Assembly: GCF_036711975.1 (NCBI RefSeq)
Contig: NC_091967.1
Span: 6,448,001-6,512,000, forward strand
Direction of reading: 5' to 3'
DNA length: 64,000 nucleotides
Origin: Onthophagus taurus
Taxonomy: Eukaryota; Arthropoda; Insecta; Coleoptera; Scarabaeidae
The position numbers and the translations under genes were made by a program. Below, piece by piece: positions 1-64,000 of this stretch (within the stretch, counting starts at the first letter, position 1; the number at the start of each line of letters is the position of its first letter). The notes under the pieces were generated by a model. It searched no databases, had not been told where the DNA came from, and saw only the letters and a program-made list of their open reading frames with translations.

Positions 1-397
1 CAATTAACAATATAACTGAAGTCATTTACAAATTATTGCAACAACTTCTTACAAAACTACCAACAAAACTCAACCCATTCCAAAGATGCTAGGCCTGGGA
101 ATTTCAAGTCTGTATATTTTGTTAGGTTGGAGCTTGTTCATGTGCATTTATAGCTATTCTAGCCATTTATCTAGTTAGTGCAGCAACTAAATGGTTTGAA
201 CCTAAGACGATACATTGTGTGTCTCTGCTCAATGTTCTAGAAAATCATACTATCAACCTGACAAAAATTGAATCGGGCTTTTTAGCCTTACACCAGTCTA
301 AAATAACAAGGTCTAAATAACTATTAACATAGGATGATTAAAAACTTTGATTCTTTGATTAAAAACATAATATTTAACATTTGTTATATTTTTGTAG
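1..397 (+). other. Intron upstream of the last twins exon
   Basis: AT-rich sequence with no open frame of note. It ends in a good 3' splice site (TTTTTGTAG before base 398) feeding the PP2A B55 exon, so at least its right part is the last intron of that gene. The left end of this intron lies outside the window. Confidence 0.7.
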
Positions 398-766
398 GTA
401 CATGAATACTTCCGTTCGAAATTGTGTTCGCTCTATGAGAACGATTGCATATTTGACAAATTCGAGTGCTGCTGGAACGGCAATGACACGGCAATAATAA
501 CCGGTTCCTATAATAATTTCTTCCGAATGTTCGACAGAACTACAAAGCGAGAAGTTACACTCGAAGCGTCCAAAGACATCGCGAAACCACGGACAATACT
601 AAAGCCGCGAAAGGTGTGCACCGGGGGAAAACGGAAGAAAGACGAAATCAGTGTGGACTGTTTAGATTTTAATAAGAAAATATTACACACTGCATGGCAT
701 CCTACCGAAAATATAATTGCGGTAGCTGCCACAAACAACTTATACCTTTTTCAGGATAAATTTTAG
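398..766 (+). CDS. tws: PP2A regulatory subunit B55, last coding exon
   Basis: This is the C-terminal exon of the B55/PR55 WD40 regulatory subunit of protein phosphatase 2A (twins in Drosophila), which directs the phosphatase to substrates in mitosis and cell-fate control. It opens in frame after a 3' splice site at 397. Translation gives the very conserved [21 protein letters not shown] stretch, then [28 protein letters not shown] and the final WD blade ([17 protein letters not shown]). It ends in FQDKF and a TAG at 764-766. About 122 residues are present; the earlier WD repeats lie left of the window. A poly(A) signal-like AATAAAA follows at about 788. Identity is certain from conservation; only the upstream gene structure is unseen. 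Confidence 0.96.
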
Positions 767-2383
767 TATACTTGGTAATTTAACGTGAAAAAAAAAATAA
801 TAAAATTAAAAGTGAGTAACGGAAAGGAAACAATAATCTAAAATGTAACCAATTTTTTTTTCGCTCATGTGTACGCCCAGTAACTGTGTTGTCGATTTCT
901 ATTTATTCAGGGTTTGCTTAAATTTACACACTCGATGGAAATATTTGACATTTAACTGTATTACGCGAACATCTAAGTAAGAAAAAATAGTGTGCAGATT
1001 ATTATCCTAGATTAAACTATTAGAGAAAAATCAAATAAATTTAGATTATGAAATTTTTTATTACGATTTTTTTTTTATTCAAAAGAAATGATACCTTTTA
1101 TAACAAAATTGATCATTATAACATAGTTTGATTCTTCTCTAATATATTTATTCCAATATAAAATTTTATTTTTTCTATCTACTTCTATTTGTAGCAGTAT
1201 TAAACAAAAAACTTAAATTGTTAAGGTGTATATGTTCTTAAAAAAATTTTTTTGGTAATGTACTAATGCCGTTTTAACTATGTTTGGCTTGGATGATTGA
1301 ATCGAGAATTATTCGTTTTACCGGTATAATATCGTATTTGTATATTTTCGTACTTTGTATATATTTCCGAGAGACGATCTATATATATATTTATATATAT
1401 ATAAATATGCGAGTGTAGCAAAAATGAAGAAAAAAAAACGCGTAAAATATTTATAACGTTGCCTTGTATACTACTTTTAGCAGGACAAAAAGTTTTATCT
1501 TTACAGCTTGGATTTTGAACGCCACTATTTTTTTATTGAGCATTATCATTTTTATTTCTGTACAGCCTTTGTAAAAGTGTAAATTATATGATACTAACTA
1601 ACGATAATAATAGTATTTAAATGAACGGTAATATCTCATGCATCATGAATTGTACAAATTGTATATATGCAAGCACGGTGATTGCATCTTAGAAGCTAAA
1701 TTAATTTTTTGAATAATCAGTTAAAGATTTTCCTTGTGTTTGTTAATTTTGTGAATGTTACCCTCCATTTGATAAAAAACCCTGAATATAGGATAAAGCA
1801 ATTATTCAAAAAAGAATAAGTAAACTCTACTTTGCCGAAAAGTGCCATGTCTGGATTACTTTCTTTGTACATACATATTATCACATATGAACAGAGCCTT
1901 ACTAGCAACATAACGTTTTTTTCTGTATTTCCGTAACGTAAATTTATTTCGCAAAGATTGTATTTTTCTTTATTGTCTTTTTTTTTGATTCCATTGTGTT
2001 TAACTTTATTTTCGTCAATGTTGTGAGGAACCATCGTGCAGTACGAGAACACAAATAGATAACTAAATTTACATTAAAGAAAAATCATTACTCATTACAT
2101 TTATTAATTATATCAATAATTTAGGTTTATAAATAAATTATACTATTTTAGATGTAAGATTGATTATTTCCGATTGTAGACACCAAATAAATCATGTTGG
2201 CTTTTTTTACAAATTCTTTAATTCTTTTTTATTTTTAATAATATAATTCTTTCAAAAGTTTTTTTCAGTTTATTTGCATTCTCCATACAATATAAGATCC
2301 TAAAATAATGAAGAAAATGTGATTTATCATTTTCAACTCAACACAACCCAACCTGATACTTTTAGTTGTTATAAATTTTTTTT
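767..2383. other. 3' flank of twins, no further gene seen
   Basis: AT-rich sequence that probably starts with the twins 3' UTR. It holds a short TA-rich simple repeat at about 1378-1405. A 111-codon minus-strand frame at 1717-2052 has no recognisable domain and biased AT-driven composition; I do not call it a gene. Confidence 0.6.
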
Positions 2384-2495
2384 GATGTAACACTTAGAAC
2401 TACAAACATTCGAGTTTAGCGGTGCGTCTCTTAAGACGACAACCCGAATGTTTCTAAGTCTAGTGTTACTTCAATAGAAATATACAACAACCTAG
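2384..2495. repeat. Palindromic repeat family, copy A
   Basis: Inverted arms ACATTCGAGTTTAG and CCCGAATGTTTCTA flank GTCTCTTAAGACGAC. They are followed by the family's right arm (CTAAGTCTAGTGTTACTTC) and the spacer AATAGAAATATACAACAAC. The same modules recur at 4.49, 15.3, 32.45, 36.7/38.2 and 40.1 kb. This copy abuts the 3' end of a minus-strand LINE and looks like one half of a copy split by that insertion. Confidence 0.8.
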
Positions 2496-2530
2496 CGACC
2501 CCTTTGTACGTCCCCATAATTACTGTTCAT

Positions 2531-4485
2531 TCAAGGGTCAGAAAACCAGCCCAATCTTTTCATCAACATTAATATAGAACAGAAAGGTAAATTCCTTATA
2601 TCCGAAATTTGGAGCCATGGTACTCCGAAAATGGATTCCCTTAAGTACGCGAGGTTGGGACAGTCACAAACAATATGACTTACCGTCTCGCCTTCCATTT
2701 CAGACCCTCTACAGAGGGGTGTATTCGCCAACTTCATCTAAAACGTGTGCTACGTAACCTGCAGTATCCGGTCAGGAAGTGGGTAAGAAGCCTCAAGTCA
2801 CTTTTTGATTCTCCCAGAACCTGAGTAGATCTCTTCCGGTCAGGGTAGAGCAGAGTTTTCTTAGCAAAGACATCTGCTGCTGTCCCATTCCATCTGTTGC
2901 AAAAAGCTCGATGGGAGATGGAGTTTATCAGTTTTGATGCTGTATTAACAGCTAGTGGTACAAACGGTTCAGGGAAGATCGGTGACTTGTTAGCCGCCCG
3001 TTTCGCCAGCCTGTCCGCATGATCATGTCCTTTAATTCTGTTGTGTCCTTTTCGCCACTTTAATGTGACGTTGTTGTATACGTTTGCCTCCTCAAGTGAT
3101 TGCCGACAGGACTTCACCAACCGCTAGCATAGCCTGTCTGCTATCAGTGCAGTTTACAACGTTTCTGCACTGCAGAAATGCAGTTAATTCGGCTTTAGCA
3201 GTCGTGCAATATGATCCTAACGAAGTAGAAAGGTGAAGCTGGAGATCCTGCGAGAAAATTCCCGCTCCGGAACCTCCAGCCTTCTTTGATCCATCAATGT
3301 AGATGGTCAGCGTTTTGCCCGAGCTTGAGTTGCTCTGGGGTATCGTTTCAATGCCAAAGTGTGGCTTGCCTAAGAAAGTAAGTGCAATGTAGTCTGTGCG
3401 AGCTTTAAGGAGGGGTTTTTTACAAACAGCCTTACTCCAGAGCTTGCTCCGGACTATTCCCATTTTAACTACCTGCTTTTCAGTTACTGATCGCAATCGA
3501 AGCAATGCCATTACGACCACCTCCCTGATAAAAATATATAGGAGCAGCACGTTCAGCATAGTCTCCATCGCAATCGTAGGTGTAGATCTCATGGCGCCTG
3601 TGATTAGCAGGCAGGCCAGTCGTTGCAGTTGATGCAGCAATTTAGCTTTATATGGATGTTTTAGTGCTAAGCACCAAACTATGGCTCCGTGAGCTACCAT
3701 GGGTCTTATCACAGAAGTGTAGATCCACATTGTAACTTTCGGATTTAGTCCCCAAGTATTCAAAATAGCCCTTCGGCACTGGGTCTTTTTCAATCGTTGC
3801 TTTTTTGTTTTGCAACTAATGTGTGATGTCCAAGTTAGTCCAGTGTTGAAAAAAAACGTTATCCGGAGCAGAATACAGAAAAACTTTTAGTACAAAAGTT
3901 GTAGCAAAATGTGCCCTTAACACAATGGTCTGTAACATTTTTGCTCCCAGATGCATCAATGTGGAGAATTTTTCAAAAATGTGCAAATTACAAGAGTGTT
4001 GAAAAAAACGGTATCCGGAGCAGAATACAGAAAAACTTGTACTACAAAAGTTGTACTAAATTGTGCCCTTAACACAATGGTCTGTAACATTTTTGCTCCT
4101 AGATGCATCAATATGAAGAATTTTTCAAAAATGTGAAAATTACAAGAGTGTTGAAAAAAAGCGGTATCCGGAGCAGAATATAGAAAAACTTTTAGTACAA
4201 AAGTTGTAGCAAATTGTGCCCTTAACACAATGGTCTGTAACATTTTTGCTCCCAGATGCATCAATGTGGAGAATTTTTCAAAAATGTGAAAATTACAAGA
4301 GTGTTGAAAAAAACGGTATCCGGAGCAAAGGTTAATGGATTATTACAGAAATTGGGTGCCGTTAAGTGTCTCATTTTTTTCTGTTTAGTGAAGAGAACAG
4401 TCTCAGTCTTTTTAGGATTGATAGAAAGGGTATGTTCTATGTATCTGCCAGTCCTGGCTGGTGGGAGAGTTGTTGAATTCCACTT
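2531..4485 (-). mobile_element. 5'-truncated LINE with RNase H domain, decayed
   Basis: Fragments of a non-LTR retrotransposon read on the minus strand. From its 5' side (high coordinates): an RT segment with INPKKTETVLFTKQKK (about 4,330-4,440); then the post-RT region LTWTSHI...ILNTWGLNPK and WIYTSVIRPMVAHGAIVW (about 3,640-3,840); an RNase H domain beginning LTIYIDGSKKAGGSGAGI with later TDSRQA and HADRLAKRAA (about 2,990-3,330); and a C-terminal Cys-rich tail CRGSEMEGETVSHIVCDC (about 2,630-2,720). Frames shift several times and the 5' half is missing, so it is dead. RNase H plus the Cys-rich tail suggests the I/R1/LOA-like LINE groups; the exact clade is uncertain. A 153-bp tandem array interrupts it. 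Confidence 0.85.
3843..4326. repeat. 153-bp tandem array inside the LINE
   Basis: Three full copies plus about 26 bp of a fourth, starting at 3843, 3996, 4148 and 4301 (GTGTTGAAAAAAA...). Periods are 153, 152 and 153 bp. Units share GTATCCGGAGCAGAATA, GCCCTTAACACAATGGTC and CCAGATGCATCAATGTGGAG. The array sits where the LINE would encode the short segment between the FTKQKK and LTWTSHI motifs. Because 153 is 51 codons, a minus-strand frame stays open through two units (3956-4264). Confidence 0.92.
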
Positions 4486-4660
4486 GGTGTAGAAACGTTG
4501 AAACTAGACCTAGAAAATTTACCGAATGTTCCTAGGTCTTGTGTTGCTTCTAGTTTTAGTTTACTAAAAATATACAACAGAGAGATATCTATTGCTAACT
4601 AGCGCTACCTAGCACTGTCACTAGAACTAACACTAGACTTGCTTTTACAAAATATTTAGT
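4486..4660. repeat. Palindromic repeat family, copy B
   Basis: Contains GAAACTAGACCTAGAAAAT, CCGAATGTTCCTAGGTC, AATATACAACAGAGAGATAT, GCTAACTAGCGCTACCTAGC and AGAACTAACACTAGAC, in the family's usual order. It begins exactly where the LINE sequence stops, opposite copy A, which fits a single ancestral copy split by the LINE. Confidence 0.8.
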
Positions 4661-4825
4661 GTTGTAATCCTTTAGGTTATGAAAAGAAATCAATTAATTA
4701 GAAAAATAATGTTTATTTCGAGATAAAATCAATTTAAAAAAAAAATCTTATAATCATAGAAGTACTTTAATCATCACAACTTGAATATGGACGTATATCT
4801 TTAAAAAAAACCATTGAATGAAAAT

Positions 4826-6995
4826 TTATTGCGGCACATTTTCTTTTCCAGTAGATTTTCTGTACCTGGATATCTAAAAAAAAAAATAGAACTTATTAAA
4901 TCAATCCAATCGAATTAATTAAAAACATACTCCAAGACTTTTAAAACGTTTTTTGTCAAGACTTAAATTAGAAATAGAAGGCTTAACATCTTTCGCCACC
5001 CCAGTTGCACTCAAACTTCTTTGTAATCTGTGTAAAGTTTGATTTTCAGTTGTAATTTCATTAGACGACTTCGTTCTGGACATTGTAGGTTTTGGCACTT
5101 TAGAACTGGAAAGAAAAAAATTAATTAAATTTGATATTCACTCTAGTTTTTTATTTCATATTTTACCTTGCTAATCTAGAAGAATTTGGTCTTGCTAATG
5201 GAGAGACAGGACAAGAAAACTTGCGTTTTAGTAATTGTGATGGACTATTTTGAATTGTTTGTTCTGGCGTTGATTGAGCTACCGGAGCTATATTTGAATC
5301 CTAAAAATAAAAAAAAAACCCTATAACTATTATGTCGTAGAAGATTAATTTTTTACAAACGTTTTTGCTTGTTCTAGTACTTTTATTTCCATGCGAAGAC
5401 CCCAAAGCTATGGGAGTATTATTTTGTTTACTCAAAACTTAAGAAAAAGGATATAAGTAATTTAATCAACACTAAACAGTTAATTAATTAATTACCTTTA
5501 GCCATATTTCCTAATGGTAAAATAGCTTTTAATGGTCCTTTTTTTCTTTCTTCATTTTTTTTAGGATTTAATTTAACATTAAAAGATTTTAATGTACTTG
5601 CAATATTAATTCTACAATTTTTAAGAACTTTAGGAATCGGTGATACCTTTGCAGGTCCAGGAGGTTCTAATCTTTTATGTAATGGTCTTTTACTTCCTGT
5701 TACAGAAAGATCTATAGGTATGTTTTTATCTTCAACTTGATTGATTTCAACTTTATTTTCATCTTTTTTAACCATATCAGTATTTTCTTTTATAATTTCA
5801 GTCTGATTTGCTTGATTGTTTTCAATTGAAGAGTGCCCAGAATCATCTGATGATTCATTTTTGGATGAAGTTCTACTAGTACCCAACATTACTGCTAAAA
5901 TATCAAGAAGATCTTGACTTTCTGATTTTTGATCATTGCTTAGATTTGCGTTTGAAAGAATATCAGATAAATTTTCTAAAACTTCTTTAGCATCTTGTGA
6001 AGAAACGTTACTTGTGCATGAAATTTGACTTGAATATGATTTGTGATGAATTTTTGACACGTTTTCATAAGATTCTGATGGTTTTGTTTTATTTGGAATT
6101 AATTCATTACTTAAATTAGATGCATTGCATTTTATTGGAGAATCATCTTTTTGAGATTCCTTTAAATCACATATTTCTTCATAATTTTCTATTTCCCAAT
6201 CCGGTGGACTTATAGACTCTAAACAACAAATTACACTTTCTTCCATGGAAAAGATAAATAAATTCAGTTTAAATTTTTTAAAATTACTTTTTAATTTACC
6301 TTCACTAGAAAAAGAAGTATCTTTAATTTTTTCAGCCAAAAGTGTCGCTTCCATAAACACCAAATCATCCTATAAATAACTAAATAAATCAAATTTAACA
6401 AATTTTATTATAAAAAAATATTTACATATTTTTTATCATCCTCCTCAACACCATTCCATTCCTCTTCACATGTAATCACAGCATCATTCAAATTTTTATT
6501 ACTCTCATTAAATTCTATTTCATTTTCTTTCAATATTATTGTTGGAGGTAATACCTCAATATAATTACTTTTATCAAGATTTTGTAAAATACTTTGACCT
6601 TCTGTAGGTACCACCCTTTTATTTAAAATATTATTAACATTAATTGATAAAAATGAATCGTTAAATTCGTTATCGATAACACTCGGGGGTAAAATTCCTA
6701 AAGATTCGCGACAAAAATCGAGCGATTCTCTTCTTGCATCAATAGGTCCTTTAGGGAGCCCCATAAAATCTTGTGTGATCCCCAACGATTGTCTGGTAAT
6801 ATCAATTTCATCTAAATTTTTAAGTAACATTAAAGACATTCGATTGCTAATATCAAATAAAAGAGTTGGTTGAAAGAACAAGTTTCCATCTTGAACATCG
6901 TGAAAACTTTCATTAAAACACGTGTTATTTTGTGAAGTTGTTGGAGAGGTTTTTTCAGGGGTGTAAAACATGGTTGATTCCTGACTTGAATCCAT
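4826..6995 (-). CDS. Probable mitotic phosphoprotein with C-terminal KEN box (GTSE1-like?)
   Basis: Six coding exons on the minus strand (6995-6426, 6369-5496, 5437-5361, 5300-5167, 5105-4931, 4873-4826) join in phase to about 625 residues. The protein is mostly disordered and Ser/Asn/Lys rich, with no enzyme domain. The N-terminal exon carries RRESLDF/RESLGI repeats. Exon 2 starts DDLVFMEATLLAEKIKDTSF, then PPDWEIENYEE, an acidic Ser-rich middle and the basic KRPLHKRLEPPGPAKVSPIPK. Later exons have SPLARPNSSRLASKVPKP, and the protein ends STGKENVPQ, a KEN-box degron of the kind recognised by APC/C. GTSE1 also has a VEVYKEAHLLALHIESS-type segment, an SRxxK-rich basic tail and a C-terminal DKENV, so a divergent GTSE1 relative is possible, but this rests on weak motif similarity. 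A 60-bp in-frame stretch (6240-6299) has a GTAAAT donor and may be an intron. Confidence 0.7.
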
Positions 6996-8651
6996 GCTGT
7001 AATAAAATTTTAATAAGTTACTTTTAAAGTAATAATAGGATATTTACCTTTTTGGGATTATTATGCACACAAAATATTTAATATTTAACACATCAACAGG
7101 ATTAAATACGTTAGATTACAGCTATTTTACGAAAATTATACCGATCTACAGCTTACGGTGGTTAAAATACTTATGAATGACAGTTAAAATTTAAATGGCA
7201 AGCATGTGTTTGGTGATGGTAATGTAGGTATTATTTTTATTTACAAATGTTATTCTATATTTCCCTATATGTTTATTCAACTGATTTTACGGCATACTTA
7301 TGATACACAGATGGCATTCTTAAATTCAAATTATCAAAGTGGCACGGTTCATGAAGCCTGTTCGCGGTATTCAACCCCAGGGATCTTTGATAGGAGAAAT
7401 TGGGACTGATGTCGTAAGATGGCATTAGCGTCTATACTGAAATAATTTAATTAAACTAACAATTTTATTATTAATAGTGGGAATGATGAGAGACAGCAAC
7501 AACAATTATTACCAGTATCATTCTTTGAATTTAAAAAGTATAGATTCCAATTCGTGTTTAAATTTTTAAATTTGCCGCTAACTTCAACATTTAAAATTTT
7601 AAAAGTTGAAGTTTGTTCATAATGACAGATGAAAACGTCATTTTAAAGTGATTTTTCGGTAAGAGTAATAATAAAGTAATAATGGTATGATTAAATAATT
7701 AGATTATAATTGACATTATACCTTTGTTTCAGCGTTTCAGCTAAGTTGGAAGCTTGTCAGATGTAATCTCACATATGATGCAGTGATATTCAAATGTGGC
7801 GGATTTGACAGGTGTAATTAGTAATTACCATAGGTAATTGCATCTGAGGAATTCCCAACCAGTCGGAACATTAATTGAAGCTACATAGTGGCTCCAAACA
7901 GTTATTCTTTAGTTGGAGCTTTTATATATAAATCCAATCCAACCTGTATTCTAATGGTTCGGTTCTTAGCTGAATAATTCCAAAATATCATCAACAGATG
8001 GCGCCACAAGCGTTCAATTTTTTAGTACGAAGTTTGTGTTTATAAAATTTATAAATTATTAAATTGAATATCCAGAATAAACATAATAAGAAAAATAATG
8101 AATTTCATTTACCGACAACCATTACAACGTAAACCCAAAAACGTATTTTCAACAGACAACCCTTTTTCTATTCTACCATTAGCCAAACTAAGGTATCAAA
8201 AGTTAGGTTAGCAGTGCTAGGTGTGCTCTTTACTGAGTTTTCATTCAACCAATCTGTATGTATGTAGCTTCATGGGGGTGTACATGGTGTGTATAGGGGT
8301 GTAATTAGAGTACTCTTGGTGTACTCTAATTACCATTCTTTACTTTTAGTGCATTACTTTTGTGGTCATAATCTTTAACAGAAGTGATAACAGCAGTTAT
8401 CCGCGCTTAAAAAGCTAGATTTGTTTGGCTTGTAGTCACTGTAATAATGGTTTGTACAAAATACTTTAGAACATATATTCATACTAAATGAATTAAATAT
8501 ATTTGTGAACAGCATAAAATCTTTATTATCAGGTTGTATGTATCACACATGATGTTATTTAGTGGATTACCTATTTAGTTTCATCCATTTCAAGTAATTA
8601 TACATAATCTGTACAGCTCATATATTAAAAATTATTAACAATAAGAAAAAA
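6996..8651. other. Intergenic region, 5' of the KEN-box gene and 3' of KDM8
   Basis: No convincing coding exon. It probably includes the 5' leader of the minus-strand gene to its left and the KDM8 3' end to its right. It contains a perfect 13-bp-arm inverted repeat at 8301-8333. Confidence 0.55.
8301..8333. repeat. Short perfect inverted repeat
   Basis: Arms GTAATTAGAGTAC and GTACTCTAATTAC surround a 7-base loop TCTTGGT. It is preceded by GT-rich sequence (GGTGTGTATAGGGGTG). No function can be assigned. Confidence 0.8.
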
Positions 8652-10081
8652 TTAAGACCACCAAAAATTAATTGAAAAACTTCTATCATAACTAGTAACA
8701 TGGTGCCACCATTTTCTAGGTATATACAGCATATCACCATGTTGTAATAAACACTTATAAGGTTTAGCCTTTTTAAAATTTGGGAATTTTTCTAAATCAG
8801 GTTGTGTTGGGTCCACTTGAGAAGTGTTAAATAACATTTCTGATGGATGGGGATACAAATTATCACTATCTTTTGGGGAAAATAATATTATTTGTTTAAT
8901 CCCATAAAGCTAAAACATGAAAATCGTTTACTTTTTTTATTGCTCAAGTTAGTACATGGTTACCTGGGCTAAAAGATTATCTTTTGGGTCAAAATGTAAT
9001 GAAGATACTGTTCCTTCGGGTCCAATCCATGCGTTAATAGCTACATCTTCATCATTTTCATCTGATCTACTTACACTGCAATAATCCGGTATGGAAAATT
9101 CTTTTTTAAGTTCAGGTACCTTTGAAAAATTAAGTTTTAGAATGGATATATTTTTTTAATTAATATGAAAATATTTTACCTGATAAAATAAATCATGTTG
9201 TGCTAAATATCCAATTTGATCAGATGTATTAAGATAAAACTTATTCACAAATTCCTCAAAAGTCATTAATTGTTGTGACCAATCTTCATCTGAATATTGT
9301 GAACCAATTTCAATAGGAACTGTTCTTTCTCCAAATATTTTGAGAATATACGGTAAATATAACCACTTTTGTGATGCTGGCCAATGTTGTATTGCACCTA
9401 AATACAATATATTCAATTTTAGCATGGTTTTTACTTTTTGAAAGTTCATATTTACCTGTAATTACAACTGGAATTTCAGGATTAAAATAATTTTTTATAA
9501 ACGTTTCTAATGATGGTAAAGATTCTGGGAAAACAATTTCACCTTCAATGTTTGAATACTTTTTTAATACTTCCATTGGTAATATTAGTGCAGGTGGAGA
9601 AATTGAAGATTTTTCTTTCATAGTCACTAAAGATTGATGAATACGAGTAGCTGCTTTTTGTAATAAATCAGGATTCTCTGGCAAAGGTCCACCTAATAAA
9701 ATTCCAAAATCCAAACATTTCAATGATTTAGAAAGGGAGTCTTCATCTATCGTTTTTAATAACAACAATGCCTATATTTAAAAACATTATACATGATTAT
9801 TAAATTAATTTTATTTATTTAATTACTTTTATAAATGATGCAGCTGCATATCCATTCCTTGTAGAAATAGGTACTTTACTCCAATGACCAGTGTGTAATT
9901 TATCGTGTAAATAATCAATAACAACATCGATATTTAATATATTTTCATCCATATTTTCATCGATAAAGGCACATTTAAAACATGTTTTATACAACAACGT
10001 GAATGCAGGTTGTAATTGAACCGCATTTAAAATTTCGTCTTTGTTTAGAACGTAATTTACGATTTCCTCTTTCATTTCCAT
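8652..10081 (-). CDS. KDM8: JmjC hydroxylase KDM8 / JMJD5
   Basis: Five exons (10081-9827, 9771-9456, 9397-9180, 9119-8964, 8909-8652) join in phase to 400 residues, the usual family size. KDM8/JMJD5 is a nuclear Fe(II)- and 2-oxoglutarate-dependent JmjC oxygenase (arginyl C3-hydroxylation is its best supported activity). The helical N-terminal half matches the family (GHWSKVPISTRNGYA, LDFGILLGGPL). The JmjC domain follows: ITGAIQHWPASQKW, GSQYSDEDWSQQLM, YLAQHDLF, PELKKEFSIPDYC, NAWIGPEGT. Iron ligands are present: His305 and Asp307 in LHFDP, and His384 in KWWHH. It ends in the diagnostic FWWS. All splice sites are GT-AG and introns are short. Head to head with DSS1, about 800 bp apart. Confidence 0.96.
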
Positions 10082-10876
10082 TTTAATTGGATATCATTTA
10101 ATATTCTACATTTAAAAATCTGATGGTTTTTTAAACAAAGAAGTTGTCAAATTCGATCTATCAAAACATATGTGAAGTTGAAGTTTTCGTTATGTATTTT
10201 TTAAATTTATTTAATTAATTTTCTTGGTCAATTACTTATTTACAATTATTTTTATAAATATTAATATTTATAAATACATAACCTTTTTCAACAACTAATT
10301 TAGCAGGGAATTTCTGCCGTTACTACCAACATTGAAACTCGAAATGAGTTAAATTATTTTTTAATGGATAATTTTTCATTAAAAGTGTATGTCAATTTTC
10401 AAAGTGGTCGCCAAAACTTTTCTATTCGTTAAAAAGCGAGGAGTTTCGTCCTATCTTATTCAGAAAAAATCAAAGTTTCTTATTTTGTAGCTTTTAAGAC
10501 GCGTTGTTTGCTTATTAAAGAGAATTATTGATTTCTTAAAAACGAAATGTGCCCAAAAAAGTCTTCGTGAGGTTGGTAATGGAATTGATGAAATGTCACT
10601 AAGTTTAAATAAATTTTTTAAATTGCTTTTTATTCATATTAATTACATTATATGCTACCATTATATTCATTTTTTGTTTTTCAATTGATATGTATTTATT
10701 TCTATGTTAATTGTGTTACAACATAATTTCAAAACTTAGATGTTTTCCAGATTTAGTACTTTTATTTTTTTTATATTGGTACTACCAAATTGACAACGTA
10801 CATTTAAGGTTCTTCGACATACAAAAATTGTTTATTAATAAAATAAATCTTCGTTATTAAACGTTATAAATAAATA
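10082..10876. promoter_or_regulatory. Shared upstream region of KDM8 and DSS1
   Basis: About 800 bp of AT-rich sequence separates the two divergent start codons, so it must hold both promoters. I see no clear TATA box or TE here. Confidence 0.5.
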
Positions 10877-11155
10877 ATGGCTGCAGAAAAACCAAAATTA
10901 GATCTTGGGGTTTTAGAAGAAGACGATGAATTTGAAGAATTTCCGGTTGAAGGTAAAAAATTAAACATTGAGGTTATGTATAATGACTTGCTTTTAAAAC
11001 GCTCTTTTTACTTAGATTGGACCGGAAAGGAGAAGGATGATCAAGATATTAGTGTTTGGGAAGATAATTGGGAGGATGATAATATAGAAGATGATTTCAA
11101 TAAACAATTAAGAGCGCAATTAGAGAAACACATGGCAAAACAACCAAATAAATAA
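10877..11155 (+). CDS. Sem1: DSS1/SEM1, 26S proteasome lid and BRCA2-binding acidic protein
   Basis: Two exons (10877-10952 and 11016-11155) encode 71 residues, matching the 70-residue human protein. DSS1 is a tiny acidic, disordered subunit of the proteasome lid, also part of TREX-2 and a BRCA2 partner. Conserved acidic blocks are [16 protein letters not shown] and [16 protein letters not shown], then QLRAQLEKH. The intron (10953-11015; GTAAAA...TTACTTAG) is needed to restore the family's EEFPxEDW. It is 63 bp and has no stop, so an unspliced message reads straight through and gives a 92-residue form with 21 foreign residues. The splice call is firm from the family alignment. Confidence 0.97.
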
Positions 11156-11285
11156 ACTGATTTACTATCATAAAGTTTTAATTAATATTCATTTTCTGTT
11201 TAAATTAAGATTTTGTATAATAAAACTATAATTTGCTACTATTCTCATTGTTTATCCTTCTTTTGGAATTGGTTATGCCAGAAAT

Positions 11286-12160
11286 TTAATTCATAATGCA
11301 AGATTCGTAGGTAGGTATAAGATACTTTATGTTGATAAAGGCATCTTCTCCACCATACTCTTCAAGAGTTTCTAATGTTTCATTGATTATATCGGCCAAG
11401 TTTTCACCTTTTCCTTGACTATAATCAATTCCATCGCCGCAATTAACATTCCTCTCTTTGAAAATGTTTAAAACCGGTAAAATTTGTCTGTAATATGGAA
11501 CCAGGGCTTCACCAATATAATCTCCAGATTTAACAAGATGCTGAAGCACCTTCAAAGTTGAGCGCATTATAAGATTGTTTTTTGTATTCAATGCATCTGT
11601 AACAATATAAATATTGAATATATAATAAAAATTATTTCATTAATTTACTTTTGATTGGTATTATTAGTTGTGGGATGCATGGAAATATTTTTTTCCCTCC
11701 ATGGAGTAACATGTCGTGAATTCCTTGTTGAGCAATGAACATGTATGGTTCTTGAGTTTCAGAAAGTCCCTCAAATAATAATGGTAAGTAGTGGTGGTAA
11801 TCCAATTTATCTAGATCTACCTAAAATTTGAGAATAAATCAGTTAATTATGAACATACTTGGTGCTATGAATCTAAATTTTAAAAATAACCACGAATAAA
11901 GTTGTGCTTACTTTCCATGTAATTTCCTTTGAACTTGAGACACCCAACGGAAATTCACCTCTATCATAGTTCGATTTAAAACTGCTTGGTTTTGCGGGAC
12001 GAACTCGAAACGGATTACATTTTGGCGGCGGAATTACGCAGGTTCCCCTTTGAATTGCTTGTATAGTGAAAGCGGGAACCAATCTGCATTCTTTTGGTAG
12101 CGGTGGTGAATTAGGCAGTGGCTTATGAAGTGATTGACGAAATTCTTTGCCACTAACCAT
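11286..12160 (-). CDS. Pacrg: PACRG, axonemal microtubule inner-junction protein
   Basis: Three exons (12160-11912, 11820-11649, 11596-11286) give 243 residues. PACRG (parkin co-regulated gene product) binds tubulin at the doublet-microtubule inner junction and is required for motile cilia and sperm flagella. Conserved signatures run the whole length: RRGEFPL-type block then [97 protein letters not shown]. Phases 0 and 1 agree at both introns. A second, diverged version of the first exon lies 500 bp upstream. Very high confidence. Confidence 0.97.
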
Positions 12161-12670
12161 TGCGAAAAAAATAAATAGCTTTTTTTCAAGTTTTAAGATA
12201 AAACGTTCAATGAAGAAATCGACAAATTGTCAAAATGAAAGCAATAAATTTTAATAAAACAAAAACTTGGCTAACTTATTTTTTAATTCCATAGAAATAG
12301 TTGTTTCGATTTCTTTGATTACAAGATTCAATACAATCTTGGTGTTAGGTAGCATAATCTTCAACCATTAATAGAGGAAGAAACTACAGTGGTCGCCAAA
12401 GGATTGAATCATGCAGGCTCTCCGAGGGAATAAATCATCTGCAAAGTGGAAGAATCTATTGGCAGAATGCCTGCAGTGAAAATGGAAGAAATCCGACAAG
12501 ATGTATTATACGAGACTGATTAAATCAGCGAAACCACCGATATCAAATTTGCAATTAATAAAAGAAGGGCACTGCGGATGGCCAGAAAAATCAGACATCG
12601 TTCTACCACACACAAAGGGAATGCCACCGTGGACAGGAAATAATACTACATTTCATTAAACTAAATTTAC
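12161..12670. other. Spacer between the two PACRG first exons, with a decayed coding relic
   Basis: About 12,371-12,650 (+) reads as a worn protein frame with AKGLNHAGSP, VEESIGRMPAVKMEEIRQ and FAINKRRALRMARKIRH. It is broken and I cannot place its family; a retroelement origin is a guess. The rest is AT-rich and would hold the promoter of the downstream PACRG first exon. Confidence 0.35.
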
Positions 12671-12916
12671 CTTCCAACTTACTCCAGTTCTTAACGGTTC
12701 CAAAACAATCGGAAATTCACCTCTTTGATAATTCAACTTAAAGTTAGATTTTGCCGGAATTTCTTTAAACGGCGAACATTTCGGCGGTGGAACTACACAA
12801 GTTCCTTTTTGCATCGCTTGAATTGTGAATGCGGGCACCATTCTACATCCTTTAGTTTGAGGGGTTTTTGGAAAAGATTTTTGAAGACCATAACGGATAT
12901 CTTTTCCCATTACCAT
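12671..12916 (-). CDS. Second PACRG first exon (alternative exon or partial duplicate)
   Basis: An 82-codon exon starting MVMGKDIRYGLQKSFPKTP that closely parallels PACRG exon 1. Shared blocks are [20 protein letters not shown] ([20 protein letters not shown] in the other copy), PPKCSPF, NYQRGEFP and SWK at the end. Its GTAAAT donor falls after the same WK codon in the same phase 0 as the PACRG first exon, so it could splice to PACRG exon 2 and give a second N-terminus. No other PACRG exons follow it. Substitutions are mainly conservative and the frame is intact, which argues for selection. It could instead be a stranded partial duplicate. Confidence 0.8.
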
Positions 12917-13306
12917 TACTCAAAACAAATTATTAACAACTTTTTGTACGAACAGAGTGCTCTTTAAAGTTAATCCAATCTGAACGAGGATTGTTAAAGC
13001 TTTCGTGGAATCTTTATAACAAGGTTTCCGCAGTTTCAAGAGGAGTTTGATCGATTTGAACACGATACGTAACATTCAAATAGTTCTATAAATAGTACAA
13101 ATTTAAAGGATGAAAATAAAACGACTTTTTTTCTGTAATTCTTGCAAATTATCTTTAATAATATGAATCATGAATTTTGTGTATTATTGAATATAATTAC
13201 AGCTGCTTAGCAACTTGCTTGTTTTAAAGGGGGATGAAAAGTTCAACCGTCAACATAAAACCTCAATTTTACCTTAGTCATTATTTAATAATCGCCACGT
13301 TAAACC
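12917..13306. promoter_or_regulatory. Divergent promoter between PACRG-type exon and KATNAL2
   Basis: This 390-bp gap separates two head-to-head genes for axonemal/ciliary proteins. It includes a candidate RFX X-box at 13202-13214. No TATA box is obvious. Confidence 0.5.
13202..13214 (+). promoter_or_regulatory. Candidate RFX X-box
   Basis: GCTGCTTAGCAAC fits the ciliary X-box consensus RYYNYY-N(1-3)-RRNRAC with a one-base spacer. It lies 93 bp upstream of the KATNAL2 start codon, the distance typical of X-boxes in ciliary genes, and 286 bp from the divergent PACRG-type exon. A 13-base match can occur by chance, so it stays a candidate. Confidence 0.45.
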
Positions 13307-15110
13307 ATGTCGGAGTTTCTTGTTAATAAAAATAGTTCTTCTAATTTCAAAATGAAAACTGTAAAAGAATACGTAAGTTTCTCAAGTGTATTATTTGTAT
13401 ATCATTATTTTTTTTAAAATAAATATTTAGGAAAAAAGTGAATCAAATGAAAGACGTCGCAATATATTACATTTAATAGCATCGTATTTAAAAGATAGAA
13501 ACTTAATGGATTCATATCAGTCGCTATCAAACGAAGCTCAGTTAACAAATCAATACGAAGTATGTGATAACATCGATCTTGATATTATATTACAAGAATA
13601 CCAAAGTTATTACTTTACGAAATTTAATAAATATCCAAAGTTGGTTAAAAAGTTAGACGTTGATGTAATAAAACAAGATGAACATCATAAAAGGAAATCT
13701 AAAACATCGTAAGTTCTTTTAATACCTTTATGTTAAATTGTTGGATCAATACAAAATAAATTATTGATCGCAAAAAACTTTTCTAAATGGTTTTAGTTTC
13801 GTGTCGCCATCAAATAATAATTCCACAAATAAAGATGTAGAAAAGAAAAATGATTCACGATCAGCAGACGAAAACATAAAGAAATTTCAAATTGCTGTAA
13901 CTCATTTAGACACAAAAAAGGACGGACCGAAAGGAGACGGTGATATTACGACTTCGATTTTATTACAAAATAGGCTCAATGCAAAATCGCTGTGTGATTT
14001 TAAACAATACACACCTGAATGGCGAGAAATGGCTGACCTTATTATTAAGGAAATCGTCCCGAAAAACTTGGGGGTGACTTGGAACGATTGTATTGGGTTA
14101 GATGAGGGAATTGAAATTCTTAAGGAGACTCTTATTTATCCTATGAAATATCCAGGTTTATTCACCGGATTGGTAACTCCTTGGAGAGGTTTGAGTTTTT
14201 TTGATGTTTTATGAAATATAAATTTATGTTATTAATTAGGTGTTTTACTCCATGGTCCTCCTGGTACTGGAAAAACGCATTTAGCAAAAGCAGTAGCTTG
14301 CGAAGCTTCCTGCACATTTATTAACGTTCGAAGTAGTTCCTTCATTAGTAAATGGAGGGGAGAATCTGAAAAAATGTTAAAAGTATTATTCGACGTAGCA
14401 AAGTATGTTGAAGTAACCAACATATTTAAATAATAAATCACATTACTTTTAGATATTATGAACCAACAACTATTTTTATAGATGAAGTAGACGCTATCGC
14501 CAGTAAATATGAAGATGGACATGACGCATCCAGACGATTTAAAAGTGAATTACTTATTCAAATGGATGGCATTTTAAACGGTGATGAACAAGTATTTGTG
14601 TTAGCCACTACAAATGCACCTTGGTACGTAATATTAATTATTAGCAACAAAATAAAACACATTTCCTTATTAACAGGAGTTTAGATCCAGCGATTTTGCG
14701 AAGATTCGAAAAACGATTATTATTGAATTCACCCAATCTTGAAGGGCGAGCAAAACTTTTCAAACACTTCCTCAATAAGCACTCGAATGACTTTCAAGAT
14801 GAAGATTTTTTTAAAATGGCAGAGTGGTCCAGTAATTACTCAGGTGCTGATATAAAATGCGTTTGCAAAGAGGTTATCGTGGGCACAATAAGAGAAGTAA
14901 TTAACGTTCGTGATTCCAATAAAGGTTACTTTAAATAAATTTGAAATTAAAAATAAATTAACATTTTTATTTTATATTGTAGCTAATCTTGAATTACGAA
15001 AACCAAATTTGAATGATGTAGTTAAAGCTCTTCGAAAGACATTTCCTACGGCTAATTCGGTCGCTATTGAGAAATATGATAATTGGCAAAAGAAATTTGG
15101 AAGCATGTAA
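13307..15110 (+). CDS. Katnal2: Katanin p60-like AAA ATPase KATNAL2
   Basis: Seven exons (13307-13372, 13431-13708, 13797-14188, 14240-14402, 14453-14623, 14677-14924, 14983-15110) join in phase to 481 residues (human about 540). KATNAL2 is a microtubule-severing-family AAA ATPase linked to ciliogenesis and sperm head/flagellum formation. A LisH dimerisation motif lies near residues 28-60 ([20 protein letters not shown]), followed by the KATNAL2-specific [20 protein letters not shown]. The AAA domain has Walker A GPPGTGKT (about 251-258), Walker B IFIDEVDA, the sensor ATTNAPW, the RRFEKR arginine region, and [12 protein letters not shown]. The C-terminal helix is [12 protein letters not shown]. 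Introns are 44-88 bp, all GT-AG. Confidence 0.96.
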
Positions 15111-15297
15111 TGTTTATATTTTTATTGTATTTTAATGAAAAATAAATTCACAAGGGAACTTTTAAATATCACAGTGCCAAATTGGCTAAGAAGTCTTATT
15201 TCACCTTCAAATGTTAAAAATGTGAATGACCAATTCTTCTGGAGTATTAATCATTTCTTGTAGACTTCATCTCCTTAAGCTTAAATGTAATGAAGTG
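15111..15297 (+). other. KATNAL2 3' flank
   Basis: Short AT-rich stretch with AATAAA at about 15,140, a plausible poly(A) signal for KATNAL2. Palindromic repeats begin just after. Confidence 0.5.
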
Positions 15298-15690
15298 TGT
15301 TTCTAGAATGTTTCTAGTTCTAGGTCTAGTCTTATTGCAATAAAAATACGCAACATAGTGATATCTTATGCTAACTAGCGCTACCTACCTCTGTCACTGG
15401 TAGTAACATTAGACCTAGAACTAGAAACATTCGGGTTTAGCCGCACGTCTCTAAAGACGGCTAAACCCGAATGATTCTAGTTCTAGGTCTTGTGTGTGTT
15501 CTAGTGCAAAACTAAAACTAACAGTAAACTGAAAACTAGAAATATTAGGATGTAGCCCCACGTCTCTGAAGACGGCTAAACCCGAATAATTCTAGTTCTA
15601 GGTCTTGTGTTAGTTCTAGTAATAGTGTTAGTGTAAAACTAGAATTAATGCTAGACCTAGAACTAGAAAATATCCGATACGATAGATACA
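15298..15690. repeat. Palindromic repeat family, copy C (double)
   Basis: The fullest copy. It runs right arm (TTTCTAGTTCTAGGTCTAGT), spacer with ATACGCAACA and GCTAACTAGCGCTACCTACC, left arm (ACCTAGAACTAGAAACATTC), then a hairpin whose arms GGGTTTAGCCG and CGGCTAAACCC enclose CACGTCTCTAAAGA. A second left arm and hairpin follow in tandem (about 15,530-15,600), then further arms. Two near-complete hairpins are therefore joined head to tail. Confidence 0.88.
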
Positions 15691-16006
15691 GATAGTGTTC
15701 ATCATCACAAAGGCATCTTTTTTATTCATTTTTCAAAGACAGGCTTTTAAACAAGCTGATATTGAATATTCTTCTCTACAGTAAGAAGACGGTTTTAGTT
15801 GAACCATTAGTGTGTATTGTATTGATGTTGTTATTGATTCCCCTAAGTGTTCCATAATATTTATCAACTTTAAGCATCGGTTTTCGTTACCTGTCCACAA
15901 TTGTTTCCATCTCTATATAAAGTTATCTACCCCTTTGCAAATAACATCAAAATATAATTTGTATACAAATTTATTTCATTAATTTCATTATAAACATAAA
16001 TATTTA
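15691..16006. other. Intergenic, no feature recognised
   Basis: AT-rich sequence between the palindromic repeat and the 3' end of caspase A. I see no coding exon or further repeat copy in it. Confidence 0.5.
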
Positions 16007-16897
16007 TCATTTTTTTATTATTTTAGGACTAAAATACAATCCTTTTCTTAAACTACTAACATATGTCGGAGCCTGCTTCTTCAGTACTTCTTTACCATCT
16101 CCACCAAAATTATAATACGAAGATATCTTATAATTAACAATTGTGAGAATTTGACAGAACTCTAATTCTCTATTATCCTCCTTAATCATTTCTTTACATA
16201 ATTCTTTAATGAATGGTGTTCCTTCACTGGTGATGTAAGAAACATAACCTTAATTGGAATAACATTTAATTTAAAAAAGTGACCTATTATTCATATTATT
16301 TTTTTATTACCCTCAAAACAAGAATATATGACGAGAATATCGGTCATTCGTGGCAAAATAATGGATGAAATCGAACGAGAACTATCAACTTGAAGTCCGG
16401 TATCTTGTAGATTTCCACGGCAAGCCTAAAATAACAAGATAATGTTATAAAATTAAACTACATCTTTATTAATCAATTACTTGAATTAGAAATATTTTTG
16501 GTTTTCCTATTAAAGTAGTACATTTTGTAAATGGTACCCAAAGTTCGGTTGTTTGAAACGTTTGATCTTCAGCACATATTCCTACATTATTTCCATGAGC
16601 TAACATTACAACCATTATGCAATTGTACTTTTCATAATTTTCTAATCCAGCTAAAAAATACAAAATGTATAATGAAATTGTCTTTTTTTTGCAAATGTAA
16701 TTACCGTCAGTTAATTTGTTATGAATTTCATTGTATGTTTTTTGAGTACATACTTCAACATCAAATCCGTAATAATTTCCAAGTGTTGACGTTAAATTTG
16801 TAACATCTATCGAACCTCCTTCGTTTTCGGAATATAAGTTAAATATCAACGCTTTTCCTTGTTTTTCACAAGACTTATCATATTGATAGTTCCACAT
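16007..16897 (-). CDS. Divergent effector-type caspase lacking S1-pocket arginines (caspase A)
   Basis: Four exons (16897-16705, 16650-16481, 16425-16311, 16248-16007) give 239 residues, a caspase domain with almost no prodomain. The catalytic dyad is present: His83 in MLAHGNN and Cys123 in QACRG. The large and small subunit cores match caspase B beside it (TTLIGKPKIF, DILVIYS, FEGY). The two arginines that hold the substrate aspartate are gone: the loop RSGT of caspase B is EGGS here (residue 26), and the small-subunit YSFR is VSYI (residue 165). Strict Asp cleavage is therefore unlikely; altered specificity, a regulatory role or decay are possible. An in-frame stop precedes the chosen Met, so a longer prodomain would need an unseen exon. 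Tandem with caspase B, same strand. Confidence 0.9.
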
Positions 16898-17198
16898 ATT
16901 ACTTTTTACTTATTTCTTTTTAGTTTAACTTTATTTATAGCACTTTAAAAGACCAGGTTCATTAAATCGATTTTGTTTTTATATGATTAAATTGAAAAGA
17001 TGTTATTGATATCTTATCAGTTTTAGGAGACTAACCCAAGTTTGTTTTAGATTTAAACCGATGTCGTTTAAAAATTATGTTACGCAACTTAAAAAAGTAT
17101 ATAGAAATCATATCTTTAATAGTTTAAATTAGTATTTTTATAAATATAATGTTTCATATTACTAGAATAATCAACTTAAATTAATAAAAAAAAATAAA

Positions 17199-18290
17199 TT
17201 ATTGCATTGGTTCATCTTCATATTGAAAATTATTTGTTAATACTTTTCTTTTAAGATACAACGTTCTTGTTAAGCTACTAACAATAGATCCAACTTGTTT
17301 CTTATTGTGGACTTCTTTGTTAAAAGGATTAAAACTCGAGTCTTTCAACGCCATTTGTCGATTGACCAAGGTTAATACTTGTAAAATATCTTTATCGTTA
17401 TTATCGCCATATCTACTTTCCAATTCGTCGCAAAGTCTTTGTATAAACCAAGATCCTTTAGAAGACGATCTAAATGAATAATAACCTAAAAGAATTTGAT
17501 TATTTATTGAAAAATTTTTGTGTTAAGATAAATTTACCTTCGAACGTTGAATACATAACTAAAATATCGGCAATTGTTGGTATTGTAGCTAATTGTGGGG
17601 AATCAACAAAAATTTTATGTCCTGAATCTAATTTATCCCCGCGACATGCCTGAAATAAAAATTACAAAATCATTCAGAAAAATCTGAAAAATTTTCCATA
17701 CCTGAATAAAGAAAATTTTAGGTTTCCCAATTAATGTTGGACAGTTTGTAAACGGTGTCCATAAAGTTTCAATTCTATAAGAAGTATCTCTTGCATACAA
17801 TTTTCCTTTTTCACCATGTGACATTACTGCTACCAAAACGCAATCACAATCTGTGTAGTCTTCATTTGCCGCTAAAAATGATTTAATAATATATTAAATT
17901 AAGGTTTAAAATTACTAACCTTTATCTAGTGTATCGAAAATTTGGCCATACTTATAATCCATACATACAGTCACTTCAAAATCATAAAGATTTCTTAAAA
18001 CTTTTTCTAATCTATCACAGTCTAATTCAGTACCACTCCTTACGGGCATACTATTGTTATCGAATTTATAATGATTGAAAATTATTGCTTTCCCTCGGTG
18101 TTTGTGATCCATTTTGTATTCATAACCACTAAGTACAGGAATAATTGATATCGAATCTTGATTTTTTTGTGTATCTTTTGATCTGATAAAATAAAATTAT
18201 TAAAAAAATTATAGACCGAAATCTTTAATAAAACAACAAATATATATTTACATACTTTCCAAAAATATTTGCATCCACGTTATCTGCCAT
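17199..18290 (-). CDS. Effector caspase (Dcp-1/drICE, caspase-3/7 type; caspase B)
   Basis: Five exons (18290-18256, 18182-17920, 17871-17702, 17649-17538, 17485-17199) give 288 residues with a short prodomain, typical of executioner caspases that cleave after Asp during apoptosis in the cytoplasm. Key residues are all present: Arg60 in VRSGTELD, His118 in MSHGE, Cys158 in QACRG (split exactly at an intron, Q|ACRG), and Arg199 in YYSFRSSSKGSWF. The YEYKMDHKHRGKAIIFNHY opening is canonical. Short phase-matched introns are all GT-AG. It shares its exon layout with caspase A, so the two arose by tandem duplication. Confidence 0.95.
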
Positions 18291-18644
18291 TTTTGCTGTA
18301 TAAAAAATGTAGTTTTTGATACGTTAAGTATTTCAATACCTTCGCACGTGCACTACAACTTCTGTTTGACTGATTATGGTCATATTTACAGCATATCTTA
18401 TCTAAATCAATAGAGTGTTTGCTTTTTATGAAAACAAATGTGAAAATTTTGTACGCACAAAAGGCGTTTCTCAAAAGTTATCTACTCAGTTAATATATTT
18501 GTGATATTTATAATAATAAAAAGTGAAATATTAATTTTATTTTGTTTTTATCCACTATCTTCAACAAGCACCGTTTATTCCTTAAGATAATATTCTGTCT
18601 TATACATATATTTAGATATAATATTCAAATATCTCATTAGTAAT
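18291..18644. other. Caspase B upstream region
   Basis: Would contain the caspase B promoter and leader. A short 64-codon minus frame here has no recognisable features and is not called. Confidence 0.5.
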
Positions 18645-18985
18645 ATCATAAGAAGATTAGATATTGTGTGCAGAACATAACATACTGCTTGCAGAATTAG
18701 ATATTACTTCTAGAAGATTAGATACTGCTAATAATGGACCAGATACTGCTTGCAGAAGACTATATGTTACTGGCAGAAGATTACATACTGTGTTAGCACA
18801 CTAAATAGTACTTGTCGAAGACTATATACTGCTAATTGAAGACTGGATATTACTACTAATACTAAAAATAGTAGTATAAAACAGAAGACTATTTATACTG
18901 CTGGCAGAAAATTACTTATTGCTTGTAGATGACTAGATACTGCTGGCAATAGATTAAGTGTTATTGATAGAAAACTAGATGTCAT
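18645..18985. repeat. Degenerate minisatellite, AGAAGACTAGATACTGCTTGC type
   Basis: About a dozen worn copies of a 20-30 base unit near AGAAGACTAGATACTGCTTG, for example GAAGATTAGATACTGCTAAT, GCAGAAGACTATATGTTACT and AGATGACTAGATACTGCTGG. Spacing is irregular. The same unit makes up a second array at about 57,870-58,530. Confidence 0.75.
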
Positions 18986-19122
18986 TTTTCTTCAAATTCT
19001 CTCATTTTGAGGAACCACCAACAAAATTTCAAAATTAACTTTTTGTGTATGTCATAATTGTCAATATAAATAGAATTGTCATACAAATACTATAAAAGTA
19101 AATTAATAACTATTAATTAATA
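18986..19122 (+). other. Upstream region of SLC6-like gene 1
   Basis: Short AT-rich gap before the ATG at 19123. It must contain the leader of the first transporter gene; no clear TATA box is seen. Confidence 0.4.
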
Positions 19123-21439
19123 ATGAACACGAACATAAAGAAGCGAAGAAAAGTGATTCGGAAGAAAACAAAACAGCACATATATGAGTTTTTTAAGAAC
19201 CTTATAATCAATATTGACCACGTTAGTTTATGCATTAATATTACTTTTTATACATTAATATTTGTATGTTGTTGCTAGCGCGATGTTAAATTATCAACTC
19301 TGGAGTACATGATGATGTCTAACATGTATCAAATGAATGCTAATTATGTGTTTCAGTTCTTAGAATTGGCGTTAATGCACAATACTGGTAAGAAAATTTA
19401 AATATAAAATCCGATAATATACTCGAAATTTTAGTATCAATTTGTATTGTATACATCTTATTGCTGAGTACTTTAGGAGTTCCTTTCTCGATGCTCTTAA
19501 TTTTTATGAGTAGTTATTCTAGAAAAAGTTTTTTGGGATTCTGGCAATGTGTTCCTCTTTTCGAAGGTTTACTAAAATAATTAAATTATTCAAAAGAATT
19601 AAGTTTTATTGTTTTATTAGGTATAGGATATAGTGCAGGAATAATCCGATTAAGTGTTGAAGTATTCAACGTTATCCACGCTGGAATAGCCTTATTATTT
19701 TTGGTACACATTCAAGATCCGAATTTTAGTGAGTATGTGCGTAGTTGTGATGTCGCCGTGGGTACTCGATACGCACCATATTGTGTTTCACCACAACATA
19801 ACACATCTATTACTGGACAAATTTTTACATCTTTTCAAAGTTATTATAGGTTAGCGTGATTTTCTACTTTAATTTATTTAAAACTTTTATATTTATTAGG
19901 GTGAAAGTTACTTCATTTGTGAGATTTGAATCTCTTAATAACCCGATTCCAGCAATAAATTTTCCACTTTTTTTGGCTGTAACATCTCTTTGGATATTAG
20001 TATTCATTTTAGCATCACTCGGTATGAAACGTATCCGAAGATTCTTTCTTTATCCAGAATTTTTTATATTATTCATCATAATATGTTTGTCGGTGTTTGT
20101 GATTTGTTGCGCTAAAAAGGGGTCGATTAAAGATACACGACAAATTGATAACCCACTCGTTAAATTTGATGTAAGTCTTGATTATTTGGTGTTTTTAGTG
20201 AAATATAATTATTTTATGCTTTTATAGTTTTGGGTAACATTAATATTACATGCCTCTGAAATAAATTACTTGGGAAATACAATCTGGATAGGCACTATGA
20301 TGCCAAATTATTTGCATCCAAAATTTGCGGCGTTATTAAATCCTCCTATAAAAATGATGGCGTTTTTATCGCTACTTTGTATGGTGACCATTGCATTTCA
20401 AGATAATGCTTTGCATTATAAATTGGACGATATAAATTTTTTGAGTGTATCAGGTAAATTGCAATATAAAATTTATTCATTTAAAAATTATGCTATAAAT
20501 TTATTTTCAGCGAGTGATGTATTATTTATTTTAATACCAGATGTTCTTTTAAGATATAAATCGTGGCAATTCACACTTTTTTTATGGTACGGGGGATTGT
20601 GTTATTTCATGATCTTACCGCCGGTTTATACTATTATTGGATTTTTGATATCGATAGAAGATAAATTTCCCAAGTTAATAAATTATCGAATATTGTCATG
20701 TGCTTTTACTTGTGCTGTTGGGCTAATATGCACTGTTCCATTAACATCGGAAATAGGATCAAATTTATTGACGGTTTGGAAATATTGCGGATTTACTGTT
20801 TTGGTATCTTCATTGTTGTTGATTGTAAATCTTGCAATTTTCTTCGTTTACACAACCGATCAAGTTATAAACGATTATACATTCACATACAGCCATCCAC
20901 CAGAACGGTATTGGACTACTTTATGGAAATGTTGCCCATTATTTTCTTTGGTACTTTAGTATTAAAATACTAAAATTTTAAAATAATCAATATTTTTTCT
21001 AGTTTGCTTTCTTACTTGCTCTTACATTCCAAACTGGCACTGACACATCAAGTAATTATGCCAGTTTCGTTATGATGGCATCTTATGTCCATGCTGCATT
21101 AATGCTATCCCCAATTTTAGTGATGGCTGTAATTAAATTTTGCACGCATGTTCAAAATAGAGTAATTAAAGTATCATACTGGTGCATTACTACATACTAA
21201 AAGTATTGTTTAATTATTTATAGAGACTAGGTGACTTAATTCAACCTTCTCCGGAATGGGGACCAAGAGATGAAGCTACAAATTTAGCAAGGAAAAATTA
21301 TTATCCTCGAAGAAACGTTCGATTTCGAGTGAATAAACTTATATGTCAACATAAATGTTTGGCAGTTCATCAAGAAGCATACCTTAAAGAAAAGGAGAAC
21401 CAACGAAGAAAACTTGATATTTTTTTTAAATCATCATAA
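19123..21439 (+). CDS. Divergent SLC6-family membrane protein 1
   Basis: Nine exons (19123-19221, 19279-19387, 19435-19566, 19621-19849, 19900-20170, 20228-20453, 20511-20950, 21003-21161, 21224-21439) join in phase to 626 residues, the size of an SLC6 Na/Cl-coupled transporter. Family marks are GVPFSML (TM2 start), FWQCVPLFEGIGYSAGI (TM3), a Cys pair with glycosylation site NTS in loop 2, about 11-12 hydrophobic segments, SDVLFILIPDVLL (TM8), PPERYWTTLWKCC...PLFSLFAFLLAL (TM11) and QPSPEWGPRDE after the last TM. In TM1 the conserved GNVWRFPYLAY reads NYVFQFLELAL, so the Asn, Arg and Pro used for Na+ binding and gating are lost. Transport activity is doubtful. Its closest kin is the next gene. 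Confidence 0.85.
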
Positions 21440-22006
21440 AACATAAATTTGGTAATAACTCTGGTAATGCTATGTGTCTTAAATCTTACGTTTTATGCTT
21501 TTTCGGAGTCAAAACTCGTTTTTTGAGCTACTACTTTCGTTATTCATATATAACTCTAAGAAGAACTGATTTCAGTAATTTAAATTGAAGTATTGCACAC
21601 AGAAAGAAAGGTAGCTTGATGTTAAACAATTTGAAGTCATTGCATGATGATTTTAAGTATACAGAGTGGCATAAAAGTTTGGAATCCCATTATTTTATGA
21701 GGTTCTACATTGACTATCCTAAATTTCTATACCAGCTGGAATCAATAGTTTTGACACTCTGAGATAAAATGATAAAATGTTAAAGTTTGCACCTGACAGC
21801 AAATAAATGTTCTAGTTGTCTATAAATTATTTTTGATTAATATATAGGCTATTAACAGCAATTTGAGCTGAACTTCAAAAACATCAACATTTTTTTTTCC
21901 AAACAAACACTCGTAGTCAAAAAATCGTTATCAATGTCAAAATCAATGTTATTGTCAAAAATAATTTTTAATCATTCTCATTAATAACACAAAGTATATT
22001 TAAAAG
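21440..22006 (+). other. Spacer between the two SLC6-like genes
   Basis: AT-rich, no coding exon. It must carry the 3' end of gene 1 and the promoter of gene 2. A small repeated TCAATGTCAAAA/TTATTGTCAAAA motif occurs near 21,932-21,962. Confidence 0.5.
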
Positions 22007-24378
22007 ATGCAAAATTTAAGGAAAAGATATTTTGATAACAATGCCCCACGAGTAGCAAGATCCTTAGAATTACCATTAATATCGAGACAACGACGCTCGT
22101 TGGTAAAATCATTGATAGGCCGTGATGTATAGTTAATCTACCTTTTTTAATTAACAATTAATATTTATATACATATATCATTAGGAAGAATCAAATTTCG
22201 AATTAACCACTCTACAATTTATTGTATTTTCAATTTTTCAACACACAAATTTGAATTATGTCTCATTATTTCTTAACATGGCATATCATTACGGAATTAG
22301 TAAGTAGTAGTAATAAATAGTTTTATGTCTAATTGAACATGTGATAATTTAGTGATTACGAGTTTTGTATTTTTGGTTTTCGAATTATTATTTGGTTTGC
22401 CTCTTTATATGCTTTATATATTCTTGAGCAGTTATACAAAGAAGAGTTTCTTCACCATTTGGCAATGTGTACCAATTTTCGAAGGTTATCACACATTTAT
22501 TATATATATTATATAGATATAAATACATACATTTTAATTTTAGGATTTGGGTATACATTGGCAATGTCAAAACTTCTCTACGAACTAACTAATGTTACTA
22601 TTGCATCGTATTGTGTTATTATGTTAGTGGAAGTGGTAAGATATCGGACTTACAATATGCAGCAATATTGTAGTGGTTATGAAGTTACTCCAAATTGTGA
22701 TATTCCAAAACGTAATTGCACTAATAAGACTAACAATCCTCTTTTGGTTGGGACTCAGTATTATTTTAGGTTAATTCAATATCATTTTTAATTATTTTTT
22801 TATTCTTTATTTTTATTTCCTTGTAGGAATATGATGATAAATTATGATCGATTCAGTCCTGCTTGTTGTTGGATCAATATAAAGCACATTATAATTTTCG
22901 CCGTTTTGTGGGTTTTGATATTTTTTATCAGCATACTAGGCATTGAACGAATTGTTAAAGCTTTAGTCAAACTAATATTTGTGGCCGTTATTATATTATT
23001 CTTGATATCTTGTTTTGTTTTGTTGAATGTGAACAAGTATTATGTTCATTTAAATCAACCGGCGATGCCACTTGGAAAATTTATCGTAAGTATGAACTTA
23101 ATTGGGATTGTGAAAATCGTTAATTTATTCTTTCAGTTTTGGTTAGAAATAGTTCTCCATACTAACACTCCGGCTTCTTTAGCACATACTTTATGGCTTG
23201 GTACATTATTGCCCAAAAATTTTTCGCCAAAATCGGCAGCATTGATATTGGCAATTGCAAAAACGTTCATATGCCTAATTTTGATGTGTTTCTCATCATT
23301 AATCATTCATGATATGTTGTACACTTACTCATTTGCTGATCCTCTTTGCCTGATTACTCATGGTTAAACTGAAATATCTTTTTGATTAAATTTTATTAAA
23401 TATGTTTATAGGTGTGGACGTAATCATCACTTTTGTGCCTGATGTGCTTTTTAAATTACACTTTGGTCAACTAACAGCTTTTCTTTGGTATTTAGCGATA
23501 GCTCTTATCGCCTTGATTACGCCCATTTTTTCCATCGTAGCAATTGTTGATTCGATTTGCCAAAGTAAGCCGTCGTTCAATTCTCGCAGAATAATTGTGT
23601 ATGGATTCTGTTGTGCAATTGGCTTGATTATGAGCATTCCGTATACTTCAAATATCGGATTTGGATTTTTGTCATATTTTAGCCAGAAAGGGATGTTGCT
23701 GTTAAAATCGATTTTTCTGCTTTTGGTTAATATTTCGTTTATATTTTTATATTCTACAACTCGAATTATAGAAGATTACACTTTTACGTATGGATCAGCC
23801 CCACATTTATATTGGCAATTCTTATGGAGAACAGTGCCACTTTTCAGTTTAGTAAGTGCGTCCAAAAGAAAATTCCCATTGTTAATTATTATTTTTTTTA
23901 GTATTTACTTATATTTATGATTTACGAATTGAATTACGAAAGTTATTTGAGTCATTTTTATGATAAATATATCGCCATAAGTTCGTACATAATAATGGCA
24001 GTAATCATTTCTCCAGTTTTTATCATAGCAATAGCCAAGATATTTCATCAAATTAAATACCGAGTAAGATCTTTTATTTTATACTTCCAAGCAAACTTTT
24101 AATTCATTTTACATTCTTAGTCATTTAAAAAGCTTCTAAGGCCAGCAGATACTTGGGGACCTTCCGATATTGATCAACGAATAGCAAGACAATTTTTTTT
24201 TCCGGAGCGCGAAATAAAATACAGAAATATGCCTCTGAGATGTAACCACCATTGTTTGGCAAATTCGGGCAGCTTTGACGAAGAGCATAGTAGGCAAATT
24301 AGAATGTTACACGATTTTGCCATGGTACATCAAGAAGAGTTGGATCCAAACATGACAGATTTTGTTATGAATCTATAG
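22007..24378 (+). CDS. Divergent SLC6-family membrane protein 2
   Basis: Nine exons (22007-22126, 22185-22299, 22353-22484, 22544-22769, 22827-23085, 23137-23362, 23412-23851, 23902-24063, 24121-24378) join in phase to 645 residues. Exons 3, 6 and 7 have exactly the same lengths as in gene 1 (132, 226 and 440 bp) and all phases agree, proving tandem duplication. Shared marks are GLPLYML, IWQCVPIFEGFGYTLAM, a C-x8-C pair in loop 2 with NCT and NKT glycosylation sites, VDVIITFVPDVL, TFTYGSAPHLYWQFLWR and the post-TM12 RPADTWGPSD. In TM1, GNVWRFPYLAY is replaced by NYVSLFLNMAY: Asn, Arg and Pro are again gone. A basic N-terminal tail (RKRYFDNN...RQRRSLVK) is present. Substrate unknown. Confidence 0.85.
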
Positions 24379-24576
24379 TATTTGTGATTCTTATTTTTAT
24401 GTAATAATAAAGTTATTAATAAAATAACATGATATAAAAATTTGTATTTTCGATAAAAAGATATACCAAATCACAGTACAAAAATATATTCGATATAATA
24501 CAGCGAAAATTGGAAAAAAATACTGATATATAAAATGCCTTGATATACCAAAAATTCGAGTAAGGTGTTGTCTACT

Positions 24577-25107
24577 TCAAGATTCGTTTTCGTTTTCATT
24601 TTCATTTACAATCGGGCTAGGTACAGGTGAATCACCAGCTTGTCGTCTGGCCATTGGACAACTTCGTTTGCAACGAGTGCGAGGTCTCCTTCTTCTTCTA
24701 CAAGACCTTCTTCTTGATCTTCTACACTTCCTTCTTCTTCTACGACATGATCTCCTCCTTCTCCTTGGTTTTCGGCACACGCTAGCACTTCGCCTTCGAG
24801 GTCGTCGTCGTCGTCGACAACTCCGTCTTCTTCTTCGGGGCTTGCATACCCCTCTAGCCATCCGCACATATTTTTCGCGTTGTGAGCAATCCATGCAGTT
24901 CCATATTCTAGCACCTCTGACAGCCACTTTAGTTACAGGCCAATTACAGTGTCTCTTACGGAGGACACGAAGAAAATTTAGAAAAGGATTGCGACTAACT
25001 CTTCCAGCTCGGCATTTTGGTTTACAACTCCGTCTTCGCGGCCGGGAACAGCGACGACGACGACGACGACGCCTTACTCTTTCGCGGCATCCAGGTCGGC
25101 AGGACAT
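24577..25107 (-). CDS. Arginine-rich MST-HMG-box protamine-like protein 1
   Basis: A single-exon 176-residue protein that probably packs DNA in sperm nuclei. The N-terminus is Cys/Arg rich (MSCRPGCRERVRRRRRRRRC). Residues about 40-88 form an MST-HMG box (RNPFLNFLRVLRKRHCNWP, TKVAVRGARIWNCM, QREKYVRMA), the DNA-bending fold of insect protamine-like proteins. Residues about 89-155 are nearly all Arg in blocks of four to six split by Cys or Ser. The tail ends in a Glu-Asn repeat (NENENENES). Cysteines could form interprotamine disulfides. A paralog follows upstream on the same strand. Frames on other strands here are shadows of the Arg codons. Confidence 0.87.
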   Translation of the reverse strand: MSCRPGCRERVRRRRRRRRCSRPRRRSCKPKCRAGRVSRNPFLNFLRVLRKRHCNWPVTKVAVRGARIWNCMDCSQREKYVRMARGVCKPRRRRRSCRRRRRPRRRSASVCRKPRRRRRSCRRRRRKCRRSRRRSCRRRRRPRTRCKRSCPMARRQAGDSPVPSPIVNENENENES

Positions 25108-25440
25108 ATTGATCCGTTTGCATAAAAGGCATTTTATTCTTTTGAAAAATCCATTTAATGGTACCCCGTGACAAATAATAACGTAAATAATTTATACTGT
25201 AGTGACAGATTGCTTTGTTTTCCATGGCAAACTAGTAACTGTCAAAACAATTGGGATATAGAAAATCTATAAAAAACAAGAAATCTTTTATATCTTTGAA
25301 AATGCTTAGTTGTGATTATCTTCAAACAAATCATAGCAGGTTTAATATAATTTAAATACAATATTATATACAATAATAATATTAAAAAATATTTATTTTT
25401 TTTACTGAATCACTTTACGTACAAAATACATTTAAGAAAT
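25108..25440. other. Spacer between protamine-like genes
   Basis: AT-rich gap of about 330 bp, expected to hold the promoter of protamine-like gene 1 and the 3' end of gene 2. Nothing else is seen. Confidence 0.5.
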
Positions 25441-25803
25441 TTATAAAATGAAATTTGAACACATTTGCGTTGGCTCAGATTTTGTTTTACATACTTTACG
25501 CCGTTGAAAACATATTCGTTTAGGTCTTTTCTTTTGGGGTTCTTTCGAGCCTCTGGATACTTGATAAGCCAAACGAACATATTTTTCCCTTTGTGCGTAA
25601 TCCATGCAATTCCATATCTTAGCACCTTCTATGGCTATTCTCGTTATCGACCAATCACAATGTTTTGTCCGATAATTACGAAGAAAATTGAAAAATGGAT
25701 TTCGCGTAATTTTGCCTTTAAGGCAGGAATTTTGGCTGCTTGGACAAGAAGATTTCGCCATATTATGTATGATTTTCTCTTTCCTCGTTTTATTAATAGA
25801 CAT
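25441..25803 (-). CDS. MST-HMG-box protamine-like protein 2
   Basis: A single-exon protein of 120 residues, or 106 if the internal Met (MAKSSCPSSQ) is used. The MST-HMG box matches its neighbour: RNPFFNFLRNYRTKHCDW, ITRIAIEGAKIWNCMD, AQREKYVRLAYQ. The long Arg blocks are absent; the C-terminal tail is only mildly basic (EPQKKRPKRICFQRRKVCKT), and the N-terminus is Ser/Cys rich (SSCPSSQNSC). It is clearly a tandem duplicate of protamine-like 1 with a different degree of basic enrichment, closer to a testis HMG-box transition protein than to a true protamine. Confidence 0.85.
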   Translation of the reverse strand: MSINKTRKEKIIHNMAKSSCPSSQNSCLKGKITRNPFFNFLRNYRTKHCDWSITRIAIEGAKIWNCMDYAQREKYVRLAYQVSRGSKEPQKKRPKRICFQRRKVCKTKSEPTQMCSNFIL

Positions 25804-26679
25804 TTTATTTTCAGAACGAACTGATAATTTTGTACACCAAAAGTAAAAGCTGACGAAATACTTTGTTTTTCAAAGCTTACTGAAGTATGTCAGATTTTTG
25901 ACGTTTCCAAAACAAGAACAGGTGACTTGTTAACAAATTTATTTTACCTAGTTTATTTAAAGCCTTGTGATTGGATACTCTTTCAAAGTAAACTTTACTT
26001 TCAGAAACAGGTCGAACCCAATAACATCATACCACAACCAGTTGTGTACAAATCTAAAACTAAGTGGATATAAATATATCACATATCATATGAACAGATG
26101 AGGCAACACACCAACTTCAGCAAAGAGCAATTTTTTCAATGTATAGAAAGAATGCTGAAACAGATCTGTATTAACACGATTTGTGGATCTTGCCATTCTC
26201 AATAAAGGAGAACTTTGACAGGTATTGGTTCTAGGAGTAGGTGTCATAAATAGAAACCTAGACCGACAAGCATTGGAGAATCACACTTCTTGTTCAAAAA
26301 ATATAACAAATCCCCACAACATTTTCAGATATAATGTCAGGAAGAACATCACACCTAGTAATCTCGATGATAAGAACTTGATGCAGAGATGATGTAGACT
26401 TTAAATAAGACACGAGAAAGATTTAAAATAGACTGATGGAGTCTTAAATATGGTGGACATTTGAAACTGATTTGATGAAGGAGTGCTGATATACTAGTAG
26501 AGGCAGACTTGATGCAGACCCAATTGGGATTGATGCAACCTTGATAAAAAGTTAGCAATATGCAGACTTAACTTAATAGAAATAAAGCGAGGACTTGATG
26601 CAAAGACGTTTACATCAAGTTTATGCAGAGTTAGTATTGAACAACATCCGAAAAAACTATGATGTGGTCGTAATGCAGC
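25804..26679. other. Intergenic, worn repeat-like sequence
   Basis: No gene. From about 26,355 to 26,660 a loose CTTGATGCAGA-like motif recurs (ACTTGATGCAGAG, CTTGATGCAGACC, TTGATGCAACC, CTTGATGCAAAG), suggesting an eroded tandem repeat next to the LINE fragment. Confidence 0.4.
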
Positions 26680-26979
26680 CTTCATAGAGATATGGCCCTC
26701 ACTAAGGGAAGAAGGAAAATTAAAAGCCTGGAAATAGAAATAACGGGGACAGCTGTGAAGAACTCTAACAGTGTGAGGTACTTGGGAGTGTTCCTTAACA
26801 AAGACATATATTACCCAACCAGCCATGTGATGGAAATACCTAAGAAGAAATCGGTAATATCACATGTGTTATTTAAGTTGATGCCGAACGTAGGTGGACC
26901 AAAGCCTGCTAAAGAGGTCATAACAAGAGTGCCAACTTTTGACTTGCTGTTGGAGGAGATAAATGGTAATAAAAATTAA
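26680..26979 (+). mobile_element. LINE reverse-transcriptase fragment (R1/Jockey-like)
   Basis: A short relic reading ALTKGRRKIKSLEIEITGTA, then SVRYLGVFLNKD and FKLMPNVGGPKPAK. These match the region just after the RT palm in R1/Jockey-group LINEs (VRYLGV...LMPNxGGP). Both ends are missing. Clade assignment is approximate. Confidence 0.7.
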
Positions 26980-27240
26980 ATTATCACCATTCCAATTCAA
27001 GTCAAACAAGGACACTTGTTAAGTTAAAGATGGTTTTGAAAATTTGATACACAAGCATTTGATCAAATTTGATTGGAATACAAGTTAAAATATAAGATTT
27101 TCAAAATAAATATATCTCTTCAATCAATTCTTTATTAAAAGGTTATTTCTACCAAGTAGAACCTTTTTGCCAAAATACATAATTATATTTCTTTTGAATC
27201 ACCAATCCAAAAAGGAAAGGAAAAAACTTAATTATTAAAA
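26980..27240. other. Gap before the TAF1B 3' end
   Basis: AT-rich, likely includes the TAF1B 3' UTR; nothing else recognised. Confidence 0.4.
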
Positions 27241-29733
27241 TCACCAACTTTTCTTAGTATGTTCAATATTTTTCTTTAGTTCATTATTAACAATTTTTTC
27301 ATCATAAAATCGATCATTTCCTACATCCAACACATGTGACAAATATATCTCAATTTTCGCGTATTCTAAATAAACGTCTTTAGTTGTTTGTTCAGTAATT
27401 CTAGCGCATTCCGCAAGAATGGTTCTAAATGATAAAGAAAATTTTTGGTAAAATTTTTCCCAATCTTCCTCCGTGTAGAGAGTTACGTTTTGTAAATTAA
27501 CGCAAACCCGTTCGCTTGGTTCATAGAGAACATATTCTTTACAATTAACATCGGATTTTTCAGCAATAACTAAATTTTCATCAACATTTTGAAACAATTT
27601 TTGTCGTCTCTTGAAATTTTTCTTCACTTTGCTGACAATGGTATGATCATAATTTTCAAGGATCTGCTTAGAATTTGGTTTAATGTCGCTATCGGCGTTG
27701 CTTGTGATAAAAAAATTTTTAAATTTAACAGGATTTTGTTCAGAGAGTAACGTAACGTTATATAAATTTCGTCTTTCACTACAATTTGCACGGTATCGTT
27801 TATAAGTATCAAATAAATATATTAATTGCATATCGTTATTTTTTCCACCACTATTACGAATAATTTTTACATTAGGAAAAATGTTATTTAAATACAATTC
27901 ATCATAAAATATATATTCTAAAGACATATTTGAACAATCTAATCGCAAGATATCTTCGTTGTAATTACAATCGTTTCTTTCATTCTTTAATAAGGCATTT
28001 ATGTAATCCCGGTATGGCGTTAATGTTGGTTTATAATCAACGCCATCATCAAAATCTTCCCAAACCTGATCAAGCTTATACAATAATCTTTTAAATATTT
28101 CTATATCAGGAGCATCTTCTTTAACTAATTCATGTTTTTCAGCATATTTTTCTAAATGTTTCACAAAAATCTTCGTTTCATCATGCCAATTTTCATTGTA
28201 TGAAGCAGGAAAATTGTTTTGGCACACAATGAAATGTCTATATTTAATATACAACAACCATTCGTGAAAATTAAACATTTTTCGGTGATTACTTCGTAAA
28301 TGAAGATTAATTGTTGATGCTAACTTAGACATTTCATATTCGGTTGAATCATCAAGCCCAAATAAAATTTTTAAGAGGAATATTATAAATCCAACTGCTC
28401 TACCTTCATAATTAGGTAATGAAGAAGTAAAAGTATACTGGAATTTAGGTAAACTTCTTGATATAATGTTTAATACAAATGAATATATAAAATCTAAAAT
28501 TAATTGTTATAACTTTTGTACAGATCAAGTATTTAGAAAACTTACCAGGTAAATTTAATTCTTTACAGTACCTCTCACACATCTCAACAATGTTTTGTAC
28601 AGGAACTACATTTTTAATATTTAAATAAGATATTAATTTCACAGTATTAGATCTCATCATTGAATGAGTTATAAAACTAGGTCCTTTGGTAAAAGAAGAG
28701 ATATTCAATTTTTTCTCGACTAATTCCTCTGGAAAAAACTTGTCCACATGTTGGAAACTTAAATGACCCTCTTTTATAAATCTGAGCATATCTCCCAATT
28801 GAATCTTCTGCTTATTCATTAATAACCCTAAGTAGAGAAGTGAAAAAAGTTTTGATCTTGATATCACTGATGGATCGTTGTAATAACTAGTGGCAGATCG
28901 ACCAGTTAATTTTTTATGACAATCAAGAGTAGAGTGAACATCTTCGCAATGCTTTTTTAAATGGCGTGCTTTCATATGCTTTTTTAAACACTTTTCTGCT
29001 GTTTTATTGTATTGTATAACTTTTGCGTCACTGGGAGAGCTATTTGCACTTTTTAAGGATGATAAACTTTGATTAACTAATGATGATTCAGATTGTTGGG
29101 TTGTACTTAAATATTCGTCATATTCAGTTTTTGCTAAAGCTTTCTGTAACAATTAAATAATTAATAATTGAATAAAAAATGTATGTAGTTTACCTTTTGT
29201 CTAGTTCTTTCTCTCTTTATTGATTCATTATCCAAAGTGGAAGCGTTTCGGATACTACTATCAACAGATTTACTTCTTGACCTACGTCTTTTAATAGCCT
29301 TAGACCTTCCGTAAATAATAGAAGCATCTCTATCACTATTAACAGCTGGCAATTTAGGTGGTAAATTACCCTCCCTTATTACTTCAATTTTCTTTAAATA
29401 ATGAAGCCACAACACCTCCACAGTTGTTCGTAGACTTTTATCAGCACCCAATTCAATTAATTCGTTTACTAATCCCAGGAGGATATAATTATAACATTCC
29501 CAACTTGTTAATCGTTCTTCATCATTCGCTTTATTACTTGAAGTCCGTTTGGGTTTTCTTTTCGGCGCATGTTGGGGTGGTTGCTCAGCTTCATCCACTT
29601 GATCTTCAAAAACGTGTTCTTGAATATCTTGAGTTTGCGTTTGGCATTCGGAACAAAAATAAAATCCAGCTTCTTTATAGAAATCGGTGCCTTCACATAA
29701 AGTACAAGTTACAGGCATTATTTTTTTAACCAT
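27241..29733 (-). CDS. Taf1b: TAF1B, RNA polymerase I initiation factor (Rrn7-like)
   Basis: Three exons (29733-29194, 29143-28546, 28493-27241) give about 796 residues. TAF1B is the TFIIB-like subunit of the Pol I selectivity factor SL1 and acts at rDNA promoters in the nucleolus. An N-terminal zinc ribbon has CTLC...CSEC with the family's FYFCSECQTQTQ. The first cyclin-like region follows (TSWECYNYILLGLVNELIEL, RTTVEVLWLHYLKKI), then YLGLLMNKQKIQLGDMLRFI. After the second intron comes the diagnostic LPNYEGRAVGFIIFLLKILF-GLDD block and FHEWLLYIKYR. The 52-bp second intron (28494-28545, GTAAGT...TTTTAG) restores frame into this block, so it is firm. Head to head with bicaudal. Confidence 0.92.
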
Positions 29734-30323
29734 AAATATTAAAAAAACGGAGAAAATCTTAAATTAATTTAAAAAAAATTATAAAATATTCTATATGGAG
29801 GTTATGTTTATGTTTGAAACGTGTTTTAAATTTTTTAAATGATGAAAATTTTAATTCACCTGTAAAAGTGAGGTTATATCACGGAAGTATATTTTGTTGC
29901 TACATTCATTATGTTCAGATTTAGATTTAAAAAAAAAACATACTTTACAAGATGATTTAAGTATAAAATATGATGTTGTATTACGTATACTATTTATCAT
30001 AAACATTATTAATATTATTATTAATTATACGAGTTAATTGTTAATTTAATTTTAAGAAAATTAAAAAATTTTTTTGTAAAAATTTAAATTTCCCGCGATT
30101 TGAACTGATGAAGCGTGCGCAATAGTAGAAACGCATGAAAAGGAAGTCGACCATATTCTTTTCCGTGCAGACCGGCTCCGTGTGATCCATGTGCGCGAAT
30201 TAATTAACGAAAATATCCCGTTAAGTAATCGAAGACGCGGCATCGTTATAACCTAAAAGGAGATAAACAGTCTGACATCGACTTCGAAGTGTTAAATTAA
30301 AATCCGCAAACAATCTATTCAAA
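29734..30323. promoter_or_regulatory. Divergent promoter region of TAF1B and bicaudal
   Basis: A 590-bp gap between two housekeeping genes of ribosome production and protein biogenesis. The right part (about 30,090-30,320) is more GC-rich and is likely the bicaudal 5' leader. Confidence 0.5.
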
Positions 30324-30812
30324 ATGAATTCGGAAAAACTAAAGAGGATGGAAACACAAGTACGAATCGGTGGTAAAGGGACACCGAGACGTAAGAAGAA
30401 GGTTGTACATTCAACCCAAGCCACAGATGACAAAAAATTACAATCCTCATTGAAAAAGTTAGGTGTGAACACGATTCCTGGTATTGAAGAGGTTAATATG
30501 ATGAAGGACGATGGTACTGTAATTCATTTTAATAATCCCAAGGCCCAGGCGTCGTTAGCTGCGAATACTTTTGCTATCACCGGTCATGGTGAGACGAAAC
30601 AAATTACAGAAATGTTGCCCGGTATTTTGAATCAATTAGGATCCGAAGGGATTAACCAATTGAAACGGCTGGCTACTTCGGTGGGTAACGTTGGTAGTTT
30701 AGGGAAGATCGTTCCGGAGGACGAAGAAGATGTACCCGATTTGGTGGAGAACTTTGATGAAGCCTCTAAAGAAGAGGTTGCCAAGAAAGATGATGAGAAA
30801 AAAGAGAACTAG
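30324..30812 (+). CDS. bic: Bicaudal / NAC beta subunit (BTF3)
   Basis: An uninterrupted 162-residue frame for the beta subunit of the nascent-polypeptide-associated complex, which binds ribosomes at the exit tunnel and shields new chains. It starts [20 protein letters not shown] and carries the ribosome-binding RRKKK motif. The NAC domain follows ([60 protein letters not shown]). It ends with an acidic tail ([27 protein letters not shown]). Length matches animal BTF3. Any 5' noncoding exon would lie in the GC-richer stretch just upstream. Confidence 0.97.
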
Positions 30813-31324
30813 GGTGTTTTATAAGGGAATCCCAATTCATTAAGTCCCGAAAGTGACTGAATCATGTCAAAACATAACAAAAAAATGGATGGAGTCCGTT
30901 TATTTTAAATCTCTTCACATTATTATTATTATTATTAAGAAGGATGTTTTTTGAGTTGTTGTTTTCTTGCTGCGCAACTCCGAACAACCAAAAATTAAAA
31001 AAAATAACGTTTTTCGAAGGTTTTTTTTTTGTTAACATTTAGACGATGTATAGGCTATTTCATAGGAAATACAATATTCTAATTACAAAACTTTAATATA
31101 ATCTTGTTTTTTTCTTGATATTCCTATCATAATCTTTTTTTGGTTATTGTGGTGAAATTTATCAAACTTCAACACCATCTTTGTTTAATAATTCCCTTGA
31201 TAGATGGCGAAACAAACTCCAGGGGATAACAAAAATATATATTTAAAAAAAAAACATCAATAATATCCGAAATAATATAACAAAACTACTTCATTCGCTG
31301 CCTTGAAAGTAATTCAAATAAAAA
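30813..31324 (+). other. bicaudal 3' flank
   Basis: Contains a TTATTATTATTATTA run near 30,920 and several T-rich tracts; probably bicaudal 3' UTR meeting the TSPO 3' end. No gene. Confidence 0.5.
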
Positions 31325-31956
31325 TTAATTGACCTTCACTTCAGGTTTGTTGTTTTTAAATATTTTATAATTGTAAGCGGCAACATAACCCATCCATAAT
31401 ATGTAAGGTATGAACAAATATCCTGCTGTCTTATTAACTTGATGGAACAAAAATCCAGTTCCTATTGCTGTAATTTCGATTAATCCAATATCTATTAATG
31501 CCTGAAAATAAAATATAAATTAAGTTTTTAGGTTATATCTGTTTCTCAAATATTTATTTTGACAGCTGTCATACCATTTTTGAGTTTCCGCAGCCGAAGA
31601 AAATCGGACAATAAGCCCAATTCGCGACCAAATTAGCCGCGTACATCGTTAACGGTAATTTTGCCGGCCCTGAAACATATTAGATTAAATACTTTAAACA
31701 ACAATCTATCAAATTTGTAACCTTCGAGTCCACCGCCAGTTTTATAAACTAAATATGAACCATAACCTATGCCTGAATACAATCCCAGCCACACTGCACT
31801 TGAGAGCCATTGCGGGGGGCTCCATTCGGGATAATTTAACTTTTCGTACATCGGTTTTACATTTTTTCGCACCAAAAAATAACCTATAAAGCCGCCAGCG
31901 TTCGGTAGAACTATAGAACCTACTATTGGACCACAAATTGCAGCTTTCGAGTTCAT
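31325..31956 (-). CDS. Tspo: Translocator protein TSPO
   Basis: Three exons (31956-31722, 31669-31575, 31501-31325) give 168 residues, matching the usual 169. TSPO is a five-helix protein of the outer mitochondrial membrane that binds cholesterol, porphyrins and benzodiazepine-type ligands. Signatures are GGFIGYFLVRKNVKPMYEKL, WSPPQWLSSAVWLGLYSGIG-YGSYLVY, LPLTMYAANLVANWAYCPIF-FG, and a C-terminal helix with V-A-A-Y-N-Y-K, which fits a CRAC-type cholesterol motif. The frame continues 46 codons upstream of the chosen start, but those residues do not resemble the family; the Met before NSKAAICG fits the alignment. Confidence 0.96.
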
Positions 31957-32344
31957 TATAATTGATAAAAAATTTGAAAAGTGAACGATACGAGTTATCA
32001 AGACGTTTACAATGTTTAAACTGAGCCGGTTTGATGTTCTTGAAATTGAAATATCATGCTTTGATTGGTTTTTAGTCGAGTTACGAACCAACACTGTTAA
32101 TCAAAATATTTAATTTGACTATTTAATAAAAGATGGCGATCACTTTTTTTTTTGAATAAATAATTTTATTGCTTCAGTTTATTAATAATAATTATTTCAA
32201 AACATAAATGTGAAACATCATGTTTTATTGGTTTAATTAATTTTTTTATACAGTTCTACTATACCGGGAATTTTGTATGTATAACTTGCAATACATGAAT
32301 GCTGGTTACTGCATTAGTTGCGAAACTACTGTGCACTTGCACTT
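31957..32344. other. TSPO upstream region
   Basis: AT-rich region with the TSPO promoter at its left side. No further gene is recognised. Confidence 0.4.
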
Positions 32345-32636
32345 TCCCACATAAAATGCAACATAGCTTAATAGTACAGGCATCGGGTAGTTTTGCAAAG
32401 GAAAAGTTTTGCTTAAAAAAAAAGTAATGTCTTTGTGGCAACCCTGAGTTTTCCGCCGTCTTAAGAGACACACGGTTAAACTTGAATGCTTCTAATTCTA
32501 CGTCTAGTATTAGTTCTACTTTTTGTTCAATAAACGCTGAATAACAATTAAAACTAGAACTAACACTAGACCTAGAACTAGAAATATTCGGGTTTAGCCG
32601 TTCGTCTCTTATTGACATGTTGCATTTTATGTGGGA
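32345..32636. repeat. Element bounded by a perfect 20-bp inverted repeat, containing palindromic family copy D
   Basis: TCCCACATAAAATGCAACAT at 32345-32364 recurs inverted at 32617-32636. Between them lies copy D of the palindromic family: GCCGTCTTAAGAGACACACGG, a right arm ending ATTAGTTCTACTTTTTGTTC, the spacer CGCTGAATAACAATTAAAAC, and left arm ACCTAGAACTAGAAATATTC with GGTTTAGCCGTTCGTCTCTT. Flanks of the 20-bp repeats do not show an obvious target duplication. Confidence 0.75.
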
Positions 32637-33013
32637 CAAAGTAAGTAGGTACGCTCTGGTTTCTATTGAAATATAATTTTGTATATTGCATCTTAAGTGA
32701 AATTCACTGTATAGTAGTTAATAATTTTATGTATTAGTTAAAAAATGTATTTATTATAAATAAATCCCTTCTTGTCATATTTTTCTTTATTAATACATAA
32801 TTTGTCTTCCTCAAGAGAAAAGTTTTACGACTATTTGCTCTTGAAGCGCTGTTGTTATGGGAAGTAATAAAGTGGACGAAACGCTTTGGTCTTCAACGAT
32901 CCAGAGTAAAAATTTTGTCCTAAATACTTTTGAGATCTAGTTTTATGTCTTTGTCGTAACAAAGGCTTTAAAAATAATGCACCAATAAAAATTTTTTACT
33001 TAGTATTTATTTA
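32637..33013. other. Spacer 3' of the NDUFS4 gene
   Basis: No gene seen; AT-rich with a few AATAAA-like signals in either orientation. Confidence 0.4.
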
Positions 33014-33595
33014 CTATTTGGTAGTTACTCTTCTACGTTTATTCCAAGAGAAGTTATCTGAATAACTTTTTACTACAAAATCTTTTCTAGGTGGTACATC
33101 GACGTAATAATCAAAACCGTTTCTATGACAAAACTCCTGCGCCGCGGCCAAAGAATGAAAATGTAATTTCATATTAGAAAGGGCATCCGAACTGGAACAC
33201 CATCCTATTAAAGAATTTTCAAATCTCATAGTCGTATCAAACTGCACGTGCCAATACTTAACGTTATCATTTCCATTCTGCATACAATGTCTAGTTTCTT
33301 TATAAATTCTAGCCGTTCTAGTATTCGTGTATTCCTTCGGTATAACATTTACGTGCGTCATATCCACACCTTTCTCATCCGAAAAATGAGTGTGTTTACA
33401 TTTTAAATCACGCTCCTTTTCCTCTTCCGTTTCAAAGAATTCTTGCAACGGTATAATTGGCGCTTCATTCCTGTATAATGCATCCTCAATTGGATCCAGC
33501 TTTTTTTTGGGCGGACATGGACATTTTACTTCACGGATCGAATGTTGAAAATTTCGCATCTTTAAAAATAATGTTGTTCGAAAAAAATATGACAT
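33014..33595 (-). CDS. NDUFS4-like subunit of mitochondrial complex I, intronless
   Basis: A 193-residue single-exon gene. NDUFS4 is an 18-kDa accessory subunit of the NADH dehydrogenase N-module. The C-terminal two thirds carry the family domain: TRTARIYKETRHCMQNG, KYWHVQFDTTMRFENSLIGW (canonical FDTRERWENPLMGW), SSSDALSNMKLHF, FCHRNGFDYYVD, and the invariant ending SYSDNFSWNKRRRVTTK. The N-terminus (MSYFFRTTLFLKMRNFQH) is short, basic and hydrophobic, compatible with a mitochondrial presequence. All other conserved single-copy-type genes here except bicaudal have introns, and this protein is diverged in normally invariant positions, so it may be a retroposed paralog (often testis-expressed) rather than the housekeeping copy. 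Confidence 0.92.
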   Translation of the reverse strand: MSYFFRTTLFLKMRNFQHSIREVKCPCPPKKKLDPIEDALYRNEAPIIPLQEFFETEEEKERDLKCKHTHFSDEKGVDMTHVNVIPKEYTNTRTARIYKETRHCMQNGNDNVKYWHVQFDTTMRFENSLIGWCSSSDALSNMKLHFHSLAAAQEFCHRNGFDYYVDVPPRKDFVVKSYSDNFSWNKRRRVTTK

Positions 33596-34500
33596 TTTTT
33601 GGTGGCTTTAAAGCCATCCAAAATGTTGACTGACTTATGTCAACATGTAAAAGGTTAATGATTTGTGTCAACTTATTATATTGTTTATTGACTTTTGTGA
33701 TGTCAATGTTCATGATTATTTCCGTTGCAGAAGTATTGTTGTTAAATTTGTAGATGTCAAAAAAGTCTTTTATTCCTTATAAGCAAAAAAAAGATGAAAA
33801 GGGATTAGAAATGCCCACGCAGATTGTGACTATATAAGCGTTTGGTGAACTATCACCGAATGGGAAATTTATGTTAAGGAAAGTTATTGTTCATGGTAGA
33901 TATCTAAATGGTTATTGTATAGATGTAGATTTTCCATTTATGTCATAAATGTTGGTATATTTTTAGTAAAGAGGGTTGGAAAAGAGCGTTTATATCAACT
34001 TAATATACTCACTTGTATTTTGGGAACAACGTTTAGGGAATAAATATAACCATTTCAACATTGCCACCTGAGCAATTTATATTCTTTACCTTCGACGTGG
34101 GGAGCACGTGGCCCCAAGAGATCTCAGATCCGTGCCCTTCTAAATTGGAGGTCGCGCAAAGTACATAAAATTTCCTTTCCGGACCCTCCGGGGGAATTTA
34201 TAGTTATTTGCCAGCGTTCCCTTGAAAGCGAAGGGCCCGCCCCCCTTAAACGGTGCTCGGTAAGGGCATCCCCCAGCTTTATTATCACGAGCTCTTTTAT
34301 AGTTTTTACCACACGCCTTTACGAGATAATTAGTGGGTTGGCGAGAAAAATGCTCCGCCATCAATTTTCTCCCGAGACTTTAACAACCATCTTTTCTTTC
34401 CTGTTTAATACGATGCGACTTATTGGAGCCCAGCCATTTTTAGGAATTTTCTGATCATTAAATCCGACGTTACAAGGTATGCAAATAACGATTTCCTCGT
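33596..34500. other. Start of the gene-poor half
   Basis: No gene recognised. The stretch at about 34,080-34,400 is more GC-rich, with several short overlapping open frames of unnatural composition that I reject. Confidence 0.5.
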
Positions 34501-34633
34501 TATATAAAGGGGGGGCTGTTTTCTGGCAGGGAATAAAGCTATACTCTCGGTATCCTTAACGTGCAAATTTAATATCTAATGCAAATGGCGTTTAGGGGGG
34601 ATTCTGAGGCCGCATCGCAGCAACAAAACGTGG
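34501..34633 (+). promoter_or_regulatory. Possible TATA promoter with short first coding exon
   Basis: TATATAAAGG at 34501 is a textbook TATA box. Seventy-eight bases on, an ATG at 34579 opens a frame reading MQMAFRGDSEAASQQQNV, which runs into a strong 5' splice site GTGAGT at 34634 (phase 1). GC content peaks here. If real, it is the first exon of a plus-strand gene whose remaining exons lie beyond a long intron. No downstream partner exon was found, so this is a hint only. Confidence 0.25.
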
Positions 34634-36709
34634 GTGAGTTTTCGGGGGTTTAGGGGGATGATGAAAATGAGATTAAAACGCCGCCCCGTTGGTTAATAAA
34701 GATGATGGACAGGTGCGCGACGTTAAATGATTGATGTACAATCAACGTACATTCGAGCTCGAAGCTATATTATATTATGATCGATAGACACTATTAGTAA
34801 AAGCGGTTTTTGACAATTCCAAGAGGAAAGTCTATTTATTCTAACAAGCAACAAGTGACATATATAAGTAACATTTAGTTGTTTTATTACAATTATTTCT
34901 TTATGATTATGTAAAAGATGAGTATCAAATTGAATTAAACTGTAATTGTTGACTTAGTGGAAATGTTAAAGTACTGAAGACGTAAGCGTTTTCTGAATTA
35001 TATCTCGAGTTTATCAACTGTGTAAACACCCAATTAGAAACTTGGTGAAGTCGATTGTGGCTTTTTCGTTTCCAACGAACAGTTATCGTAGCAAGAAAGA
35101 AGAAGTTCTCTTCATCGGTCCCCGGAGCGAATTAATTAAATACAAACACTTTCGGCGTTCCACGAGCCTTTCTGTTGATTTTAACTATTGTAATACTTTC
35201 AACAATAGCCAAAATCAACACTCTCAATGATTATGAATGAATTAATATTCAATTGGAACTTGCTAAAAACTTTTCTTAATTTAATTGCTTTTTATAATAT
35301 AATATTTGCAGCAAACTCCGTTTAATGAAGGCGTAATGTGCCTTCATTGGATTGTTTTTGTTATTAATTCGCGGAAAAGAGTGAATTCGTTACTCTCTCT
35401 GCTCTACGTGATTTTCCGGTTCGCTCATGGGAAGGTAAAGCTCGGTTAATTAGCTACCTAAAGCTCCCCGTGATGCAATTATAAGTTTTAATATGGAAGA
35501 TACACGAAAAGTTCGGACGGCATGGAAAATCGTGCGGACGGCACAAGGGCGGATAATGAACGTAATTCAACGGATTATTCTTGTCGTGTGCTGGGATCTT
35601 AACGGAAATTACATAAAATATTTCTTTTAATCATGAATCTTTAAAAATTAACTAAGAAAAATCAATAATAAATACATCTCTTTAACAGAATAATTAATTA
35701 AATTATTTAATGCTGAATTAACTGCTCGAATTGATGAATGGATCTAATAACCATCATTATTGAGGTTGTTGTCAAGCTTATTGTCAAACTTGGTCCGTTG
35801 TTAAAATGCCACCGTGCACCTAATGGGGATGATGGAGCCGCACCGATCAATACCTCGTAAATTTCTCATCAAACTTCGTCAAAGTTAACCAGTAAAGTTG
35901 CCGTATCGATTGTTGATAATAGCCGAGCGGAAGTTTGCTTAAACACAAGGCGGAAGGAAAAGGGTCGTCTTCGTTTTTTTCCCTTCTGTATCTTCAGTAT
36001 ATTCGAAAGTTTAATTTCCGTTAAAATCTGCAATCCTTATCCCTTTACCTTTTAAAACGGCTGCGTGCCAAAACCACAAAAAAAAAAAGAATGTTAAAAA
36101 TAAAAAAAGGAATGCTCTGCGTGCCGCTTTTAGGGATCTCATAAAAGGAAAATCACGATTCACCCTCTCTGCAGTAAAACGCGCAGTAAAATCGAGTAGA
36201 ATAAAAAAAGGTCGGCTGTAAAGGGTGCCTACTTAAAAGAAAGGATTCTTTTCTTTACGCGGAGCTAACGAATTTAAAAAGCGTTTCAACCCTCCTCAAT
36301 CCATTTTTCAATGAAGATAATCGATCCAATATAAAAAGTATATAAGGCAAACTCAAAATGAAAAATTATAAAATAAATATAACAAATAACCGACCGTGTT
36401 GGGACCATTTTTCTTAAATTTAAGTCGAAACTTTCTTAATATGAATCGCCAGTGGAATAGCTCTACGAACTAGAACCTTCAAGAATTTGAAGCCGCTCAT
36501 TAAGCTTATGCTTTCATTTCCTGCGCTGGAGATTGCCTGGGAAAATTGGTATTTTCAATTTCGGCGAGTTAAAATTAAATAAGACCCTAACGGCATTCGG
36601 AATATTATGAAAATTTAATATCGATGACGACAACAACGTCATCAAATAAACGTTTTGTAATTTTAAAATAAATTCTTTTTAAGAAAAATTTTATGTTTTA
36701 AAATCTTGA
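34634..36709. other. Non-coding, intron-like sequence
   Basis: No coding exon or TE recognised. A short hairpin at 35174-35219 has arms GTTGATTTTAACTATTGT and ACAATAGCCAAAATCAAC with two mismatches. Short homeodomain-type ATTAATTA/TTAATTAA sites are frequent. Confidence 0.45.
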
Positions 36710-36829
36710 TTATCTAGTACTAGAACTAATACTATACCTAGAACTAGAAATATACTAGTTAGTTGTAGTTTTAGTTCAATAAAAATATACAACAATTTAA
36801 CGATGAATAACAATTAAAACTAAAAGCTT
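36710..36829. repeat. Palindromic repeat family, copy E (left half)
   Basis: ACTAGAACTAATACTATACC and TAGAACTAGAAATATACTAG, then GTTTTAGTTCAATAAAAATA, TACAACA and GATGAATAACAATTAAAACTA. This is the same order as copy D, but sequence stops mid-module at the LINE tail and resumes at 38.2 kb. Confidence 0.8.
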
Positions 36830-38190
36830 TAATTTATTTATTTATTTATTTATTTATTATTGGGACACAAACAGGGAGGATATCCCCAGTGAAGCATCCT
36901 CATAAAAACAAAGCACTTAACTACATACCAAGCAAAAAAACGAGAAAAAAAAAATAAAATAACAATAATTATAACATTAACTATGAAAATAATAATAACA
37001 GCATTGATAGTTGCTAATTAAAAAAAATTACCACCAGATGAGATGGGTTTGTAGTCCGACAAAAAGCTACCCATCCTAACTGCCTGACTGCTGTCAGAAA
37101 GATATGACATTATCCAGCGCACAATGCCGGCAGGAATGTTAAAGGAGGACAGCTTTTGTATAAGAATTCCATGGTCAATCTTGTCGAAGGCTTTAGAGAA
37201 ATCGGTATAAATTGCGTCAACCTGTGAGTCCTCATTTAAGGTAGAATGAATAAAATTAACATAAGACACTAAGTTAGACTCAACCGATCGGCCAGACAAG
37301 AATCCATGTTGTTCAGTAATGAGAGAGTGAGCAAAAGAGTGGTTAAAGTAATCGCAAACAATTTTTTCAAAAACCTTGGGAATAGACGAGATTATAGAAA
37401 TTGGACGGTAATTAGATACCAACTGTCTATTCCCTGATTTAAATATTGGAACGACAAAAGCTGTCTTCCACGCGCGCGGAAAAGTACCTTCGAGTAAGGA
37501 TTTTGAAAAAATAAGAAAAAGTGGGGTCGACAGTTCGGCAGCAAACTCCTTCAAAAAGGAAGATGGAATACCATCCGGACCAGAGCCAGAGGACTTGTCA
37601 AGATGGGTCAAAACATTGAGGACTGCGTCAGCAGAGAACCAAGGTGAAACACCCTGGCCACCGAAGACCATTGAGCGGTCAATACTACCTTCTACGAAAA
37701 CCGAGGCGAAATACTCTGCAAATGCACAAGAGATATCATGACCTGAGGACACCATTGACCTATCAACAGAAAACATAGCGGCCGGCAAGCCAGACACATC
37801 CCCTTTCCTGGACTTAACAAAGGACCAGATTCCTTTGGGATTTTCCATAACCCCCGCCTGAATCGAGTAAGTAATCTCTATAATCAGCCTCTTAGACCTG
37901 GAGCGCAAGATAGAGAAAGCCAAGTAATCACTATTATGGCGAGTAGATTTCCATTTTTTATGGTATAGTAGCTTTTCTTTAATGACACGAATAGTTGAAC
38001 GTTTGTACCAGTAAGGAAAACGTTGCTTAGGCAGAAAGCGCTTAGGAACATCTCTGTTAATTACATAATTAATGCGGTCATAGAAAACTTCAACCATGCT
38101 CTCCACGCCCATCCCAGCAAAAACAGTCTGCCAATCGATACTATTTAAGAAACACTTGATAGCTCCGGAATTCGCGTTCTTAAAAAGAAA
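36830..38190 (-). mobile_element. Jockey-type LINE, 5'-truncated and internally deleted
   Basis: A minus-strand non-LTR element. Its 3' tail is a (AAAT)n run at 36830-36859 preceded by about 160 bp of 3' UTR. A 364-codon open frame (38112-37018) covers the linker and first RT blocks: LDKSSGSGPDGIPSSFLKEF, WKTAFVVPIFKSGN, NYRPISIISSIPKVFEKIV, TEQHGFLSGRSVESNLV, DAIYTDFSKAFDKIDHGIL. The frame then ends after PISSGG, before the catalytic YADD block, and jumps to the 3' UTR: the palm C-terminus, thumb and tail are missing. The endonuclease half is also absent. A frame open this long suggests a fairly young insertion. It sits inside a palindromic repeat copy. Confidence 0.9.
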
Positions 38191-38204
38191 GCGAACATTC
38201 GAAT

Positions 38205-38315
38205 AGTAGAACTAATACTAGACTAGAACTAGAACTAGAAACATTCGAGTTTAGCCGTCTTAAGAGACGTGCGGCTAAACCCTCCTATCTAGTTGTAAGT
38301 CAAGTGTTAACTCTA
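38205..38315. repeat. Palindromic repeat family, copy F (right half of E)
   Basis: GTAGAACTAATACTAGAC and AGAACTAGAAACATTCGAG, then hairpin TTTAGCCGTCTTAAGAGACG and TGCGGCTAAACC. Read after copy E with the LINE removed, it continues the family's module order, so E and F are one interrupted copy. Confidence 0.8.
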
Positions 38316-40126
38316 ATTGTTATTAATTTTGATGAAGGTGCCAGATTAACTTTTTTTTTTAAACCTTAATCTTAGTTCTGTAAAAGATAAAGAAAGAATA
38401 ATATAATAAAAACGACGTCATCCCGGCGTTGCGGGTTGTAATCTCCATTTTGAGTATCATCGTTTTCGTTGATCTCTCCTTCATGTAAGGACATAAAACT
38501 CAAGCACACGAGCTCTCTCGGTCTGATGGCGATGCATTAAGCAGCTTTTCACTGCGCGTATTTTTTATTGCTCTGCAGCGCTGTCGGCGTAAATCCAAGG
38601 TTTTATGGAGATATTGGAACGACGGTGGCGTCCGACGTCACTGTCACAATGAAAATGGTTCGTCCTCTGGGATCCAACCGAATTCGCGGATAAAATTTAT
38701 GCACAAGCAACATCAATCATACTCATATCGGGCGTCGGGTGTATTTCCTCTTCGAATGACGTAAGCTCCTTAAGGATTTCCGGTCGAAGTAACTCTCCCT
38801 ATTTGATTAACGACCTACTAAGACGTCGCCATAAACTAGTTAATTAAAATTTCTCGTTTAAATGTGTTAGTATTTGTTGTAATTTTGAAATTTTAATAAG
38901 CTCGAGAGACATTAATTATAATTTAAATTATTAATGGCCGCTAATTTTGGTTGTGAAATTAATTTAGACGTGCGAGATTAAACCGGTGCGAGCGTGTACA
39001 GAGAACGTTTGTTCGAGTTTATTAACGTTCGATGGTGCCAGAACAAACGACAAAAGTGGAACTCGATTCAACGCCAACGTCAACAAACTGTAATTTTAAC
39101 GGCGTCCGATCCAATTTATTAATTTTCGGAACTCCCAATATATCGTGAGTGATAAAAAGCACAATCGAGCGAATTATAGAAATTTAAATGTGCCCAAATT
39201 TTCCATTAAAACCAATGCGTTGATTTCGATGATTAACTTGTAATTTAATTTCTCACTGAAATAAAACTATTATTTCAATTTCATTTAAAAAGTTTTCAGT
39301 TTCACCAACTTCAGGAAAGCGAATGTTGTTTTCGAACATTCCCCCATTAGTTTAAAGTGTCAATTCCGTACAGTTTAGAAACTTTCCACGCAGGTTAAAG
39401 GATTAAACCATCTGGCATTTAATCAATAAATAAAAGGACTTAATTGAAGAATGTAGGTGACATAAAATATTTTTATTGGATATCACAAACGTTTTAAACT
39501 TTATTTAAGTACTTAATTGAAAAGTTTAGAAGCTTTAGTGGGTTAAAGCTACACGTTAGTTTCATTGTCAATTCAGTAAAGTTTAGAAACTTTCCTCCAG
39601 AGTCAATAGCTTTAATAAAATAAAATAGTTCCTTTTGAAGAATTGTAAAAGCTCCGAAAAATTCTTTTATATAGAAAATAAATGGTTAACCGTAACATGG
39701 TTTCACTAAAACGTTACATAACTTTGAAGTACCTCGCAGTTCCCATTAGTTTTCAGTGTCAATTCCATGCACTTTATAAACTTCCTCAATGGCCAAGAAC
39801 TTTAGAACTAATACGTTTAATCAATAAATAAATTAGTATTTATTGCGAAATAAAATTCTCTTTAAAGTTTTCTAATTTTTTAATTAACGCACAATTAAAA
39901 AAATACACAAACCTTATTGTAATTGCGTCAACATCGTTATGGTATAATTGTTGCATTTCTTTGTAGTGGCGTTTTCCACCGGGATGTGACTTAAAGTAAA
40001 TATGACAATGTCTTAACATCTTCGAAGTGTCTTGACAGGCAATAATAACAATTCTCATAAATATTAAATGTTTGTGAAATGTTATGTATACAAAATAGGT
40101 TAATAAACATCTGTTTGAAGACACAC
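38316..40126. other. Non-coding sequence
   Basis: No coding exon recognised. Several AGTTTAGAAACTTTCC-like motifs recur between 39,370 and 39,790 (GTTTAGAAACTTTCCACG, AAGTTTAGAAACTTTCCTCC), a possible very worn local repeat of about 220 bp. Confidence 0.4.
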
Positions 40127-40160
40127 TAAAACTAGAACTAACACTAGACCTAGAAACATA
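40127..40160. repeat. Palindromic repeat family, copy G (arm only)
   Basis: CTAAAACTAGAACTAACAC followed by TAGACCTAGAAACAT: a solitary left arm without the hairpin. Confidence 0.7.
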
Positions 40161-43100
40161 CATTATATTATACAATCTTATTTTTAAAAAAAAGTTAATC
40201 CGGCACCTCCACCAAAATCGAAAAAAAAATGTTATTGAGAAGATTAATAAGTTTGATATACAATAAGAAACTTAATTGCGCTGAAAACGCAGCTTTCCTT
40301 AAATTCAATAAAATTCCTGCGCAATTGGTAACAACGTTAAATGTCAGCGTGTTTGGTCTCTAATTGAAACAAACATTGGAAAAGTTTAGAGAAAAGTTGG
40401 AAAAACAATAAAATTATAAAAGTACTTTATTTTCTTTCTTTCAAAATTCGATAACCTTAGTAAATAACAAATAAAGTTGATGATATGAAACGTACAAAAC
40501 GTATTCGATGACAAATTTTTATTTTTTTTGAAGAACGTTACTTTCATTCTACTTGGCTGGTTACGAAACGTATTTATCAAACCGTGGCTGTTCTAACTGG
40601 TTGGAAAGCTTCAGATAAAGCTGAAACACTATCCAGAGACTCGAAAGACAAGGACTTGGAGCGGAAGCGTCGAAAAGAGAGAGAGCGAGATAGAAAGCGG
40701 AAAGTGGAGCAACCGAAAGTGGCGCTCTGCGATTCCGTTGCAACGAACAGATTTATCGCGTCGTAAATCATGTCGAAACGTTTGTTTTTCCGTTCCAACG
40801 ATCCGGTTTGAGGTTTTAAAACACAATTACCGTCGTTGGTAAGTCATAATGACCGGACAGCGCTTCAAAGGACGTTTTGGATTTTAGGAAAGGTGTCTGA
40901 AGTTGAGATGGAGGCATGATGCGGGGATGAAATCTTCCCGTGTGACGGTTTACCAAAAGACGATAAGATTACACATACAAAGACCCGGATTCTACGCCCA
41001 CGGGGTTAGTAGACCAAATCCTAACTTAATGAAGCGGCTGAATTAAATTGCTGGTTGGTTTATGGAGATACCCCTAACACCTTAATAGGGGGTGGAATAA
41101 TTTAGACACGGAATATTTTTATTTCTATTTTTATAAATGATATCATTTAATGCCTAAATATAAGTATTATAGTATTTTTTTGTTTCTGAATAACAAAAAA
41201 ATTATATCTAGATAATTAGAGTAGTCACGAACATTATTTTGAACAGAGCGAAATTATTTTTGGTTCAATTTTCATAGCCATGCGATAGTCGAAATGAACA
41301 TTTTAGAATTTCACGAAATTTACATACGAGGTACCCTGTCTAATTAACATCTGAATTAATGCTTCTAATTATAACTTCATGCGCCGGGAGGTTACGAATA
41401 ATCCAGCAACATCATCATGCCCAGAATTCACTTTACATGATTACACGAAAAAAACTCTTTGAAAAGTTTGATCAAACACAGAATTAAATTACATTGGGCC
41501 ATCAAGAGCTAAATGAATCGATTAAAATCGGCAGAAAATTAAAGGAACACAGAAATAAGATTTTCTAGATAAGAACTTAAGCCTGAATTACATTTTGGTT
41601 AGGGTGGATAACAAAATAAGAAAAGAAACAGGATTCCAATCAGAATGTAGTTAATCAATTTTGAGATTGCTTTCTTTCACATTTCTTAAATAATGAAAAA
41701 GGACACATAGTAACCTTTTATTTGTAATGAAAAGTAAGCAATATAATATAGTATATTTAAACATTTTATTTATTTAAATCAAAGGAATCGATGATATTTT
41801 ATCTTGAAGTATATTTGAGGTTAGGTTATACTAAATTTTGTGTTTTTAGGGTTAAAACAATAAATGGTACAAGTTGTTATCTCTGACTAGACTCACACGT
41901 GTACTCTGCGGTACACCTCCACGTGTATGGCTGGTATCATGATCTTATTTTTCCATGAAATTCATCATTCTTGCTGCATCTCCTTCCTTAATCTTCTAAT
42001 CATTATCTTGTCCCCAACCCCATCCATCATCGACATCAGTACAATATCAGTCTAACCTTGCCATCCCATTAGTTTAACCTATCTTAGATATTATTGTGTT
42101 TACTACTTCTCAGAGAAATGGGTCATTTCAAGTAGAATGTTTCATAAATCGAGGGATAAATACCATCGCTTACAACGTATGGCAGAAATCAATACTGAAC
42201 GTGGTTTATTGTTATCTCCAATGAAGTTTCAATTTGATTCCGATTCAGCATCGCTCGATTCTAAAAGACCCATTAAAACGGGCTTTTAAATACTTAAATC
42301 ATAAATCTCTCATTGTGTTGATCATTGTGATATTTTTTAATTTGTCACGCATCCTTTCTTTCAAACGTTTATCTAAAATGATCCTTAATTGTTTCGAATG
42401 TAGTTGCTGTATTGTATTTGCGTCACAGTAAAAAGTTAATAGGATGGCTTCAGTTCTATTGTGGCTTGACGTTTGGACTACATCGACAATTATAACATAT
42501 TGTTGGTTGTGTCAGGCGTTTGTTGGGCTTTGTTGTGGTTTCTTTTGATATCTGTATTCTACGTTCGGTTTAAATTAAAATTTAATGAGAATAAGGTATT
42601 CTAAATTTGCGTTCAATCTTTTTCACTAAAACGTCTCTTGTTGCTAAAAATAACTCATTACGTGCTAAAATTGGAAATCAATAAAACTATTTCGACATTC
42701 GATTTGTCGACAATTTTTTGAAAAGGTAAGAGATAAATGAATCAATCATGTGGCGGCTTCGGATTGCAACGCCTCGTATAATGCATAATTCAAAACGGAT
42801 TGCTTTCCACTTTTTTTATTGTCATACAATCCACGTCCAATTTCCGTCGTCAATTTTTTTAAAGCACGAAATTCCATCCCACTTAATTTTAAAATCCCCC
42901 CATTACCCAACTTCCATTAAAAGTTAATTCCAATCCAAATAAGTGTCGGGTTTCAACGGAGTGAAAGGGTTTTATACGCGACTTGTTAAGTAAACTCTGC
43001 CTCTTCTCTTCGAAAACTGAAAAGAACTTGTTTGTTTCTTACTACTTACCTAATACGCAGCTTTCGAAAGCTCTTGGTGGATATAAAACAACACAGTATT

Positions 43101-46100
43101 GGACGTTTGTTGTTCCTAGGGGTAAATTAAGTATTTCCCTCACGTACACCTACCGAGATTAACGGGGAAATCTGGCGTGGCAGTTACGTGATGTAAGCTC
43201 AACCAAGCACCCTTCATGACAAAAAGCTTTTTCCCCCACACTCCGTACTGTGTGTCATGCCAGTTTTGTCGAAATTTATACTCCTCAAAATTTGAAACGC
43301 GCCGAGAGAAACGAGAACGATAAATTCCGGTTGTAAACTTTGCTTCTTCTTAGCTTCCAAAGTTTATTTTATATTCGAAAAGGGAAATATATATGAATAT
43401 GAAAAGTTATTAAATTAAATCAGTAAAAAATTAGATAAATAAAAATACGGAAAAATTCAATCTCTACATAGATTTAAATTTCAAATTTTCTTAAATCTAT
43501 TTTAAAGTTTCCGTACTTGAAATTTAAATTAAGACCAATTTTTTGTTAAACCCATTAGTATAATTAAATTGCTTGCTGTATTTTTTATATAACTATATTA
43601 AAAAAGGAAAATATCGAAATCAATTTGAAAATCTAAGGTATTAAAGTCTTTTAGAAAGCGTGCGTTTGAATACGTAAGCAGGATCAAGTTTATTTATCCC
43701 CGCACCGAAACACGGAAATGAGCGGCGTCTTTAAAAATGTTTATATCTTAAAACATTTTCATGAAAAGAAAAAATGGTGCAGTAACGAAACTGAACGTTT
43801 CATTACTTTTACCTTCTAGGAAAAAGAACCTGCATACCTTTCGGTTTAATTTAAATCGGGTTCTCGAAAGGGAGATTACGTTTCTTTGAGAAGATCACGT
43901 AAGAAGCAGAAATGTAATGGCCAGGAAGAATTTTAATCAAAGTGTAAGTCCGTTGATTTTAAATGTTTGTTAAATAGCCCTGAAGGATTTTCCGAATCGC
44001 GATACGTGCAAAGGAAAGTAATTAGATTATTGCTTTAAATTAAAACATTTTCGAACCGGAAATTTCAATCGGTTAGAAAACTAAGAACACATTTCTAAAA
44101 ATATCTTCCATTTAAATTCGTTCCTAATTCCTTTATCGATTACTTGTCACCAAGTAAACTGATTGATTACATTTGATTTATGTAGTTTAACGTAAGGAAG
44201 GTCCTGGCACGTCATTTATTGTCCGTTGGACAATTTCCAGCACGAGACATTCACTCGATTACCAGTTCAATATGTCTTTTTCTACGAAACAAAGGACTCG
44301 TCGGTCATTCGCTTTAAAACCTAATATTTCTCTATGCGAGTGTGTCCTCAAACAATAAGACTTAATTACTTTATAAATATAACCATTGTTCGGATTCTGT
44401 CCAGTTCAAGCACACTCGTTCGTTACTAATTAGCACATAATGACCACTCTCGAATCGCCGTAATTGAAAGTCCACAACTTGAGTGACTCTTTCTATCTTA
44501 TCCCATTGGTATCATCCTTTATATAACTCTATGATTAGCGTAATTAGAAGTTAGAAGTTTAGCTGGACCTTTTCATTTTCTATATTACTCACCACTTAGT
44601 GATTATTTATTAATTTACATTGAACAAAAAACTTCCTATAAATAAAAATAGAATATTTTTGAATCAATAAATAAATTTTATTGATTGTTGTACAACAGAG
44701 ATAAAAAAGTAAGAGATAAGGAATTTTCGAGTGGGATTCTAAAATTGGTGGATGCGACGGTAACAGGTAACAAGATTATCTAGTTTGCGCCCGAGCAATT
44801 GCGATCAAATATTGAATTAGGGTTTCGATTACGTTACGAATGGGTACTTTCTTATTGAATGTCTTCCTTGGACCGGAAACCATCTTCAATTCTCAGAATT
44901 AGGGGCATTAAGTTCGCAGAACTGGAAGGAAGCTTTCAAAAGCACTGCTACTGTTGCAGACGGTTTTTCGTTGAGATTGCAATATTCGATTTTCTGGGTC
45001 AACAAAAAATTAAAATAAAATTAATAATCGACCATATTCTGTTTCGATCAGTATGAACGAAATATGAATATTTTGATAAGAAGTTATCCTCAAAAAAGTT
45101 ATCTAGAAATTCTATGCTACCTATAACTACATAGGTCATTCAACTCACATATGACTTAGGAACTCAGTTAATTTTTGTAATATAAAATATTATTTACTGA
45201 TGAGTTCCGTTATGTATTATTGGCCGTTGATGTTGTTTATTGTATATAACTCATGTAAAGCCCATACAAAATAATTTGAGACTCCCTGACAGATAGATAA
45301 CCTCAATTTATTTTTTTCTCAATTTCTTATTCAAACCGTTATTTATCCAGTTGAAGCTATTGAAAATGATAATCTTAGCATAGTAATAATGGAAAACAGC
45401 CGTCCTTTGTGTGATTAATGAAATTTTAGATGAAAAACCATAATCGCAAGATTTAACTTTTGAGGTTAATTTTCATTAACCTTTTTAGGAATTTTGCCAT
45501 TGAATATAGAAAAAAATGATCAGATATCTGAAAATCAATTTAAAGAAGCATTTAAACTACGAGATTTCATACATAAATATAGTTATTAAAAGAATTTAAA
45601 TAATATTTAATCAAATTAAATTAGTGACATTTCAAATGTTAAAGTTGGTAATATCGGAAAATTTTAAAAACGAATTTCAAGTTAATGGAATTGACCAATC
45701 AGAAAACACTATTTTTCAATTTAAAACATTAAACAAACGGAAATCTAAAATTTTAGTGCGATTTTGAACTTGAGAGGGAGCACACGCAAATTTTGTCTCG
45801 ACGAACGTTATAAGCAACGTTTTAGGTTATGTAAAAAGATAAAATTCACATAACCTCAAAAAAAAAATTAATTTGAAGAATTTCTCCGATTCAAAGAAAT
45901 ATATAAAGAAAAGAAAAATAACCGTAATGAAGAAACATCATTTTTGTTCGCGTTCCTGATAATCCCAGAATCCTGTACCGAGGACTTCTTTATCCTACAA
46001 CCAACAGACTAAGCTAAGTGTTGTTATTTTCTTTAAATTTATTCGTGTTATAATTTAGTTAACTTACCTTCAATACGAAGATAATTCTGAGATATTGCTC

Positions 46101-46439
46101 GTAATAATTCATTTCATAACTCCTTATTAATTTTATTTTTTTGTGGTTATGTTGTTACTATTTAAACAAGTTATTTTCCTCAATTTGATGGAATAATAAA
46201 ACCATTAAGTATTCTTACTTCGTAGATATTAACTAAAATTTAGGCAGTTTGTTATCGTTTAATCACAGTTAATTCGTTGAATTTTACGTTAAAGATTTGT
46301 TAACGAGTTAACTCAAGCGTATGAACCGGTTATTACCGTGAAAAGTCTCACACCATCTCACACTAGATGACTTGACAACGTCGCTAATTCCGGAATTAAA
46401 ATTTCATTTGAATTTTTAAAGTTAAATTATTTATTTGAG
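40161..46439. other. Long non-coding stretch
   Basis: About 6.3 kb with no gene I can support. At 40,640-40,765 a purine-rich plus frame reads SKDKDLERKRRKERERDRKR, charged and coil-like, but purine runs produce this by chance. At 41,880-42,060 a worn minus frame with DKIMIRRLRKEMQQE may be LINE debris. The rest is AT-rich and intron-like. Confidence 0.4.
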
Positions 46440-46910
46440 TTTTCAAATTGAATAGAATTCCTCATTATTTTCTTCTGATATTAAAAGTTTTTTGAAGTAT
46501 TCCTTCCATCTCTTCCTCACCTCCATCGTTTAATTAAAAATTATTTTGTTGTCATTCTTGCATATTGCTATGTATAGCTAACAGTTTTTGGTGGGTGCTT
46601 TTTGGTTAGTTATTTGCTCTATTTTCTGTTTCTCCGACAGGTTCTATCTTCGATATTCTTCATACTCAATTCTCTTCTGATTTGTTGTAAACACTTTCTT
46701 TCTGCAGCATTCTTTCCATTACCTTTCCACATTCATCATCATACCATTAATTTCGTGATTGTTTGTGGTTTTGAGCAGCTGGATTATGGATTCATGGCGT
46801 CTCTTAGTGTCTCCCATTCTTCTTTTATTCCACTTTCTTGTTCCTTCTATTGTAAAAAATTGTAATCTCTCAAAACTCCTATATTTACAAAAACTGTATA
46901 TCGTCATGTT
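46440..46910 (-). mobile_element. LINE fragment between endonuclease and RT
   Basis: On the minus strand the low-coordinate part reads VRKRWKEYFKKLLISEENNE (about 46,450-46,530), the hallmark linker just before the RT of craft/RTE-like endonuclease-RT LINEs (RWKEYFEKLL). Upstream Lys/Arg-rich pieces (KRRHESIIQLLKTTNNHE, LQQIRREL) fit the preceding segment. Heavily decayed. Confidence 0.6.
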
Positions 46911-49900
46911 CTAACAACGTTATAATGGATAAATGGATAAATAAATAATGACGATTTCTGTGATTCATAACTCAAGTCTCAATTAATTTGAATATATAAC
47001 ATTATTATTTTGTTATTTGTAGATAGAGTGAATAAAAAACGATGTTGGCCGGCAGATAACATGTTAAAATAAACTTTTGATGGATAACGTATGTCCGGAA
47101 ACACACACGAGACCGACATGAACACATGCGTCACGACGCTCAGAGACGTTGGGAATCGTTTTCACAAAGTCGGTAGATTTGTCATCCAACGGTCAACGAG
47201 CACCTAAATAAATCGCTCGATCTTTAGACTCTCGCACTAGAATGATTTTGGCCACAACGTGACATCTAAATTTAGGAATTTTCCTGTCGATGACATTTTC
47301 CGTTTTACTTCATTTTAGCTTGCTCTTTGGTAGGAAAGTACTTGAAATCTAACGTCACATTTCGTGTTCTCACAATATGTTACTACGATTGATTTTTCTT
47401 CGATACGGAACAAGTTTTTAGTAGAATAGGTTTCTTTTTCTATTTTAAAAGTTTAAGATTGGAAAATTCGTGGAAGTTGGATGATTGATTTACAGTTTAT
47501 AGGATATTTAAATTTCACTCTAATAAAATAAAAAAATACGTTATGAAAAGTTTTCCTTATGAACACACCCTCAAAATTTAATGAAAAAAAAAGGTAGTTT
47601 TATTTCAAAACCTTTTTAACCATCACGAAAGTTTACGCTGAAAGTTTATGTGGTTTCGCATGTGCTGTTGGCATTATGACGAATAACTATACCCCTCGTA
47701 ATTATGAATGCATTACGTTACGTGGAACACTGATGTTTTAAACTTTAACAACCCATACAAAATATAGAAATTAATTTATACAGTACCAAAAATTAGTACC
47801 CTAAATATTTGTTTTTCCTATGCAAAACTCGACATTACAAAGACCTACAAAGGCGGTGAAAATGCATTTAGAATAAATTCTCTTAGGATCCGGTGTGGTA
47901 GAAACATTAACGGGGTAACTCTATACATCCGCCTCTTGCCGTTAAACCGAAATGCATTAGCTATGTTTGAACTTTGCAGGACGCGAAACCGTGAAACATG
48001 ACACTGTAATCGAATTTGCGGGACAGACAGAGCGAGTTTGAGCGATGCTCGTTAAACACCGGTCGAAAAATGTTCCTAAAATTTCATTTTAAAACTATTG
48101 TGTATCCACTAACACCAAAATTTGTATAAAACACATTTTAAAATAAATATAAAGCAACACATTAAAGAAGACGATCTATCTCTTGCACGGTATGCAAATT
48201 GCTATTCGAGTCGACGAGGTAAAATTGAAAATTGAAAAATTAACGAAGCTAAACCCGAACGTCGAGGGAAAAAGTAAAGCATTATCCGGAACCCTAATAT
48301 TTACACAGCAGATTGACCATAAAAACATAATGGAACAAAATATGATGGAATAAAAATAAAAGGAGGCCCGTTCAATTTGAAAAAATAATCTAGCGGGCAA
48401 ATTATATGGTACAAAACACGTAGAACAAATGTTCGTCGATCGTGTTTCGCGTAAAATAAAACATTTAAAACGTTACCGAAAATAAACTGTACAACGAAAT
48501 CCATCCGGTGTAAACCAAAAAAACCGAATGAATGCTTGCTGCAACTAGGCAATTTATATTGAGCGCTGTCGAATTAAAATACGCGAGGAAATTAGTTGAA
48601 TGTGCAATAAACGAACAACGTACAGTTCGATGGAAACGATATTCCCTAGAGATTAGGTGTAATTGAAACCGATTCGTATGAATAAATCGTGTGGTTTCTA
48701 TTATTGAAGTTGAATTTCAATTACATCTACAATTTTTCTAGCATTTATTTAGAAAAGTATCCCTTTAATGTTATTTTTAAAATTTTAGATACGATATTTT
48801 GTTATGCAACTGAAACAACCATGTAATAAATTGAGAAATAATATAAATAACATTGGAGAATACAATTTTTGTTAGTTATTATATAATATGTCATATATAA
48901 CTTGTACTTATGCAATTTGAAATTTCAGAGGTAATTTCAAAGCTACACGGTTGGGCTACATTTTCTGGGTCCATTATTTATCTTGAACTCGAGCATCTCG
49001 CAAGCAGAGAAAACATGGAATCTTTACAAACTCTTTGTGTTGTACGAGGACTAAGCTCTTAATGTTTAGTTCCACACAAATAAATGCGTTAATAAATCAG
49101 AACAGCTTCATAAGTATTGCCATTATCCAAATCGTAGTTTCAAAGCTTTATAACTGAAAAGAATTTCATTCAAATATCTTATTGTTAATTATTATAATTA
49201 ATATTTTTTTTTCTAGTCTTCGTTATCCCGATGATTTGAAATCCATTGTTCTTTCAAAACAATACATAAAAGCCGGCGGGGAGACTGGAATCTTCTCGAT
49301 TTGAATATTACACTTACCCAGCTGCGTAATTTTCAACTTCAAGAATTTAATGTTTCTAGTCTTGGATTGAAATTAAGTAAAAAATTCTTTCAGAAACCGT
49401 CACGACGCGACGCGGCGACGTAATGAAAATTATGCGTGGCCTTTGACCGGATTTGAACTTTCTCCTCGCAGAAGTCGTTGGCGTGTCCCCGTCTCATTAA
49501 GTTAGGTCTCGACAAAAAATTGGCGAAATGTGATAAGAAGACTTAAAATTTCATTTCGTGCGAATGTAACTGCGTCGTTTTAACTCAAAACTTACTCTTA
49601 AATCAATAACTGGGCACGTGTCACACCTCGGTACGGAACCGCTTCTTTGTCCGCAAGAATACGTCCGTGATCCATAAAAAAAAGTCTGACTCACGATTTT
49701 ATTATAACAGCGTCGTAAAATAGCGTTCGGAAACGTCGTGAAAATTAATCTATAGTTTTCTTTGACTTTACTCATTACTGTATCGTTGTTGCTTTGAAGT
49801 TAGAAGGACTTCAAACAATGCATTAAACACCCGTACAGAGGGTGATTGTGGCAACGCACAAACGGGGTTTTACCACCGCAGGGTAACCTGCATAAACAAC

Positions 49901-50934
49901 GTAATTAGTATATTGCGTACACTAATTGCTTTGTTGTGTTTAGCTTTTGTTCCGATGCTTTTAGTTTGGAGATGCAGCAGCTGCAGAGAATTTTGCTTCA
50001 TTTAATTTACCATATAATAATTATCTTATGTTAATGTGAGAGATTTTTTTTCATAAAAATATAGTTTCTGAAAAGAAAATTGGTTTTTGTTGTGGTTGGA
50101 AAAGCTTTATCAAAAATATTGACATTTACATCATGGAGGGTGATTTTCAGACGTTGCTACTTTTCGCACAAAAAAAACGACTTAAAGCGTTACAGGTTTA
50201 TATGGAAGACGAGAAGTTATTTATCATCATTCTTTGTCACGTTTCATAAATTTACGATGTAAAGAGTATTTTGCGCTTTAAAATACTCTAGTATTTTAAA
50301 TCGACGCCATCTAAACTTTTTCAATAAAAGTCCGTCTTTCTTTACCGAGTTAAGCATAAATTAGAACTTTTTGATATTAAAAAAATAACCGCCGAGATCA
50401 CCTCTGTAGCCGAGAGATAAAGTGTCCCTGGAAATTGGACCTCTTTTCATTTCGAGCAACGGAATTCAAGGGACATTTACTTAATGGATCCCGGAAAAAA
50501 ACTGCAAGATTGATCGCATGTCTATATTGTTTTTCAATTTGAAATCGTAAATTTCTCCTGAACGAAAAATCGACAGCTGAGATCCTCGATAATTAAGTTT
50601 CCGTTTTCGCTTGAAATGGGGAATCGGATCTAGTTCTTCAACTCGTTATGACTTCGATGTTTTTCTTTCTTTCGCAGGGTTTTGAAAGGGAACAAAGGTA
50701 TATGGGAATAAAAATGTTTTGTTTAAATTTTAATAGAAGTTGTAAACAAAAAGGATATCATCGAAGTTTATAAAACAACTTGTTTTACTTTTGGCCTCTT
50801 TAAAGTTACGGACACTTGACGTCCAAGAAATATCAGTATAAAAGTTTCTTATCCAAGTTTCTCTATTCATACCAATATTCGATCAAGTTTCCAATATTTC
50901 ATAACTCTTTTATGACAGTATAATAAAGACTTTT
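46911..50934. other. Non-coding sequence
   Basis: About 4 kb with no gene recognised. A perfect inverted repeat AGAGTATTTT/AAAATACTCT with a 7-base loop lies at 50263-50289. Short open frames at 48.2-48.6 and 49.6 kb have no family features. Confidence 0.45.
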
Positions 50935-51170
50935 TTCATTTAATTAATATTTTTTCGTTCTTGATGACAAGAATTTATAATCACGGGATTCCTACAGCAT
51001 CTGCCACATTTCGATATCCATTCTCTACACCTCCGTCTTTCTTCCAGTAAGACTCCATCAGTCATAGTATGTCTAATCCCTTGTATCCAGGATGTATTTG
51101 GTCTACCTCTCGTTTTTCTATGTTTAGGTACATAACCAAAAGCTCGTTTTGAGCATAATCGATATTTCAT
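50935..51170 (-). mobile_element. LINE C-terminal tail fragment
   Basis: Reads RAFGYVPKHRKTRGRPNTSW, then IQGIRHTMTDGVLLEERRRC and REWI. The R-GRP-x3-W-x2-GIR...R-W pattern is the conserved C-terminus of RTE/craft-like LINE polyproteins. It stops in an AT-rich 3' tail. Confidence 0.7.
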
Positions 51171-52949
51171 CTAAATTAATGTTCTTAAAAGGCTGTTTTC
51201 TCCAACGGGATTATTATTGTGACCCCAATACCTTTTCTATCATTGCATACTGATTAATACGAAATCATTAAATGATTTTAAATAAAAATTTCCAAGTGAC
51301 TTTACCTGGGAACTCACCTGATGTTAATTGTTCGAATTCTATAGTGTTCCACCTAGAATTGTATGGATCGATTCTCACGAAGTTCCATTAGAATTTCATT
51401 CTAGGAATTAAACACGAAAATTTCCCAGATTTTAACCCTAATTTTCAAGTTTGTTAGAAACTTCATTAAAGGTTTAAAAAAGTATTTATGTTAACATACA
51501 CACGTGAAGTAACGCAAGATTACATCATGCGTTAACCAAAAATGGAACGTTCAACATTTCTTCGAACTCCGTCACTAATACATCATAACTTTTTCCACTT
51601 TAAATCGTTTTTCAGTGTCCTTTTTCCGCCGGAGCAAACTGAATTTCGTTTTGGTACCCTCGCCGAACCGGAGAAGTTACATCGGTTGGTTTGGTGAAAC
51701 TTTAAATGTAATACGACGTGTAAACTTTCAGGGTGGGAGCTTCCGTTAGAGAGAAACCTGTTTGCCGGTAGAGTGAGACGAAGACGACACGAACCCCAAA
51801 GGAGAGAAAATTTAATGCATAAACGTAATAGGCTCGCGAAACTATTACAGTCCTTCTTTCGCTTTGGTTGTTTTACGACTCCCAATCGATCTGTAAGTGT
51901 ACTGAAATCTGAACGAAATGGAACTTAAAAAAGAAAACATCGTAACGGAAAAATAGAGCTTTGCATTTGAAATGTCCTTATTCTGTAGAATGTTTATTTC
52001 GTGCTCGAATCGGAGGGGTTTAGTTTGAAAGGAGTCGATAAATTCAGAAACTGTACTTGCGAGTAAACCACGGTGTAGGCGAGGATTGTAGTAGTGCTTT
52101 ACGTGTTAGCTAGGAGAGAAAGAACGGCACGTGTAGACGACAATTTTTATGAATTTTCACCCGGTTTCGCCCGCTTGAGTCTTTTCTGCAAGTTCTAGAG
52201 GAACTTGACGGCGTCCCATCCGGAGTTAGGAGAGAGATATTACCGTACTTTTTGGCGTCGAGCATATTTATGCCCATATTTTCAAAAAGCAAGTTCATAT
52301 TTCAGTTACACATTCAAGCGGCAACAATGATGACAGATCACAAGTCATAAGTTTAAACGTGTTTCAAAAAGAAATTGACCTGATTTCCTGAAACCTTCAT
52401 GTTAATAACATGTTCGTTTAGAGTCAAGAAATTTTTGACTTACTAACTCTTACAAGTATTATAATTTAAAGTTAAGGCAAGAAAGTTTTGTTCAGACAAA
52501 ACAACACCTTAATCGTTATACTCGAAGAAACTTAGACGATAATCACAGCGCGAAATTTCGTCAGTGAAATTCCTGGGTATCTACGTATCTACATTTCGAA
52601 ATGTTGCTAAATCAATAACACTAGTCCGTCGTGTCGAGCTCAAAATCGGGTAACTTAATCTAGTTTGACTCGCACGTATCCAGGGACGTTGCGATCAATT
52701 AGACACGAACGCGGGAGAACTTCGCCACTTCAATGGTTCGCGAATCCCGATGATATCCCGATCAATATTTGTGGGTTAACTTCAACAAATTGCTCTATAA
52801 TTTACCAGGTAATTACTGTTTGGATTGCCTGTCGATCTACTCAAACAATGTTAAGTACGATAATTATTTGCTTCAGACTTATGTATCAATAATAATAAGG
52901 TACATATTTGTATAAAATAATTAATTTATTTTTTTTCTTCATACAGACA
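51171..52949. other. Non-coding sequence
   Basis: No gene recognised in either strand. Short frames at 51.6-51.9 and 52.1-52.3 kb are not supported by any motif. Confidence 0.45.
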
Positions 52950-53560
52950 GCAATTGTGATCTTGTGCCCAATTTTCGGAAAATTTCGGAAAGAGCAGTGC
53001 GACAGCTTAAACCCATTCTTGTATAACTTCATAATGGAGAAAATTATAGAGATGTTGTTGAATTTGAGCTATAGAATGAGCAACAATGAAATCAATATAA
53101 GAAGCAACGCAGACGATTCACTAATCATAGCAGAAATGAAAGATGATATGCGAAGACAGCTTTTTAAATTCAATAAAGAAGATCGCCAAAGAACCAATTA
53201 GATGCAAACTTATGGTAGAAGACAAGCCGATCGAACAAAGGAAGCATTTCAAATATTTTGGAATTAATGAATCCGGTAACCCATTAAGTATGCAGGAAGC
53301 TATCATATAGTTTATAATGTGATGGACTTTATCACACTGATTGATACTATCGATTAACTGAACGATGCAGGAAACATACAGGAAAACCACCAACATAATT
53401 CCCATTCTAAGCACCCAATATTTCATTACTTAAGGGAACAACACTTGAATTGTGAAGAAAAACAGGATAAGACACTTGATATCGCCTATAACGGCAAGTG
53501 TACTATCAAAAGTTATGTCAAAGTAATCGAAGAATAGCCTAAACTGTATAATTGATTCTG
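52950..53560 (+). mobile_element. RTE/craft-like LINE RT fragment, decayed
   Basis: Plus-strand RT relic: EQCDSLNPFLYNFIMEKIIE (canonical QGDSLSPLLFNxIMEKII), NEINIRSNADDSLIIAEMKD (the catalytic Y/N-ADD block), then in shifted frames EPIRCKLMVEDKPIEQ, HFKYFGINESGN and HLNCEEKQDK. At least two frame changes; dead. With the pieces at 46.4 and 50.9 kb it shows that one LINE group has seeded this region repeatedly. Confidence 0.8.
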
Positions 53561-56500
53561 GAGGTTGATATTTGTACTTGGACAAACAAGAAGATGATAT
53601 ACGATTGTATAGCTATACAATTATTTTATACTTCGTAAGTATCATCGAAGGGCAGCACTACAAATAATAATATTATTGCAGTACAAGCTAGAGTAGTCGA
53701 TTTCCTTTACTAGAATTTAGAGAGTGTTGAATCGTCGCAAATTCGGTCCTTACCATGTTCTTATTAATTAGGAAAACTTCAGTAATTGATTAGTGTAATG
53801 TATGATTTGATGATTTTATTTATAATGGTGTATTTTTCAATTTCGATGAGTAACCTTCCGATATTTTATCACCACAACTATCTACCAGCAGTTCTTTCAA
53901 CTCCGGTCACGGAACAAGAATTTGATTTGCTTCAATATCTTGTCTAGTTCATCGTTCCAATCTGTCTTAGAAAAGCATAACGAGTCGCTTTACCGCTTTA
54001 ATCTTATTTGATTTGGAATTCAAAAAATGCTTCATTGGAATTATCTATGACTTAGGGATCTAGAAAAAAATCTGGTTAATAAAAATTGTTTTAACTAATT
54101 AATCTGTTTAAGCTACTGTTTCAATTGTTGATTATTGACTCTTCCAATATCACAAAATAATGACAAAAAAATCTATAGGTTTTTATCCTAAAAGAAGCTC
54201 TCTTGCATACTTAATCCCCTTTTTGTAACAATTAACGAGAAACTAACGAGCATTCCATTATCGGCTGAAACAATTTCACCGTAATAAATTTCAACACTCT
54301 TTTTGGATTTGTAAAATCCAATATTAAATTGATGAACTAATACTATTATAGATAAAATAGAAAGAAACAAAACAAGGTTATTATTTCTTTTCGAATTTAA
54401 CTGAAAAAGTACACTAGTCGAAATAGGACATATCCTTTATTCACAAAGAGGGGAAGTGTATCGACGCGGCCCATGGGCATAAACGTAATCTACGTTCACA
54501 GAGGTCCTCGGAGCCCAACGAACCCACCTGAGCGGCAGTTTCCATGTGGAAAGGCCGCATATCGATCCGAAATAACTCCGGGCTTTGACGCCCGGCGTCC
54601 GCGCGTTCCTCAATTTGAGAGAGATGTCGCTCCACAGAAGCGGTTCATTAACACCAAACTGGGTTTCCTTTTATACGTTCACAAAGAAATTAATCAAATT
54701 ATCTTTACTCATTCCCAATAAAAAGAAACGTTGAAAAATCTTTTTAATGATAATGGCGTGTTAAAAAGATATGAACGATTATAGTAATGTATATATCAGG
54801 TCTTTGAGCATAACGTTTGGAAATTCGTGGTTTGCACGCAAAGATAAACTATAACCGGGAGCATTGCATGTCTTCGACAATCAACTCAGGGTGTAGAACG
54901 ACGGTATAGAGGGGCTGGATGTGATCGACCGTAAAGACTATTACTGGTGTTATAGGGGTTCATTTGTATCTTCCAGTGTACAACTACATTGCTTGCTGTT
55001 CTTCCCACGAGCGTGCAAATTGATACCGGTCGTTTACAACTCAATTGAGAGAACATCGACGAACATTGCGAAAACAACTGGGGAATTCGTCACGGTCTAT
55101 GATTTCTAACTCAATTTCCGATATGGAACCATAAATAAAATAAAACAATCCTAAATCAATTTAATTTACAAAAAATTTAGCTTGGTGAAAAATTAAAGTT
55201 ACGAACAAAGATAAAAAATAGGTAATGAAAACTGTTTTTTTCAATTCTCTTTTATGCATTCTAGAGAATATAATTTGCGTTTCAAAGTTTTCCAATATAG
55301 AACTTTACTTGAAAATAAATCTCCAATTTCAATTATTTTTTAATTCTTTTTCTTGTTCATTTCAAATAAAACACACCACCTCACCTGGAAAACCTACTAC
55401 AATACAGTTAAATCAAAGTTATTAAAGTTGCTTGTTGTATAAAATATAAACGTTGAGTTTGTTGAAGCGTAAGTCCTGGACATTAATTTCGCGTTTCGCG
55501 TGAACTCTATGCTTTAAGAGGGAAATATTAATGCTTTAACGTGAAAACTAATAATAGATGCAATGTCGGCCTTAATTATTTTAGTTTCCGTGACGCAAAC
55601 TGTTGAGAACCTCGCTTCGATGCATGTGTGTTTTTCTTCCTCGTCCCGTTTCCGACAAAACCGGGAAATCCCTGACGTATTGGCAGAACGATGGATGCGT
55701 TCAGAAGAGGTCCTTGTGTTGATGGAAAGCTCTTGCGAACCCATTAACGCGTTCTCATTCTCACGATTGTTTCAAAAACAGCTTTATTAAAACTGTAAAT
55801 TTTGGGGAATCAAAATGGTTAGAAATTTCCTTTGATGTCTGAATCGTTAAAGCAATTATGCCTATGGCTTTCTGCCCCGATGTTTTTCCACAAGCTTGAT
55901 GTTATCCAGCTTTTTCCCCGGCAGTAATTTTGTTACAACGGATCCAGTCACCGGATGATTAATGGTGCAAAAAAGAGAACCGCAGAATTGGAACATTTTT
56001 CGCTGATTCAGCCAGGCAAATTAGGCTGTTTCAATTTCCACTTGAATTATTTTTCAAATACAATATTTTCGTTTTGTGAAATTTTAACTCAAAATTATGC
56101 TTTTCTGTGAACGGGGTAATAGCATCGCTAACTAGTTAAGAGTTGAGCATGAAAGACCGATGCAACAGCAATTTTAAAGTTTCATCGGCCTGTTAATCCG
56201 ACGTCTGGATGAAGCTGATTTACGAAGACTTGAGAACCGACCCGCGAAATCCTTTAAAATTTAATGTTTAATTAACTAAAACGACGGACTGCATCAAACC
56301 GAATATCAAAAGCGACAACTCGATGGCAATTTTCCATTCAACTGGCGACGTCCTACATAATTATAACGAGTTTCGTTTAATTAAAAATATCGTTGTTTCG
56401 ATCACCAAACTAATTTATTATTAAGTTTTCGTAGAAATTGAATACTTTATAAAATAATATTATGTGTGGTACGAATATATGCGAGATATGCCACAATTAA

Positions 56501-57829
56501 ACCCAATAAACAGTAACCGAATTTCACATATTCGAAAATTGTCAAACGCAAACGTTTCCATATGTGGATATTTAGATATAATTCACATTGGATTCCGCAA
56601 AATTGATTTTCAACAGTAAACCAAATATGATTTAGATAAATTGTTTTAATTAAATTTATATCACCTAATTAAGTGGTAGTTAATTATGTGTAATATTTTT
56701 TAGTTAATTTTCTTCACAGCCAAAATTTCGAACACTATGAACCATTCTATAATTGTTCCAAGTAACAATTAGGAAAGTTAGTGCGAAGGTTGATCGAGCT
56801 TTCAACGTGTAAAGTATAATAAATAGCGAGGAGCCACAAGAGGCGAACGCGTCCGCACTGTTTATGCACAAATATTGGTTTTTGAAGGGTTTCCACTCAA
56901 CCAGAGCAATTAAAGCCATCTCTGTACCATTAAAAGAGGTCGAACGCGCTGTTACCGGAGCTCGAATCATGGACGACGCATTAAACTTTCAAATTACCAC
57001 GGATTCTATACAGTTTTTTTGTACTATCTAGTTCGATAAGCAAACCGGAGTTAATGTAATTCACAATGGCGGGATTCTGTGGGCGATAACACGTGCTACA
57101 GTTTACCTTTTCCCGGAGAGATAATATTGATTTTTAACCTTTGAGGACATTAACCGTCAACTTGAAAAACGCGATGCCACATTTTAAGTCGATCCTTTAC
57201 AAACAACCCCCTCATGTGTAGGAGGAAATGACTTTTATTTAATATCGATGCGAAATTAGTTATCTACTCACTTTTTTTTTTTGTTACGGCGCAGCAGAAG
57301 AATTTAATTTTGGATTTCCCAACAAAATCGTATAAAAACCGTGGGGACAGTTGATCGAACTACCATTGAATAGCGTTTTATTCGTTTCCTTTTTAATGCA
57401 ATTAACCCCTTATCAGTGGATGCGGCGAGCATCGGCAGCAAAATGTCCGTGCCGCTTTTCAAAATTGGAATTGCACAGATTACAGAGACCCAAAATTGCT
57501 CTCAACACTGCCGGCCACATTGTAAATCTAATTAAATCCGCGTTACGCTCGCACCACTATCTCTGTAAGCAAACAGACAATCGGCAATTTCAACAATTCT
57601 GTGAAATTCTAACTTTGGAATAAGTGGTCTTTAGTTTAAATGTTGATCATTGTTGTGTGAAAAATTAATTTAAAAGATTCACGAACAACAAAATAATTTT
57701 TCTAGTTTTACAAATAACATTTAAGCTTAATACAAGATCATTTGAAGACTCTTTTTTCCTGTACAAGTTTTAAGTAAAACTATGACAGCTGAGGTTTAAT
57801 TGAATAAGTAATAGTAGAGATCAAAGAGC
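53561..57829. other. Non-coding sequence
   Basis: About 4.3 kb without a supportable gene. GC-richer patches at 54,460-54,640 and 57,350-57,560 give short open frames on one or both strands with no known motif. A perfect palindrome TTGTATAGCTATACAA lies at 53605-53620. Confidence 0.45.
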
Positions 57830-58535
57830 TATGACAGTCGATGAAATGTGTTAGGCACATCGTTTGAGGAAAGTTATACACTGTTGCAAGAGACTAATTT
57901 CTTATTGCAGAAGATAATACTTGAAAAAGACTGGATGCTGCTAATAGAAATCTAGAAGGTGCTTGCAGAAGAGTAGGAACTGCACGCAGCAGCGTGATAC
58001 CCTCGCAGAAGACGAGATACTGCTTGAAAAAGATTATATATTGTATGATGATTGACTAAAACTACATATTTCTTCAACAAAGTTACAATTATTTGCAAAA
58101 AAACCATTCTAACTGTAGCAATTTAGATACTACTTGCAGAAGACTTGATGATCCTAATAGACGACTAGAGACTACTTGATTATGGCAAAATATTGTTTGG
58201 AGAAGGTATGTATTCATTGCAGAATACTAGATACTGCTCGAAGAACAGTAAATACTGCTTGAAAAAGAGTAGATACTGGTTTGCAGAAGAGGAGTTACTC
58301 CTTGAACGAGATTACATACTGCCAATAGAAGAACTAGATATAGATTATAGCAGATTATTATAGAAGAAAGTGTAGAAACTGTTTGAGCTTTAACAAAGAC
58401 CATATAAATTGTTTGAAGAAAACTTTGTACTGTCGCAAAATGATAAAAAACTAAATACTATTTACAGAGGTCAAAATGCATCTTGCCGAAGACTAGGTAT
58501 TCCTGGAAAAGACTAAATATTACATTTAGCAGATG
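57830..58535. repeat. Second degenerate AGAAGACTAGATACTGCTTGC minisatellite
   Basis: About 700 bp of worn, irregular copies of the unit at 18.65 kb: GCAGAAGACGAGATACTGCT, TACTAGATACTGCTCGAAGA, AAAGAGTAGATACTGGTTTG, ACTTGCAGAAGACTTGATG, GAAGACTAGGTATTCC. Copies are roughly 20-30 bases apart and heavily diverged. Confidence 0.75.
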
Positions 58536-59048
58536 ACATATTGGTTAATGTCATTCTTATACAATAATATCTCGATGGTGTATGTAAACCCAAAAAATAT
58601 ATGTATTAGGAAATTGAATCTGCAAAGACAGACTGATATACACCCAATTATACCACGAAGACTGCTATTGAGGATTTTGAATTCCTTCATCTTAATGTTA
58701 AGGTTCAGTTAAACACATGTCGTTCCAATCAGCGTGTAATAAATGTTTATACAAAAATAAATCTAAAAAAAGAGTGCATTTAAAGTCTCTATTATATCAA
58801 CATATTTGCATTTCGGTATTTGTTCTGGATTAATTAAAAATAACAGTGCTCGTTGGATTTTATTTTAATATATTTTTTTTTTTTCATTTCAAATTCGGGG
58901 AATAACAGTATCGGGATTCTTTTAATATATTGGTATCAATACAAAAATGTTGATATAAACTCAATCGAACTTACACTTATTTTTTCATACGAATTTTTCG
59001 TGTATTTATTAATAGAATAAAAACTTAATTCTGTCATAAATTTGGTGG
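58536..59048. other. Gap before the TIR elements
   Basis: AT-rich; no feature recognised. Confidence 0.4.
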
Positions 59049-59056
59049 GTCTGCAG

Positions 59057-59522
59057 CTTTGATTATATATAATATGGATTGAGCTAACTGAATATATCTA
59101 CTAACAAAAATGTGGCTTAAGGTGAATAGACGCAGATGGAAAGCGATAATGTGAAAGTGTAACAAAGATAGACATAAAACGGTACTAAACAGACGGGCGC
59201 ATGCGCACAAAAGTGTCAAATCTGACGTTTATCGTTTTGTTGTGTCACAGCCAGTCACACCGTTATGTTTAAAAATGTATTGTTTCGTGTGCAAGGTTCG
59301 CGATAATACAGTTTCACATCACCTGTAAGTATTATAAATAATAAGGAAATTTTATTTTATTTTTTTTTTTCCTTTGTTCATTTATTAATTTTGTTTTAAA
59401 TTTACCGCCAAAATTAACGCACGCCCATTATATGTCAGTACGCTTCTATGTCTATCTCGGTTCGATCACCTTGCGCAAGCTATCTCTCTCGTTGGCTCAA
59501 TCCATATTATATATAATCAAAG
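59057..59522. mobile_element. 466-bp non-autonomous P-element-like transposon
   Basis: Terminal inverted repeats of 32 bp (59057-59088 and 59491-59522; outer end CTTTGATTATATATAATATG) match at 31 of 32 positions. They are flanked by a perfect 8-bp direct repeat GTCTGCAG (59049-59056 and 59523-59530). P elements make 8-bp GC-rich palindrome-like duplications, have 31-bp inverted repeats and start their transposase with a THAP zinc finger. Inside, an ATG at 59275 opens MYCFVCKVRDNTVSHHL, a THAP start, ending at a GTAAGT donor (59325). A second inverted motif (GATAGACATA) lies subterminally near each end. The element is too short for a transposase, so it is non-autonomous. The near-identical ends and intact duplication suggest recent movement. 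Confidence 0.75.
59275..59324 (+). pseudogene. THAP-like first exon inside the P-like element
   Basis: Seventeen codons with C-x2-C and the V-S-x-H spacing of THAP zinc fingers (CFVCKVRDNTVSHH; family C-x2-C...VSxHxFP), cut off by a consensus GTAAGT donor. No following exon is present in the element, so it cannot make a complete THAP domain. It matches the place of exon 0 in P transposase genes. Confidence 0.55.
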
Positions 59523-59583
59523 GTCTGCAGAAATAAAATATATGGCGTATCAAAGTTATTGTGCAATAATCTATTTACTCCTA

Positions 59584-59729
59584 CACTGTGTTAATTTTAA
59601 TTATCGTACCCGACGTCATCATTGCAAGTATGCAACCAATATCACAGTATTGGTATGCAATACACGATTTGCGATAATGGTTGCATACTTCAATGATGAC
59701 GTCGGGTACGATAATTAATTAACACACTG
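59584..59729. mobile_element. 146-bp palindromic Tc1/mariner-type MITE
   Basis: Almost the whole unit is one hairpin. Arms of about 55 bases carry ATTATCGTACCCGACGTCAT near the left end and ATGACGTCGGGTACGATAAT near the right, with TATGCAACCA/TGGTTGCATA closing the stem. The middle is about 40 bases. Outer ends are CACTGTG and CACACTG flanked by TA on both sides, as expected of Tc1/mariner TA target duplication with CAGTGTG termini. It has no coding capacity. Confidence 0.8.
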
Positions 59730-61559
59730 TAGATGGCGGAGTTTTCGGTTATATTTTTTTGATTTATTTATACATATATTACGAGATAGTTTACAAAATT
59801 GAAATATCTCAATGTTTTATGTTTTGATCTTTTTCAGTACGATACACTCTCCCCATAGAAATTTTACTTCAAAAGAACAAGGGTTCCTAATTACAAAAAA
59901 ATTTTAACAAAGGGTTCGTGGAAGCCCACGCTACCCGTTATAGTTCGCCAAAGTTTAGTAAGCCCCTTTTCATCTCATCGAAAATATTAATCAATAATTT
60001 TTAAATAATTTTGTCTATAATAAAATTTAATTGAATTTAGATGAAAGTTTATACGTTTCTTCCAGTTTATTCGGACGATGCGAATATGGAGTTTGTACCA
60101 TTTTGCTAACCGTGAAACTCGGATTCGTGACTGCCGTCCAGATTTACGGATCTACACCGCAATACAGACAATTGAATTGCCCGGGACGATTGATTTACCT
60201 CGGAGGTGGGCAAACAAACGGATATCCATCGCATGGACGCGCATCCCTAGGGAAGTTCTAGTCTCGCGGGCATTTCGCAACTTAGGAAATCGATTAGGGC
60301 CCGCAATAACTAGACCTGGCAACAAAGGGTGTTATCGCGTCAATTGGAAAATTCCTCGAAGTTCGCCTTTCTCCTAACTTTGATTATGCTTATCGAATTG
60401 TATCATGGCTTTGTATAATATCGAATCACCTTCAATTTATTTTTAAATTCCTTTTGACTTTAAAATCATCATCATAACTCAATCTAATTTGATTGTTTTA
60501 ACTTTTTGATAAGGTCTAGATTTACCTAACGAAAGCAAACATATTTTCAATCTATTTTTATCGCTCGAGTTTCAACAGAAAATAAATTATAGATAAACAC
60601 ATCGAAGAAAAAAAATTACATTTTTCCTCGTTTCCCTTTTTAAACAACAAGCGCCCACTACTTTTCCATTAAAACACAGCCAATTCCAATTTAGCAAATC
60701 CAAACTATTCGAGGTTTTATGGCACATTTCCAAACGACCTCGCTAAATGAAAATAGCTCCTAATAATCAACGTACAAATTTCAATGCAAATTATGACAAA
60801 ATCCAATTTTAACACAACTTATACCTAATTAAATTATGTATTAATGGATGAAGTAATAATAATTGTGTAATTCAGTTATTAGTGAGTAAATGGTTAATAA
60901 CCAATAAGATACGTTTGATTAGGTTAATAAGTCGCATTTCCAATTATCTCCGACCGTGTTATCGACAATGTGGTTAAATTAGCTGAAGAACCTCATCCAA
61001 ACTAACGGGTCCGGTGGTGTTACGCATGCGTGTTTGATCATTGTAATCCATAATTTGCAACATACCGTAGACGGAGAATTTAGACCTTACCGTTAACAGG
61101 TTTCCCATAATCTCCGATTCTCTTATGATTGATGACGATTGATTAATGGAGACGTAGTCATTCCATTAACTCTATTAGAACCTATATTATTACATTCCAT
61201 TAAGGTACCTTTAATGTTAAAAGGATTCGTAATATCATTTCAACTTAAAAATTACTTAGTTTCTTTTGCCGTTGTGATAATTAAAATTCAAATCAGTGAA
61301 GAGAAAGGTGAGAAAAGTACATCTGGGAACGGTTGCGTTGTTTATAAATAAAGGGTAGTAACGTAGCAAAAGTAACGAAATAAACGGGATGTCGTTAGGC
61401 GACAATATCCTCGGGAAAAGCAAAACGATTCCAGAAGAGAGTAAAAAAATTAAGCGACACCAGACCGGAAAGTAGATTAAAAACATATCCCGCTGGCAAA
61501 CAATGCCCTCCTACCCTCATCCTTTTCCTCTTTTGTGGGATTTACTTTGAAGCTCCCTT
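59730..61559. other. Non-coding sequence
   Basis: No gene supported. Two overlapping plus frames at 60,031-60,377 (one with CPGRLIYLGGGQTNGYPSHG) reflect a GC-richer patch without a family match. Confidence 0.4.
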
Positions 61560-61630
61560 ATAATGCCATAGCCCTCCTGTTTCGGTGCCGGTTCCGCCGC
61601 CTTCGTTTCCGCCGTTGCGCACCGCTACAG
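61560..61630 (+). other. Possible exon or leader ending at a strong 5' splice site
   Basis: A CG/pyrimidine-rich block (TTCGGTGCCGGTTCCGCC, TTTCCGCCGTTGCGCACC) runs to CTACAG|GTGAGTAAC at 61630/61631, a near-perfect donor. One frame is open (LLFRCRFRRLRFRRCAPLQ), but no start or acceptor is obvious. It could be the end of a 5' UTR exon. Evidence is only composition plus splice site. Confidence 0.2.
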
Positions 61631-64000
61631 GTGAGTAACAAGAGAAAAAGAGAGCGTTGTTACATTTTTCCACTTTTACATTGGAAAAAGACTTAGAAAG
61701 AGGTTAAACGTCCGGCTTCCTTGTTGCGAGTCAAAGGTACAGAAGAGATTCAATTTTAAGTTGAAACGTTGAGATTTAAAATTAAGAGATTTTTTACACT
61801 TTTCATAAAAAAGGTGTTTTGAGAATATTAAAACAACATTTTCATTTTATCTCAATAAGAAATCTAAACGATAAAACCTTCATTATCAAAGTAAAAATTA
61901 CTTACTACTCTATTTTAAGCTTTATGATGATGATGGCGTGGTACTGATAAGAGCTCGGGTTGAATGGTGGACCGAAACCCTACGCTGGACTGCGGCGATT
62001 TGATGAATATTTATCAACACAAAAATTAGCATCTGCTGGCCACGACACGCAATACGTCACCCGGAAAATTCATCAACCCCGCTGTCATCCGGGTAGAAAT
62101 TTCAATATGAACTTGTTCCCTTTTCAAAAAAAAAAAAATTAATCGCGTCTCAGAAATATCTAGGTCTGTAAAACAAAGCCGTTTGAGTTATGTTCTAGCT
62201 AGGTCATTAAAGGTTTTATTCAGATTGGTCATGGTAATCGTCCATTCGTTACAGATAAAGCCTAATTCTTGTATCGCATGCCGTTGAGCCGTTTATATTA
62301 TGGCAAAGACATCGTTGGTGGAAAAACCGATGGTCCTAGTTGGATGACTTTAACTCTTATAAATAAGTAAAAAAAAGAAAAATAACAATACTAAAAGAAC
62401 AACTTTTCTTTTAAACAGTGTGAGATGTAAGTTTTACTCTATGGAATCAATTTATCTCAATTATAGGGCCATTACGTTAATGTCTTAAGCTCCCCCTTTA
62501 TGTAGGTTACCTTGAGTATTTTTCACGTTATCTTGTTCGGTTTAGTTAGAAAAATGCCGCATTAAATTTTAAAGAGTTTTATTTTAGTTTTGAAAATAAC
62601 CACTTTGTTTAACACAAAAATACACTTAAAAGTATTGCGGAAGAATTTAGTTCGTACGTTTAAGTTAAGTTGTCTGAATTCAGGACTTTATAAGGTTTTT
62701 GTGGTAAATTTAGCATTGAATAGGAAAAGTTTTTAATGGAAGTGGACAGATTTTTTCACAACCCTCTTGAAAGGTAGTACGGGTAGGAAATTCAGAATAA
62801 ATAATTATTTGCCCTCCAGTAACGGTGTTAGCGACGTGCCGTGCACTCAGAGAGACGGAAAGCTTTCTCGTATAGCGAGGAAAACTTATGCATTAACCCT
62901 CCGGGCTAACGACAAGACAGTTCGGGTGCAGCAGCACTAAAGATGTTTAAAATTCTGAAATACGCCGTATAATTAACGTACTAATTTAAATGTTCAAAAA
63001 CTTTGATTAGACCAAGGAAGTCTTAATAGATTAAAAAGTGCCGAGGTTTTATCCGAAACTTAGCCCCACAACACCAAGATGTGGTTATCCTTTGCTTTTA
63101 CGAAACTGCGTTTTTGCCTCGGAATATTTACCAATTTGCATCGCGAGATTAAACGTCCCAACTTAAGGCATTTAAAATTTAATTAAATCCAAGTAATCCC
63201 CCTTAAACTAAGTCTGGCTAGAGACGGATATTACGGTGATTTGTAATTTCCCGTTACCAACCGACCTCCGGCACCTTTACTCTCTCGCCGACCTCCTGGT
63301 TAATTAGCTACAAAATTAGTCACTCTGACATGTCCATGTGATGAGCCCAACAGACCTTGAAACCGAGATTTTCTTGGCAAGAGTTCTTGTAGAGGTGATG
63401 GCGAAACGAAATCTTGACTTTGATGCACTTTTTTTATGTCATTTAGTCCACATGGTCAGATATAAATATATGTGTGGGTGGGCTGGCACTTGTAAGATAA
63501 ACAAGAAAATCTGGAATATCTTAAAATTGAAAATAAAGGATAGAGATTAAGTAATGGAATGTTTTCGATATTATTAAAAGATATAAAAAAATATAAAATT
63601 CCATCGTTTGCGTGAAATCTTGTATTTAACACATAGCTTACTATTATTGTTGTTTATTGCATACATAATAATGTTCGATATTAATATTTAAAAATTACTT
63701 TTCTCGTTCCATAAATAGAAGCATCCAAGAATCCATGTATCTGCATGGAAATTGGATTAGATTAAGAAATTATTTCTTATTTCTGTTTTATTGCCCTAAA
63801 ACTCTTATTCTGTCATACATATTCTTCCTTACATTCCAGAAAAAAAATATCATTCTTTGTACCATTTTGTGTTTGCCAATATTTCGCAACCTTGCGAATA
63901 GAACCAACTATTTAGGATTCAGGTTGAGGTTTTGTTTATCGCAACTGCTCTAAATGAATTTGAGTGCTGATGATGTGATCTGTGTAAAAGTAACTTTATT
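61631..64000. other. Non-coding sequence to the window end
   Basis: No gene recognised. Short frames at 61,960, 63,338 and 63,735 have no motif. The sequence remains intron-like. Confidence 0.45.

Follow-up and report, generated by a model that had tools for sequence, protein, structure and literature searches.

A short non-autonomous element of Onthophagus taurus with the ends and the first coding exon of a P-type transposon

The window analyzed here, a stretch of 64,000 nucleotides from Onthophagus taurus (contig NC_091967.1), contains a short element with inverted termini and a small open exon, which raises the question of what kind of transposon it derives from. The preliminary description of this DNA had claimed 32-bp inverted termini matching at 31 positions, a perfect 8-bp flanking repeat, and an internal ATG exon ending at GTAAGT. 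All of these were confirmed: the termini lie at 59057-59088 and 59491-59522 (31/32), the repeat GTCTGCAG was found at 59049-59056 and 59523-59530, and the exon runs from the ATG at 59275 to 59324, with GTAAGT at 59325-59330. The element spans bases 59057-59522 (466 bp), and its features are as follows.

59049..59056, no strand: left 8-bp target site duplication GTCTGCAG (direct repeat)
59057..59522, + strand: whole non-autonomous element, 466 bp (inverted termini, other copies, duplication)
59057..59088, + strand: left terminal inverted repeat, 32 bp (31/32 with the right terminus; shuffles)
59166..59176, + strand: subterminal inverted repeat AGATAGACATA, left arm (not significant by shuffling)
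59275..59324, + strand: first coding exon of a P-type transposase, THAP start (MYCFVCKVRDNTVSHH plus two bases; long relative)
59325..59339, + strand: splice donor GTAAGT and first bases of intron 1 (common to the long relative L111)
59340..59383, + strand: T-rich centre, marking the internal deletion (extends the match to neither long relative)
59384..59522, + strand: 3' part of the parent transposon (131/131 bases identical to L116 over 59384-59514)
59447..59457, - strand: subterminal inverted repeat, right arm (not significant by shuffling)
59491..59522, - strand: right terminal inverted repeat, 32 bp (31/32 with the left terminus)
59523..59530, no strand: right 8-bp target site duplication GTCTGCAG (direct repeat)

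Among 1000 dinucleotide-preserving shuffles of the element, no terminal match exceeded 17/32, compared with 31/32 in the element itself. The frame opening at the ATG at 59275 reads MYCFVCKVRDNTVSHHL, the final L of which spans the splice site, the exon stopping two bases into the Leu codon. As a caveat on this start, an out-of-frame ATG is located at 59265, 10 bp upstream. The 11-bp subterminal pair AGATAGACATA (59166-59176 / 59447-59457), absent from the preliminary description, was equalled or exceeded in 9 of 100 interior shuffles, and it was dropped as independent proof of P type because it is not significant alone. The element is adjoined by a palindromic repeat (59580-59735) with perfect 28-bp arms (59597-59624 / 59691-59718) and ends reading CTACACTGTG...CACACTGTAG. 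An NDUFS4-like frame, whose top PDB match was the fly structure 8b9z, was also found in the window.

Four DNA searches of the genome (290.8 Mb, 33 contigs), using the whole element and three pieces of it and merging hits at 3 kb, located the family at no fewer than 91 places, which is a lower bound, since each search scored the best 40 of 155-308 candidates. One of these places is the long relative L116 described below. Sixty copies were examined, comprising a first set of 40 (the window copy and 39 others) and a second set of 20. Perfect 8-bp direct repeats were present in 43 of them (28/40 and 15/20), and repeats matching at seven of eight positions in another four, two per set. No 8-bp duplication was detected by either of two scripts in 13 of the 60 copies, several of which were truncated or nested; three of these (L036, L037, and L040) had a common left flank and seem to stem from the duplication of a single site. 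L069 and L071 had both ends, yet no matching 8-bp repeat. The stricter of the scripts kept 44 copies and dropped 16, three of which (L020, L025, and L048) had a perfect repeat under the first script. Among the 44 repeats kept, 40 were perfect, and all 40 differed from one another. The search for further copies with 8-bp duplications that the preliminary description had proposed thus yielded many, with duplications of differing sequence and of the length typical of the P superfamily.

In length, 40 of the 44 kept copies measured 386-478 bp and the other four 875-4098 bp. The family accordingly has the properties of miniature inverted-repeat transposable elements (MITEs), being short, without transposase, and present in many similar copies of near-uniform length. 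Three copies considered as autonomous parents were rejected: L073 is a MITE copy with a retrotransposon inside, L081 carries a foreign transposase frame, and L078 has approximately 1.5 kb inserted near its 3' end. The retrotransposon nested in L073, which we take to be copia-like, has long open frames, and the frame nested in L081 encodes 392 residues of what is presumably a Tc1/mariner-like transposase.

The target preference of P elements is a GTCCGGAC-like motif, with an outer GT....AC and an inner CCGG. In the 44 target sites, compared with AT-rich flanks, the outer GT....AC was enriched (G1 20/44, T2 30/44, A6 29/44, C8 19/44; chi-square 39.6 with 3 df for G1 and 34.4 for C8) and the inner CCGG was not seen, so that at most the outline of the claimed GTCCGGAC-like preference held. 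The notion of palindromic target duplications was discarded, there being no excess of matched pairs (1.14 per site vs. 1.17).

Empty sites were sought by searching the joined flanks of the 44 copies against 358 kb of genome sequence. For 17 copies, a relative spanning the junction agreed better with a single copy of the 8 bp than with two, and for three of these the two-copy version gave no spanning match. Seven (L012, L015, L016, L024, L026, L077, and L079) are paralogous empty sites of 95.8-99.1% identity in which the 8 bp occur unchanged once, the best being L024 against L013 (99.1% over 108 bases). The 10 weaker cases were less clean, as the 8 bp differ in some and the relative of L072 is without half of them. 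Some of the empty-site relatives sit in satellite arrays or in repeats beside the copy itself. For the window copy, no empty site was found with its joined flanks in the 358 kb.

The genome is rich in P-type transposases. The P-type RNase H domain (PF21787) gave at least 150 matches, several of them in long open frames, and the THAP domain at least 133; the same profile searches gave no match in 14 control genomes of unstated kind. By eye, the RNase H matches looked clustered on parts of a few contigs, notably C11 (2-11 Mb), C8 (13-21 Mb), C6, and C3 (15-18 Mb).

Among 20 stretches taken from the upstream side of partial THAP matches, the 5' region of the MITE was present in a single one, L091, which belongs to the locus L111. 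L111 is 87.5% identical to MITE bases 4-283, including the exon MYCFVCKIRDNTVSHHL. When L111 was spliced in silico from GTAAGT to TTTGTAG (GT-AG), the Leu codon was restored, and the product matched Pfam THAP positions 2-86 of 87 (E 9.3e-11); a PDB search with this spliced domain identified THAP2 (8.6e-08) and THAP1 (4.7e-05). Domains encoded downstream in L111 were Tnp_P_element (E 5.7e-21) and the TNP-like RNase H N domain (E 5.3e-24). L111 is not intact, as its RNase H region contains an in-frame stop, with satellite DNA after it. At its right end only 18 bp match the MITE, and its flanks contained no matching 8-bp repeat. The satellite array, which has a repeat unit of about 345 bp, cuts into the transposase gene directly behind the RNase H piece (reverse strand, ~1120-3720), and a stretch like the palindromic repeat at 59580-59735 of the window is also located near the 3' end of L111.

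A protein search with the helix-turn-helix (HTH)/RNase H piece of L111 gave 28 matches among 95 candidates, one of which, L113, is close apart from the query itself (96% over 103 residues). With the second THAP exon piece as query, no other close match was found (three matches among 17 candidates). L113 consists of MITE bases 12-74 followed by the transposase gene without its first two exons, and encodes Tnp_P_element and RNase H matches as well as a GTP-binding-domain match (PF21788, E 1.7e-09). PF12017 and PF21787 are thus present in both L111 and L113, and PF21788 in L113. At L116, 131 bases are identical to MITE bases 328-458. L116 lies 5.6 kb from L113 on the same strand, across a stretch with other repeats, and the two probably represent one element. 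Other sequence has taken the place of its outermost 11 left and 8 right MITE bases, which leaves no duplication to be checked there. A PDB search with one piece of the L113 transposase gave no match up to E 0.01.

These results show that the MITE combines 283 bp from the 5' side and 139 bp from the 3' side of a P-type element, joined by a 44-bp T-rich centre that adjoins neither part in the relatives. The parent transposase has the HTH, RNase H-like, and GTP-binding domains of the P type and, in L111 only, the THAP domain, and the 32-bp termini compare with approximately 27-31 bp in fly and mosquito members of the superfamily. We therefore conclude that the element is, with very high probability, a MITE of the P superfamily that arose by internal deletion from a P-type cut-and-paste transposon; the differing 8-bp duplications and the P-type domains of the long relatives both support the earlier assignment to a non-autonomous member of this superfamily. 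In this account, a parent with a THAP/HTH/RNase H-GTP-binding transposase lost nearly everything from intron 1 to the 3' end, so that only its ends, the subterminal DNA, and the first coding exon of 50 nt remain. The ends may then be recognized by P transposase that related full elements provide in trans, and excision of the MITE and its reinsertion elsewhere with an 8-bp stagger would produce the 8-bp duplication. The duplications and empty sites described above are the products expected of such a process.

The preliminary description had also called the element recently mobile, which agrees with the low divergence of the family: 40 copies shorter than 500 bp differed pairwise by 2.6% on average (range 0 to 6.6%). 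In the same 40 copies, the difference from the majority sequence was 0.71% in the first exon, 0.65% in the 5' non-coding DNA, and 2.4% in the 3' part, and was highest (5.3%) in element bases 269-330, which run from the splice donor across the T-rich centre. The peptide MYCFVCKVRDNTVSHHL was exact in 29 of the 40 copies, and CCT followed directly by GTAAGTAT at the donor was kept in 35. Selection on the mini-exon was considered and found to have left no sign, the exon being no more conserved than the adjoining 5' non-coding DNA. The exon is thus intact owing to the young age of the copies, not to special constraint, and probably has no function of its own.

Other readings of these data were weighed. 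hAT transposons likewise make 8-bp duplications, and their target pattern would also accommodate the T at position 2 and the A at positions 6-7; the element might then be a hAT-type MITE with a coincidentally THAP-like peptide. Against this, the 5' sequence and exon of L111 lead into THAP and P-type transposase domains, the peptide joins the THAP domain through a GT-AG splice, and L113/L116 shows the same link once more. The presence of MITE bases 12-74 beside the same gene in L113 also argues against a later rearrangement having joined the L111 5' DNA to P-type frames. The transposase of the long relatives, which the preliminary description had singled out as decisive, is of P type, with a THAP domain in one of them, and not of hAT type, and a hAT origin, for which we see hardly any chance, was rejected.

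No intact partner was found among the long relatives, L111 and L113/L116 both being broken, which means that the assembly contains none, that one escaped the searches, or that a different P family contributes. That the MITE is moved by the transposase of a different P family in the genome, and not by that of its own parent family, would be in line with there being only two close long relatives, both broken, against at least 150 P-type RNase H matches, and one Anopheles P-MITE is reported to have ends related to two P subfamilies (PMC1562414). On the other side, identity falls to 49% (103 residues) for the relative that follows over most of the query, with shorter pieces reaching 58% over 45 residues, and 10 RNase H loci (L050-L059) were without a match to the MITE ends, as 3.4-kb stretches that need not reach the ends of their own elements. 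We regard this reading as rather unlikely. It could further be supposed that the exon and donor kept by the MITE serve as an exon cassette, a sense copy in an intron starting or altering host transcripts. The 29 exact peptides and 35 intact junctions among 40 copies would fit this idea, as would L076, which lies beside exons that we take to be cadherin-like, though no right end was found for the L076 copy. The near-equal divergence of exon and 5' non-coding DNA (0.71% vs. 0.65%) is, however, as expected without selection in young copies, and such a role seems improbable.

The P element of Drosophila melanogaster is not known to have an early intron in its THAP domain. The parent of the O. taurus MITE differs in having such an intron, which splits this domain, and also in its end sequence. 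In other respects, D. melanogaster P is alike, with 31-bp inverted ends, 8-bp duplications, and internally deleted copies of 0.5-2.8 kb; the excerpts of the source also give it 11-bp subterminal inverted repeats (PMC7776569), whereas shuffling gives no significance to the 11-bp pair of the element described here. Similar in design are the Anopheles gambiae P-MITEs, described in 2006, which, according to parts of that report, have P-derived 5' and 3' sequences, inverted ends, and perfect 8-bp duplications, as well as parents with 27-31 bp inverted ends, THAP domains, and introns; the central region of those P-MITEs, like that of the element here, is unrelated to any P sequence (PMC1562414). The O. 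taurus element differs in genome and family and in having two broken parents, and may differ from the Anopheles MITEs in keeping the 50-nt exon with its donor. Zebrafish P-like elements (THAP9-related) provide internally deleted copies with 8-bp duplications outside insects, with 13-bp inverted ends and 400-bp spacers in the text available, compared with 32-bp ends here (PMC7776569). The claim that such elements are little described outside flies therefore stood in part: Anopheles, host of P-MITEs, is itself a fly (PMC1562414), whereas the excerpts consulted include deleted P-like elements of zebrafish (PMC7776569) and an arthropod DNA transposon survey that covers the P element superfamily (PMC6327564). 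The element is a new family of a known kind, publications on P-derived MITEs with 8-bp duplications going back to 2006 (PMC1562414). What is documented here is a recently expanded P-element MITE family together with its parent lineage, and one genome suffices to trace how the MITE arose and to recognize its target duplications and paralogous empty sites.

The end of the first exon is in phase 2 and falls within the codon that immediately precedes Phe-Pro of the THAP domain, and the intron at this position was looked for in other P-type loci. The script used looked for exons that start with ATG and contain a C-x-C pair, for a GT donor within 30-120 bases in the 20 upstream stretches and within 30-140 bases in the further loci, and for an AG acceptor giving a THAP start; phase and exact place were not required, and introns elsewhere would escape it. 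It gave hits in five of the 20 upstream stretches (L091, L104, L105, L106, and L108, of which L106 and L108 are one family), all in phase 2 and at the same place, and none in the other 15. In 15 further loci, the same intron was found in L050-L053 (one family, with a weak donor) and in L057/L058 (the L106 family); L090 has an unspliced THAP domain, and eight loci gave nothing. In total, five P families, counted by eye, carry a phase-2 intron just before the [F/I/L]P motif, splitting the single codon between His and [F/I/L]P of the THAP domain. Four aligned exon pairs were 23-34% identical to the L091 pair. In a PDB search, the L104 THAP start matched THAP2 at 0.0024 and a P transposase chain only at 0.22.

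Among the titles and abstract openings of the literature searched, no report of this MITE family or of a common THAP intron was found. In human THAP1, exon 1 ends at c.71, which falls in codon 24 in phase 2, according to the part of the source available (PMC4049367). In the THAP1 alignment (2jtg), codon 24 lies directly before Phe-Pro and pairs with Leu17, assuming that the chain numbering is native; intron 1 of THAP1 would thus have the position and phase of the intron in the five P families. We tentatively suggest, at slightly less than even chances, that the phase-2 intron is ancient and homologous to intron 1 of human THAP1, that P transposases and THAP genes share an intron-bearing ancestor, and that the MITEs spread a ready-made THAP start exon with its donor. 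Such a common intron, if tested widely, would bear on whether THAP genes arose from P transposons or the reverse.
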